Positions 1-32,747 of a stretch of 32,747 nucleotides of DNA are shown here, in pieces. The position numbers were made by a program, and so were the translations under genes. Location of the stretch: the NCBI GenBank assembly GCA_024683675.1, contig JAIKYB010000133.1, positions 1-32,747 of the forward strand, written 5' to 3'. The notes beneath the pieces are model-generated. The model searched no databases, was not told the DNA's origin, and worked only from the letters and a program-made list of their open reading frames with translations. The stretch is from Treponema sp. (GTDB taxonomy: Bacteria > Spirochaetota > Spirochaetia > Treponematales > Treponemataceae). Each line of letters begins with the position of its first letter. The first letter of the stretch is position 1.

Positions 1-242
1 GAGATTTCTTTTCTAACAAATTCATGATTACCACTTAAAATGCGGCGCATTTCTTTTTCTACGGTTGGAAAATCGGTTTCGGTGAACTTGGTTCCCTGTG
101 GAAAGTCAAAATCATAATAAAATCCATTGTCAATGGCAGGACCGATTGCAATTTTTGTTCCTGGATAAAGTTTCAGAACCGCTTCTGCCATAACGTGAGC
201 ACAACTGTGTCTTACAGTCTGTAATTTCTCGTCGTTAGCCAT
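1..242 (-). CDS. thrS: Threonyl-tRNA synthetase, N-terminal part (cut by window edge)
   Basis: This gene charges tRNA-Thr with threonine in the cytoplasm. Only about the first 80 codons are present; the rest lies beyond base 1. The product begins MANDEKLQTV and immediately shows RHSCAHVMAEAV and IGPAIDNGFYYDFDFP, the start of the ThrRS editing (N2) domain with its HxxxH zinc/editing motif. In most bacterial ThrRS these motifs follow a TGS domain of about 60 residues. Here they begin around residue 11, so the TGS domain seems absent. The ATG start at 242 has an AAGAGG Shine-Dalgarno and sits divergently from hslO. The family call is certain; the missing TGS domain assumes this start is right, and the AT-rich upstream DNA shows no continuation. 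Confidence 0.93.
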   Translation of the reverse strand, partial: MANDEKLQTVRHSCAHVMAEAVLKLYPGTKIAIGPAIDNGFYYDFDFPQGTKFTETDFPTVEKEMRRILSGNHEFVRKEI

Positions 243-281
243 TTTTAATACCTCTTTTCCTATTAAAAAAATAATTAAATA

Positions 282-310
282 ATTATAACGCATTTTTTAT
301 TTCTTGGATA
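282..310 (-). promoter_or_regulatory. Possible promoter of thrS
   Basis: On the minus strand there is a perfect TATAAT (282-287). A weak -35 (TATCCA, 305-310) lies 17 bases upstream. Initiation would be about 30 bases before the thrS ATG. The -35 is poor, so this is tentative. Confidence 0.3.
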
Positions 311-335
311 GATTAAAATACAGTAATTCTTAAAC

Positions 336-364
336 TTTACTTTACGCTTAATATTTATTATATT
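336..364 (+). promoter_or_regulatory. Possible promoter of hslO, near-leaderless
   Basis: TTTACT (336-341) and TATATT (359-364) are separated by 17 bases. The predicted transcription start would fall on or next to the hslO ATG at 372, and no Shine-Dalgarno is visible before that ATG. The DNA is so AT-rich that chance matches are likely. Confidence 0.3.
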
Positions 365-371
365 AAAAATT

Positions 372-1343
372 ATGATTAAGGCTGAAATTACTGACAAGGA
401 GCTTTGTGCTCATCTTGATTCTCTTGAAGAGGATAAATTAAGAATATTTACAATGGCAGATGGCCGCATACGTGGTGCTTTATTTCATGGAAGTCGCTTT
501 GTAAATCAGTTAAGGGCCCAGCATAAGCTTGGTATTCTTGAAACCTATATTTTGGGCCAGGCATCCTTATGTGCAGCTCTGACTATTCCTATGATGAAGG
601 ATATGGAGCATACTGCAATTAAGTTTGAAGGGCCGGGAAGTGCTGCAGGTTTTTCAGTTGAAGCAGATTCGACAGGCTATGTACGCGGTTATTTATTTAA
701 TCCTCACATACAGCTTGATAATGCTCTTGAAAATTGGGATTTAAAACCCTTCCTGGGGCAGGGGAATTTGACATTTTCTAGAATTCATAAAGATGATAAG
801 TATCCACAAAATTCCACAGTTGCTGTTGAAGGCAATAATATTGCTCAGGATTTTGCCTCTTATTTTGCCCAGTCTGAACAGATAAATACAGCCTTTAATT
901 CCAGTATTCAGTTTGATAAAAAGGGAAGAGTTATAGGGGCTGCCGCTTTTTATTTGCAGGTTATGCCTCAGACTGGCGGAAATGGTCGCTTAGGTTCACA
1001 AATTGACAGCCATGTAGAAGAAAGCGAAGAAGATAAAATTATCTTAAGAAAAGTAGAAAACGCTGTGAAAGCTTGTCCAAGTCTGGGGCTTCTTTATAGT
1101 GAAAAAGAAGTTGATTCTGAAGATATTATTTTAGGACTTTTCAGGGAATTTAAGCCTACAATCACACTTAAACGAGATATCAGATATGATTGTCCTTGTT
1201 CTGAAGAAAATTTTATTAACTATGTAAAGAATCTTCCTAAAAAACAACTGCTTGAAATGCAAAAGGAATCTGATAAACCGTTAGAAATTAAATGTGAAAA
1301 TTGCGGAAGTATTTATACAATTCCATTCTCTAAGATTTTCTAA
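372..1343 (+). CDS. hslO: Hsp33 redox-regulated chaperone
   Basis: Hsp33 is a cytoplasmic holdase chaperone that is switched on when oxidation releases zinc from four cysteines. The 323-residue product matches the usual Hsp33 length slightly generously. It has the N-terminal substrate-binding domain (for example GRIRGALFHGS and LGQASLCAALT) and a C-terminal zinc switch with CxC at residues 274/276 and CxxC at 308/311. The CxC-x(~31)-CxxC arrangement fits the family, so redox control should be intact. The gene is divergent from thrS and followed by ssrA, which has its own promoter. The start is the only sensible ATG, although it lacks a clear ribosome binding site. Being next to tmRNA is consistent with a protein quality-control neighbourhood, but that may be coincidence. 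Confidence 0.93.
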   Translation: MIKAEITDKELCAHLDSLEEDKLRIFTMADGRIRGALFHGSRFVNQLRAQHKLGILETYILGQASLCAALTIPMMKDMEHTAIKFEGPGSAAGFSVEADSTGYVRGYLFNPHIQLDNALENWDLKPFLGQGNLTFSRIHKDDKYPQNSTVAVEGNNIAQDFASYFAQSEQINTAFNSSIQFDKKGRVIGAAAFYLQVMPQTGGNGRLGSQIDSHVEESEEDKIILRKVENAVKACPSLGLLYSEKEVDSEDIILGLFREFKPTITLKRDIRYDCPCSEENFINYVKNLPKKQLLEMQKESDKPLEIKCENCGSIYTIPFSKIF

Positions 1344-1350
1344 TTTTTTC

Positions 1351-1379
1351 TTGACGAAAGAGTTTTTCATTATTATATT
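1351..1379 (+). promoter_or_regulatory. Promoter of ssrA
   Basis: TTGACG (1351-1356), a 17-base spacer and TATATT (1374-1379) form a strong sigma-70-type promoter. It lies just after the hslO stop codon and 13 bases before the mature tmRNA 5' end. The hexamers and spacing are the same as at the tRNA-Glu promoter in this window. Confidence 0.75.
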
Positions 1380-1392
1380 AATAAGAGCATTT

Positions 1393-1776
1393 GGGGATGT
1401 CCCGGTTTCGACGGAATTGGGAAATCTTGTACTGCAGGTGAGGGTGAAGGTCCTCTAAACTGACAAAAAAATAACTGCAATTTTCGCAAGAAAAGAAGAA
1501 GAAGCTGATGAAGCTTACTTCGAAGCAGAAGCTCTCGCTGCGTAAGTAGCTTGGGCAGGAACCTATCTGGCCCTGTTCCGCGTTGGATAACGTTCTTTTA
1601 CCTTATCGGGACTTGCTGATTACTGTTTCTGGTCTGTAATCGGGACTTTTTAATCAGAATACGGAGGCGACGCTTGTCATGCTGCTACCGACTCCCGACA
1701 ACCACCTCGCATGACTAAACTTGTAGATGTGCCTGGTTTACTTTTTCGGACGGGGGTTCAATTCCCCCCATCTCCA
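1393..1776 (+). ncRNA. ssrA: Transfer-messenger RNA (tmRNA)
   Basis: tmRNA rescues stalled ribosomes and tags the unfinished protein for proteolysis. The 5' end GGGGATG pairs with CATCTCC at the 3' end to form the acceptor stem (one G-U pair). The conserved GGTTTCGACGG lies just inside the 5' end, and the T-arm has GGGGGTTCAATTCCCCC. The discriminator A is at 1776 and CCA is not encoded. The tag ORF most likely resumes at GCA 1477, preceded by ATAACT, and ends at TAA 1543-1545. It encodes 22 residues starting AIFARKEEE and ending EAEALAA. The ALAA end is the normal degradation signal, but the tag is long and acidic. A GCA at 1486 in the same frame is an alternative resume codon and would give 19 residues. 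Confidence 0.96.
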
Positions 1777-1778
1777 AA

Positions 1779-1814
1779 AAAAAAGACTTCAGTTATATAA
1801 CTGAAGTCTTTTTT
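1779..1814. terminator. Bidirectional intrinsic terminator after ssrA
   Basis: A perfect 36-base palindrome centred on 1796/1797 contains GACTTCAGTTA and its complement, flanked by A and T runs. It can end ssrA on the plus strand and the partner-switching operon arriving from the minus strand. Confidence 0.85.
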
Positions 1815-1837
1815 ATTTTTAGTCTTGATAAACTAAA

Positions 1838-2392
1838 TTATTCACCGTCTTGTGAAACTCCATGAATCTTTGACTGATATTTCTTGAGCATGGCAACAGC
1901 ATTTCGTTTTCCGTTATATACAAATCCACCATTCCAATATTCAAGTGCAGCAAAAAGTGCGTTACCACCATCCTGGCTATCAGATTCCTTTGTACGGAAT
2001 GATACATATTCAGAAAGTGCCATGAAATCATTATTGTGCAAACATTCGAGACGCTTCTTGTTAAATTCGTTCCATTTTTCCAAATCCTGGAAACCTTCGC
2101 CTTCATCCTGAACGATAATGTGAGCGTGTGTTGCACTGAAAGAATACCATACAGTTACTTTTTTGTTGATATCACAGTGGTTACCGTGCTTTACGGCATT
2201 CTTAATAACTTCACTAATTTGCTGTTCAAGAAGATTCAATTCCTTAATTTCAGTTGGAGCTGACTGTACAATCAGCAGTGTAAAATAACGAATCTGCCTG
2301 AAATCTGAAGGGAATTCCTTCTTTAACATATTAGTTTTATCAAATAATGGGTCGTTCTCATCCGATCTCAGTTCTTTAAATTCCTGAACCAT
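1838..2392 (-). CDS. RsbW/SpoIIAB-like ATP-binding serine kinase
   Basis: This 184-residue protein belongs to the GHKL-type histidine-kinase-like ATPases used as anti-sigma or switch kinases. It shows the N box EVIKNAVKHGN (residues 61-71), the G1 box DEGEGF (96-101) and a G2-like DGGNALFAAL (141-150). In partner-switching systems such kinases phosphorylate a STAS protein and bind an alternative target, often a sigma factor. It is the last gene of a three-gene operon, 46 bases after the STAS gene, with a strong AGGAGG site four bases before the ATG. The length exceeds the usual RsbW (about 140-160) because of extra N-terminal residues. The antisense and alternate-frame ORFs here are shadows. 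The actual target cannot be read from the window. Confidence 0.85.
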   Translation of the reverse strand: MVQEFKELRSDENDPLFDKTNMLKKEFPSDFRQIRYFTLLIVQSAPTEIKELNLLEQQISEVIKNAVKHGNHCDINKKVTVWYSFSATHAHIIVQDEGEGFQDLEKWNEFNKKRLECLHNNDFMALSEYVSFRTKESDSQDGGNALFAALEYWNGGFVYNGKRNAVAMLKKYQSKIHGVSQDGE

Positions 2393-2438
2393 AATTCCTC
2401 CTAATACTCAACTTTTTTTAATTAATTATTGAAGATGT

Positions 2439-2777
2439 TTATTCTTTTACCATCAGCAGAGCTTCTTCAATGCTGTTTGCAATTGGGAAGTAGCCCATAA
2501 GCTTTGTAAGTTCAATTACCTTCTTAACTGAACCATGAATATTTGCGATGGCAAGATTTAAATTCATCTTTTTAATAGTTGAACAAATGTAGATAAGTGC
2601 ACCAATTCCAGACGAGTCGATGTAGTCTACCTGTTCAAGATTGATAACGAAATTCTTTACGTTCTTTTCAAGCATCTTCATAACAAGTTCCTTGAGTTTG
2701 TATGAATTGTAAAGATCCATTTCTCCTGTTACGTCAATGATGTAAACATCACCATTTTTACGTATTTTAAGTTCCAT
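2439..2777 (-). CDS. STAS-domain anti-sigma factor antagonist
   Basis: This is a 112-residue single STAS domain protein of the SpoIIAA/RsbV type. Such proteins cycle between a phosphorylated form, made by the partner kinase, and a dephosphorylated form that sequesters the kinase. The hallmark VDYIDSSGIGAL covers residues 50-61. By analogy with SpoIIAA, the second serine (Ser56) is the likely phosphorylation site. The start has AAAGGAG upstream. It lies 15 bases after the SpoIIE-type phosphatase gene and 46 bases before the kinase gene, so all three parts of a partner switch are co-transcribed. Family assignment is secure; what the switch controls is unknown. Confidence 0.92.
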   Translation of the reverse strand: MELKIRKNGDVYIIDVTGEMDLYNSYKLKELVMKMLEKNVKNFVINLEQVDYIDSSGIGALIYICSTIKKMNLNLAIANIHGSVKKVIELTKLMGYFPIANSIEEALLMVKE

Positions 2778-2792
2778 AAAGAAGCTCCTTTC

Positions 2793-4469
2793 CTATTGAA
2801 TTTTGATAACCAGAAGGCTTTGGTCATCGTATTGCTGTGCAGTGCTGCAATATTTCCTTAAATCGTCTTTTACACGATTTGTAATATCTTTGGCATTTGC
2901 ATTGCAATTTTTAACAATTGCTTTCTTTAGATTTTCAACGGAGTATTGTACTCCATTTTCATTCAGAGATTCAATAAGTCCGTCGGTACATGTTGCTACA
3001 ATGTCTCCGCTTTCTAACTTGAATACCTGATTTTTATATTCAGTTTCTTTAGCGACACCCATAGGTTCTGTCGGTTCAGAAATCTGCTTTATAGTTTTAT
3101 CGGCAGCTTTGTAAATAAATACAGGATTGTTTCCACAAGTTGAAATATCAACTTCTTTATTTGTTGCATCATAATTAATGAGGGCAACACTCGCAAAGTG
3201 GTCAATCTTTGATGTTTCAATACAGATTCCTCTATTTGCCCAAGACATAATAGTTGAAGCTGACTGAGCTGTATTTACTGCAAGTCTAAGAATAGCTCTA
3301 ATCATAATCATAACGATCAAAGAGTTCATTCCTTTTCCTGCAACGTCTGTCATAATGAATGAAATACGATCCTTTCTTGAAACGATGATGTCGTAATAGT
3401 CGCCACATACATTTTCCATAGGATTTGTAAAACATCCGATTGTAATTCCTGGTATAACTGGAAGCTTTGCTGGTAAAAGATCCTTCTGATACTTAGAAGC
3501 AATGCTACCACCCTTGTTCAATTCTGTGTGTTCTGCATAAGCAAGGAAACTGTAAAGAGGTTTCATTGTTGTAGAAATAGCATCTGCAAGAATAACAAGA
3601 GTATCAAAGTCCTGTTTAGTAAACTTTTCTTTATCTGGAAGGCGGGAAAGGGCAATAAGACCTACAACACCTTCTGGCTGTTTAATTGGTGCAAAAAGAT
3701 ATCCACCACAGCGGAGGAATTCTTCAGGTCCGTTCTGATAAACACGAGGATCACGTACAGAATCTGGAATAAATGCAGGTTCTGCGCTGCTGAAAATTTC
3801 TCCAAAAATATTACCTTCAAGCTGGAACTGAGCAAAACGGAGGTTTGTTTCTACTCGAATTGGCTTATGAGGAAGGTCATCTGGTAATTTATATGGAGGA
3901 GGGAAAGAACCCTTAAATGATTTTACAGCAAGTGTATTATCATAATCATCTGCCATAAGAATTACGCAACCATCTGCAGAGATTCTCTGGGCAATTAAAT
4001 CATTACAATATTCAAGATAATTTTCCATACTGTTATCACTTGAGAAGAATGATGACAGCTTAGAAATAAGGTCTTTGTTTACATCCAGCAGACGCTGATG
4101 CTTTTCTTCAATTTCTGCAACAACCTGCTTGCTAACCATGTCTGCATCTCTGCTTGCGGCAATTTCAGCAGCCTTTTTGGCAGCTTTCTTTTCTTCGCGT
4201 TTTTGAGGATTATCAAATAATTTGACAATTAAGTATGGAAGAACAATGGCTTGCGCAAGAATTATTGCAAATACATAGTAAATGTAATATTCGGTGTAGT
4301 AACAATAAAGTGAGCCAACGATAATGATTGCTGCAACTACGAAAAATATGTAGCTGATTCTTGCTTTTTTTCTAAGTTTAATCAGCAGTAAAAATATAAT
4401 CACCAGAGCTGCTACTCCTGCAGAAATCAGCAGTGGCAAGCTTACAAATGAATCTATTGTTGTTGTCAC
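2793..4469 (-). CDS. Membrane-anchored GAF-SpoIIE (PP2C-type) phosphatase
   Basis: The 558-residue protein has three hydrophobic segments (about residues 9-31, 38-57 and 62-84) and a lysine-rich coiled region (about 88-140). A GAF-like sensor domain (about 145-320) and a SpoIIE/RsbU-type serine phosphatase domain (about 335-558) follow. Metal-binding signatures CGDYYD and TDVAGKGMNS are present, as is a late CTDGLIE. It should dephosphorylate the adjacent STAS protein in response to a ligand or membrane signal, which would tilt the partner switch. It is the first gene of its operon, downstream of a strong promoter at 4520-4548. The phosphatase role is well supported; the GAF ligand is unknown. 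Confidence 0.88.
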   Translation of the reverse strand: MTTTIDSFVSLPLLISAGVAALVIIFLLLIKLRKKARISYIFFVVAAIIIVGSLYCYYTEYYIYYVFAIILAQAIVLPYLIVKLFDNPQKREEKKAAKKAAEIAASRDADMVSKQVVAEIEEKHQRLLDVNKDLISKLSSFFSSDNSMENYLEYCNDLIAQRISADGCVILMADDYDNTLAVKSFKGSFPPPYKLPDDLPHKPIRVETNLRFAQFQLEGNIFGEIFSSAEPAFIPDSVRDPRVYQNGPEEFLRCGGYLFAPIKQPEGVVGLIALSRLPDKEKFTKQDFDTLVILADAISTTMKPLYSFLAYAEHTELNKGGSIASKYQKDLLPAKLPVIPGITIGCFTNPMENVCGDYYDIIVSRKDRISFIMTDVAGKGMNSLIVMIMIRAILRLAVNTAQSASTIMSWANRGICIETSKIDHFASVALINYDATNKEVDISTCGNNPVFIYKAADKTIKQISEPTEPMGVAKETEYKNQVFKLESGDIVATCTDGLIESLNENGVQYSVENLKKAIVKNCNANAKDITNRVKDDLRKYCSTAQQYDDQSLLVIKIQ

Positions 4470-4519
4470 AATATACTCCCGTAAAGAAGGTTATAGAACC
4501 TAAACTAGTCTTACTCTAT

Positions 4520-4548
4520 ATTGTAGCATTGATGTTTTTAGTCGTCAA
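4520..4548 (-). promoter_or_regulatory. Promoter of the partner-switching operon
   Basis: On the minus strand TTGACG (4548-4543), 17 bases and TACAAT (4525-4520) form a near-consensus sigma-70 promoter. It lies about 50 bases before the phosphatase ATG. No terminator is evident between the preceding operon (ending at 4568) and this promoter. Confidence 0.75.
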
Positions 4549-4567
4549 GTTTTAAAAAGCAAATGAA

Positions 4568-5530
4568 TTATAGCTTCTGAGGATCTGGTGGAGATTCCGG
4601 AGACTCTGCTGTTAGAGAATCTATTGCTTTCCTTAGCAGAATGCATTTTATTCTGTTCATTATGCGTTTTGCCAGGGAGATTTTATATTTCTTTTTAAAA
4701 TCGACTACGGCTGTATCTATAGAAACTTCATTTCCAAATTTATGCTTTAGATCATCCCAATAACGAACAATCCAGACATATAAATCACCAATAGTTCTAT
4801 GAGGAAATGAGTTTAACATGTGTTTCTTTGTTATAGAATAGGCTAGAGGCATATATACCTTGTTAAACCAGGAAAGTATTGCATCTTCTAAGGAAACTTC
4901 TTCTTCAAGCTTCTGGTTCATGTAATACTTATGAGTAAGAATATGATTATAGATTACGTCATAACGTCCAGGACGTGAAAAATCAAGACACCAGTAGTCT
5001 GTGATATCTCCAAAGCCTGTTTCACTGTAGAAAACGCGTTTTTCATAGCTGATAATCTGCTTTATTATATCATTAAGATTATTAGGGCGTTTTAATACGA
5101 TTTCACTTTGCAGAGATACGACCTCGGCATCTATAAATTCTGTTCCTCGTGCCTTTGCTACAGAAACTCTATGGTTACCGTCTCTTACAAAGTAGAGTCC
5201 AGAAATTTCATAAACCTTAATAGGAGGAAGGTCTATGGATTTTATGGCAGCTTCATCAACATGTTCCCAACGGTTTTTCAGATGTGAGCTTTTTGGGAAA
5301 AATCTATTATCAAAATCCTTATAACGGCCTTCGCTTCCTACTATTTTGTCTATTGGTATAACCTTCATTCCAACATAAGTTTCATTTATAGGTTTTACCA
5401 TCTGTTTTACATCATTCAAAGATATAAGAGATGCTTCTTCTGGAGATAGTAGATGCTGTATTTCATTTATAAAAGCTTTATTTCGGGCTTTATTAAAATC
5501 TTCTTCGGTCTGTGCACTTGCTATATTCAT
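4568..5530 (-). CDS. ParB/sulfiredoxin-fold domain protein of unknown role
   Basis: In this 320-residue protein, residues about 53-145 resemble the ParB N-terminal nuclease-like fold. The key stretch is GLYFVRDGNHRVSVAKARG (about 111-129), the DGNHR-type motif of ParB-like and DUF4032-like proteins. The C-terminal half has no motif I can name, but contains aromatic-rich segments such as DLYVWIVRYWDDL, reminiscent of DUF4032-type proteins. There is no helix-turn-helix resembling true ParB, so chromosome partitioning is unlikely. It is the last gene of a three-gene operon, 19 bases after the phosphoesterase gene, with a GAGGA ribosome site. Function is unknown; the domain call is moderate to good. 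Confidence 0.7.
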   Translation of the reverse strand: MNIASAQTEEDFNKARNKAFINEIQHLLSPEEASLISLNDVKQMVKPINETYVGMKVIPIDKIVGSEGRYKDFDNRFFPKSSHLKNRWEHVDEAAIKSIDLPPIKVYEISGLYFVRDGNHRVSVAKARGTEFIDAEVVSLQSEIVLKRPNNLNDIIKQIISYEKRVFYSETGFGDITDYWCLDFSRPGRYDVIYNHILTHKYYMNQKLEEEVSLEDAILSWFNKVYMPLAYSITKKHMLNSFPHRTIGDLYVWIVRYWDDLKHKFGNEVSIDTAVVDFKKKYKISLAKRIMNRIKCILLRKAIDSLTAESPESPPDPQKL

Positions 5531-5549
5531 TAATAAATCCTCATATCAA

Positions 5550-6272
5550 TTATTTTTCTTCATCGTCTGGCGGATAGTTTATTACACAGTGTGCATAAGC
5601 ATTGACGATTGTTGTATCATAATATTTTCCAATGCGTTCTTCTCTCATATCATATAGATGAATATGACCGTGAACCATATAACTTGGTTTAAATTTTTGA
5701 AGAAACCAATTGTAGCATTCAAAGCCTTTATGACATGGGTCTTCATGGTCGTGGATATGTCGGGGAGAGGCATGTGTCATGAAAATATCAAGATACTTAC
5801 CATACTTTAATTTATTTCTAATCAGTTTTGGAGCCATCAGTAGAAGCTTTAGTTTCATCTGAAAGTCCGTATACTGACATAAGCCTTTGTTGTATTTTAA
5901 GGATCCAGAGGTTCCCGCAATTAAAAGAGGTCGTTTTTTTCCTGTGTCGGGATCTGTAATAATAAAGCGTTCATCAACAACACTGGTGAAGCCTAAATAT
6001 GCGGCTCCGTGTCCATGTGAAGTTTCTGATAAAGAATCTGTGCCTTTTGTAGAGAAAAATCTTGATTCGGGATGATAATAATGAAATTCTTTTAGATTGT
6101 GGTTTCCGAATATAAAATAGGTCGGCTTGTTAAAAACTGTAACGATAAAATCAACGTAATCCATGGGAAGATCGCCGGCACATAAAATTAAGTCTATGTC
6201 TGGGAAAACTTCTTTTACATTCTGATTGTAAATTAAAGGATCTACATAGTCGGAAACACAGAGGATTTTCAT
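5550..6272 (-). CDS. Calcineurin-like metallophosphoesterase
   Basis: This 240-residue protein has most metal-binding motifs of the family in order: SDYVD near residue 8, AGDLP near 32-36, FGNHN near 55-59, MTHASPRHIHD and the closing HGHIH. The first motif is usually DxH, but here the His position is a Val (D8-Y-V10). This variant occurs in some subfamilies and may change metal use. It has no signal peptide, so it should be cytoplasmic. The substrate could be a phosphodiester or phosphoprotein and cannot be read from sequence. Its ATG shares one base with the stop of the upstream TPR gene (TAATG), which suggests translational coupling. It is followed closely by the ParB-fold gene. Confidence 0.85.
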   Translation of the reverse strand: MKILCVSDYVDPLIYNQNVKEVFPDIDLILCAGDLPMDYVDFIVTVFNKPTYFIFGNHNLKEFHYYHPESRFFSTKGTDSLSETSHGHGAAYLGFTSVVDERFIITDPDTGKKRPLLIAGTSGSLKYNKGLCQYTDFQMKLKLLLMAPKLIRNKLKYGKYLDIFMTHASPRHIHDHEDPCHKGFECYNWFLQKFKPSYMVHGHIHLYDMREERIGKYYDTTIVNAYAHCVINYPPDDEEK

Positions 6273-7633
6273 TATGCACCAGCTTTTGAAAGAACTGCTT
6301 CCAACTTTTGTTTTTCTACAAGTTCAACAGGACGATTTTCTGAATATCTTTTTGCTGCAACGCTGTAATCTGAACTTGAGAAAATAAAGGATTTTACACT
6401 TCCTATAGATTTCATTGCGTCAAGAGTTTCGTGAATTGCTGGTTCGTCAATTGGATCCGGATTTCTATAAAAGCGGATAAGCATAACCTGTTTTTTTACA
6501 TTCATCCAGGATTCATCACCCTGATTTATACCTGTAATTTCACAGCCCCACTTTTTTGCATCACAAGAAAGGATTTTCAATCCTAAGCCTTTTTCGGTTG
6601 CATTTTTACATATTTCTACAAATTCATCATTTGCACTTGTAAGATAGTCTTTTAAGAAGTCGTTTGCCTGCAGGTCTTTGTATTCTGTAAGTTTTCCTGC
6701 AACATCACGGAAGGCTTTATTCTTTTTGTGAATAGATTCCCACTGTTCTATTGCCTTATCAATTTTGTGCATCTTTTCGTAGCAGGCAGCCAGAAAATAG
6801 CGGGCAAAAAGAGTTTCCTGATTTGCATTTTCTTTATCCAAATCTACGGCTCTCTGGAAATCCATAATTGCATTATCATAGCGGTTTGCCAGCATAAAGC
6901 AGGAACCGTGCTCAATAATTGCCTTTTGCTTTACATCCTGGGCGCGCTGAGCTTTTTCAAAAGCTTTAATTGCTCCTGCTAAATCTTTAGAATCCTTCAA
7001 GATTTTTCCAAGATAATAGTAGGATGTATAATTTTCCGGATTTAATTTAATTGCTAAATCAATTTCTTTTTTGGCTTCAACTAATTTTTTTGTTCTATAA
7101 CACATGAAACCAATTTCTGCATGAGCCTTTGCGTTCTTTTTGTCGAGCAAAGCGGCCTTCTGCATAAAGCCAAGGGCTAAATCGTAGCGTCCCTGCTGTT
7201 CGTAAATAAGACCAACCTGGAAAAAGTTATCTGCTGAATTCGGATTTTGTTTTGTAAGCAAAAGAAAGTTTTTAAGGGCTTCATTTTGCTGATTACATTT
7301 AAGAAGAAGGGCTGCGTATTCTGTTCTGAAGGCTGCTTCATCAATGCCTTCTCCGAATAAGGCATTTTCGTCAACTGTTTTGTATTCAATAATTGCAAGT
7401 TCTTTTCTATTTTCTTTAAGATAAGCTTTACCCAAATAATAGTGAGCCATATAATTTTTAGGATCTTTACTGATAATCTGCTTTGTAATTTTTATGGCAT
7501 TTGGGGTTTTTCCCTGTTTTATGAGGCGAGGAACTGCATCAAGCTTTTTTGGAGACATTATAGTTTTGAAAACTACAAAACCTAAACCGGCAATAACGCC
7601 GGCCAATAAAGCAATTAGAATAATTACGACCAT
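6272..7633 (-). CDS. Membrane-anchored TPR protein with degenerate Mrr-like C-terminal domain
   Basis: This 453-residue protein has one N-terminal transmembrane segment (about residues 2-25) and six or more tetratricopeptide repeats (about 35-325), for example AHYYLGKAYLKENRKELAI and SYYYLGKILKDSKDLAGAI. The C-terminal domain (about 335-453) resembles the Mrr/restriction-endonuclease-like fold, with SVKSFIFSSSDYSVAAKRYS followed by VELVEKQKLEAVL. The catalytic (Q/E)xK strand of Mrr proteins appears as VMLIRFYRN, so nuclease activity is unlikely and the domain may only bind. TPR arrays are protein-interaction scaffolds. It is the first gene of the operon with the phosphoesterase and ParB-fold genes and overlaps the next gene by one base. 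A CGGAG ribosome site precedes the ATG. Confidence 0.75.
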   Translation of the reverse strand: MVVIILIALLAGVIAGLGFVVFKTIMSPKKLDAVPRLIKQGKTPNAIKITKQIISKDPKNYMAHYYLGKAYLKENRKELAIIEYKTVDENALFGEGIDEAAFRTEYAALLLKCNQQNEALKNFLLLTKQNPNSADNFFQVGLIYEQQGRYDLALGFMQKAALLDKKNAKAHAEIGFMCYRTKKLVEAKKEIDLAIKLNPENYTSYYYLGKILKDSKDLAGAIKAFEKAQRAQDVKQKAIIEHGSCFMLANRYDNAIMDFQRAVDLDKENANQETLFARYFLAACYEKMHKIDKAIEQWESIHKKNKAFRDVAGKLTEYKDLQANDFLKDYLTSANDEFVEICKNATEKGLGLKILSCDAKKWGCEITGINQGDESWMNVKKQVMLIRFYRNPDPIDEPAIHETLDAMKSIGSVKSFIFSSSDYSVAAKRYSENRPVELVEKQKLEAVLSKAGA

Positions 7634-7681
7634 TGATTTTGCTCCGTGTTAAGTCTATCCTTATTCACTTCGATAATATAG

Positions 7682-7710
7682 AGTAGTAAATTTATTTAAT
7701 AGTGTCAAAC
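7682..7710 (-). promoter_or_regulatory. Possible promoter of the TPR-phosphoesterase-ParB-fold operon
   Basis: The minus strand has a perfect TTGACA (7710-7705) and, 17 bases on, TACTCT (7687-7682). The -10 is weak; a better TATATT lies at 22-base spacing. The site is in the 91-base divergent gap between two TPR genes. An overlapping plus-strand candidate (TTCACT 7666, TAAATT 7689) could serve the opposite gene. Confidence 0.4.
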
Positions 7711-7724
7711 GAGAAGAGGCATTT

Positions 7725-8825
7725 TTGATGATAAGAAAATATCTTGCAGTAATTTCATGTGCTTTGTTTTTGCTGAATGGAATATTTGCACAAAGCCAGG
7801 GAGAAAAATTATTTAAGGAAAATAATCCGGCAGATGCAGTTCAAGTTCTGGAAAATGAAATTTCAAATGGTATAGTTTCGGAAAATTCCTATAACTTTTT
7901 GGGTTTATCCTATTATCAGTTGGGGGAATATGAAAAATCTATAAAAGCTTTTCAAAGAGGAATTGATGTCCAGCCCGGTAATTTAAAAATCTTATCTTTT
8001 AATCAGGGAAATAGTTATTTTGCATTAAAAGAATATAATTCGGCTGTGGAATGTTATTCCAGAGCTCTGCAGGTTGAAAATGATTTTTATGAGGCACTTT
8101 TAAATCGTGCAAACAGCCTGTTAATGGGAAATAAACTAAAATCTTCAAGAAGTGATTATGCACAATTTCTGGAAAAGAATCCTGATAACGCTCAGAGTGA
8201 ACAGATTCGGCAATTAATTGCAGCTATTGATGAAGAAATTGCCCGTAGGGCAGAGGAAGAAAGACTTGAGCGTGAACGTGAAAGGGCTCGCTGGGAGCAA
8301 ATAGACGGAAGACCTGAAGAAACTTATTACGGACCTGATGGGGCTGAATGGGAAAGGGTTGATTTTGACCTGGAAGAAAGTCAGTACCAAAAAAGAGGTG
8401 CAAATTGGGAGCAAATTGACGCTGAAAAAGTTTCTGCAAGCCTTGAAGAAGAAAATGTTGAAGAAGAGAAGGTCTCTCTTCCTGAATGGGAAAAAGTTGA
8501 TGGCGTTAGAGTTGAAGAGCCGGTTGATTTTGATGGAGAGGATGATAAGGCTTTCTGGGAATCTATTGACGAAAAGGAAAGAGAATTATTGAAGAGTCTG
8601 GATGCTCAGGGGGTCGAAGAATATAAAAGACGTAAGGAATATTTAATGGAGCAGGCCAGATTAGAGGCAGAAAAAAATGGAAGCCTTTCTAAAGAGGACG
8701 AAGAAGCCCTGCGAAAAAAACGTCTTGATGATCTTGCTAATTCTCTTCAAAAAACTGATGTAAATAATGTTTCTTCCGGGGCTGATGATTTAATTGAATA
8801 TGAGATGGAAGGGGAACTGGACTAA
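7725..8825 (+). CDS. Exported TPR protein with WEx(I/V)D repeats
   Basis: This 366-residue protein has an N-terminal signal peptide, probably cleaved after IFA (residue 22), so it likely acts in the periplasm. Residues about 25-165 hold three or four TPRs, for example NFLGLSYYQLGEYEKSI. A charged helix rich in E and R (about 168-190) follows. Then come five copies of WEx(I/V)D at residues 190, 209, 228, 255 and 278, spaced 19, 19, 27 and 23 residues, inside very acidic sequence. I do not recognise this repeat. An AGAGG site precedes the ATG. The stop overlaps the next TPR gene's ATG by one base (TAATG), so the two are translated together. An outer-envelope or scaffold role is only inference. 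Confidence 0.8.
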   Translation: MMIRKYLAVISCALFLLNGIFAQSQGEKLFKENNPADAVQVLENEISNGIVSENSYNFLGLSYYQLGEYEKSIKAFQRGIDVQPGNLKILSFNQGNSYFALKEYNSAVECYSRALQVENDFYEALLNRANSLLMGNKLKSSRSDYAQFLEKNPDNAQSEQIRQLIAAIDEEIARRAEEERLERERERARWEQIDGRPEETYYGPDGAEWERVDFDLEESQYQKRGANWEQIDAEKVSASLEEENVEEEKVSLPEWEKVDGVRVEEPVDFDGEDDKAFWESIDEKERELLKSLDAQGVEEYKRRKEYLMEQARLEAEKNGSLSKEDEEALRKKRLDDLANSLQKTDVNNVSSGADDLIEYEMEGELD

Positions 8826-10597
8826 TGTTCGGAAAATCTGATAAGGCTGATAAAGAAAAATCTGTTTTTCGTAAAGCCATTATTATAGAAATAATTGCAG
8901 TGATTTTATTACTGATCCTTCTCTTAATGCGGTGTTCTTCAAAAAATAAAAGTAAGTTGTCTGCAAGCACAAAAGGTGAGGATTATTTACCTTATTCGGA
9001 GGCTGAACAAAAAAGTGGGACTTCTGGTGAAGCTGACCTTGAGAAGTCTTTCTTAGAAGATAGACAGCTTGAATATGCCGATGGTCAAAGTGACTTGAAA
9101 AGTGAAATTGAAGAAAGAGAAGTCTCTGAGGATATGTCTACGGAGAGTGAGTCGCTAAAGGACGAAGCTGCAGATAACTTGCTCGAAGAAAATGAGCCTG
9201 CAGAGAGCTTTCTTGCAGAGACAGTGTCTGAGAATGGAGATGGGGCAGATAAGGAGACTTTGAATATAGAGTCTTCGGAGTCTAAAGTTCCAGAGCCGGA
9301 TAAAACAAAAGAAACTAAAGTTTCAGAGGTAAATAATCCAGAGCCTGATAAAGTAAAAGAAGCTTCTGATGAAAAGAAAGCTGATACAGAATTAAGAAAT
9401 ATGCTGGATGCTTTTGCAAATAGTGAATCCGATTCAGAAAAAGAAGAACTCTTAGAGAATGCTATAAAAAATGCCCGTAAGATTCTTGAAAAAGATCCAA
9501 CAAATGATGCTGCATATTATTTTGTAGCTCAGGATGAATTAAAGAAAAGGAATTATGAGCTTGCTATGGAAGCTTTAGCTCGTGCTATAGAGTTCAATAA
9601 GTTTAATTATTTATATTATTATGATTCCGGTAAGGTTTGCTATCTTCGTAAGGATTTTAATCAGGCCATTGCAGATTTTAAGCGTTCTATAGAATTGAAT
9701 GATAATTTTCATCCTAGCTGGTATAACCTGGGACTATGTGAATTAAAGTTTAAAAGGGTAGATTCAGCTTTAGATGCATTTTTACATGCTGTTAATATCA
9801 ATCCTGAATATGAAAAAGGCTGGCTTGAAACTGCAAGAGCATACAATCGACTAAAGGATTCTGAAAATGCTATTGAGGCATATAAAAAGGTTATAGAAAT
9901 AAATAGTAAAAATATTCTTCCTGTTATGGAGCTTGGTTCTATCTATTTTGAGGAATGCAGATTCGAAGATGCTGAAGAAATGTATAAGAATGCTTTAATG
10001 AATCTTGCTGATGGAGAAGAGCAGACTCTAACTAAATATAATCTTTCTATAGTTTTAATTGAAGATAAGAAATATGAGGAAGCCTTACCTTATGCCTGGT
10101 CTGCCTATGATGAAAAGGACTCTCTAAGAAATGACACTATTCGTTCAAATGTGACCTATAATTACGCCCTGGTACAGGAGCTTTTAGGAAATAATACTGT
10201 GTCTCTTGATTTGTATCGCGAATCTATTGCATTAAATCCTAATCAAGAAAAATCAAAAATCAATCTTGCCAATATTTTAATGATGACTCCAGGTTCTGAA
10301 GCTGAAGCTGTCGAAGTTCTTGAAAGTTTATATGAGAAGAATCCTGAAAATCAGGATATTTTGGAAAACCTTGCAAACGCCTGTATGCTTGCTTCTTTCT
10401 ATGAAAAATCAAGAGATTATTATATTCAGCTTCTTGATATTGATAATGAAGACTGGATTGCTTATCTGAATATTTCAAAATGCTATATTCAGCTTGGTGA
10501 TAGCGAAAATGCCCTCCGATATCTGGCTTATCTGAACGCAAACAAGCCGGATTTTAAGAGTGAAGAAGTTGAAATGCTTTTGAATAGCCTGCTTTAG
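8825..10597 (+). CDS. Membrane-anchored TPR protein with acidic linker
   Basis: This 590-residue protein has a short basic N-terminus, one transmembrane helix (about residues 17-36) and a low-complexity acidic linker rich in E, S and D (about 40-185). An array of about ten TPRs follows to the C-terminus, for example YYYDSGKVCYLRKDFNQAI and NLGLCELKFKRVDSALDAF. The topology suggests the TPR array is held away from the membrane by a flexible stalk. A cysteine right after the helix (MRCSS) is not a convincing lipobox. It is coupled to the preceding exported TPR gene and converges on mutL, with the two stop codons overlapping by four bases. It may act as an assembly scaffold for envelope proteins; no specific function is recognised. 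Confidence 0.8.
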   Translation: MFGKSDKADKEKSVFRKAIIIEIIAVILLLILLLMRCSSKNKSKLSASTKGEDYLPYSEAEQKSGTSGEADLEKSFLEDRQLEYADGQSDLKSEIEEREVSEDMSTESESLKDEAADNLLEENEPAESFLAETVSENGDGADKETLNIESSESKVPEPDKTKETKVSEVNNPEPDKVKEASDEKKADTELRNMLDAFANSESDSEKEELLENAIKNARKILEKDPTNDAAYYFVAQDELKKRNYELAMEALARAIEFNKFNYLYYYDSGKVCYLRKDFNQAIADFKRSIELNDNFHPSWYNLGLCELKFKRVDSALDAFLHAVNINPEYEKGWLETARAYNRLKDSENAIEAYKKVIEINSKNILPVMELGSIYFEECRFEDAEEMYKNALMNLADGEEQTLTKYNLSIVLIEDKKYEEALPYAWSAYDEKDSLRNDTIRSNVTYNYALVQELLGNNTVSLDLYRESIALNPNQEKSKINLANILMMTPGSEAEAVEVLESLYEKNPENQDILENLANACMLASFYEKSRDYYIQLLDIDNEDWIAYLNISKCYIQLGDSENALRYLAYLNANKPDFKSEEVEMLLNSLL

Positions 10598-12522
10598 GTG
10601 CGTTTTACAAGTTCAAAAAGTCTTTCGCGAGAAATGACAGTATAAATTGGTCGCCCGTGTGGACAATGAGGGTCTTGTAAAGTAAAGGCACTTTCTACCA
10701 GTCGGGCTGCTGTTTCATCATCCAGCACATAACCATCTTTTACTGCGGCTTTACATGCTGTCATTGCGGCTATAGAGCGAATAATTTCTTCCGGGGCGAC
10801 ATGCTTAACAAAAAGTAAGGTTTTTAAATCATATTCGCTTCCAGTCCATCTTTCAGGAATTGAAATTACTTCCCATAAACCATTTTGCCTGAACACAGTT
10901 TCGAAACCAATTGCATCTAGTGAAGGCTTTAACTTTTCCAGAAGCTTGTCTTGATTTTTAGATTCTGTGTTTATCTTATATGGTATTAAAAGCGGCTGTG
11001 ATTTTGCAGCGTTCTGTGAGTTCATCAGTTTATCAAAGAGAATTCTTTCATGAACGGCATGCTGGTCAATTATATAAAGACAATTATTTTTTTCGGCCAA
11101 AAGAAAGGTTCCTAAACAAGGACCTATGTATCGAACCTTCTGACTTTGAACCTGTGCTTTTATTTCTGTCTCTTCATTTTGTTTGAATAGAGCTTCTTCT
11201 GCCAGGGCTGCTGTGTCAAAGGAGGCTTTGTCGGTAGAAGATATTGTTGCAGAAGACATTTTTGTAGAAGAGGATAGTCCCAGATACTTGCTGCGGAAGT
11301 CTGAAACTGGTCTTTCATTATGACTGCTTGAAGGATATGTGGTATTTTTATAGCTTATATGCTTTTGATAACTGTCAGATTCTCCTTTTGCGGCAGGTGG
11401 CACTGTTGAAGTTGGCCTTTCAATTGAAGCAGAGCCTGCTATTGGATTATGATTTGGGATACTTGCCTGAAAATCAGCTTCTGGAATGGCTTCATCAGTT
11501 GGCTTGTCCTGCAAAAAATTCTGTCTTGTATAATTAAGGAAGAAGTTTTTGATAGTTGAACTTAATCCGTGATGTAAAGAAGAAATATCATAAAAGCGAG
11601 CTTCTTTTTTTGCGGGGTGAATATTAAAATCAACTAAATCAGCTTTAATCTGAATAAAAACGGCTGCGACAGGATATGTTCCATTTGGAAAGTATCCTTG
11701 ACCGCCATATTCAACGGCTTGTACCAGTGAATATTCCTGAATGCGTCTTCCGTTAGTATATATGTATATATCCTTCTTATTTGTTCTGGATACTGCAGGT
11801 TCGCCTATTACTACAGTGAATGCCCATTCCGGAGTGCTGCCACCACTTGTATTTGACAATTCATAAAATAAGACTGAATCTTCCTTGTAGGAGTTGGCAC
11901 TTATAAATCTATCTTTCAAACTTTGTCCTGCTGGAAGGTCTATTTTTTGTTCTCCGTCTTGTATAAAGCGAAAGGCAATGTCAGGACGTGCCATGGCTTT
12001 TTCTATAAAGGTATTTTTACACATTAGAGCTTCTGTTGCAGCTCTTTTTAAGAATTGTCGTCTGGCCGGAAAATTTTCAAATAGTCCTTCTGATTGAACT
12101 ATAGTTCCCTTTCTTTCAGCAACCTGTTCTAGAATATGGTCTTCTGTAATACTTGCCCTCATTTTCCAGCCACTACTGATGATTGAAAGGCGGGCAACTG
12201 CAGCAATAGAGGCCAAGGCTTCTCCGCGGAAACCTAATGTGGAAAGATTCATTAAATCCACTTCTGTTGCAATTTTACTTGTTGCGTGGGGGCGGGCACA
12301 ATTTTGCAAATCTTCTTTTGTCATGCCGCAGCCATCATCAATTATGCGGATTTTTTCTATTCCACCGCCGGCTATTTCTACGGTTATGCTTTTAGCTCCA
12401 GAATCGATTGCATTATCCATCAATTCACGAATAATTGCGTTTGGACGGTCAATGACTTCTCCAGCCGCAATTTTTCTTGCAACTTCCGGATTAAGGGTTT
12501 TTACAGGTTGCTGCAGACTCAT
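10594..12522 (-). CDS. mutL: DNA mismatch repair protein MutL
   Basis: MutL couples mismatch recognition by MutS to strand incision. The 642-residue product has the full GHKL ATPase: KIAAGEVIDRP, ELMDNAIDSGAK, DDGCGM and TLGFRGEAL. A variable linker (about residues 350-450) and the dimerisation/endonuclease domain follow. The endonuclease metal motif is DQHAVHERILFD at 486-497, where the last conserved Glu of DQHA(x)2E(x)4E is Asp. The supporting ACKAAVK (589-595) and CPHGRP (620-625) motifs are intact, so it is probably an active nicking MutL. It is translationally coupled to xseB by an ATGA overlap and ends in a four-base overlap with the convergent TPR gene. Confidence 0.97.
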   Translation of the reverse strand: MSLQQPVKTLNPEVARKIAAGEVIDRPNAIIRELMDNAIDSGAKSITVEIAGGGIEKIRIIDDGCGMTKEDLQNCARPHATSKIATEVDLMNLSTLGFRGEALASIAAVARLSIISSGWKMRASITEDHILEQVAERKGTIVQSEGLFENFPARRQFLKRAATEALMCKNTFIEKAMARPDIAFRFIQDGEQKIDLPAGQSLKDRFISANSYKEDSVLFYELSNTSGGSTPEWAFTVVIGEPAVSRTNKKDIYIYTNGRRIQEYSLVQAVEYGGQGYFPNGTYPVAAVFIQIKADLVDFNIHPAKKEARFYDISSLHHGLSSTIKNFFLNYTRQNFLQDKPTDEAIPEADFQASIPNHNPIAGSASIERPTSTVPPAAKGESDSYQKHISYKNTTYPSSSHNERPVSDFRSKYLGLSSSTKMSSATISSTDKASFDTAALAEEALFKQNEETEIKAQVQSQKVRYIGPCLGTFLLAEKNNCLYIIDQHAVHERILFDKLMNSQNAAKSQPLLIPYKINTESKNQDKLLEKLKPSLDAIGFETVFRQNGLWEVISIPERWTGSEYDLKTLLFVKHVAPEEIIRSIAAMTACKAAVKDGYVLDDETAARLVESAFTLQDPHCPHGRPIYTVISRERLFELVKRT

Positions 12523-12776
12523 CTTCTTGTTCCGTTTACCTGGCTATCGTCTGAAAATAAATCCATCTGAGGAGGATTATCTTTTGCCATTGGATTAGGT
12601 TCATTCATTAAAATCTGTATTTTTCCTTCTATTTTATCCAGCTGGCCTTCCATTCCTTTTGCCAGTTTAATTCCTTCTTCAAAATCTTTTAGAGCGTCTT
12701 CAAGTGAAATATCACTTCTTTTTATATCACCGGTAAGCTTTTCAAGCTTCTGTAAATTTTCTTCAAAGGTTGCCAT
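12519..12776 (-). CDS. xseB: Exodeoxyribonuclease VII small subunit
   Basis: XseB is the small helical subunit that binds several-fold around XseA to form exonuclease VII, which degrades single-stranded DNA to oligonucleotides. The 85-residue product shows the family pattern FEENLQKLEKLTGDI...ISLEDALKDFEEGIKLAKGME and a helical N-terminal half. The C-terminal tail (NPMAKDNPPQMDLF) is disordered-looking. It starts 11 bases after the xseA stop with an AGGAG site and overlaps mutL by four bases, forming an xseA-xseB-mutL repair operon. Confidence 0.95.
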   Translation of the reverse strand: MATFEENLQKLEKLTGDIKRSDISLEDALKDFEEGIKLAKGMEGQLDKIEGKIQILMNEPNPMAKDNPPQMDLFSDDSQVNGTRR

Positions 12777-12787
12777 ATTTTCTCCTC

Positions 12788-14005
12788 TTAATTTTCTGAA
12801 ATGCTTTCAACAACTGCTTTTATTTGTCCCTGGGCCGGAACAATTTTTATTTTTTGTCCTGCCTGCAGTTGACCTGCCTGGCGGATTATTTTTCCATCTT
12901 CACTGGTTACCATAGAGTATCCTCTTTTGAAGATTTCTTTTGGACTTGAATTTTCTAAAACTGTAATATTATTAGAAAGTTGGGTCCTTAAATCTTTAAT
13001 TTTATCCTTCATATTCTTTTCTAGATTTTCTCTGGCGCTTGCAAATCTGTTTAAGAGTGGCTGCTGGATATTTCGGAATCTGATTTCAAGGTTATCTGGA
13101 TTAAAGCTTCTGATTAAAAGTCTTTTTTGTTCAATCTTGTTGGTTATATTTGTATATAATTCCTCTTTATAAGCATTAATTGCAGCTTCAATATCTGTTT
13201 TTAGTGGTATAGCCATTTCTGCTGCTGCAGAAGGGGTTGGCGCACGACGGTCGGCTGCGTAATCACAAAGAGCCCAGTCTATTTCATGACCAACTGCAGA
13301 AATAACAGGAATGTGTGAAGCTGCTACAGAGCGAACAAGGCCTTCTTCACTAAAGGGCAAAAGATCTTCCAGGGAACCTCCGCCGCGCCCTACAATCAAT
13401 ACATCACATAAATCATAAAAGTTTGCAAGCTCAATCATTTTTATGATTGTTGCTGCGGCGCCTTCTCCCTGAACAATTGCCGGAAGAACTGTTATATTCA
13501 CTGATGGATTTCGCCTTTTTGCGACATTTAAAATATCTCGAATAGCGGCGCCTGTAGGACTTGTAACAACCCCTATAGTTTTTGGCATAAGAGGTAAGGG
13601 CTTTTTTCTTGCTTCATCAAAAAGTCCTTCTGCAGCAAGCTTCCTTTTTCTTTCTTCAAGCATCTGCAGAATATTTCCTATTCCGGCAAGTTCCATGCTG
13701 TTAACAATAATTTGATAGTTACCCTGAGGAGCATAAACAGAAAGACTTCCTGTACAGCGGACTTTATCTCCATCTTTTGGACGGAAGTTTAATTTGTAGG
13801 CTGCTCCCCTGAAAATAACTGCTTTTATCTGTGAAATATTGTCTTTAAGAGTAAAATAAATGTGCCCCGCGCCGCTTGGCCGCCAGTTTGAAATTTCACC
13901 TTCTATTATGATAGTTCTAAAGGAGCTTTCCAGTATTTCTTTGATAAGATCTGTTATTTGAGAAACCGTAAAGACAGTGTCTTGCGGTAAAATTGGACTG
14001 TTCAT
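12788..14005 (-). CDS. xseA: Exodeoxyribonuclease VII large subunit
   Basis: XseA is the catalytic subunit of exonuclease VII, involved in single-strand DNA processing during repair. The 405-residue product begins with the OB-fold DNA-binding domain (about residues 8-105, including EGEISNWRPSGAGHIYFTLKD). The catalytic core follows, with GVVTSPTGAAIRDIL, VGRGGGSLEDLLPFSEE and ISAVGHEIDWALCDYAADRRAPTPSAAAE. A coiled-coil (about 265-355) that docks XseB is next, and the C-terminus has the expected RGYSMV element. Length and motifs are typical. It is the first gene of the repair operon and divergent from the spiro-SPASM gene, with only 60 bases between starts. Confidence 0.97.
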   Translation of the reverse strand: MNSPILPQDTVFTVSQITDLIKEILESSFRTIIIEGEISNWRPSGAGHIYFTLKDNISQIKAVIFRGAAYKLNFRPKDGDKVRCTGSLSVYAPQGNYQIIVNSMELAGIGNILQMLEERKRKLAAEGLFDEARKKPLPLMPKTIGVVTSPTGAAIRDILNVAKRRNPSVNITVLPAIVQGEGAAATIIKMIELANFYDLCDVLIVGRGGGSLEDLLPFSEEGLVRSVAASHIPVISAVGHEIDWALCDYAADRRAPTPSAAAEMAIPLKTDIEAAINAYKEELYTNITNKIEQKRLLIRSFNPDNLEIRFRNIQQPLLNRFASARENLEKNMKDKIKDLRTQLSNNITVLENSSPKEIFKRGYSMVTSEDGKIIRQAGQLQAGQKIKIVPAQGQIKAVVESISEN

Positions 14006-14065
14006 TTTAATCCCAAGTTACTTTATTTTATCAACTTATTCAATGGATTGCCGATAAAGAAGTCG

Positions 14066-15592
14066 ATGAAAAGTATAGTAATTTTATATGAAAGCAAATC
14101 GGAATATGCAGAAGAAAAGGTTTTTGATAACAAATCTGCACTTGAAAAAACATATGCCTGGGCTCAGAAGTTTGCCAGTGATGATTGTATTATAAAGCTT
14201 ACTTCCTCTGACTCAGTTTGTCAGCTCTTGGAAAAAATGTCAGCACTTGCTTCAGAAAAGAAGGCTGACTATATAATTTTTGCTTATGATGACCTTCCTT
14301 TTATAAGTCAGTCAATAACTAATAATCTGATTGAACAGCATGTAAAATATCATTCAGAATATACTTTTTCAGATGGCTATCCATCGGGCTTTGCTCCGGA
14401 AATAATTGACAGTCAGGCTGTCAATATAATGGCTAAGCTTGCTGCTGGTAACTTGAAGGAAGCTGGTGCTAAGCCGCTTACAAGAGAAGGTCTTTACGCT
14501 TTTGTTAAAAACGATATCAATGCCTTTGAAGTAGAAACTTTGATCGCTGCCCATGATTGGAGACTTTATCGTTTTGCCTTTAACACTGGAACAAAGAGAG
14601 ATTTTCTTTCTTCCCTTGCTTTGGAAAAGGAAGCAAAAGCTTCTGGAATAGATATTGATAATCCGGATTGCTTAGCAGAGCTTGCAGCCTCCTCTGTTAG
14701 TGTACTAAAAACACTTCCTGCCTTTTATACAATAGAAATATGTAATCAGACAAAAAATCCTGCAATTTATAATCCACTGTCTTGTCAAAATTATAAAATA
14801 GAAGAAAAGAAAATGTCTTTTGAAAGTTTTTCTTCTCTAATAGACAATATTTCAGATTTCAGTGATGATGCAGTAATAGCACTTTCGTTAAATGGGGAAG
14901 CCTTCCTTCATCCGGATATTATAAAATTTGCTGAATGTGTGCTTGAGAAAGCTGAACTTTCCTTATTTATAGAAAGCGACGGCTTGAACCTTACAGAAAA
15001 CTTCTGTAGTGCACTTAAAAATATAGTTGAAAAAGCTCCTAAGTCATGTAAAAATCCATATCCAAAGTTAATGCTGGCACTTCAGTTGGATTCATTTTCT
15101 GAGGAAGGATATATAAAGGTCCATCCTGCTGCTTGTCAAGGTGATTACAATAAAGCAGTTCAAACTACAATCAATCTTGCTCAGCTTTTCCCGGGTGCCG
15201 TATATCCTCAATTTGTACGCATGAATGAAAATGAAGAGGAGCTGGAAGCTTTCTTCCGCTTTTGGTCTGAAAAAACAAGTCCAACTGGGGGAAACTGTCT
15301 TATTCAAAAATATGATGATATTGCAGGTCTTCTTCCTCCTCGTAAGCCGGCAGATCTTGCTCCTTTAAACAGATTTGTCTGCTGGCATTTACGACGGGAT
15401 ATGACAATTCTTGCTAATGGAGATTTTGTTTGCTGTAAGGCCTGTATGTTTGAAAAGCCATTAGCAAATGTCTTTGATGAAGATTTAGAAGCTGCATGGC
15501 ATAAAACAGATGACTTATTATCTTTACATATAGAAAATAAATTAAACGAAAAGTGCGGGAAATGTGATGAATTCTATACCTTTAACTTTTGA
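14066..15592 (+). CDS. Spiro-SPASM protein: nucleotidyltransferase-like domain, cysteine-less radical-SAM-like domain, SPASM domain
   Basis: This 508-residue protein matches the spirochaete-restricted spiro-SPASM family, whose function is not known to me. Residues about 1-150 look like an SpsF/IspD-type nucleotidyltransferase fold, with ADYIIFAYDDLPFI and DGYPSGFAPEIIDSQ. The middle (about 220-400) has the shape of a radical SAM barrel. Where CxxxCxxC should follow IEI(x)N there is NQTKNPAIYN, so the three cluster cysteines are missing. The C-terminal SPASM-like domain keeps cysteines at 439, 456, 457, 460, 497 and 500. It heads a tight operon of sugar-activation-type genes. I chose ATG 14066 over the track's TTG 14048; neither has a strong ribosome site. 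A binding or structural role is possible. Confidence 0.78.
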   Translation: MKSIVILYESKSEYAEEKVFDNKSALEKTYAWAQKFASDDCIIKLTSSDSVCQLLEKMSALASEKKADYIIFAYDDLPFISQSITNNLIEQHVKYHSEYTFSDGYPSGFAPEIIDSQAVNIMAKLAAGNLKEAGAKPLTREGLYAFVKNDINAFEVETLIAAHDWRLYRFAFNTGTKRDFLSSLALEKEAKASGIDIDNPDCLAELAASSVSVLKTLPAFYTIEICNQTKNPAIYNPLSCQNYKIEEKKMSFESFSSLIDNISDFSDDAVIALSLNGEAFLHPDIIKFAECVLEKAELSLFIESDGLNLTENFCSALKNIVEKAPKSCKNPYPKLMLALQLDSFSEEGYIKVHPAACQGDYNKAVQTTINLAQLFPGAVYPQFVRMNENEEELEAFFRFWSEKTSPTGGNCLIQKYDDIAGLLPPRKPADLAPLNRFVCWHLRRDMTILANGDFVCCKACMFEKPLANVFDEDLEAAWHKTDDLLSLHIENKLNEKCGKCDEFYTFNF

Positions 15593-16520
15593 TGAACATC
15601 AGATAAAAAGAACAGTTATAGGAGGCTCTGTAAATACAGCAGCGGACTGTCTTAATATATCTGTAATTTTATTAAATACCAGTGGAAGTCACTTAAAAAC
15701 TCATGTTTTTGAGAATCTTTTGGAATGTAAGTTTCAGTCCATAGTTTCTGTTGAACATGAGGCAGGTAATTTTTCCCTGGATGATATGTCCAAAAAGTTT
15801 CCTTCTATAAAATTTATTATTCCTTTGGAAAAAACTAGTGATGGTGAGCTCATAAATATTGCTATGAGTGAAATCAATTCTGATTATGTACTTGTGCTTA
15901 GAGACAGCCTGAATATTCCTGTAAGTACAATTCTTCCTCATCTAGCAGAAAATCTTACAGAGAATGGAAATTACTGTATTGTTCCAAGACTTTTTGATTC
16001 TGCAAAAAATGAATTGCCCTGTTCCTTCGTGCCGGCTTATAGTAAAGGGCATTTTTCTATAGAATCTTCAACTGCTATTTCTGATGGGGCAAAGACTCTT
16101 TATCCTTTTGATTATATTGGTCTTTATAATCGGGCAAAATTTATACAAATGGGGGGATTCGACTGGACCATTACAGCCCCCTATTGGCAGATTCTAGATT
16201 TATCAATGCGTTCCTGGCTTTTTGGAGAAAAGACACTTCTTACTTCCAAGCTGCAGTTTAATTATATAGAAGAACCTCCAGTTGAAGACAGAACCTCTAC
16301 CTTGAGTTATCTAAGATATTATTTGAAAAATGAATTACCAAGGATTCGATTTGGACAGGGGATAATAAAAAAACGTTCGTTTTTTACATTTTTTATGCGT
16401 TCTTCCTGCGGAATTCTTGAAGCTCAAAGACAATTTATGGCAGCCCGTTATTGGGTTGCAAAAAATAAATATAAATTCAATATGGATTTGCAAAAGCTTA
16501 TTGAAACTTGGAATGAGTAA
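15567..16520 (+). CDS. Family 2-like glycosyltransferase (GT-A fold), catalytic motif degenerate
   Basis: This 317-residue protein has a GT2-like layout: an opening strand ISVILLNTSG (about residues 30-39), SDYVLVLRDSLNIP where the DxD-containing strand is expected, and GGFDWTITAPYWQILDLSMRSWLFG (about 196-220). The last resembles the GGFDE...D.DL..R motif of GT2 enzymes. The metal-binding aspartates are only partly kept (LRDS), so activity is uncertain. The C-terminal part is basic and aromatic and might contact membrane lipid. The gene starts inside the end of the spiro-SPASM gene (26-base overlap) and its stop abuts the next ATG. GTG 15564 is an alternative start. A transferase role in the same sugar pathway is inferred. 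Confidence 0.62.
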   Translation: MNSIPLTFDEHQIKRTVIGGSVNTAADCLNISVILLNTSGSHLKTHVFENLLECKFQSIVSVEHEAGNFSLDDMSKKFPSIKFIIPLEKTSDGELINIAMSEINSDYVLVLRDSLNIPVSTILPHLAENLTENGNYCIVPRLFDSAKNELPCSFVPAYSKGHFSIESSTAISDGAKTLYPFDYIGLYNRAKFIQMGGFDWTITAPYWQILDLSMRSWLFGEKTLLTSKLQFNYIEEPPVEDRTSTLSYLRYYLKNELPRIRFGQGIIKKRSFFTFFMRSSCGILEAQRQFMAARYWVAKNKYKFNMDLQKLIETWNE

Positions 16521-19025
16521 ATGAAAACAGATAGAATTGTAATTGTTCAATGCAGACTTTCTTCTACACGGCTTCCCGGTAAGGCACTTATGACTCTTGG
16601 AAATAAGACTGTCCTGGATTGGGTATTAGCTTCTATGCATAAAATTCCCGCTGATTATTACTATGTGGCAACAGATGAAGCTTCTTATAATGAAATTCTT
16701 CCTGTATGCTCTAGAAATCAGTTTGATTGTTTTAAAGGAAGTCTTACTGATGTTCTCCAGCGCTTTGTTGATTTATTAAATACATTGCCTGCAAAAACTG
16801 TTATTCGAGCAACTGCTGATAATCCATTTTTATTTTATGAGGCTGCAGAAGAATCTGTAATAGACTTTGAAGAAAAAAATAAAAAATCAGGTCATTGTGA
16901 TTATCTTACTTATTCAGGTCTTCCTCATGGAAGCGGGGTAGAAATCTTTTCTGCAGATTCTCTTAAAAAAGCAATTGGTGAGACTGTAGATCCTTATGAC
17001 CATGAACATGTAGGGCCTGCATTATATAATCATCGTGACAAATATTCTTGTGAGTTTGTTCCTGCACCTCTTAAATATAACTTTCCTCAGCTTCGTTCTA
17101 CTATAGATACCTATTCTGATTATCTTCGTGCAATTTCTGTAGTAAATTATCTTGGAATAAAGGAAGAAGCCTATACTTATCAGGAGATTTTGGAGGCTTT
17201 GAATGCAAGCCAGGTAAAAAATCCGATTATTTATGCGCCTTCTGTTGAAAAAGGCCATGGAACCGGTCATCTTCACCGTTGTCTATCTGCCGCCTTATCT
17301 TCAAACGCTTTTGTTTACATGCCAAATGACAGAAGCTTAGCGGAATGCGATTCTATAATTGAAGCCTATAAAGAAAAAGGTCTTTCAGCTCAGCAGATTA
17401 TAAAAAAGCTTCCAGATGAATCTTATTTACCAGTTATCGTAACAGATGCCTTTTCTCTTCCATTACATAAATATGAAGAATTTAGGGTAAATAAGGCCCT
17501 TATTTCAATTGATGAAGCCTCTCCTTATTCCGATTTTAGTGATTATCTTTTGGATATAATTCCTTCTTACAAGCTGGAAAGAAGAGCAAACTTTTTTGCT
17601 CCATCATTAATTGAAAAGGCAAAGAATGTAAAAACAGAGCCTCAAAGCAAAGCTTCTCCCGTAAAATCAGTTTTAATTTGTCTTGGCGGTGAAGATCCTG
17701 CCGGGCTTACAATTCCAGCAGCAAAAATTGCCGCAAAATGTCTTCCTTCTGCTGAAATTACCGCAATTTGTCAGGCTCCGGAAGATTTTACCTTTGGCAA
17801 TGTTATTTTTTCGCCTCCTGTAAAGGATTTAAAAGAAAAACTCTACCAATATGACCTGGTTATAACTCATTACGGCTTAACAGCCTTTGAAGCTTTGTCT
17901 GCGGCTTGTAAAGTAATTCTTCTTCCAACAAGTCTTTTGCATGTAAAGCTTGCCGAAAAGTATTCTTTTGCACATCTTCCATGGGGGCCTCTTTCTGAAG
18001 CTTCCTTTAGAAAGGCATTAAATTCAGATGATATACTTCCTTCCTGGGAAAAATTGACCCGGTCTGCTACAGAGCCTGCTGCAAAATTAGCTTCTGAATC
18101 AGCTTCGGACTCAGAAAAGGAAAATCTGGCTTCCGTTATTTCAAAAATTGCTCAAGGACAGAGAATGCTTTGCCCAATATGTGGAAAGACACCTTCTCAG
18201 CCTGATCCAATTATTTCAAGAAATAAAAAAAGAACTTACCGGCGTTGTAAAAGCTGTGGCATGGTTTATATGTCCTTTAGCTGTGAAGAAGAAAAAAAAT
18301 ATCAAAAGGCTTATTTCTTTGAAGATTATAAAAAGCAGTATGGACGCACCTATGAAGAAGATTTTGATTCAATAAAAGCCCAGGGAAAAAGAAGAATTGA
18401 CAACATAAGAAGTATATGTTCCGGCTTTGATGATAAAAATATCCTTGATATCGGTTGTGCCTATGGTCCCTTCCTTGCCGCCGCATCTGATGCAGGCTTA
18501 AAACCCTTTGGAACTGACATTTCTCAGGATGCAATTTCTTATGTTCAGAATAAACTTTGTATTCCTGCTGTTACTTCAGCTTTTCCGGAAATTGATACAG
18601 AAAAGGAATTTGGACTTTCTCAATTTGATATTGTAACCATGTGGTATGTAATCGAGCATTTTAAAAATCTTGATGAGGTTTTAAGCAAGGTAAGTTCAAT
18701 TATTAAGAATGATGGAATATTTGCTTTTTCAACTCCATCAGGAGAAGGAGTTTCCGCATCCAGCAATTTGCATGCCTTCTATGAAAACAGTCCTACCGAC
18801 CATTTTACTGTCTGGGAACTTACAAAATGCGAAAATATTTTGAAAAAATATGGACTTCTTGTTGAAAAAATAGTTTCTACCGGTCATCATCCTGAACGCT
18901 TTCCTTCAATCAAAAAAAATAAAACACAAAAGGGAAGTTTGCGCTGGAATTTGATTGAAAAATACAGCAAACTAATGCGACTTGGTGATACTGTAGAAAT
19001 TTATTGTAGGAAAATTCAAAAATGA
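16521..19025 (+). CDS. Triple-domain fusion: SpsF-like cytidylyltransferase, PseG/SpsG-like hydrolase, zinc-ribbon SAM methyltransferase
   Basis: The 834-residue protein joins three enzyme-like domains. Residues about 1-235 are an SpsF/CMP-sugar synthetase-like nucleotidyltransferase: VQCRLSSTRLPGKAL, then RATADNPFL and GLPHGSGVEIF. Residues about 240-530 resemble the nucleotide-sugar hydrolase PseG/SpsG: GHGTGHLHRCLSAAL with its key His, LICLGGEDPAGLT and YDLVITHYGLTAFEAL. Residues about 551-834 hold a zinc ribbon (CPIC...CKSC) followed by a class I methyltransferase with motif I ILDIGCAYGPFL near 640. The first two activities are used in nonulosonic-acid-type and related CMP-sugar pathways; the third would methylate the sugar or intermediate. 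It directly abuts the gene before it and overlaps the ATP-grasp gene by four bases. Substrate is unknown. Confidence 0.82.
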   Translation: MKTDRIVIVQCRLSSTRLPGKALMTLGNKTVLDWVLASMHKIPADYYYVATDEASYNEILPVCSRNQFDCFKGSLTDVLQRFVDLLNTLPAKTVIRATADNPFLFYEAAEESVIDFEEKNKKSGHCDYLTYSGLPHGSGVEIFSADSLKKAIGETVDPYDHEHVGPALYNHRDKYSCEFVPAPLKYNFPQLRSTIDTYSDYLRAISVVNYLGIKEEAYTYQEILEALNASQVKNPIIYAPSVEKGHGTGHLHRCLSAALSSNAFVYMPNDRSLAECDSIIEAYKEKGLSAQQIIKKLPDESYLPVIVTDAFSLPLHKYEEFRVNKALISIDEASPYSDFSDYLLDIIPSYKLERRANFFAPSLIEKAKNVKTEPQSKASPVKSVLICLGGEDPAGLTIPAAKIAAKCLPSAEITAICQAPEDFTFGNVIFSPPVKDLKEKLYQYDLVITHYGLTAFEALSAACKVILLPTSLLHVKLAEKYSFAHLPWGPLSEASFRKALNSDDILPSWEKLTRSATEPAAKLASESASDSEKENLASVISKIAQGQRMLCPICGKTPSQPDPIISRNKKRTYRRCKSCGMVYMSFSCEEEKKYQKAYFFEDYKKQYGRTYEEDFDSIKAQGKRRIDNIRSICSGFDDKNILDIGCAYGPFLAAASDAGLKPFGTDISQDAISYVQNKLCIPAVTSAFPEIDTEKEFGLSQFDIVTMWYVIEHFKNLDEVLSKVSSIIKNDGIFAFSTPSGEGVSASSNLHAFYENSPTDHFTVWELTKCENILKKYGLLVEKIVSTGHHPERFPSIKKNKTQKGSLRWNLIEKYSKLMRLGDTVEIYCRKIQK

Positions 19026-20668
19026 AAGAAAATTGTTTAATACTTGGTGCCGGACTTATGCAGAAGCCGGCAATATTAAGTGCAAAAGAGCTTGGATATA
19101 AGGTATGTGTAGTTGATGCGGATGATAAGGCTGTCGCTATTTCTTATGCCGATGAATTCAAAAAAATTGATTTAAAGGATAAGGAAGGAATCTTAGAATA
19201 TGCAAAAAATCTAAAAGCCTCTGAAGCTGGATTAGCTGCTGTTTTTACCGCAGGTACAGATTTTTCAGCCAGTGTCAGCTATGTTTGTGAAAAACTAGAC
19301 CTTCATGCCCATTCTTACGAAGCTGCACTGAATGCAAGTATAAAAAACAGAATGAGACAATGCTTTGATGCGGCGAACGTTCCTTCTCCAGATTTTATGC
19401 ATTTAACAAAAGCTGATTTACAGGCTGATGATAAAGACGGAATGGAGCTTTTAAAAAAAGTTTTATCAAAGCTGGATTTTCCTTTTGTAGTAAAGCCTGT
19501 TGATAATATGGGTGCGCGTGGCTGCAGAATGGTAAGAAATGAAAAGGAATTTGTCCCTGCGATTACTAATGCAATTGAATGTTCCCGAACTAAAAGTGCA
19601 ATTCTTGAAAGCTATATGAAAGGCCAGGAATTTTCTATTGATGCCCTTGTTTATGATGGAAAATTTATTGTAACAGGTTTTGCCATTCGTCATATTGCTT
19701 ATGAGCCTTATTTTATAGAGCTTGGTCATACAATGCCGGCCCTGTTGGATACAAATACTCATGACCAGCTGATTTCTGTTTTTGCACTAGGAGCAAAGGC
19801 TCTTGGTCTTTCTTGTGGAGTAGCAAAGGCTGATATAAAATTTACTGATAAAGGCCCAATGATTGGAGAAATTGCTGCAAGACTTTCTGGCGGTTATATG
19901 TCAGGCTGGACTTTCCCTTATGCTTCAGATTTGAATCTTACAAAAGAAGCACTCTTAATAGCTTCGGGAAAAGCACCGGAAGAAGCCCTGTCTAGAGCTC
20001 AGCCAATTACCTTTACTCCTTCTGTTTTAACTGCAAATGCCAGTAAACCCTATGATTTGTATGAAGTTCCATGTAAACGAACAGCAGCCGAAAGAGCTTG
20101 GATTAGTATTCCCGGATCAGTAGAATATATAGAAAATATAAAAGAATATACCGATCGGGCCGTATTTGATGTTTTACCTAGAGCAACAGTTAGCCTTGGC
20201 GGACAGGTAGATTTCCCAAGAAATAACGTAGAAAAATGTGGAAATGTAATAGCAGTCAGTCACAGTAGAGAGGCTGCTATTATGGCTGCTCAGGACGCTG
20301 TTTCAAACATTTTTATTACCCTAAAGCCTGCTTGTGAAAAAACACAGGCCTTTCTGCAAGGATATGAAGATCCGTGCGAAGAAGGTTTTCCTCCTTCTGC
20401 CTATACAAAGCTTTCTCCTCTTGAAGAATCTTCTATAAAGGGGAATATTCCGGCAGATGCAAAAGTCGAAGATTTTATTCCAGAAGTCCTTAAAAACTCC
20501 GAATATATAAATAAGCAGGATTGGAATTATAATACTATTCTGCAGACAGCCCAAAAGTTTGACCTGCTTCGTCAGCATCATCCGGAGCTGCCGGCTCAAG
20601 CCTTTTGGAAGTCAATTTTACGTGGTGGAATACAGGGCGCCGTATATTTCAGCGATTCTGTAAAATAG
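19022..20668 (+). CDS. ATP-grasp ligase of unknown substrate
   Basis: This 548-residue protein starts with a Rossmann-like pre-ATP-grasp domain (LILGAGLMQKPAILSAKELGYKVCVVDADD, residues about 5-35). An ATP-grasp domain (about 110-320) contains FVVKPVDNMGARGCRMV, AILESYMKGQEFSID and IGEIAARLSGGYMSGWTFPY. It resembles the PurK/carbamoyl-phosphate-synthase-type carboxylate-amine ligases that couple an acyl phosphate to an amine. A C-terminal domain (about 340-548) is unrecognised. It overlaps the triple-fusion gene (ATGA) and ends eight bases before the amidase start, so it belongs to the same transcription unit. Attaching an amino acid or similar group to a sugar acid is a reasonable inference, but no substrate is shown. 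Confidence 0.82.
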   Translation: MKENCLILGAGLMQKPAILSAKELGYKVCVVDADDKAVAISYADEFKKIDLKDKEGILEYAKNLKASEAGLAAVFTAGTDFSASVSYVCEKLDLHAHSYEAALNASIKNRMRQCFDAANVPSPDFMHLTKADLQADDKDGMELLKKVLSKLDFPFVVKPVDNMGARGCRMVRNEKEFVPAITNAIECSRTKSAILESYMKGQEFSIDALVYDGKFIVTGFAIRHIAYEPYFIELGHTMPALLDTNTHDQLISVFALGAKALGLSCGVAKADIKFTDKGPMIGEIAARLSGGYMSGWTFPYASDLNLTKEALLIASGKAPEEALSRAQPITFTPSVLTANASKPYDLYEVPCKRTAAERAWISIPGSVEYIENIKEYTDRAVFDVLPRATVSLGGQVDFPRNNVEKCGNVIAVSHSREAAIMAAQDAVSNIFITLKPACEKTQAFLQGYEDPCEEGFPPSAYTKLSPLEESSIKGNIPADAKVEDFIPEVLKNSEYINKQDWNYNTILQTAQKFDLLRQHHPELPAQAFWKSILRGGIQGAVYFSDSVK

Positions 20669-20676
20669 GGGATTAT

Positions 20677-21711
20677 ATGAAACTGAAAAAAATCAATTTT
20701 TTTGCTCTATTTCTTTTTGGATTTCTTTTTAATCTTAATGCAGCAAATGACATTTCTCTTTTGGATAATTCAAAGAAAAGCGGAGTTTCAATTTATTGGG
20801 ATTCTCTTTCAGAAACAGGAATGCTTGAAAAAAATGATCATCATCTTTCTTTTAGAAGTGGAGAAGGCCTTGTTATCCTTGATGGCGTAAAAATGATGAT
20901 TACAGATGCGCCGGAGCTCAAAAATAATCAGATTTTAGTTTCAAAAAAATTCATAGATGATTCAGAAGAGTTCTTTTCACAAAAATCAGAGCTTCCTTTT
21001 AAGGTTGGCGCAATTTTAATTGATGCCGGTCATGGCGGAAAGGATCCTGGAGCCCTTAAAACCTATAAGGTAAATGGCAAAAACGTTACAATTCGTGAAA
21101 AAGATATTACCCTTAGAGTTGCAAAAATGCTTGGAGAAAAGCTGCGTTCTGCTTATCCTCAAAAACAGATAATTCTTACTCGTGATACTGATGTATTTTT
21201 ATCTTTAGGTGAACGTACTGATATTGCAAACAGCGTAAAGGTCGGTGAAAATGAAGCAGTTTTGTTTATTTCAGTTCATGTAAATTCATCTCTGAATAAA
21301 ACAAGCTCAGGTTATGAGGTATGGTATCTTTCTCCTGGTTATAGACGTACAGTTCTTGATCAATCTGCTGTTGGTGATGATAAAAGTCTCTTCCCGATTT
21401 TAAATTCAATGCTGGAAGAAGAATATACGACTGAAAGTATTATGATTGCCAAATTTATTATGGACGGACTTCAGGGACAGATTGGTAAAGAATCAGTTGC
21501 CAGAGGTATTAAGGCTGAAGAATGGTTTGTTGTAAAAAACTCTAATATGCCTAGTGTTTTAATTGAACTTGGTTTTGTATCAAATGAAAAAGAAGCTCTC
21601 CTGCTAAATGATGATAAATACTTGAAAAAAGCAACCCTTGGAATATATAATGGCATTGCAGCGTTTATAACGCACTTTGAACGTTCACAAGGATTTACTT
21701 CATTAAGATGA
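20677..21711 (+). CDS. N-acetylmuramoyl-L-alanine amidase (Amidase_3)
   Basis: This zinc amidase cleaves the bond between MurNAc and the peptide stem in the periplasm and takes part in cell separation or flagellar/envelope remodelling. I start it at ATG 20677 (344 residues), after an AGGGG site. This start gives a clean signal peptide ending near LNAA, unlike the longer ORF-track start that overlaps the ATP-grasp gene. The Amidase_3 domain (about 110-340) has zinc ligands H119 (DAGHGG), E141 (REKD) and H201 (SVHVN), plus the catalytic E297 (LIELGF). It follows the ATP-grasp gene by eight bases and overlaps the GerMN gene by four. From memory, T. pallidum has a similar amidase just upstream of its FlaA gene. 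Confidence 0.93.
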   Translation: MKLKKINFFALFLFGFLFNLNAANDISLLDNSKKSGVSIYWDSLSETGMLEKNDHHLSFRSGEGLVILDGVKMMITDAPELKNNQILVSKKFIDDSEEFFSQKSELPFKVGAILIDAGHGGKDPGALKTYKVNGKNVTIREKDITLRVAKMLGEKLRSAYPQKQIILTRDTDVFLSLGERTDIANSVKVGENEAVLFISVHVNSSLNKTSSGYEVWYLSPGYRRTVLDQSAVGDDKSLFPILNSMLEEEYTTESIMIAKFIMDGLQGQIGKESVARGIKAEEWFVVKNSNMPSVLIELGFVSNEKEALLLNDDKYLKKATLGIYNGIAAFITHFERSQGFTSLR

Positions 21712-22172
21712 TAAAAATTGATCTAAAAAAATATTTTCCTCAGATAATTATTGCTGTAATCACTTTAATTATACTAGTTATCTCTATAATTCTTTTTAAT
21801 ATTGGAAATGATAAACATAGAAGAATGTTTATTTTCCCTTCAGCTGATGCTGGAAAATACATAGTAGAATATAGAAATCTTGCAAAGAATCCTGTACAGG
21901 GTGATATTCAATTATACGTAGATGAAATATTGCTGGGCTCTGCAACAGAAAGAACAAAAATGTTATTTACTCCGGGAACTGTTGTCCGCTCTTGTTTTTT
22001 AAGAGATTCAGTTCTCTATCTGAATCTTTCACAAACCCTTATTGATATGGGAGAAGGGGTTATTGAAATTAAAGACGGCTTCGAGCTTCTCGAAAAAAAT
22101 ATAAAAAAGAATTTCCCGAAGATAAAAAAAGTAGAGTTTTTTATTGAAGGAAAATCTGTTTTTGAAAAGTAA
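21708..22172 (+). CDS. GerMN-domain membrane-anchored protein
   Basis: This 154-residue protein has a single N-terminal membrane helix (about residues 11-32) and a C-terminal domain resembling the GerMN (sporulation/germination GerM-like) fold. That domain has the pattern VQGDIQLYVDEILLGSATE and LYLNLSQTLIDMGEG. GerMN domains are extracytoplasmic and often partner with cell-wall hydrolases. That fits its ATGA overlap with the upstream amidase gene. It may recruit or regulate the amidase. No terminator is visible after it, so some readthrough into flaA is possible. Confidence 0.72.
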   Translation: MIKIDLKKYFPQIIIAVITLIILVISIILFNIGNDKHRRMFIFPSADAGKYIVEYRNLAKNPVQGDIQLYVDEILLGSATERTKMLFTPGTVVRSCFLRDSVLYLNLSQTLIDMGEGVIEIKDGFELLEKNIKKNFPKIKKVEFFIEGKSVFEK

Positions 22173-22178
22173 AAGTCG

Positions 22179-22207
22179 TTGACAAAATGCCCTAGTTATT
22201 AGATAAT
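22179..22207 (+). promoter_or_regulatory. Promoter of flaA
   Basis: TTGACA (22179-22184), a 17-base spacer and GATAAT (22202-22207) form a near-consensus sigma-70 promoter, not a sigma-28 flagellar one. The leader to the ATG at 22255 is about 40 bases and ends in AAGGAG. Confidence 0.8.
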
Positions 22208-22254
22208 AAAATAATACAAGGCTACATCGAATTAGTATAATAAGGAGCTTCAAG

Positions 22255-23346
22255 ATGAAGAAGACTTTGGGTTTATTTGCAGCTGCTATGCTGCTTGTAG
22301 GTGGCGTTGCTTTTGCTGATGAAGCTATGCTCATCGATTTCACACTGTTGGATGCCGACTGTGCAGAAGATGAGAACGGAAATGCAACTCAGAACAGCCA
22401 TACTGTAATGGACTATTCCGTAAGTGCAGGTGCTACTTTCACAGAAGATCAGAAAGATCTTATGAAGACATCTCTCGCACTTCCAGAATGGGAAGTTAAA
22501 TTGAACTCATCTGCTAGAAATGTAATGAGTCTGGGTGATTCTCAGGTTGTTGCAGCACCAGTTAAGGGTGAAGCAGATGTTCCTTTTGCAGGTGGAAATG
22601 TAATGGGTGTACGCATTGAGTTCCCAACATGGAATTCTAACGCAAATGCTCGTATCGAACCTCCATTTGATATTCCGGCTTACGAGCCACTTTCAAGTGC
22701 TGACGAAAACGGTAATCGTCAGGAACCAACTGATGAAGAAAAAGCAAGTGGTAAAACACTTTTTGAAGATGGTTATGGTGTTGTAAAGAACGTAGCAACA
22801 ATCAAGGCTATCTCTGTTACTACAATGGGTATGAACTTCCCACATGGACTTTATGTAATTCTCTCTGATAATGACGGTGTAGAAAGACGTTATTTCATGG
22901 GATTCCTTGGATTTGACGGATGGAAAGAACTCCGTTGGAACAACCCACAGTATATTTCAGAAATCAGAAACCGCGAAATCCGCGTTTATCCAATCTATCC
23001 ACGTGGAATGCCATTTGTTAAGTTCAAGGGCTTCCAGGTAACTCGTGATGCTGCTCACATTGGTGGAACATTCATCGGTTACTTCAAGGATGTAAAGATT
23101 ATTTACGACAAGGCAATCCTTTCAACTGACCGCGATATCGCTGATGAAGACCTTTGGGGAATCATTACAAAGAAAGAAAACGCTCGTCAGAGTGCTGAAA
23201 TGTCAAGATTTGGTAACAAGCAGGTTAACCGCTACATCGAAAAAGCTAAGCTTGCTACAGAAGATGAGTTTACTTCAAGTTTGAACGAAGATTCTTCTTC
23301 TAATGCACAGAGCACAGATGGTGGAGCTGCAGATTCTGCTGAGTAA
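22255..23346 (+). CDS. flaA: Flagellar filament outer layer (sheath) protein FlaA
   Basis: FlaA coats the FlaB core of the periplasmic flagella of spirochaetes. The 363-residue product has a signal peptide (MKKTLGLFAAAMLLVGGVAFA, cut after residue 21), consistent with export to the periplasm. The mature protein shows spirochaete FlaA features: WEVKLNSSARN near residue 80, an aromatic-rich central part (GLYVILSDNDGVERRYFMGFLGFDGWKEL) and ISEIRNREIRVYPIYPRG. The C-terminus is acidic and serine-rich, longer than needed for the fold. It has its own promoter, a good ribosome site and a terminator. Codons look more biased than in neighbouring genes, as expected for an abundant protein. Confidence 0.95.
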   Translation: MKKTLGLFAAAMLLVGGVAFADEAMLIDFTLLDADCAEDENGNATQNSHTVMDYSVSAGATFTEDQKDLMKTSLALPEWEVKLNSSARNVMSLGDSQVVAAPVKGEADVPFAGGNVMGVRIEFPTWNSNANARIEPPFDIPAYEPLSSADENGNRQEPTDEEKASGKTLFEDGYGVVKNVATIKAISVTTMGMNFPHGLYVILSDNDGVERRYFMGFLGFDGWKELRWNNPQYISEIRNREIRVYPIYPRGMPFVKFKGFQVTRDAAHIGGTFIGYFKDVKIIYDKAILSTDRDIADEDLWGIITKKENARQSAEMSRFGNKQVNRYIEKAKLATEDEFTSSLNEDSSSNAQSTDGGAADSAE

Positions 23347-23366
23347 TCAAAATTAATTGATTAAAG

Positions 23367-23402
23367 AACGCTTTGGCTTACAAAACCAAAGCGTTTTTTT
23401 TT
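23367..23402 (+). terminator. Intrinsic terminator of flaA
   Basis: The ten-base stem AACGCTTTGG / CCAAAGCGTT has a nine-base loop and is followed by a T run. It lies 20 bases after the flaA stop. Confidence 0.9.
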
Positions 23403-23415
23403 CCTTTTTAGAAAT

Positions 23416-24666
23416 ATGGAAACACAAAATCTACTTTCAAAAAAACAAATCAAAGAAAACTACGAAGCATATAGAGAATATTTTACGGAAATTATGCAAA
23501 ATGTAGTTGAAATTCTTCAACAAAATGTAAAGCTTTCAGCACAGCCAACCTATAAAAGTCGTGTAAAAAGCTTTGACAGCTACTACAAAAAAGTATTAAG
23601 ACTCAAGCCGGATAAAGTTCAGGATGAGAATACCTTAATCTATCTTACTGATATGATGGGAATTCGAATGATCTGCGCCTTTCTTGAAGATATCAATTTT
23701 GGTCTTGAACAGATAAAAGGTCTCTTTGAAATTAAGGAAGTAGAAGTAAAGGGTGCAGAAAAGAAATTCAGTGAGTTTGGTTACGAATCAATTCATGTAC
23801 TTATCAAAATTCCAGAAAATTGCAAACCTGCTCTAGAAGGCAAATATAAGAATTTAAAAGCTATTTCTGATGAAATTGTTTGTGAAATTCAAATAAGAAC
23901 AATTTTACAGGATGCCTGGGCTGAAGTTGAACATGAATTAATCTATAAAACAGAATTTAATCCTTTTGATATTCCTTTAAGACGAAAGCTTGCTTCTATT
24001 AATGCTTCGCTTACTCTTGCTGATATTACATTCCAGGAAATCAGGGATTATCAGAATAAGCTTCAGAAGGCTCTTGATGAACGCCGACGTTCTTTCTATT
24101 CAATTGCAGATAATCTTTTGAATGAAGAAAATCAGGAAAATAATACAGAGGATATTTCTAGAGTTACTCCTTTTGTTCAGGGTACCATTGATGATCTTAT
24201 TTTACGTGCAATTCAGGCCCATAATGAAGGACGTTTACAGGAAGCTGTAGATATTTATTCTAGAATTATTGAAGCTGTTCCAGATTCAGATAAAAATGTT
24301 ATTGCAGTTATCAGAAAACATCGGGGAATGGCTTATTTTGCAATGAATAATCTGGAAGAAGCTCTTGAAGATTTCCAAAAGAGCATTGAAGCAGATCCAA
24401 AGGCATATCGTTCTTATTATTATGAAGGAATTGTGTATTCCATTCAAAAGAATTATAAAGAAGCTATTGATTGTTATTCAAAATCACTGGAAATAAATCA
24501 GTTTCAGGCTCATGCTAATTTTAGACGTGCTTTGGCTTATTATGAATTGCAGGAATATGAAAAATCTATGAATGATTTAAATGTGGCAATCAAGTTAGGC
24601 TTAAAACCAGAGGAGTGTGCTTCTCTGCAGGAAAAGCTTGTAAAACAATTTGGCATGAATATGTAA
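23416..24666 (+). CDS. RelA/SpoT-type (p)ppGpp synthetase domain fused to TPRs
   Basis: The 416-residue protein has a RelA/SpoT synthetase domain (about residues 45-180) of the small-alarmone-synthetase type. Motifs are intact: YKSRVKSFDSYYKK, LTDMMGIRMIC, FGYESIHVLI and EIQIRTILQDAWAEVEHELIYK. There is no HD hydrolase, TGS or ACT domain. A helical segment (about 190-230) leads into three to four TPRs (about 258-405), for example RSYYYEGIVYSIQKNYKEAI. It should make (p)ppGpp or a related alarmone from GTP/GDP and ATP, with the TPRs likely providing a protein-binding control input. The gene sits only 14 bases after the flaA terminator, without a clear promoter or strong ribosome site, so expression may be low. 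Confidence 0.87.
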   Translation: METQNLLSKKQIKENYEAYREYFTEIMQNVVEILQQNVKLSAQPTYKSRVKSFDSYYKKVLRLKPDKVQDENTLIYLTDMMGIRMICAFLEDINFGLEQIKGLFEIKEVEVKGAEKKFSEFGYESIHVLIKIPENCKPALEGKYKNLKAISDEIVCEIQIRTILQDAWAEVEHELIYKTEFNPFDIPLRRKLASINASLTLADITFQEIRDYQNKLQKALDERRRSFYSIADNLLNEENQENNTEDISRVTPFVQGTIDDLILRAIQAHNEGRLQEAVDIYSRIIEAVPDSDKNVIAVIRKHRGMAYFAMNNLEEALEDFQKSIEADPKAYRSYYYEGIVYSIQKNYKEAIDCYSKSLEINQFQAHANFRRALAYYELQEYEKSMNDLNVAIKLGLKPEECASLQEKLVKQFGMNM

Positions 24667-24705
24667 AAAAATTGGGGAAATTTTATAAAATTCGTAGAAC
24701 TGATA

Positions 24706-24734
24706 TTGACGAAAATAAATCAATCTGATATATT
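24706..24734 (+). promoter_or_regulatory. Promoter of the tRNA-Glu gene
   Basis: TTGACG (24706-24711), 17 bases and TATATT (24729-24734) match the ssrA promoter exactly in hexamers and spacing. Transcription would begin near 24741, about 30 bases before the tRNA. Confidence 0.75.
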
Positions 24735-24773
24735 AGTCAAAGTCAGCACGACAACAAGTCGGTTGCGGATTAT

Positions 24774-24845
24774 GTCTCCTTCGTCTAGTGGTTAGGACAT
24801 CGGGTTTTCATCCCGACAACAGCAGTTCAATTCTGCTAGGAGATG
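24774..24845 (+). tRNA. tRNA-Glu (anticodon UUC)
   Basis: The acceptor stem GTCTCCT pairs with AGGAGAT (a G-U at the first pair). The D-arm is CGTCTAGTGGTTAGGACA, and the anticodon stem TCGGG/CCCGA encloses loop TTTTCAT with anticodon TTC. The T-arm is CAGCAGTTCAATTCTGCT, with G-C/A-T pairs and a TTCAA loop. The discriminator is G at 24845 and CCA is not encoded. The layout closely follows bacterial tRNA-Glu. Confidence 0.95.
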
Positions 24846-24851
24846 TACTAG

Positions 24852-24880
24852 AAAAGCTCACCCAATGGTGAGCTTTTTTT
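24852..24880 (+). terminator. Intrinsic terminator after tRNA-Glu
   Basis: The stem AAGCTCACC / GGTGAGCTT with loop CAAT is followed by a run of seven or more T and begins seven bases after the tRNA. Confidence 0.9.
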
Positions 24881-24921
24881 GTGTCTAAATAACTTTTGCT
24901 AAGTATTCGGTGGTGGGAAGC

Positions 24922-27381
24922 TTGGAAGTAAATTCATATTTATCTAAGAAAGCTCAAAAAGAATTAAAAGACGCAATTGAAGAAGCTGGTGGAAATGAAG
25001 TTTTTTTTACAGGCCAGATTACAGCAGAGGGAATTGTAAGCTCTGTAAAAATCGGGGCCAGGGGAAAAGAAGATACTGTTCTAGTTAATTTTTCAGACAC
25101 AAGAGAGCCTTCTTCTGCAGTTTTAATTCATAATCATCCAAGCGGACATTTAATGCCTTCAGATGCTGATTTAGGTGTTGCTTCTAATTGTGCAGAAAAT
25201 GGACAGGGCTTTTATATCATAAATAATGATGCTACTGATATATATGTTGTAGTAGAAGCTGTAAAACCAAAAACTATAAAAAAAATTGATGTTGAAAATG
25301 CTGGCGCTTTAATTTCCGCAGGTGGAGCACTTTCAAAAATTTCAGAGCATTTTGAAGAAAGACCTGTGCAAATTGCTCTTTTAGAAAATATTGCAAAAAC
25401 CTTTAATAATGGAAAAATTGGAGTTTTTGAAGCCGGTACTGGAGTAGGAAAGTCATATTCTTATTTAATTCCTTCTGTATTGTGGGCTATTTCAAATAAT
25501 GAAAAGGTAGTTATTTCAACTGGAACTATAAATCTTCAGCAGCAATTGTGTGAAAAAGATATTCCTGCAGTAGAAAAAATAATCGGAAAAAAAATAAAAT
25601 TTGTTTTAATGAAAGGGCGGCAGAATTATATTTGTAAAAGACGACTTTCAGATGCCGCTTCTGTTTTAGATTTATTTGAAGACGAAACCGATGAAATAAA
25701 AAATATAGCACACTGGGCAGAGAGCTCTGCTTCCGGAAGTAAAAGTGATATGACCTTTATGCCTTCTGAAAATGTTTGGACAAAGGTAAATTCCGAAAGT
25801 GACGCCTGCATGGGCATGCGTTGTCCTTTTCATAATGAATGCTTTGTAATGAAGGTTAGAAAGGAAGCGGCCGCTGCCAATATAATTGTTGTTAATCATC
25901 ATCTTTTGTTTGCAGATATAGAATCTCGTATGAATGGGGCCGGTTATGCAGATGCTGCCGTATTACCTCCATACAAGCATATTATTTTTGATGAAGCTCA
26001 TGGAATTGAGAATGCTGCAACCAGCTTTTTTAGTGAAAGCCTGACTCGTTTTAAAATTAATAAGCTTGTAAATCAGATGTATCGAAAAAGAAAAAATTCT
26101 AATATCGGACATTTGTGTACGCTGGCAATTCTTTCTTCAAATGAAGAAAAGGCGGATTCTGCCTTTGAATTAACTTCAAAAATAAAAAATGCCCTTACAA
26201 ATCTTGAAATTGCCGCTTCTGACCTTCTACAGGATAAATATACAGTTAGACTTTGTGATGCCAGTGCCCGAGATTTTGGACCTCTTTTGGTTGCCGTAGG
26301 GGAGCTTTCCCGTTCTTTAGGAACTTTTACTGATATGGTAAGGGAGGTTATGGAAGGAATTGCTGATGAAGACCACGATGCTCCTTCATATTGGGAATCA
26401 AAAATTATTCTTCGAAGACTTGATTCTTATGTAATCCTTTTGAAAAATTTTCTTCAATGGGATGAAAAGCGTGATAATGTTTATTGGATTCAGAAAAAAA
26501 GGCTTTCCCCAGAATTAAGCCGTGAAAGTGCCTCTGCAGATTTTTATATATTTAACGAAACTCCACTTGATATTTCTTATCTGATGAATGAAGGGGTTTT
26601 TGAGCAGATGGAAAGTGTTATTTGTACATCAGCGACAATAAAAACTGGACGTGACTTTAATTACTGGATGAAAAGAAGCGGTTTAATGCTTTCTGATCGA
26701 GAAAGAATTTCAGCTGCAGAATATCCTTCTCCTTTTCCTTATGAAAAAAATATGCTTTTTGCAGTTCCAAGTGATGCTCCTTTGCCAGATAGCAGCCAAT
26801 ATCAGCAATATATAGAAATGGTTATTCCAAGGTTGATTAGTGCAGCAGAAGGTAGAACTCTTGTTTTATTTACATCATACGAATCTTTGAAGAGTGCTCA
26901 TAGAACTGCTATTGCTTCCTTAAAGGGCTTTTCAGGTAGAATTATGAAGCAGGGAGATGATGATAGTTCAAGATTACTTGAGGCTTTCAGGGAAGAAAAG
27001 GAAAGTGTACTTTTTGCAACAGATTCCTTCTGGCAGGGGGTTGATATTCCAGGAGAAGCCTTATCTCAGGTAATTATAGTAAAATTGCCATTTACAGTTC
27101 CTAATGATCCTGTTTTTGTTGCAAGATCAGAAGCAATTGAAAGTCGGGGTGGCAGTTCCTTTATGGAACTAAGTGTCCCAGAGGCTGTTATTAAATTCAG
27201 ACAGGGAATAGGGCGTTTAATCAGACGCAGTGATGATAAGGGTGTGGTTATTGTATTAGACCGTAGAATTTATGAAAAGCGTTATGGCTCTATCTTTATT
27301 GCAAGTATGCCTCCTTGTAAAAAAATGTATGAGCCAATTTCTGAAATCACAAAAAAAATAAATTCCTTTATTTTTGACTGA
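24922..27381 (+). CDS. DinG-family helicase with N-terminal JAMM/RadC-like domain
   Basis: DinG-type enzymes are ATP-driven 5'-3' helicases of the XPD family with an iron-sulphur cluster. Helicase motifs are complete: FEAGTGVGKSYSYL, a four-cysteine cluster (ICKRR, then CMGMRCPFHNEC), VVNHHLLFAD, FDEAHG and FRQGIGRLIRR. Unusually, the first 110 residues form a RadC/JAMM-like domain with HNHPSG...PSDAD, a complete HxH-x7-S-x2-D metal motif. The DnaQ-type exonuclease found on some Gram-positive DinG proteins is absent. I take the start as TTG 24922, after GGTGGTGGG; GTG 24910 (track start, four residues longer) is the alternative. It follows the tRNA-Glu terminator. A role in DNA repair or replication-fork clearance is inferred from the family. 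Confidence 0.88.
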   Translation: MEVNSYLSKKAQKELKDAIEEAGGNEVFFTGQITAEGIVSSVKIGARGKEDTVLVNFSDTREPSSAVLIHNHPSGHLMPSDADLGVASNCAENGQGFYIINNDATDIYVVVEAVKPKTIKKIDVENAGALISAGGALSKISEHFEERPVQIALLENIAKTFNNGKIGVFEAGTGVGKSYSYLIPSVLWAISNNEKVVISTGTINLQQQLCEKDIPAVEKIIGKKIKFVLMKGRQNYICKRRLSDAASVLDLFEDETDEIKNIAHWAESSASGSKSDMTFMPSENVWTKVNSESDACMGMRCPFHNECFVMKVRKEAAAANIIVVNHHLLFADIESRMNGAGYADAAVLPPYKHIIFDEAHGIENAATSFFSESLTRFKINKLVNQMYRKRKNSNIGHLCTLAILSSNEEKADSAFELTSKIKNALTNLEIAASDLLQDKYTVRLCDASARDFGPLLVAVGELSRSLGTFTDMVREVMEGIADEDHDAPSYWESKIILRRLDSYVILLKNFLQWDEKRDNVYWIQKKRLSPELSRESASADFYIFNETPLDISYLMNEGVFEQMESVICTSATIKTGRDFNYWMKRSGLMLSDRERISAAEYPSPFPYEKNMLFAVPSDAPLPDSSQYQQYIEMVIPRLISAAEGRTLVLFTSYESLKSAHRTAIASLKGFSGRIMKQGDDDSSRLLEAFREEKESVLFATDSFWQGVDIPGEALSQVIIVKLPFTVPNDPVFVARSEAIESRGGSSFMELSVPEAVIKFRQGIGRLIRRSDDKGVVIVLDRRIYEKRYGSIFIASMPPCKKMYEPISEITKKINSFIFD

Positions 27382-27434
27382 TTTTGAATTATACTTAATA
27401 ATATAGATATTTAATAATAAATTTTGGAGTCGTT

Positions 27435-28196
27435 ATGGCTAGTCTTTTGACTTTAATCTGTCTTGTTGCAATGGTTCTTCCTGCAGCTATCGGAAATGTT
27501 TTTGCTTATCCAATTTCAAAAAAATGGAGTATAAAGATTTCTGAATATATTCAAAAGGTTCTTGCTGTACGCTTATTTGCTATTTTAAGAGCTTATCGCT
27601 ATTTTCATTTTTGGGGATATAAAGATAATTTAGATAAGCTTCCTGATCAGTTTATAATTATTTCTAACCATCAGAGTCTGCTTGATATTCCTTTATTTAT
27701 GAATTATTTCCGTAAAAAGGAGCTGCGCTTTGTGGCTAAGGATACTCTGGGCCGTCACGTTCCTTTAGTATCAGAAATGTTGCGTTCTCAGGAGCATTGT
27801 TTAATTCCAAGAAAGGCAAAGCCAATGGAAGCAATGCGTTATGTTGAAGATTTTGGTCATAGAATTGTAGAAAGAAATCAGACTCCGGTTCTTTTTCCTG
27901 AAGGTTCAAGAACTCGTGATGGAAATGTTGGAAAATTTTATTCTGCAGGTTTCAGACGCCTGGTAGAATCTACTGGCTTACCTGTTGTTGTATGTGCTTT
28001 AGATGGTGGCTGGAGATTAAGAGATTTAAGAAAGATTTTTACCCGTCTTAAGAGAGGCTGTTATAGAGTAAAGGTTATGAAAATCTATGATTCTCCTAAA
28101 ACAAAGGAAGAATGTAATGCTATTCTGGAAGAATCTGCCAAGATGATTCAAGATCAGGTAATTGAGTGGAGAAAACTTCCGTCTGATGTAAAATAA
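27435..28196 (+). CDS. plsC: 1-acyl-sn-glycerol-3-phosphate acyltransferase
   Basis: PlsC adds the second fatty acid to lysophosphatidic acid to make phosphatidic acid at the inner membrane. The 253-residue protein has a hydrophobic N-terminal segment (about residues 3-25), the catalytic NHQSLLD (HX4D motif, about 77-82), FVAKDTLGRHVP and the acceptor-binding FPEGSRTRDG. All core motifs are intact and the length is typical. It has a TTGGAG ribosome site and a terminator right after. No lipid-synthesis partner is adjacent. Confidence 0.93.
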   Translation: MASLLTLICLVAMVLPAAIGNVFAYPISKKWSIKISEYIQKVLAVRLFAILRAYRYFHFWGYKDNLDKLPDQFIIISNHQSLLDIPLFMNYFRKKELRFVAKDTLGRHVPLVSEMLRSQEHCLIPRKAKPMEAMRYVEDFGHRIVERNQTPVLFPEGSRTRDGNVGKFYSAGFRRLVESTGLPVVVCALDGGWRLRDLRKIFTRLKRGCYRVKVMKIYDSPKTKEECNAILEESAKMIQDQVIEWRKLPSDVK

Positions 28197-28202
28197 AAAA
28201 GC

Positions 28203-28243
28203 AAAAAAAACTGCAAGGTTCATGATTCCTTGCAGTTTTTTTT
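28203..28243 (+). terminator. Intrinsic terminator of plsC
   Basis: The stem CTGCAAGG / CCTTGCAG is extended by A8 and T8 tracts around a nine-base loop, a few bases after the plsC stop. The A tract would also allow function from the minus strand for the zinc-ribbon gene. Confidence 0.88.
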
Positions 28244-28263
28244 AGTAAAAATTAGACTAGGCG

Positions 28264-28280
28264 GGCAAGTTTAACTTGCC
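28264..28280. repeat. Short inverted repeat in the plsC/zinc-ribbon gap
   Basis: GGCAAGTT and AACTTGCC are separated by one base. There is no T run next to it, so it is not a standard terminator. It could be a protein-binding site or an RNA hairpin. The rest of the gap between 28244 and 28352 shows nothing else I can name. Confidence 0.4.
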
Positions 28281-28352
28281 TCTCAGCCTTGGTTCGATAA
28301 TCCTAAAAATAAAGTTTACACTTAATTTATTAACGGATTTTCGATGTTAGGC

Positions 28353-28526
28353 TTATTTGAAATCCTTTGGTCTTCTTTCAACACGTTTGCATTTCTGGCA
28401 TTCTGCCTGATTCTTGAGTCTGCCATTTTCAATCATTGTTTTCATTATGATTTCGCCGCCGCAGTCAGGGCAAATGAATTTTTGTGTTGCAACAGTTGTA
28501 CGAGAGTTTTTACTAGCTCCAGCCAT
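28353..28526 (-). CDS. Small zinc-ribbon protein of unknown function
   Basis: The likely product has 57 residues starting MAGASKNSRT. It has two CxxC pairs, CPDCGG and CQKC, separated by 23 residues, forming a zinc ribbon, and a basic C-terminus (KRVERRPKDFK) suited to binding nucleic acid or the ribosome. I prefer ATG 28526, with TTGGAGG seven bases upstream, over the track's start ten codons earlier. A strong promoter precedes it on the minus strand, divergent from the rpsT promoter. I do not recognise a named family. It might be a small ribosome- or RNA-associated protein given its neighbour, but that is only a guess. Confidence 0.7.
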   Translation of the reverse strand: MAGASKNSRTTVATQKFICPDCGGEIIMKTMIENGRLKNQAECQKCKRVERRPKDFK

Positions 28527-28558
28527 TATGTGCCTCCAATCGAATATTCGTATCAAAT

Positions 28559-28587
28559 ATAATAATGAGATAGAGCCTCTGTGTCAA
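28559..28587 (-). promoter_or_regulatory. Promoter of the zinc-ribbon gene
   Basis: On the minus strand TTGACA (28587-28582), 17 bases and TATTAT (28564-28559) form a near-consensus promoter about 33 bases before the ATG. Confidence 0.7.
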
Positions 28588-28627
28588 TCATAAAGGCCTT
28601 TATTAGTCACAAAATAATGGGCTTTAA

Positions 28628-28656
28628 TTGACATAAACGATGTATTTTGATAGTAT
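28628..28656 (+). promoter_or_regulatory. Promoter of rpsT
   Basis: TTGACA (28628-28633), 17 bases and TAGTAT (28651-28656) sit 40 bases upstream of the rpsT start, back to back with the promoter of the zinc-ribbon gene. Confidence 0.7.
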
Positions 28657-28691
28657 AGCAAAAGTTAACTAATTTATTTGGGGGTCTCCAA

Positions 28692-28967
28692 TTGGCAGGC
28701 AAAAAAACATCTGCAGAAAAAAGATACGCTCAGAGCGAAGTTCGTAGACTTCATAACAAGGCTATCAAAAGCACTTGTAGAACTTATGCTAAGCAGTTTG
28801 TAGAAGCTGTACAGGCTAAGGATCAGAAACTTGCTGAAGAAAAATATAAACAGCTTCAGAAGGAACTTGACAGTGCTCGCAGCAAGGGCGTTATGAAACG
28901 CAATGCAGTATCTCGCAAAAAGTCAAGAATGATGAATCTTTATAATGCTACTTTCGCTGCAAAATAA
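28692..28967 (+). CDS. rpsT: Ribosomal protein S20, TTG start
   Basis: S20 is a 30S subunit protein that binds 16S rRNA. The 91-residue basic helical product (GKKTSAEKRYAQSEVRRLHNKA, then SRSKG/VMKRNAVSRKKSRMM) fits family length and pattern. Translation starts at TTG 28692, with GGGGG seven bases before it and no better ATG upstream. From established knowledge, E. coli rpsT also uses UUG, linked to autogenous control of S20, so the rare start may be regulatory here as well. It is followed by a 16-base palindrome and a terminator, and is separate from the HU gene. Confidence 0.95.
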   Translation: MAGKKTSAEKRYAQSEVRRLHNKAIKSTCRTYAKQFVEAVQAKDQKLAEEKYKQLQKELDSARSKGVMKRNAVSRKKSRMMNLYNATFAAK

Positions 28968-28972
28968 CTTAT

Positions 28973-28988
28973 AAAGTAACGTTACTTT
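28973..28988. repeat. Perfect 16-base palindrome after rpsT
   Basis: AAAGTAACGTTACTTT is a loop-less perfect palindrome starting five bases after the rpsT stop. A true terminator follows eight bases later, so this may be an operator-like site or a chance match. Confidence 0.45.
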
Positions 28989-28995
28989 TTGGAAT

Positions 28996-29028
28996 CCAGT
29001 TGAACAATGTTTCAACTGGTTTTTTTTT
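28996..29028 (+). terminator. Intrinsic terminator of rpsT
   Basis: The nine-base stem CCAGTTGAA / TTCAACTGG with loop CAATGT is followed by nine T. Confidence 0.92.
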
Positions 29029-29054
29029 GCTATCTTAAAATCATGATGTATAAT
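29027..29054 (+). promoter_or_regulatory. Possible promoter of the HU-lnt-bactofilin operon
   Basis: There is a perfect TATAAT at 29049-29054 with TTGCTA (29027-29032) 16 bases upstream. The start point would be within a few bases of the HU ATG at 29065, leaving a very short leader. The -35 is weak and overlaps the rpsT terminator's T run. Confidence 0.4.
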
Positions 29055-29064
29055 AAAGGTTAAT

Positions 29065-29379
29065 ATGAATCAAAAAATCACAAAATCAGAAATAATTGAA
29101 AATATATATGAAGCAACAAATATCGAAAAAGACCAGGCGGCTTTGATATTAGATGCTCTCCTGAATCAGATAAAAATTAATCTTGAAAAAGGAAATACAA
29201 TTGAACTTAGAGGCTTTGGAACCTTTGAGCCAAGATTAAGAAAAGGTAGAGAAAAGGCAAGAAATCCTAAAACCGGAGAATTTGTTCTTGTTGAACCACA
29301 TTATGTGGCAGCCTTTAGGGCTGGTCAGTCATTAAAAAATAATCTTTTGAAGCTTCCTGTAAAAGAGCAAAAAAAATAG
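29065..29379 (+). CDS. HU/IHF-family DNA-binding protein
   Basis: HU-type proteins bend and compact DNA in the nucleoid. The 104-residue product has an N-terminal helical dimerisation part (KITKSEIIENIYEATNIEKDQA) and the signature IELRGFGTFEPRLRKGREKARNPKTGE, which includes the DNA-binding beta arm. A C-terminal tail (LLKLPVKEQKK) makes it slightly longer than the usual 90 residues and more basic. Its stop codon directly abuts the lnt start, so HU, lnt and the bactofilin are probably one operon. HU next to Lnt also occurs, from memory, in T. pallidum. Confidence 0.94.
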   Translation: MNQKITKSEIIENIYEATNIEKDQAALILDALLNQIKINLEKGNTIELRGFGTFEPRLRKGREKARNPKTGEFVLVEPHYVAAFRAGQSLKNNLLKLPVKEQKK

Positions 29380-30999
29380 ATGAAAAAAAATCAGATTCTT
29401 CCAAAGCTTATAAATGTTTTACTAATTTTTTCAGCAGCAATTATACTCTGGCTTTCTCATCCTAATCCAATTTTTAATAATGGACTTGGTTTTTTAGGCT
29501 ATTTTATATATCTGCCTTTTTTGCTCCTTATCAGAAGGACTTCATTTAAAAATGTCTGGCTTTATGCAGGCCTTTTAGGCGCTCTTTCATATTTTCTTTT
29601 AGTTTTCTGGTTGTCAAAATATCACTTTTTAAGTCTGATTCTTGTTTGCCTCCTGTATTTTATTATTTACGCTTTGCTTTCATTTCTCTTGAAATTTGTT
29701 CAGAATTCTTCATCTTTGATTTGCCTTCTGGGACAGTTATTTATTCTGGCTGCTTACGAATATATAAAAACCTTGGGTTATCTGGGCTTTAGTTATGGAG
29801 TTTCTGCCTATAGTCAGTGGAAGTATTCTCCGCTAATTCAGTCTTCTGCTTTTGGAGGTGTTTTTTCCCTAAACCTTCTGCTTATTCTTCCTTCTGTTTT
29901 ACTTTCGTTTATTCTGGAAAGTCCCGTAAAAAAAGAAAAGATTAAAGAAATCCCTTTCCTCTGTCTTTCCGGAATATGGGTAATTCTTTTTGCAGCTAAT
30001 TTTATTTATGGAGAAGTCGTTCTGAAGCATGCAAAGACTGCTTACGAAACTTGTCCAAAAATCAGGGTGCTTGCAGTTCAGAATAATGAAAGTCCCTGGA
30101 AAAATGGACTTGCAGAGCATGAAAAGAATGTAGGCAGCTTAATTGCTTTAAGTGAGCAGGGGGTAAGTGAATATCCAGACACTGCTTTTGTAGTTTGGCC
30201 TGAAACTGCGGTGGCACCTTCTATTATGAGGCATTTTTATGCTATGGAAGATAGCGGCCGTTTCAGATTGATTACAAAATTGCTTTCGTATATAAATGCT
30301 TCAAATCAAGTATTTGTAATTGGCAATGCTCATGAAGAAATAGATGAAAATCAGGAAAAGAAGATTTTTAATAATGCACTTGTTTTTAATCCTGCAGAAA
30401 ATGTATTTCCTCCACAGCCTTTAATGTATACAAAAAAACATTTGGTTCCGGTTTCAGAAAGCTTTCCATTTGAAAAAATATTTCCAAGGCTATATGCAAG
30501 ACTAAAAAAAGGCAATACTCATTTTTGGGAAAAAGGAAGTGAATATAAGGTATTTATAGAAAGAGGGCTTGCTTTTTCAACTCCAATTTGTTTTGAAGAT
30601 ACTTTTGGAAATGAATGCAGACACTTTGTTGCTTCGGGAGCTCGTTCCTTTATAAATCTTTCTAACGATTCCTGGTCAGAAAGTCTTGCCTGCCAGCTGC
30701 AGCATTTATCTATGGCTGTTTTTCGTTCTGCAGAAAATAGAGTGCCAAGTGTAAGAAGCACATCAAGCGGACAAACTTGTATAATTGATTGTAATGGAAG
30801 GGTGACTGCATGTGCCAGGCCTTTTACTCAAGCTTATGTTAGCGGAAAAATTCCTGTATTAAACGAAGCATTTAAGGAAAGCTTTTATACAAGACATGGG
30901 GATGTCTTGGGTAAGCTTGAATGTCTTATTGCAATTCTATTATTGATAATCAAGGGGATTCTGTGTATAATCAGAAAAAATAGAGGTATTCATGGCTGA
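29380..30999 (+). CDS. lnt: Apolipoprotein N-acyltransferase
   Basis: Lnt adds the third acyl chain to the N-terminal cysteine of lipoproteins at the periplasmic face of the inner membrane. The 539-residue product has about six to seven membrane helices in residues 1-215, a periplasmic nitrilase-like domain (about 225-500) and a last helix near 510-530. The catalytic triad is visible: E275 in WPETAVAP, K353 in MYTKKHLVPVSE and C404 in TPICFED. Length and layout are typical. It follows HU without a gap and overlaps the bactofilin by eight bases. Spirochaetes are rich in lipoproteins, so the activity is expected to be important. Confidence 0.94.
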   Translation: MKKNQILPKLINVLLIFSAAIILWLSHPNPIFNNGLGFLGYFIYLPFLLLIRRTSFKNVWLYAGLLGALSYFLLVFWLSKYHFLSLILVCLLYFIIYALLSFLLKFVQNSSSLICLLGQLFILAAYEYIKTLGYLGFSYGVSAYSQWKYSPLIQSSAFGGVFSLNLLLILPSVLLSFILESPVKKEKIKEIPFLCLSGIWVILFAANFIYGEVVLKHAKTAYETCPKIRVLAVQNNESPWKNGLAEHEKNVGSLIALSEQGVSEYPDTAFVVWPETAVAPSIMRHFYAMEDSGRFRLITKLLSYINASNQVFVIGNAHEEIDENQEKKIFNNALVFNPAENVFPPQPLMYTKKHLVPVSESFPFEKIFPRLYARLKKGNTHFWEKGSEYKVFIERGLAFSTPICFEDTFGNECRHFVASGARSFINLSNDSWSESLACQLQHLSMAVFRSAENRVPSVRSTSSGQTCIIDCNGRVTACARPFTQAYVSGKIPVLNEAFKESFYTRHGDVLGKLECLIAILLLIIKGILCIIRKNRGIHG

Positions 31000-31420
31000 A
31001 AGAAATGATGGAGAAAAAAGAAATCTAACCGTATTTGGTACAGAAACTGAATTTGACGGAGTTCTGGAATTTAGAGACAGACTTGTTATAACCGGAAAAT
31101 TCAATGGTACTATTATCGCACCGGGTGGAGATCTTCAAATTGCTAAAAAAGCTGTGTGTACTGTAGATAAAATAGATGCTAATTCGATTGTTGTTTCCGG
31201 TAATATAAAGGGAAATATGAATGCTGCAGAAAGGGTAGAAATCTGTTCTGGCAGCGTTGTTGAAAGTGATATAACAACAGCCCGTATTAGAATTGCAAAT
31301 AATGTTGAATACAGCGGTCAGGTAAAAATGCTTGAAGAAGAACCAAGTGTTGATTTATTTTCTGTAGCTTCTGATGAATTTAAAAAAGCAATGCTTGTGC
31401 ATTCTGATGTAGTAAAATAA
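30992..31420 (+). CDS. Bactofilin (polymer-forming cytoskeletal protein)
   Basis: Bactofilins self-assemble into nucleotide-free filaments that position cell-wall enzymes or shape the cell. The 142-residue product has a central right-handed beta-helix-like domain (about residues 12-115) with the repeated pattern LVITGKFNGTI, IVVSGNIKGNM and VEICSGSVVESDI. It is flanked by short disordered tails. It starts eight bases before the lnt stop (overlap), suggesting coupling, and is followed by the rho promoter. In spirochaetes bactofilins have been linked to cell shape and peptidoglycan organisation. Confidence 0.9.
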   Translation: MAERNDGEKRNLTVFGTETEFDGVLEFRDRLVITGKFNGTIIAPGGDLQIAKKAVCTVDKIDANSIVVSGNIKGNMNAAERVEICSGSVVESDITTARIRIANNVEYSGQVKMLEEEPSVDLFSVASDEFKKAMLVHSDVVK

Positions 31421-31446
31421 GCATAAAAATACTTTATAAATATGAA

Positions 31447-31476
31447 TTGACATTGGGTCTAAATAAGAGATATAAT
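31447..31476 (+). promoter_or_regulatory. Promoter of rho
   Basis: A perfect TTGACA (31447-31452), 18 bases and a perfect TATAAT (31471-31476). The expected start near 31483 gives a leader of about 120 bases, which contains a small hairpin (TGTG...CACA, about 31503-31518) and a T/C-rich stretch. Confidence 0.85.
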
Positions 31477-31564
31477 AAAATAATCAACAGGGATTTTTGG
31501 ACTGTGTATCTTTCACACTTTTGTTTCCCCTCTTAAATAAAATAATCAAGAAAATTAATTTAAT

Positions 31565-31618
31565 ATGAAAATCAATAAATTTTTATTTTTATGGAGTAAT
31601 TACTCATGGCACCTTTAA
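31565..31618 (+). CDS. Possible 17-codon leader ORF overlapping the rho start
   Basis: ATG 31565 opens a 17-codon frame (begins [10 protein letters not shown], ends SWHL) that stops at TAA 31616-31618. It overlaps the rho ATG (31606) in another frame. No clear Shine-Dalgarno precedes it, while rho has GGAG nine bases before its own ATG. It may be chance, or a translated leader affecting rho initiation. Confidence 0.25.
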
Positions 31619-32747
31619 GAAGAAAGCCGCGTGATGAGGCTGCTCAGGAAAACACTGAACCTCAGGCAACTTTGGACTTTGATGGAGATTCGCAGGCAGA
31701 GCCAGTTGCAGAACAGACCTCAGAAGTAAATGAAAAGACTGAAACAGAAAAGCCTGTTGTTAGAAAAAGACGAATCGTAAAAAAATCTGAAGAAAGTGAA
31801 GCTGCAGCCCCTGCTGAAGAAAACAATTCTGAAGCATCTGCTGCTGAAAGTACACAAGAACACAGTTCAGAGCATAGTTCTGAACACACACCTGAAAGAA
31901 ACAATTACAGAAGACAAAATCAAAATTATCAGAACAGAAATAATTATAGAAGAAATCAGGGATCAAAGCGTCCTTATGGTGCAAGAGCTTCTTATCCAAC
32001 TCCTTCTGCTGAAATGTCTGAAGCCTTAGCCCAGGAAATGAGCGCGTCTTCTGAGGATAACGAAAACAGACCACGACTTTTAATAAATGATCTGACCTTG
32101 AAGAGTATGCCGGAGCTTCGTGAACATGCAATGCAGTTTGGCTTTACAGAAGACGACCTTGCTCCTATGAAAAAGCAGGATTTGATTTTTGTAATCTTAA
32201 AGGCTCACACAGAGCATGGTGGAATTATTTTTGCTTCCGGTGCTCTTGAAATCCTGCCAGATGGATACGGCTTCCTTCGTTCACCACAGAATTCTTATCT
32301 TCCTGGACCTGATGATATTTACATTAGTCCTAGTCAGATTAGACTTTTTAATCTTAAAACTGGTGATACTGTTTATGGTCAGACTCGTTCTCCAAAAGAA
32401 GGAGAGCGCTTCTTTGCTTTACTGCGCATTGAAAGTGTAAACTACGATGAGCCTCGCGTTGCCCAGACTCGTGTTCCTTTTGAAAATCTTACACCTCTTT
32501 ATCCGGATGAAAAGCTTCGTTTGGAAACAGTTTCTACAGAGGTTTCAACCCGCATTGTTGATTTGTTTGCACCTATAGGAAAGGGTCAGCGTCTTTTGAT
32601 TGTTGCTCCTCCAAAGGCAGGTAAGACAATCCTCATGCAGAAAATTGCAAATGCAATTACAACAAACAATCCTGAAGTTTACCTTATTGTGCTCTTAATT
32701 GATGAGCGTCCTGAGGAAGTTACAGAAATGGAGCGTGCAATTAAGGG
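31606..32747 (+). CDS. rho: Transcription termination factor Rho (3' end cut by window)
   Basis: Rho is the hexameric RNA helicase that ends transcription at Rho-dependent sites. The ORF track missed it because no stop occurs before the window edge; 380 codons are visible. Residues about 1-150 are a disordered extension: acidic and Ala/Glu-rich, then rich in N, R, Q and Y (for example NNYRR twice). The Rho N-terminal helical domain ([20 protein letters not shown], about 160-180) and the RNA-binding cold-shock-like domain ([14 protein letters not shown]) follow. The ATPase begins with Walker A PPKAGKT at 335-341. The Walker lysine is residue 340 against 184 in E. coli Rho, so the extension adds about 156 residues. 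Start ATG has GGAG nine bases upstream. Confidence 0.95.

Follow-up and report, generated by a model that had tools for sequence, protein, structure and literature searches.

The flagellin glycan of Treponema denticola is said, in the 2017 account by Kurniyati, to be a nonulosonic acid that is mono-acetylated, has the pseudaminic configuration and bears a 2-methoxy-4,5,6-trihydroxyhexanoyl group at N7. N7 of pseudaminic acid (Pse) comes from the 4-amino group, which is the site acetylated by PseH in the textbook pathway. A further report gives this FlaB glycan a mass of 450.2 Da and states that filaments cannot assemble, nor the cells move, without it (PMC9481697). In Shewanella oneidensis, the sfmABCDE genes have a predicted FliA promoter and include those for a SAM methyltransferase and an ATP-grasp_4 ligase, the flagellin carries a mono-acetyl Pse of 274 Da to which an O-methylated substituent is attached, and after loss of the ligase gene the filament remains and the flagellin mass shift is slightly smaller than after the other losses (PMC3765264). 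The di-O-methylglyceroyl Pse of Campylobacter jejuni (Cj1295) likewise has an amino group of flagellin Pse substituted by an O-methylated hydroxy acid, but the acyl group sits at N5, the acid has three carbons and an aminopeptidase-like protein assists (PMC3068675). The Campylobacter and Helicobacter route is composed of PseB-C-H-G-I-F and Maf, and in the Aeromonas model Maf glycosylation takes place before export (PMC4065374).

The locus that we compare with these systems lies in a window of 32,747 nucleotides (the whole stretch of DNA that was analysed), which is contig C241 of a Treponema MAG of 2.4 Mb and 79.65% completeness (G000). Six genes stand in a row on the + strand directly before flaA; their junctions, from gene 1 to gene 6, are a 26-nt overlap, 0 nt, a 4-nt overlap, an 8-nt gap and a 4-nt overlap, and the end of the GerMN gene is separated from the start of flaA by 82 nt. 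These ORF coordinates confirm the packing, with overlaps or gaps of at most eight bases, that a sequence-only reading of this DNA had pointed out, and the gene content given there (SPASM, GT2-like, fusion, ATP-grasp, amidase, GerMN, flaA) was borne out by profile searches and, for gene 2, by the GT-A fold of an AlphaFold2 model. We consider it likely that this row is a late-flagellar (sigma28) operon which makes and decorates a nonulosonic acid on spirochaete flagellins, with the enzyme functions that we infer below. To that earlier reading we add the sigma28 promoter, evidence of how deeply the row is conserved, the pathway genes that lie elsewhere, and a proposal in which PseH is replaced by the ATP-grasp enzyme.

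The first gene (14066..15592, +) encodes a spiroSPASM protein, assigned by TIGR04321 (475 bits, cut-off 250), alignment and AlphaFold2/Foldseek. Gene 2 (15567..16520, +) has no match among the Pfam and NCBIfam profiles; its AlphaFold2 model (pLDDT 89.8) shows a GT-A fold whose closest PDB structure in Foldseek is a ppGalNAc-T (E 2e-11, TM about 0.55-0.65), which together with alignment suggests a GT-A-fold glycosyltransferase-like (GT2-like) protein, with a DXD motif that varies among aligned copies and reads RDS in the window. The third gene (16521..19025, +) is a fusion with CTP_transf_3, weak PseG and Methyltransf_23 matches. Its residues 1-230 (16521..17210, +) correspond to a PseF/NeuA/SpsF-like cytidylyltransferase (CTP_transf_3, 100 bits; PDB 6oew, E 1e-21), and residues 238-535 (17232..18125, +) to a PseG-like hydrolase domain that reaches 19.7 bits with TIGR03590, below the cut-off of 153.6, and is recognised by conserved residues, keeping the GxGHxxR motif as G247, G249, H250 and R253. 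Residues 540-834 (18138..19022, +) form a zinc-ribbon (CPxC...CxxC) plus SAM methyltransferase part (Methyltransf_23, 72 bits), and the fusion cysteines C551, C554, C576 and C579 are conserved in at least 95% of copies. The fourth gene (19022..20668, +) encodes a predicted ATP-grasp carboxylate-amine ligase (ATP-grasp_4, 56 bits; LAL_C2 at its cut-off) with an L-amino-acid-ligase C-domain, many conserved residues and PDB matches to 4dim and 3vot (L-amino acid ligase). By their domains, the last two genes look like envelope-type genes and not sugar genes, namely an N-acetylmuramoyl-L-alanine amidase that carries a signal-like segment at its N-terminus (20677..21711, +, start ATG 20677; Amidase_3, 158 bits) and a GerMN-domain membrane protein (21708..22172, +; Germane, 29.6 bits). 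Action of the amidase on the sugar was ruled out, as the protein is a cell-wall Amidase_3. The flagellar filament sheath protein gene flaA occupies 22255..23346 (+; PF04620, 258 bits).

NeuB-like and dehydratase genes, noted earlier as missing from the window and expected elsewhere, were indeed found on other contigs of the host genome: a NeuB/PseI-like synthase on C208 (PF03102, 197 bits) and, on C234, a PseB-like dehydratase adjoining a PseC-like aminotransferase. Four Maf-family genes likewise lie outside the window. The dehydratase and the aminotransferase have PseB (167 bits, cut-off 407.8) and PseC (330 bits, cut-off 423.5) as their best NCBIfam matches and meet the Pfam cut-offs. Among the good family genomes, 86/86 have NeuB, with further copies in many treponemes, and in each of 8/8 genomes four Maf matches (PF01973) exceed the cut-off, one extra match in G003 falling below it. 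The closed, T. pallidum-sized genome G020 (1,139,633 bases) retains homologues of the PseB-, PseC- and NeuB/PseI-like enzymes as well as Maf, and its PseB- and PseC-like genes are adjacent too. Compared with Campylobacter and Helicobacter, the PseB-, PseC-, PseG-, PseI- and PseF-like parts and Maf are all found, whereas PseH was not found in the genomes searched, PseF, PseG and the methyltransferase are joined in one protein, and the scores lie below the equivalog cut-offs. Because the PseB, PseC, PseG and NeuB/PseI matches, the last to both the Neu and the Pse subtype, all stay under these curated cut-offs, the configuration of the sugar is not fixed by sequence.

The PseH profile gave zero matches in G000 and G020 and none above the cut-off in 20 genomes, the result for G000 alone being weak evidence in a genome only 79.65% complete. 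PseH not having been found, the ATP-grasp enzyme may stand in for it as an N-acyl (amide) ligase. In such a route, of which we infer the substrates, the order of steps and the roles of the ligase and the methyltransferase, the PseB-like dehydratase and the PseC-like aminotransferase encoded elsewhere in the genome would yield a UDP-2-acetamido-4-amino sugar, and the ligase would join a hydroxylated hexonic acid to its 4-amino group through an amide bond, replacing PseH. The PseG-like domain within the fusion would then take off UDP, the distant NeuB/PseI would condense the sugar with PEP, and the cytidylyltransferase part would convert the product to the CMP sugar. O-methylation of the acyl group (or of the sugar) would fall to the fused methyltransferase, and Maf transferases would load the sugar onto FlaB in the cytoplasm, before export. 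The computed residue mass of 274.116 (mono-N-acetyl Pse) plus 176.068 (methoxy-trihydroxyhexanoyl amide) comes to 450.185. To install such an acyl group, a cell would need one enzyme to form the amide and another to O-methylate, and the enzyme pair of the operon fits the 450.2 Da glycan of T. denticola, which belongs to the same bacterial family; T. denticola-like genomes carry the pathway genes. The methylated sugar proposed by the sequence-only reading is in keeping with this glycan, while its "possibly amidated" part is most sensibly taken to mean an acyl group that the ATP-grasp ligase would attach through an amide bond. Among the papers searched, we found none that links the T. denticola glycan to this operon, to its ATP-grasp ligase or to spiroSPASM; the Kurniyati study may contain such an assignment.

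We regard it as unlikely that only the sugar part belongs to a flagellin pathway, with the ATP-grasp enzyme and the methyltransferase acting elsewhere (ring methylation, amino-acid ligation) and N-7 being acylated by an unrecognised GNAT acetyltransferase-type enzyme. Related ATP-grasp enzymes do ligate amino acids, the PseH search returned generic GNATs below the cut-off in most genomes, and the PseG-methyltransferase fusion occurs in several deeper lineages without a neighbouring ATP-grasp gene, so that a strict tie of the methyltransferase to the ligase was not upheld. Against this explanation, a PseH-like match is absent from both G000 and the reduced G020, and the ligase was present in 14/14 family genomes searched, even where it had been relocated, one copy (G063) being broken by stops. 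Moreover, Shewanella has the same enzyme pair. As likened by description and domain names, the sfm system is an independent precedent for the pairing of methyltransferase and ATP-grasp_4 ligase, and it shares the FliA/sigma28-type predicted promoter and the 274-Da Pse with an O-methylated substituent; in contrast to the spirochaete operon, it has no fusion protein, spiroSPASM or GT-A gene, in place of which it contains an acyl reductase and a TPP enzyme, and no gene for a sheath protein is linked to it.

A predicted sigma28-type promoter (14031..14057, +) precedes the operon, with a -35-like TCAA at 14031-14034, a 15-nt spacer and a perfect -10 GCCGATAA at 14050-14057 that ends 8 nt upstream of the spiroSPASM ATG. 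The pattern TAAA/TTAA-N15-GCCGATAA is enriched before the first gene over controls: in a first scan at most one mismatch was seen in 56/77 loci against 13.8% of random windows, and a relaxed motif lay near the spiroSPASM start in 62/77 loci, counts that are non-independent as the loci share ancestry. Among control genes the motif was found at 0-4% (xseA 0/40, mutL 1/32, GT2 3/69, fusion 3/77), and before other genes at GRASP 15/71, amidase 8/69 and RelA/TPR 7/52. A T-T-A/T-A element recurs about 15 nt upstream of the -10 at spiroSPASM loci, and several flagellin genes in the same genomes (four loci) have a like sigma28 site; the mapped promoter of T. denticola flaB2 resembles it too, with -10 CCGATAA and -35 TTAA (PMC9481697). 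These motifs suggest that the operon is apparently switched on together with the late flagellar genes. A predicted sigma70-type promoter of flaA (22179..22207, +; TTGACA-17-GATAAT) lies between the GerMN gene and flaA. The site scores at least 10/12 in 56/67 loci, whereas upstream of internal genes the count is 0-2 of about 70; a plain sigma70 scan over the region gave a small excess of sites (35 versus 28.9 in shuffles), and the conserved flaA site alone was retained. With this conserved sigma70-type promoter of its own, flaA need not rely on the first promoter of the operon, and a dependence of this kind was discarded as unnecessary. In T. denticola, flaA and the four ORFs upstream of it are reported to share a sigma70 transcript (PMC9481697).

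A second alternative, which we hold to be clearly less probable, is an envelope or exopolysaccharide sugar operon whose CMP-nonulosonic acid would go to a surface polysaccharide or lipid, flaA being a mere neighbour. Such a role would suit the envelope proteins amidase and GerMN, the GT-A glycosyltransferase-like protein, the extra NeuB copies of many treponemes and the separate conserved promoter of flaA. The sigma28-type promoter before gene 1 and the four Maf genes argue for flagella instead, as does the retention of the whole set in the 1.14-Mb genome G020; T. pallidum, to our knowledge, is an organism without LPS. The distribution of flagellins bears on the matter as well. In family f8, flagellin and the fusion gene are both missing from all seven genomes of one genus, so that in this flagellin-less genus the operon was not found to persist without flagella; in its sister genus flagellin is present in 3/3 and the fusion gene in 2/3 genomes, the search for the fusion gene being negative in the flagellated, 90% complete G261. 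The co-absence in f8 is probably a single evolutionary event and not many. Speaking against the flagellar reading, Borrelia-like genomes have flagellin and lack the fusion gene, spiroSPASM and the operon; Borrelia burgdorferi, for which sigma28 has been reported absent (PMC11607428), would correspond to this flagellated lineage without the fusion gene and spiroSPASM. The sequence-only proposal of a sugar-modification operon aimed at flagella is hence supported by flaA synteny, the sigma28-type motif, the PseB-, PseC-, NeuB- and Maf-like genes, the absence of the fusion from flagellin-less relatives and the glycan chemistry of T. denticola. Of the two targets named with it, flagellar or envelope proteins, the flagellar one is supported, the FlaB flagellins (via Maf) being more likely than FlaA itself, and the envelope character stays with the amidase and GerMN.

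The gene order, which we compared across genomes as the sequence-only reading had suggested, is SPASM-GT2-[CMP-synthetase/PseG/methyltransferase]-ATP-grasp-amidase-GerMN-flaA in 36/40 Treponemataceae loci. In the other four, from T. pallidum- and T. denticola-like lineages, only the first three genes stay together and the ligase is found elsewhere; T. denticola-like genomes have flaA, too, apart from these three, and G033 has a second cluster of ligase-amidase-GerMN-flaA. Adjacency to flaA as a universal trait is ruled out by these genomes. The fusion gene is present in 86/86 good genomes of Treponemataceae. Most of the other Spirochaetia families sampled share the same gene order, the cytidylyltransferase usually being a separate gene outside Treponemataceae, and in four genomes of deeper lineages the row lacks the GT-A and ATP-grasp genes and reads spiroSPASM-cytidylyltransferase-PseG/methyltransferase-amidase-GerMN-flaA. 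This retention of gene order is far beyond chance, and judged from the sequences compared, the genes that precede flaA form an operon of old standing that extends across the spirochaetes. That it is an ordinary housekeeping cluster without functional link, kept in a slowly rearranging region near xseA and mutL, which adjoin many of the loci, is hardly credible in view of the overlapping genes, the order kept in families without adjoining xseA/mutL and the sigma28 motif that marks the first gene only.

The first protein of the operon deserves separate consideration. SpiroSPASM combines a CMP-sugar-synthetase-like N-domain, a radical-SAM-like barrel and a SPASM domain (PF13186, 27 bits). The N-domain matches the cytidylyltransferase domain of the fusion (hhalign probability 95.3, E 2e-8) and, in Foldseek, also 6oew, and it is without the RxSxRLPGK loop. 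The body consists of a partial TIM barrel and a SPASM fold, with Foldseek matches to SuiB, SkfB, EpeE and BtrN. In the alignment, the CX3CX2C cluster motif is absent from the window's spiroSPASM; it occurs in 31/78 family members, a distribution for which the tree requires 8 changes, no fewer than 6 of them on well-supported branches. Because regain is unlikely, this pattern suggests that the radical-SAM cluster was probably lost repeatedly. A C-terminal WHLRRDM...CDEYYTFNF stretch is conserved and retained in most spiroSPASM copies. Whereas the name of the family TIGR04321 gives no function, its member here sits in a sigma28-linked flagellar sugar operon and displays the CMP-synthetase-like N-domain and the repeated loss of the cluster. 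We speculate, with considerable doubt, that spiroSPASM represents a novel type of protein: copies with an intact cluster would chemically modify the sugar while it is bound to CMP, or else its acyl group, whereas the cluster-less copies of many lineages, among them that of the window, would be retained as a scaffold or carrier that keeps the pathway assembled, with the ATP-grasp enzyme replacing PseH.

For the organism and its family, the likely late-flagellar operon would provide named candidate genes for steps in the making of an unusual flagellin sugar that is reported to be essential for flagellar assembly and motility in T. denticola. It would tie candidate sugar genes to flagellar gene control across a phylum, with a reach that includes T. 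pallidum-sized genomes, which are genetically hard to study, and the uncharacterised spirochaete family spiroSPASM may thereby become a testable member of a pathway.

Immediately 5' of flaA, and within the gene row, lies a conserved sigma70-type promoter (22179-22207 of the window), while the region downstream of flaA carries a gene with a RelA/SpoT-like synthetase domain and TPR repeats (23416-24666). The latter follows flaA in 35 of the 41 family sequences collected, and it is not known to have a flagellar connection.

The fusion gene was not found in G261, a genome of genus g96 in which flagellin is present, although this absence is unsure because the assembly is 90% complete, split into 250 contigs and 7% contaminated. 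In a single T. denticola-like genome, stop codons apparently interrupt the ATP-grasp homologue (G063:C1:2556717-2558148, stretch L075). The spiroSPASM copy of genome G116 (L048, 11541-13262) has lost most of the SPASM cysteines as well, with the remaining protein retained.

Elsewhere in the window's own genome, a perfect GCCGATAA is located 31 nt 5' of the first gene in a two-Maf gene row (L203:3273, contig C195 of G000). On contig C234 of G000 (3259-6819, L200), a molybdopterin-hydroxylase-like gene was observed immediately 3' of the PseC-like gene. This adjacency recurs in all six genomes examined (loci L200, L201, L202, L215, L142 and L143); the molybdopterin-hydroxylase-like sequence is fast-diverging (24-34% identity), and genes for 2Fe-2S and FAD domains adjoin it in L200, L201 and L202.

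Follow-up and report, generated by a model that had tools for sequence, protein, structure and literature searches.

A fused three-domain protein of Treponema with a probable role in nonulosonate synthesis for flagellin glycosylation

The window, that is, the whole stretch of 32,747 nucleotides of Treponema sp. DNA analysed here (from the genome denoted G000), contains a single open reading frame with an ATG start (16521-19025, plus strand) that encodes an 834-residue protein combining an SpsF-type cytidylyltransferase, a diverged PseG/SpsG-type hydrolase and a zinc-ribbon methyltransferase. Its best interpretation is as a new, fused version of known enzymes of the nonulosonate (NulO) pathway, most likely for flagellin glycosylation; specifically, it is probably a trifunctional enzyme in the spirochaetal synthesis of a pseudaminic-like NulO that feeds the O-glycosylation of periplasmic flagellins. 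In T. denticola, both motility and the assembly of flagellar filaments reportedly require flagellin glycosylation (PMC9481697), and a compact candidate gene set is now indicated. Most spirochaetes share this set, and it persists even in a genome of T. pallidum size, in which the fused enzyme is the only candidate for the CMP-NulO synthetase; which enzymes produce the unusual methylated sugar of flagellin can thus be asked in a set of direct tests.

The preliminary description of this DNA, which recognized three sugar-pathway domains in one protein, is borne out by Pfam and NCBIfam profiles, by an AlphaFold model and by conservation, and both its domain assignments and the nucleotide-sugar chemistry that it proposed are correct. 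The model, built with 39 sequences, has a pLDDT of 90.1 and a pTM of 0.87, with disorder only at residues 517-532 (pLDDT <50), inside a low-confidence linker (residues 509-544; 18045..18152, plus strand); invariant columns were likewise analysed in 39 sequences. Domain 1 (residues 1-233; 16521..17219, plus strand), the candidate CMP-nonulosonate synthetase, matches CTP_transf_3 at residues 6-201 (E=1.7e-28, 100.4 bits against a cut-off of 22.6), and the top Foldseek match of the whole model is the Leptospira cytidylyltransferase 6oew (TMt 0.84), which has the same fold and belongs to the same family as this domain but is a stand-alone protein. The invariant positions include the motif QCR..S.R..KA, with R12, S15, R17 and K21 in the nucleotide loop, as well as D100 and D196, presumably the metal-binding Asp pair of SpsF-type cytidylyltransferases. 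The PseF profile TIGR03584 (equivalog cut-off 205.7 bits) yields no match in the window protein and only 16.2 bits in the orthologue from the genome G020. Domain 3 (residues 545-834; 18153..19025, plus strand), a zinc ribbon followed by a class I SAM methyltransferase, matches Methyltransf_23 at residues 635-782 (E=5e-20, 72.3 bits against a cut-off of 27) and retains the zinc-ribbon cysteines C551, C554, C576 and C579 along with D643, G645, G649 and D666 of the SAM motifs as invariant residues.

The profile matches anticipated in the preliminary description are thus well above the cut-off for these two domains, but weak and below the cut-off for the PseG part, domain 2 (residues 234-508; 17220..18044, plus strand), which hits TIGR03590 at 293-466 with 5e-4 and 19.7 bits against an equivalog cut-off of 153.55. 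A close spirochaete relative matches the same profile at 5.8e-13 (49 bits), and the spirochaete relatives in general reach at most about 50 bits, all under the cut-off. Comparison of the domain 2 profile with a true PseG, from an Acinetobacter locus ordered pseF-like, pseG, acetyltransferase-like (the labels of the two flanking ORFs are our reading) whose PseG scores 232 bits to TIGR03590, gave E=1.1e-6 in hhalign, and residue alignment of the two shows GxGH, GGxD and GxTAxE blocks common to both. In domain 2, the invariant residues are G247-T-G-H250-L-x-R253, with H250 of GxGH, which we take to be the catalytic His of PseG, GGEDP (G389-D392) and HYGxTAxE (G452/T454/E457). The profile comparison, the shared blocks and the PseG match of the relative identify domain 2 as a PseG homologue, but not, given its position under the curated threshold, as PseG, and, lying so far below that threshold, it may have a substrate other than that of PseG. 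No direct PDB sequence matches to this domain were found, and the top 50 Foldseek matches of the whole model show only the other two domains and no PseG fold, so that the assignment rests on profiles and motifs. The NQ pair in the C-terminal half of PseG is absent, and the invariant L473-H474 stands in its place; of the HVK noted in the preliminary description, the replacement of NQ by a conserved His holds, whereas the V and K are not invariant. Together with the weak PseG match and the length differences around the conserved blocks, this replacement could indicate that the domain is no longer a hydrolase but a nucleotide-sugar-binding scaffold or a GT-B-type transferase, the free hexose coming from another enzyme. 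We consider this unlikely because GxGH, GGxD and GxTAxE are invariant across Treponema and because a TIGR03590 search of G020 and G000 produced no PseG candidate besides domain 2.

The ATG of the 834-residue frame directly follows the upstream stop, and its end overlaps the following ATP-grasp gene by 4 bases. The same order of three domains was found, in one scan, in 80 database loci, full or near-full relatives, all from records of Treponema or other spirochaetes. The fusion is carried by 114 of the 118 Treponemataceae genomes, including all 86 near-complete ones, with a few copies split or containing one in-frame stop. A misassembly joining separate genes, the danger named in the preliminary description, and a chance ORF are therefore ruled out, and the three-domain architecture is genuine and of ancient origin, with wide conservation. 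One of the carriers, G020, consists of one contig of 1,139,633 bases (1.14 Mb), which matches T. pallidum in size.

Across the phylum, the three-domain form is present in Treponemataceae and in three additional families (f25, f14 and f12), and in several further families of this class an abutting SpsF gene directly precedes the gene for a PseG-methyltransferase fusion roughly 570-680 amino acids long. Since SpsF is a separate neighbouring gene in these related spirochaetes, physical fusion is not required. In the tree of the shared part, the deep branches of which are weak, the three-domain forms do not make up one clade, and this scatter implies that fusion or fission occurred more than once. 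All this would agree with an ordinary fusion by drift, whereby three adjacent genes from a known pathway of the sialic-acid type came to share one reading frame with no special meaning, and the occurrence of the fused form in the distant f25, f14 and f12 adds to the case; the fused form is, however, kept across the whole family, a very reduced genome included, and we regard drift as rather unlikely. A candidate SpsF-PseG fusion outside the spirochaetes, on the Marinovum plasmid CP010865, was ruled out: there, too, SpsF is joined to another enzyme of sugar-pathway type, but the partner is an aldo/keto reductase instead of PseG and a methyltransferase.

The gene neighbourhood, the connection with flagellin and the conservation across the phylum were overlooked in the preliminary description. 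Upstream of the trifunctional protein, on the plus strand, are the genes for a spiro-SPASM protein (14048..15592; TIGR04321, 2e-142), consisting of an SpsF-like N-terminal region, a radical-SAM-like middle and a part that keeps the SPASM cysteines, and for a GT-A-fold protein that overlaps its end (15564..16520; AlphaFold pLDDT 87.3, Foldseek); Pfam gave no match for the window copy of the latter. Downstream, on the same strand, are the ATP-grasp ligase gene of the same operon (19022..20668; ATP-grasp_4, 3.9e-15), Amidase_3 and GerMN-domain genes that come after it in most loci (20605..22172; Pfam and neighbourhoods), and, as a conserved neighbour, the gene for the flagellar sheath protein FlaA (22255..23346; Pfam FlaA, 1.2e-76), which the operon precedes. 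The order spiro-SPASM, GT-A protein, trifunctional protein, ATP-grasp, amidase, GerMN, FlaA is conserved in most Treponema loci and also in further families of the class. In G020, G033 and G042, only the triad of spiro-SPASM, GT-A and trifunctional proteins is still together, the ATP-grasp orthologues being located elsewhere in these genomes; no such orthologue was found in G178, a genome of family f5. We infer that the ATP-grasp, GT-A and spiro-SPASM proteins have roles in the same pathway. The model of the GT-A protein is close to eukaryotic polypeptide GalNAc-transferases (Foldseek top matches, E~1e-11). Among 98 aligned spiro-SPASM proteins, CxxxCxxC is missing from 74, those of the window and G020 included, and the four cysteines of the SPASM region are retained in 95-97, so this is a widespread pseudo-radical-SAM protein for which essential radical-SAM chemistry is unlikely.

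By the established route, a UDP-sugar made by PseB, PseC and PseH loses its UDP through PseG, is condensed with PEP by PseI/NeuB and receives CMP from PseF (PMC7910423). The transfer of NulO to Ser/Thr of flagellin is then the work of Maf enzymes (PMC11339370). The spirochaete system shares with the Pse pathway of Campylobacter, Helicobacter and Acinetobacter the UDP-sugar hydrolase and CMP-NulO synthetase steps, PseB/PseC-like partners and Maf transfer to flagellin, but PseF, PseG and PseI are separate proteins, whereas the spirochaete version is fused with a methyltransferase, falls under the Pse equivalog cut-offs and has a nucleotidyltransferase of the SpsF rather than the PseF type. As in spirochaetes, SpsF- and SpsG-type enzymes occur in one NulO pathway in the sps operon of Bacillus subtilis (SpsC, SpsE, SpsF, SpsG), which consists of separate genes, has the spore surface as its target and includes no fused methyltransferase. 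The sps genes have been used to find PseC, PseF and PseG, and methyltransferases beside pse genes have been proposed to account for methylated Pse derivatives in Clostridium (PMC13317340).

The expected partners of the trifunctional protein are encoded elsewhere. In G020, this protein holds the only cytidylyltransferase domain found, and the genome has one NeuB, one strong PseC-like aminotransferase beside one PseB-like dehydratase, and four Maf-type transferases. G000 also encodes four Maf-type transferases, with NeuB on contig C208 and the dehydratase and aminotransferase on C234. PseB/PseC-like enzymes are present in every carrier tested, and Maf-type transferases in 11 of 11 carriers and 0 of 4 non-carriers tested. 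The nucleotidyltransferase, NeuB, PseB-like and PseC-like proteins all score under the Pse equivalog cut-offs, which makes any precise identity of the NulO provisional, and the PseB-like dehydratase, a long one, might work in a different stereochemical series. A conserved three-gene xanthine-dehydrogenase-like set (MoCoBD, 2Fe-2S and FAD subunits; loci L168:3259-9564 on C234 of G000, L167:6263-12591 in G020, and L170-L176) comes after the PseB/PseC-like genes in the majority of spirochaetes examined, G020 among them.

The link to flagellin comes from co-occurrence as well as from gene order. In a sample of 43 genomes, 34 have a spiro-SPASM match, and each of these encodes flagellin and gives a strong NeuB match. 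Genomes that carry the fusion likewise possess NeuB, spiro-SPASM and flagellin. Neither the fusion nor spiro-SPASM occurs in the flagellin-less families f8 and f11, save for an isolated weak profile match in one f11 genome, and no Maf was found in the two f11 genomes tested; f11 can nevertheless contain parts of NulO-type pathways of its own, namely a strong NeuB in G279 and a stand-alone cytidylyltransferase with PseB-like and PseC-like proteins in G277. In the Borrelia-like family f5 (0.9-1.8 Mb), flagellin is present and the fusion, NeuB and spiro-SPASM are absent, and the two genomes tested yielded no PseC, Maf or any cytidylyltransferase. The f5 loss involves a single clade that has undergone genome reduction, and since carriers and non-carriers together make up only a small number of independent lineages, few separate events underlie the correlation. 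The operon also includes an amidase, a GerMN protein and a GT-A glycosyltransferase, and genes of the SpsF/PseG type serve surface glycans in many bacteria, so the same enzymology could have another target, with CMP-NulO decorating a lipoglycan, a capsule or an outer-membrane glycoconjugate rather than flagellin. Such a target seems very unlikely in view of the flaA adjacency, the co-absence with flagellin, the retention of the fusion in a reduced 1.14-Mb genome and the distribution among carriers and non-carriers of the Maf-type transferases, which glycosylate flagellin (PMC11339370).

For flagellin as the probable target, the acceptor sites can be compared directly. FlaB of T. denticola is glycosylated at sequences that include VEVSQL and DRIAS, and both serines are substituted in Borrelia (PMC7431986). 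The four f5 flagellins (L135-L138) all have IEIEQL and NR(I/V)AD, that is, Ser to Glu and Ser to Asp, and these acidic residues possibly stand in for the negative charge that the acidic sugar, absent here, would bring. Among the flagellins of carriers, 25 of 29 have Ser at both sites and all 29 at one site or more, and in G000 two flagellins contain VEVSQL/VEISAL and DRIAS, although Ser at both sites is not diagnostic of glycosylation.

The methyltransferase folds nearest to domain 3, ranking after 6oew in the Foldseek search, are the sugar C-methyltransferases KijD1, TcaB9 and MtmC (E~1e-12). These enzymes share with domain 3 the SAM-methyltransferase fold and sugar-type substrates but, unlike it, are longer (about 405 amino acids) and stand-alone, with an extra C-terminal part; domain 3 may be O- or C-methylating. 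The T. denticola glycan is reportedly, in work by Kurniyati from 2017, a monoacetylated pseudaminic-type acid with a 2-methoxy-4,5,6-trihydroxyhexanoyl group. The mass computed for this reported composition (one NulO, one acetyl and one methoxy-trihydroxyhexanoyl) is 450.185 Da, or 436.17 without the methyl, which provides a natural role for the methyltransferase domain. The published 450.2-Da glycan of T. denticola FlaB, essential for filament assembly (PMC9481697), fits a methylated acyl-NulO.

In the proposed pathway, the PseG-like domain would remove UDP to free a 2,4-diamino-type hexose, NeuB/PseI, encoded elsewhere, would condense the freed hexose with PEP, the SpsF domain would activate the resulting acid as CMP-NulO, and the Maf transferases would move the NulO onto flagellin serines. 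The methyltransferase domain would supply the methyl of the NulO derivative, most simply the methoxy of the N-acyl side chain. The preliminary description held that fusion implies three steps acting on one channelled intermediate; this part of its interpretation is not well supported because the NeuB step falls between hydrolysis and activation, so that the fused domains represent two non-consecutive NulO steps plus methylation, which argues against simple channelling. Instead, the fusion may fix enzyme stoichiometry rather than provide an unbroken channel. A decidedly tentative elaboration, to which we attach rather little probability, is that the operon, with its distant partners, yields the acyl-NulO by an undescribed route, in which the fused methyltransferase would O-methylate the sugar-acid side chain, the ATP-grasp ligase, replacing PseH, would join the side chain to the 4-amino sugar, and the PseG domain, re-shaped (NQ to Leu-His) for a bulky acyl, would then remove the nucleotide. 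In this scheme, the acid of the side chain might be produced from its precursor through oxidation by the xanthine-dehydrogenase-like triad, which lies next to the genes for the PseB- and PseC-like enzymes.

Elsewhere in the window, a RelA/SpoT-type synthetase domain fused to C-terminal TPR repeats (23416-24666; Pfam) is encoded downstream of flaA, a position conserved in most loci, and a tmRNA gene with the tag AIFARKEEEADEAYFEAEALAA occupies 1393-1776.
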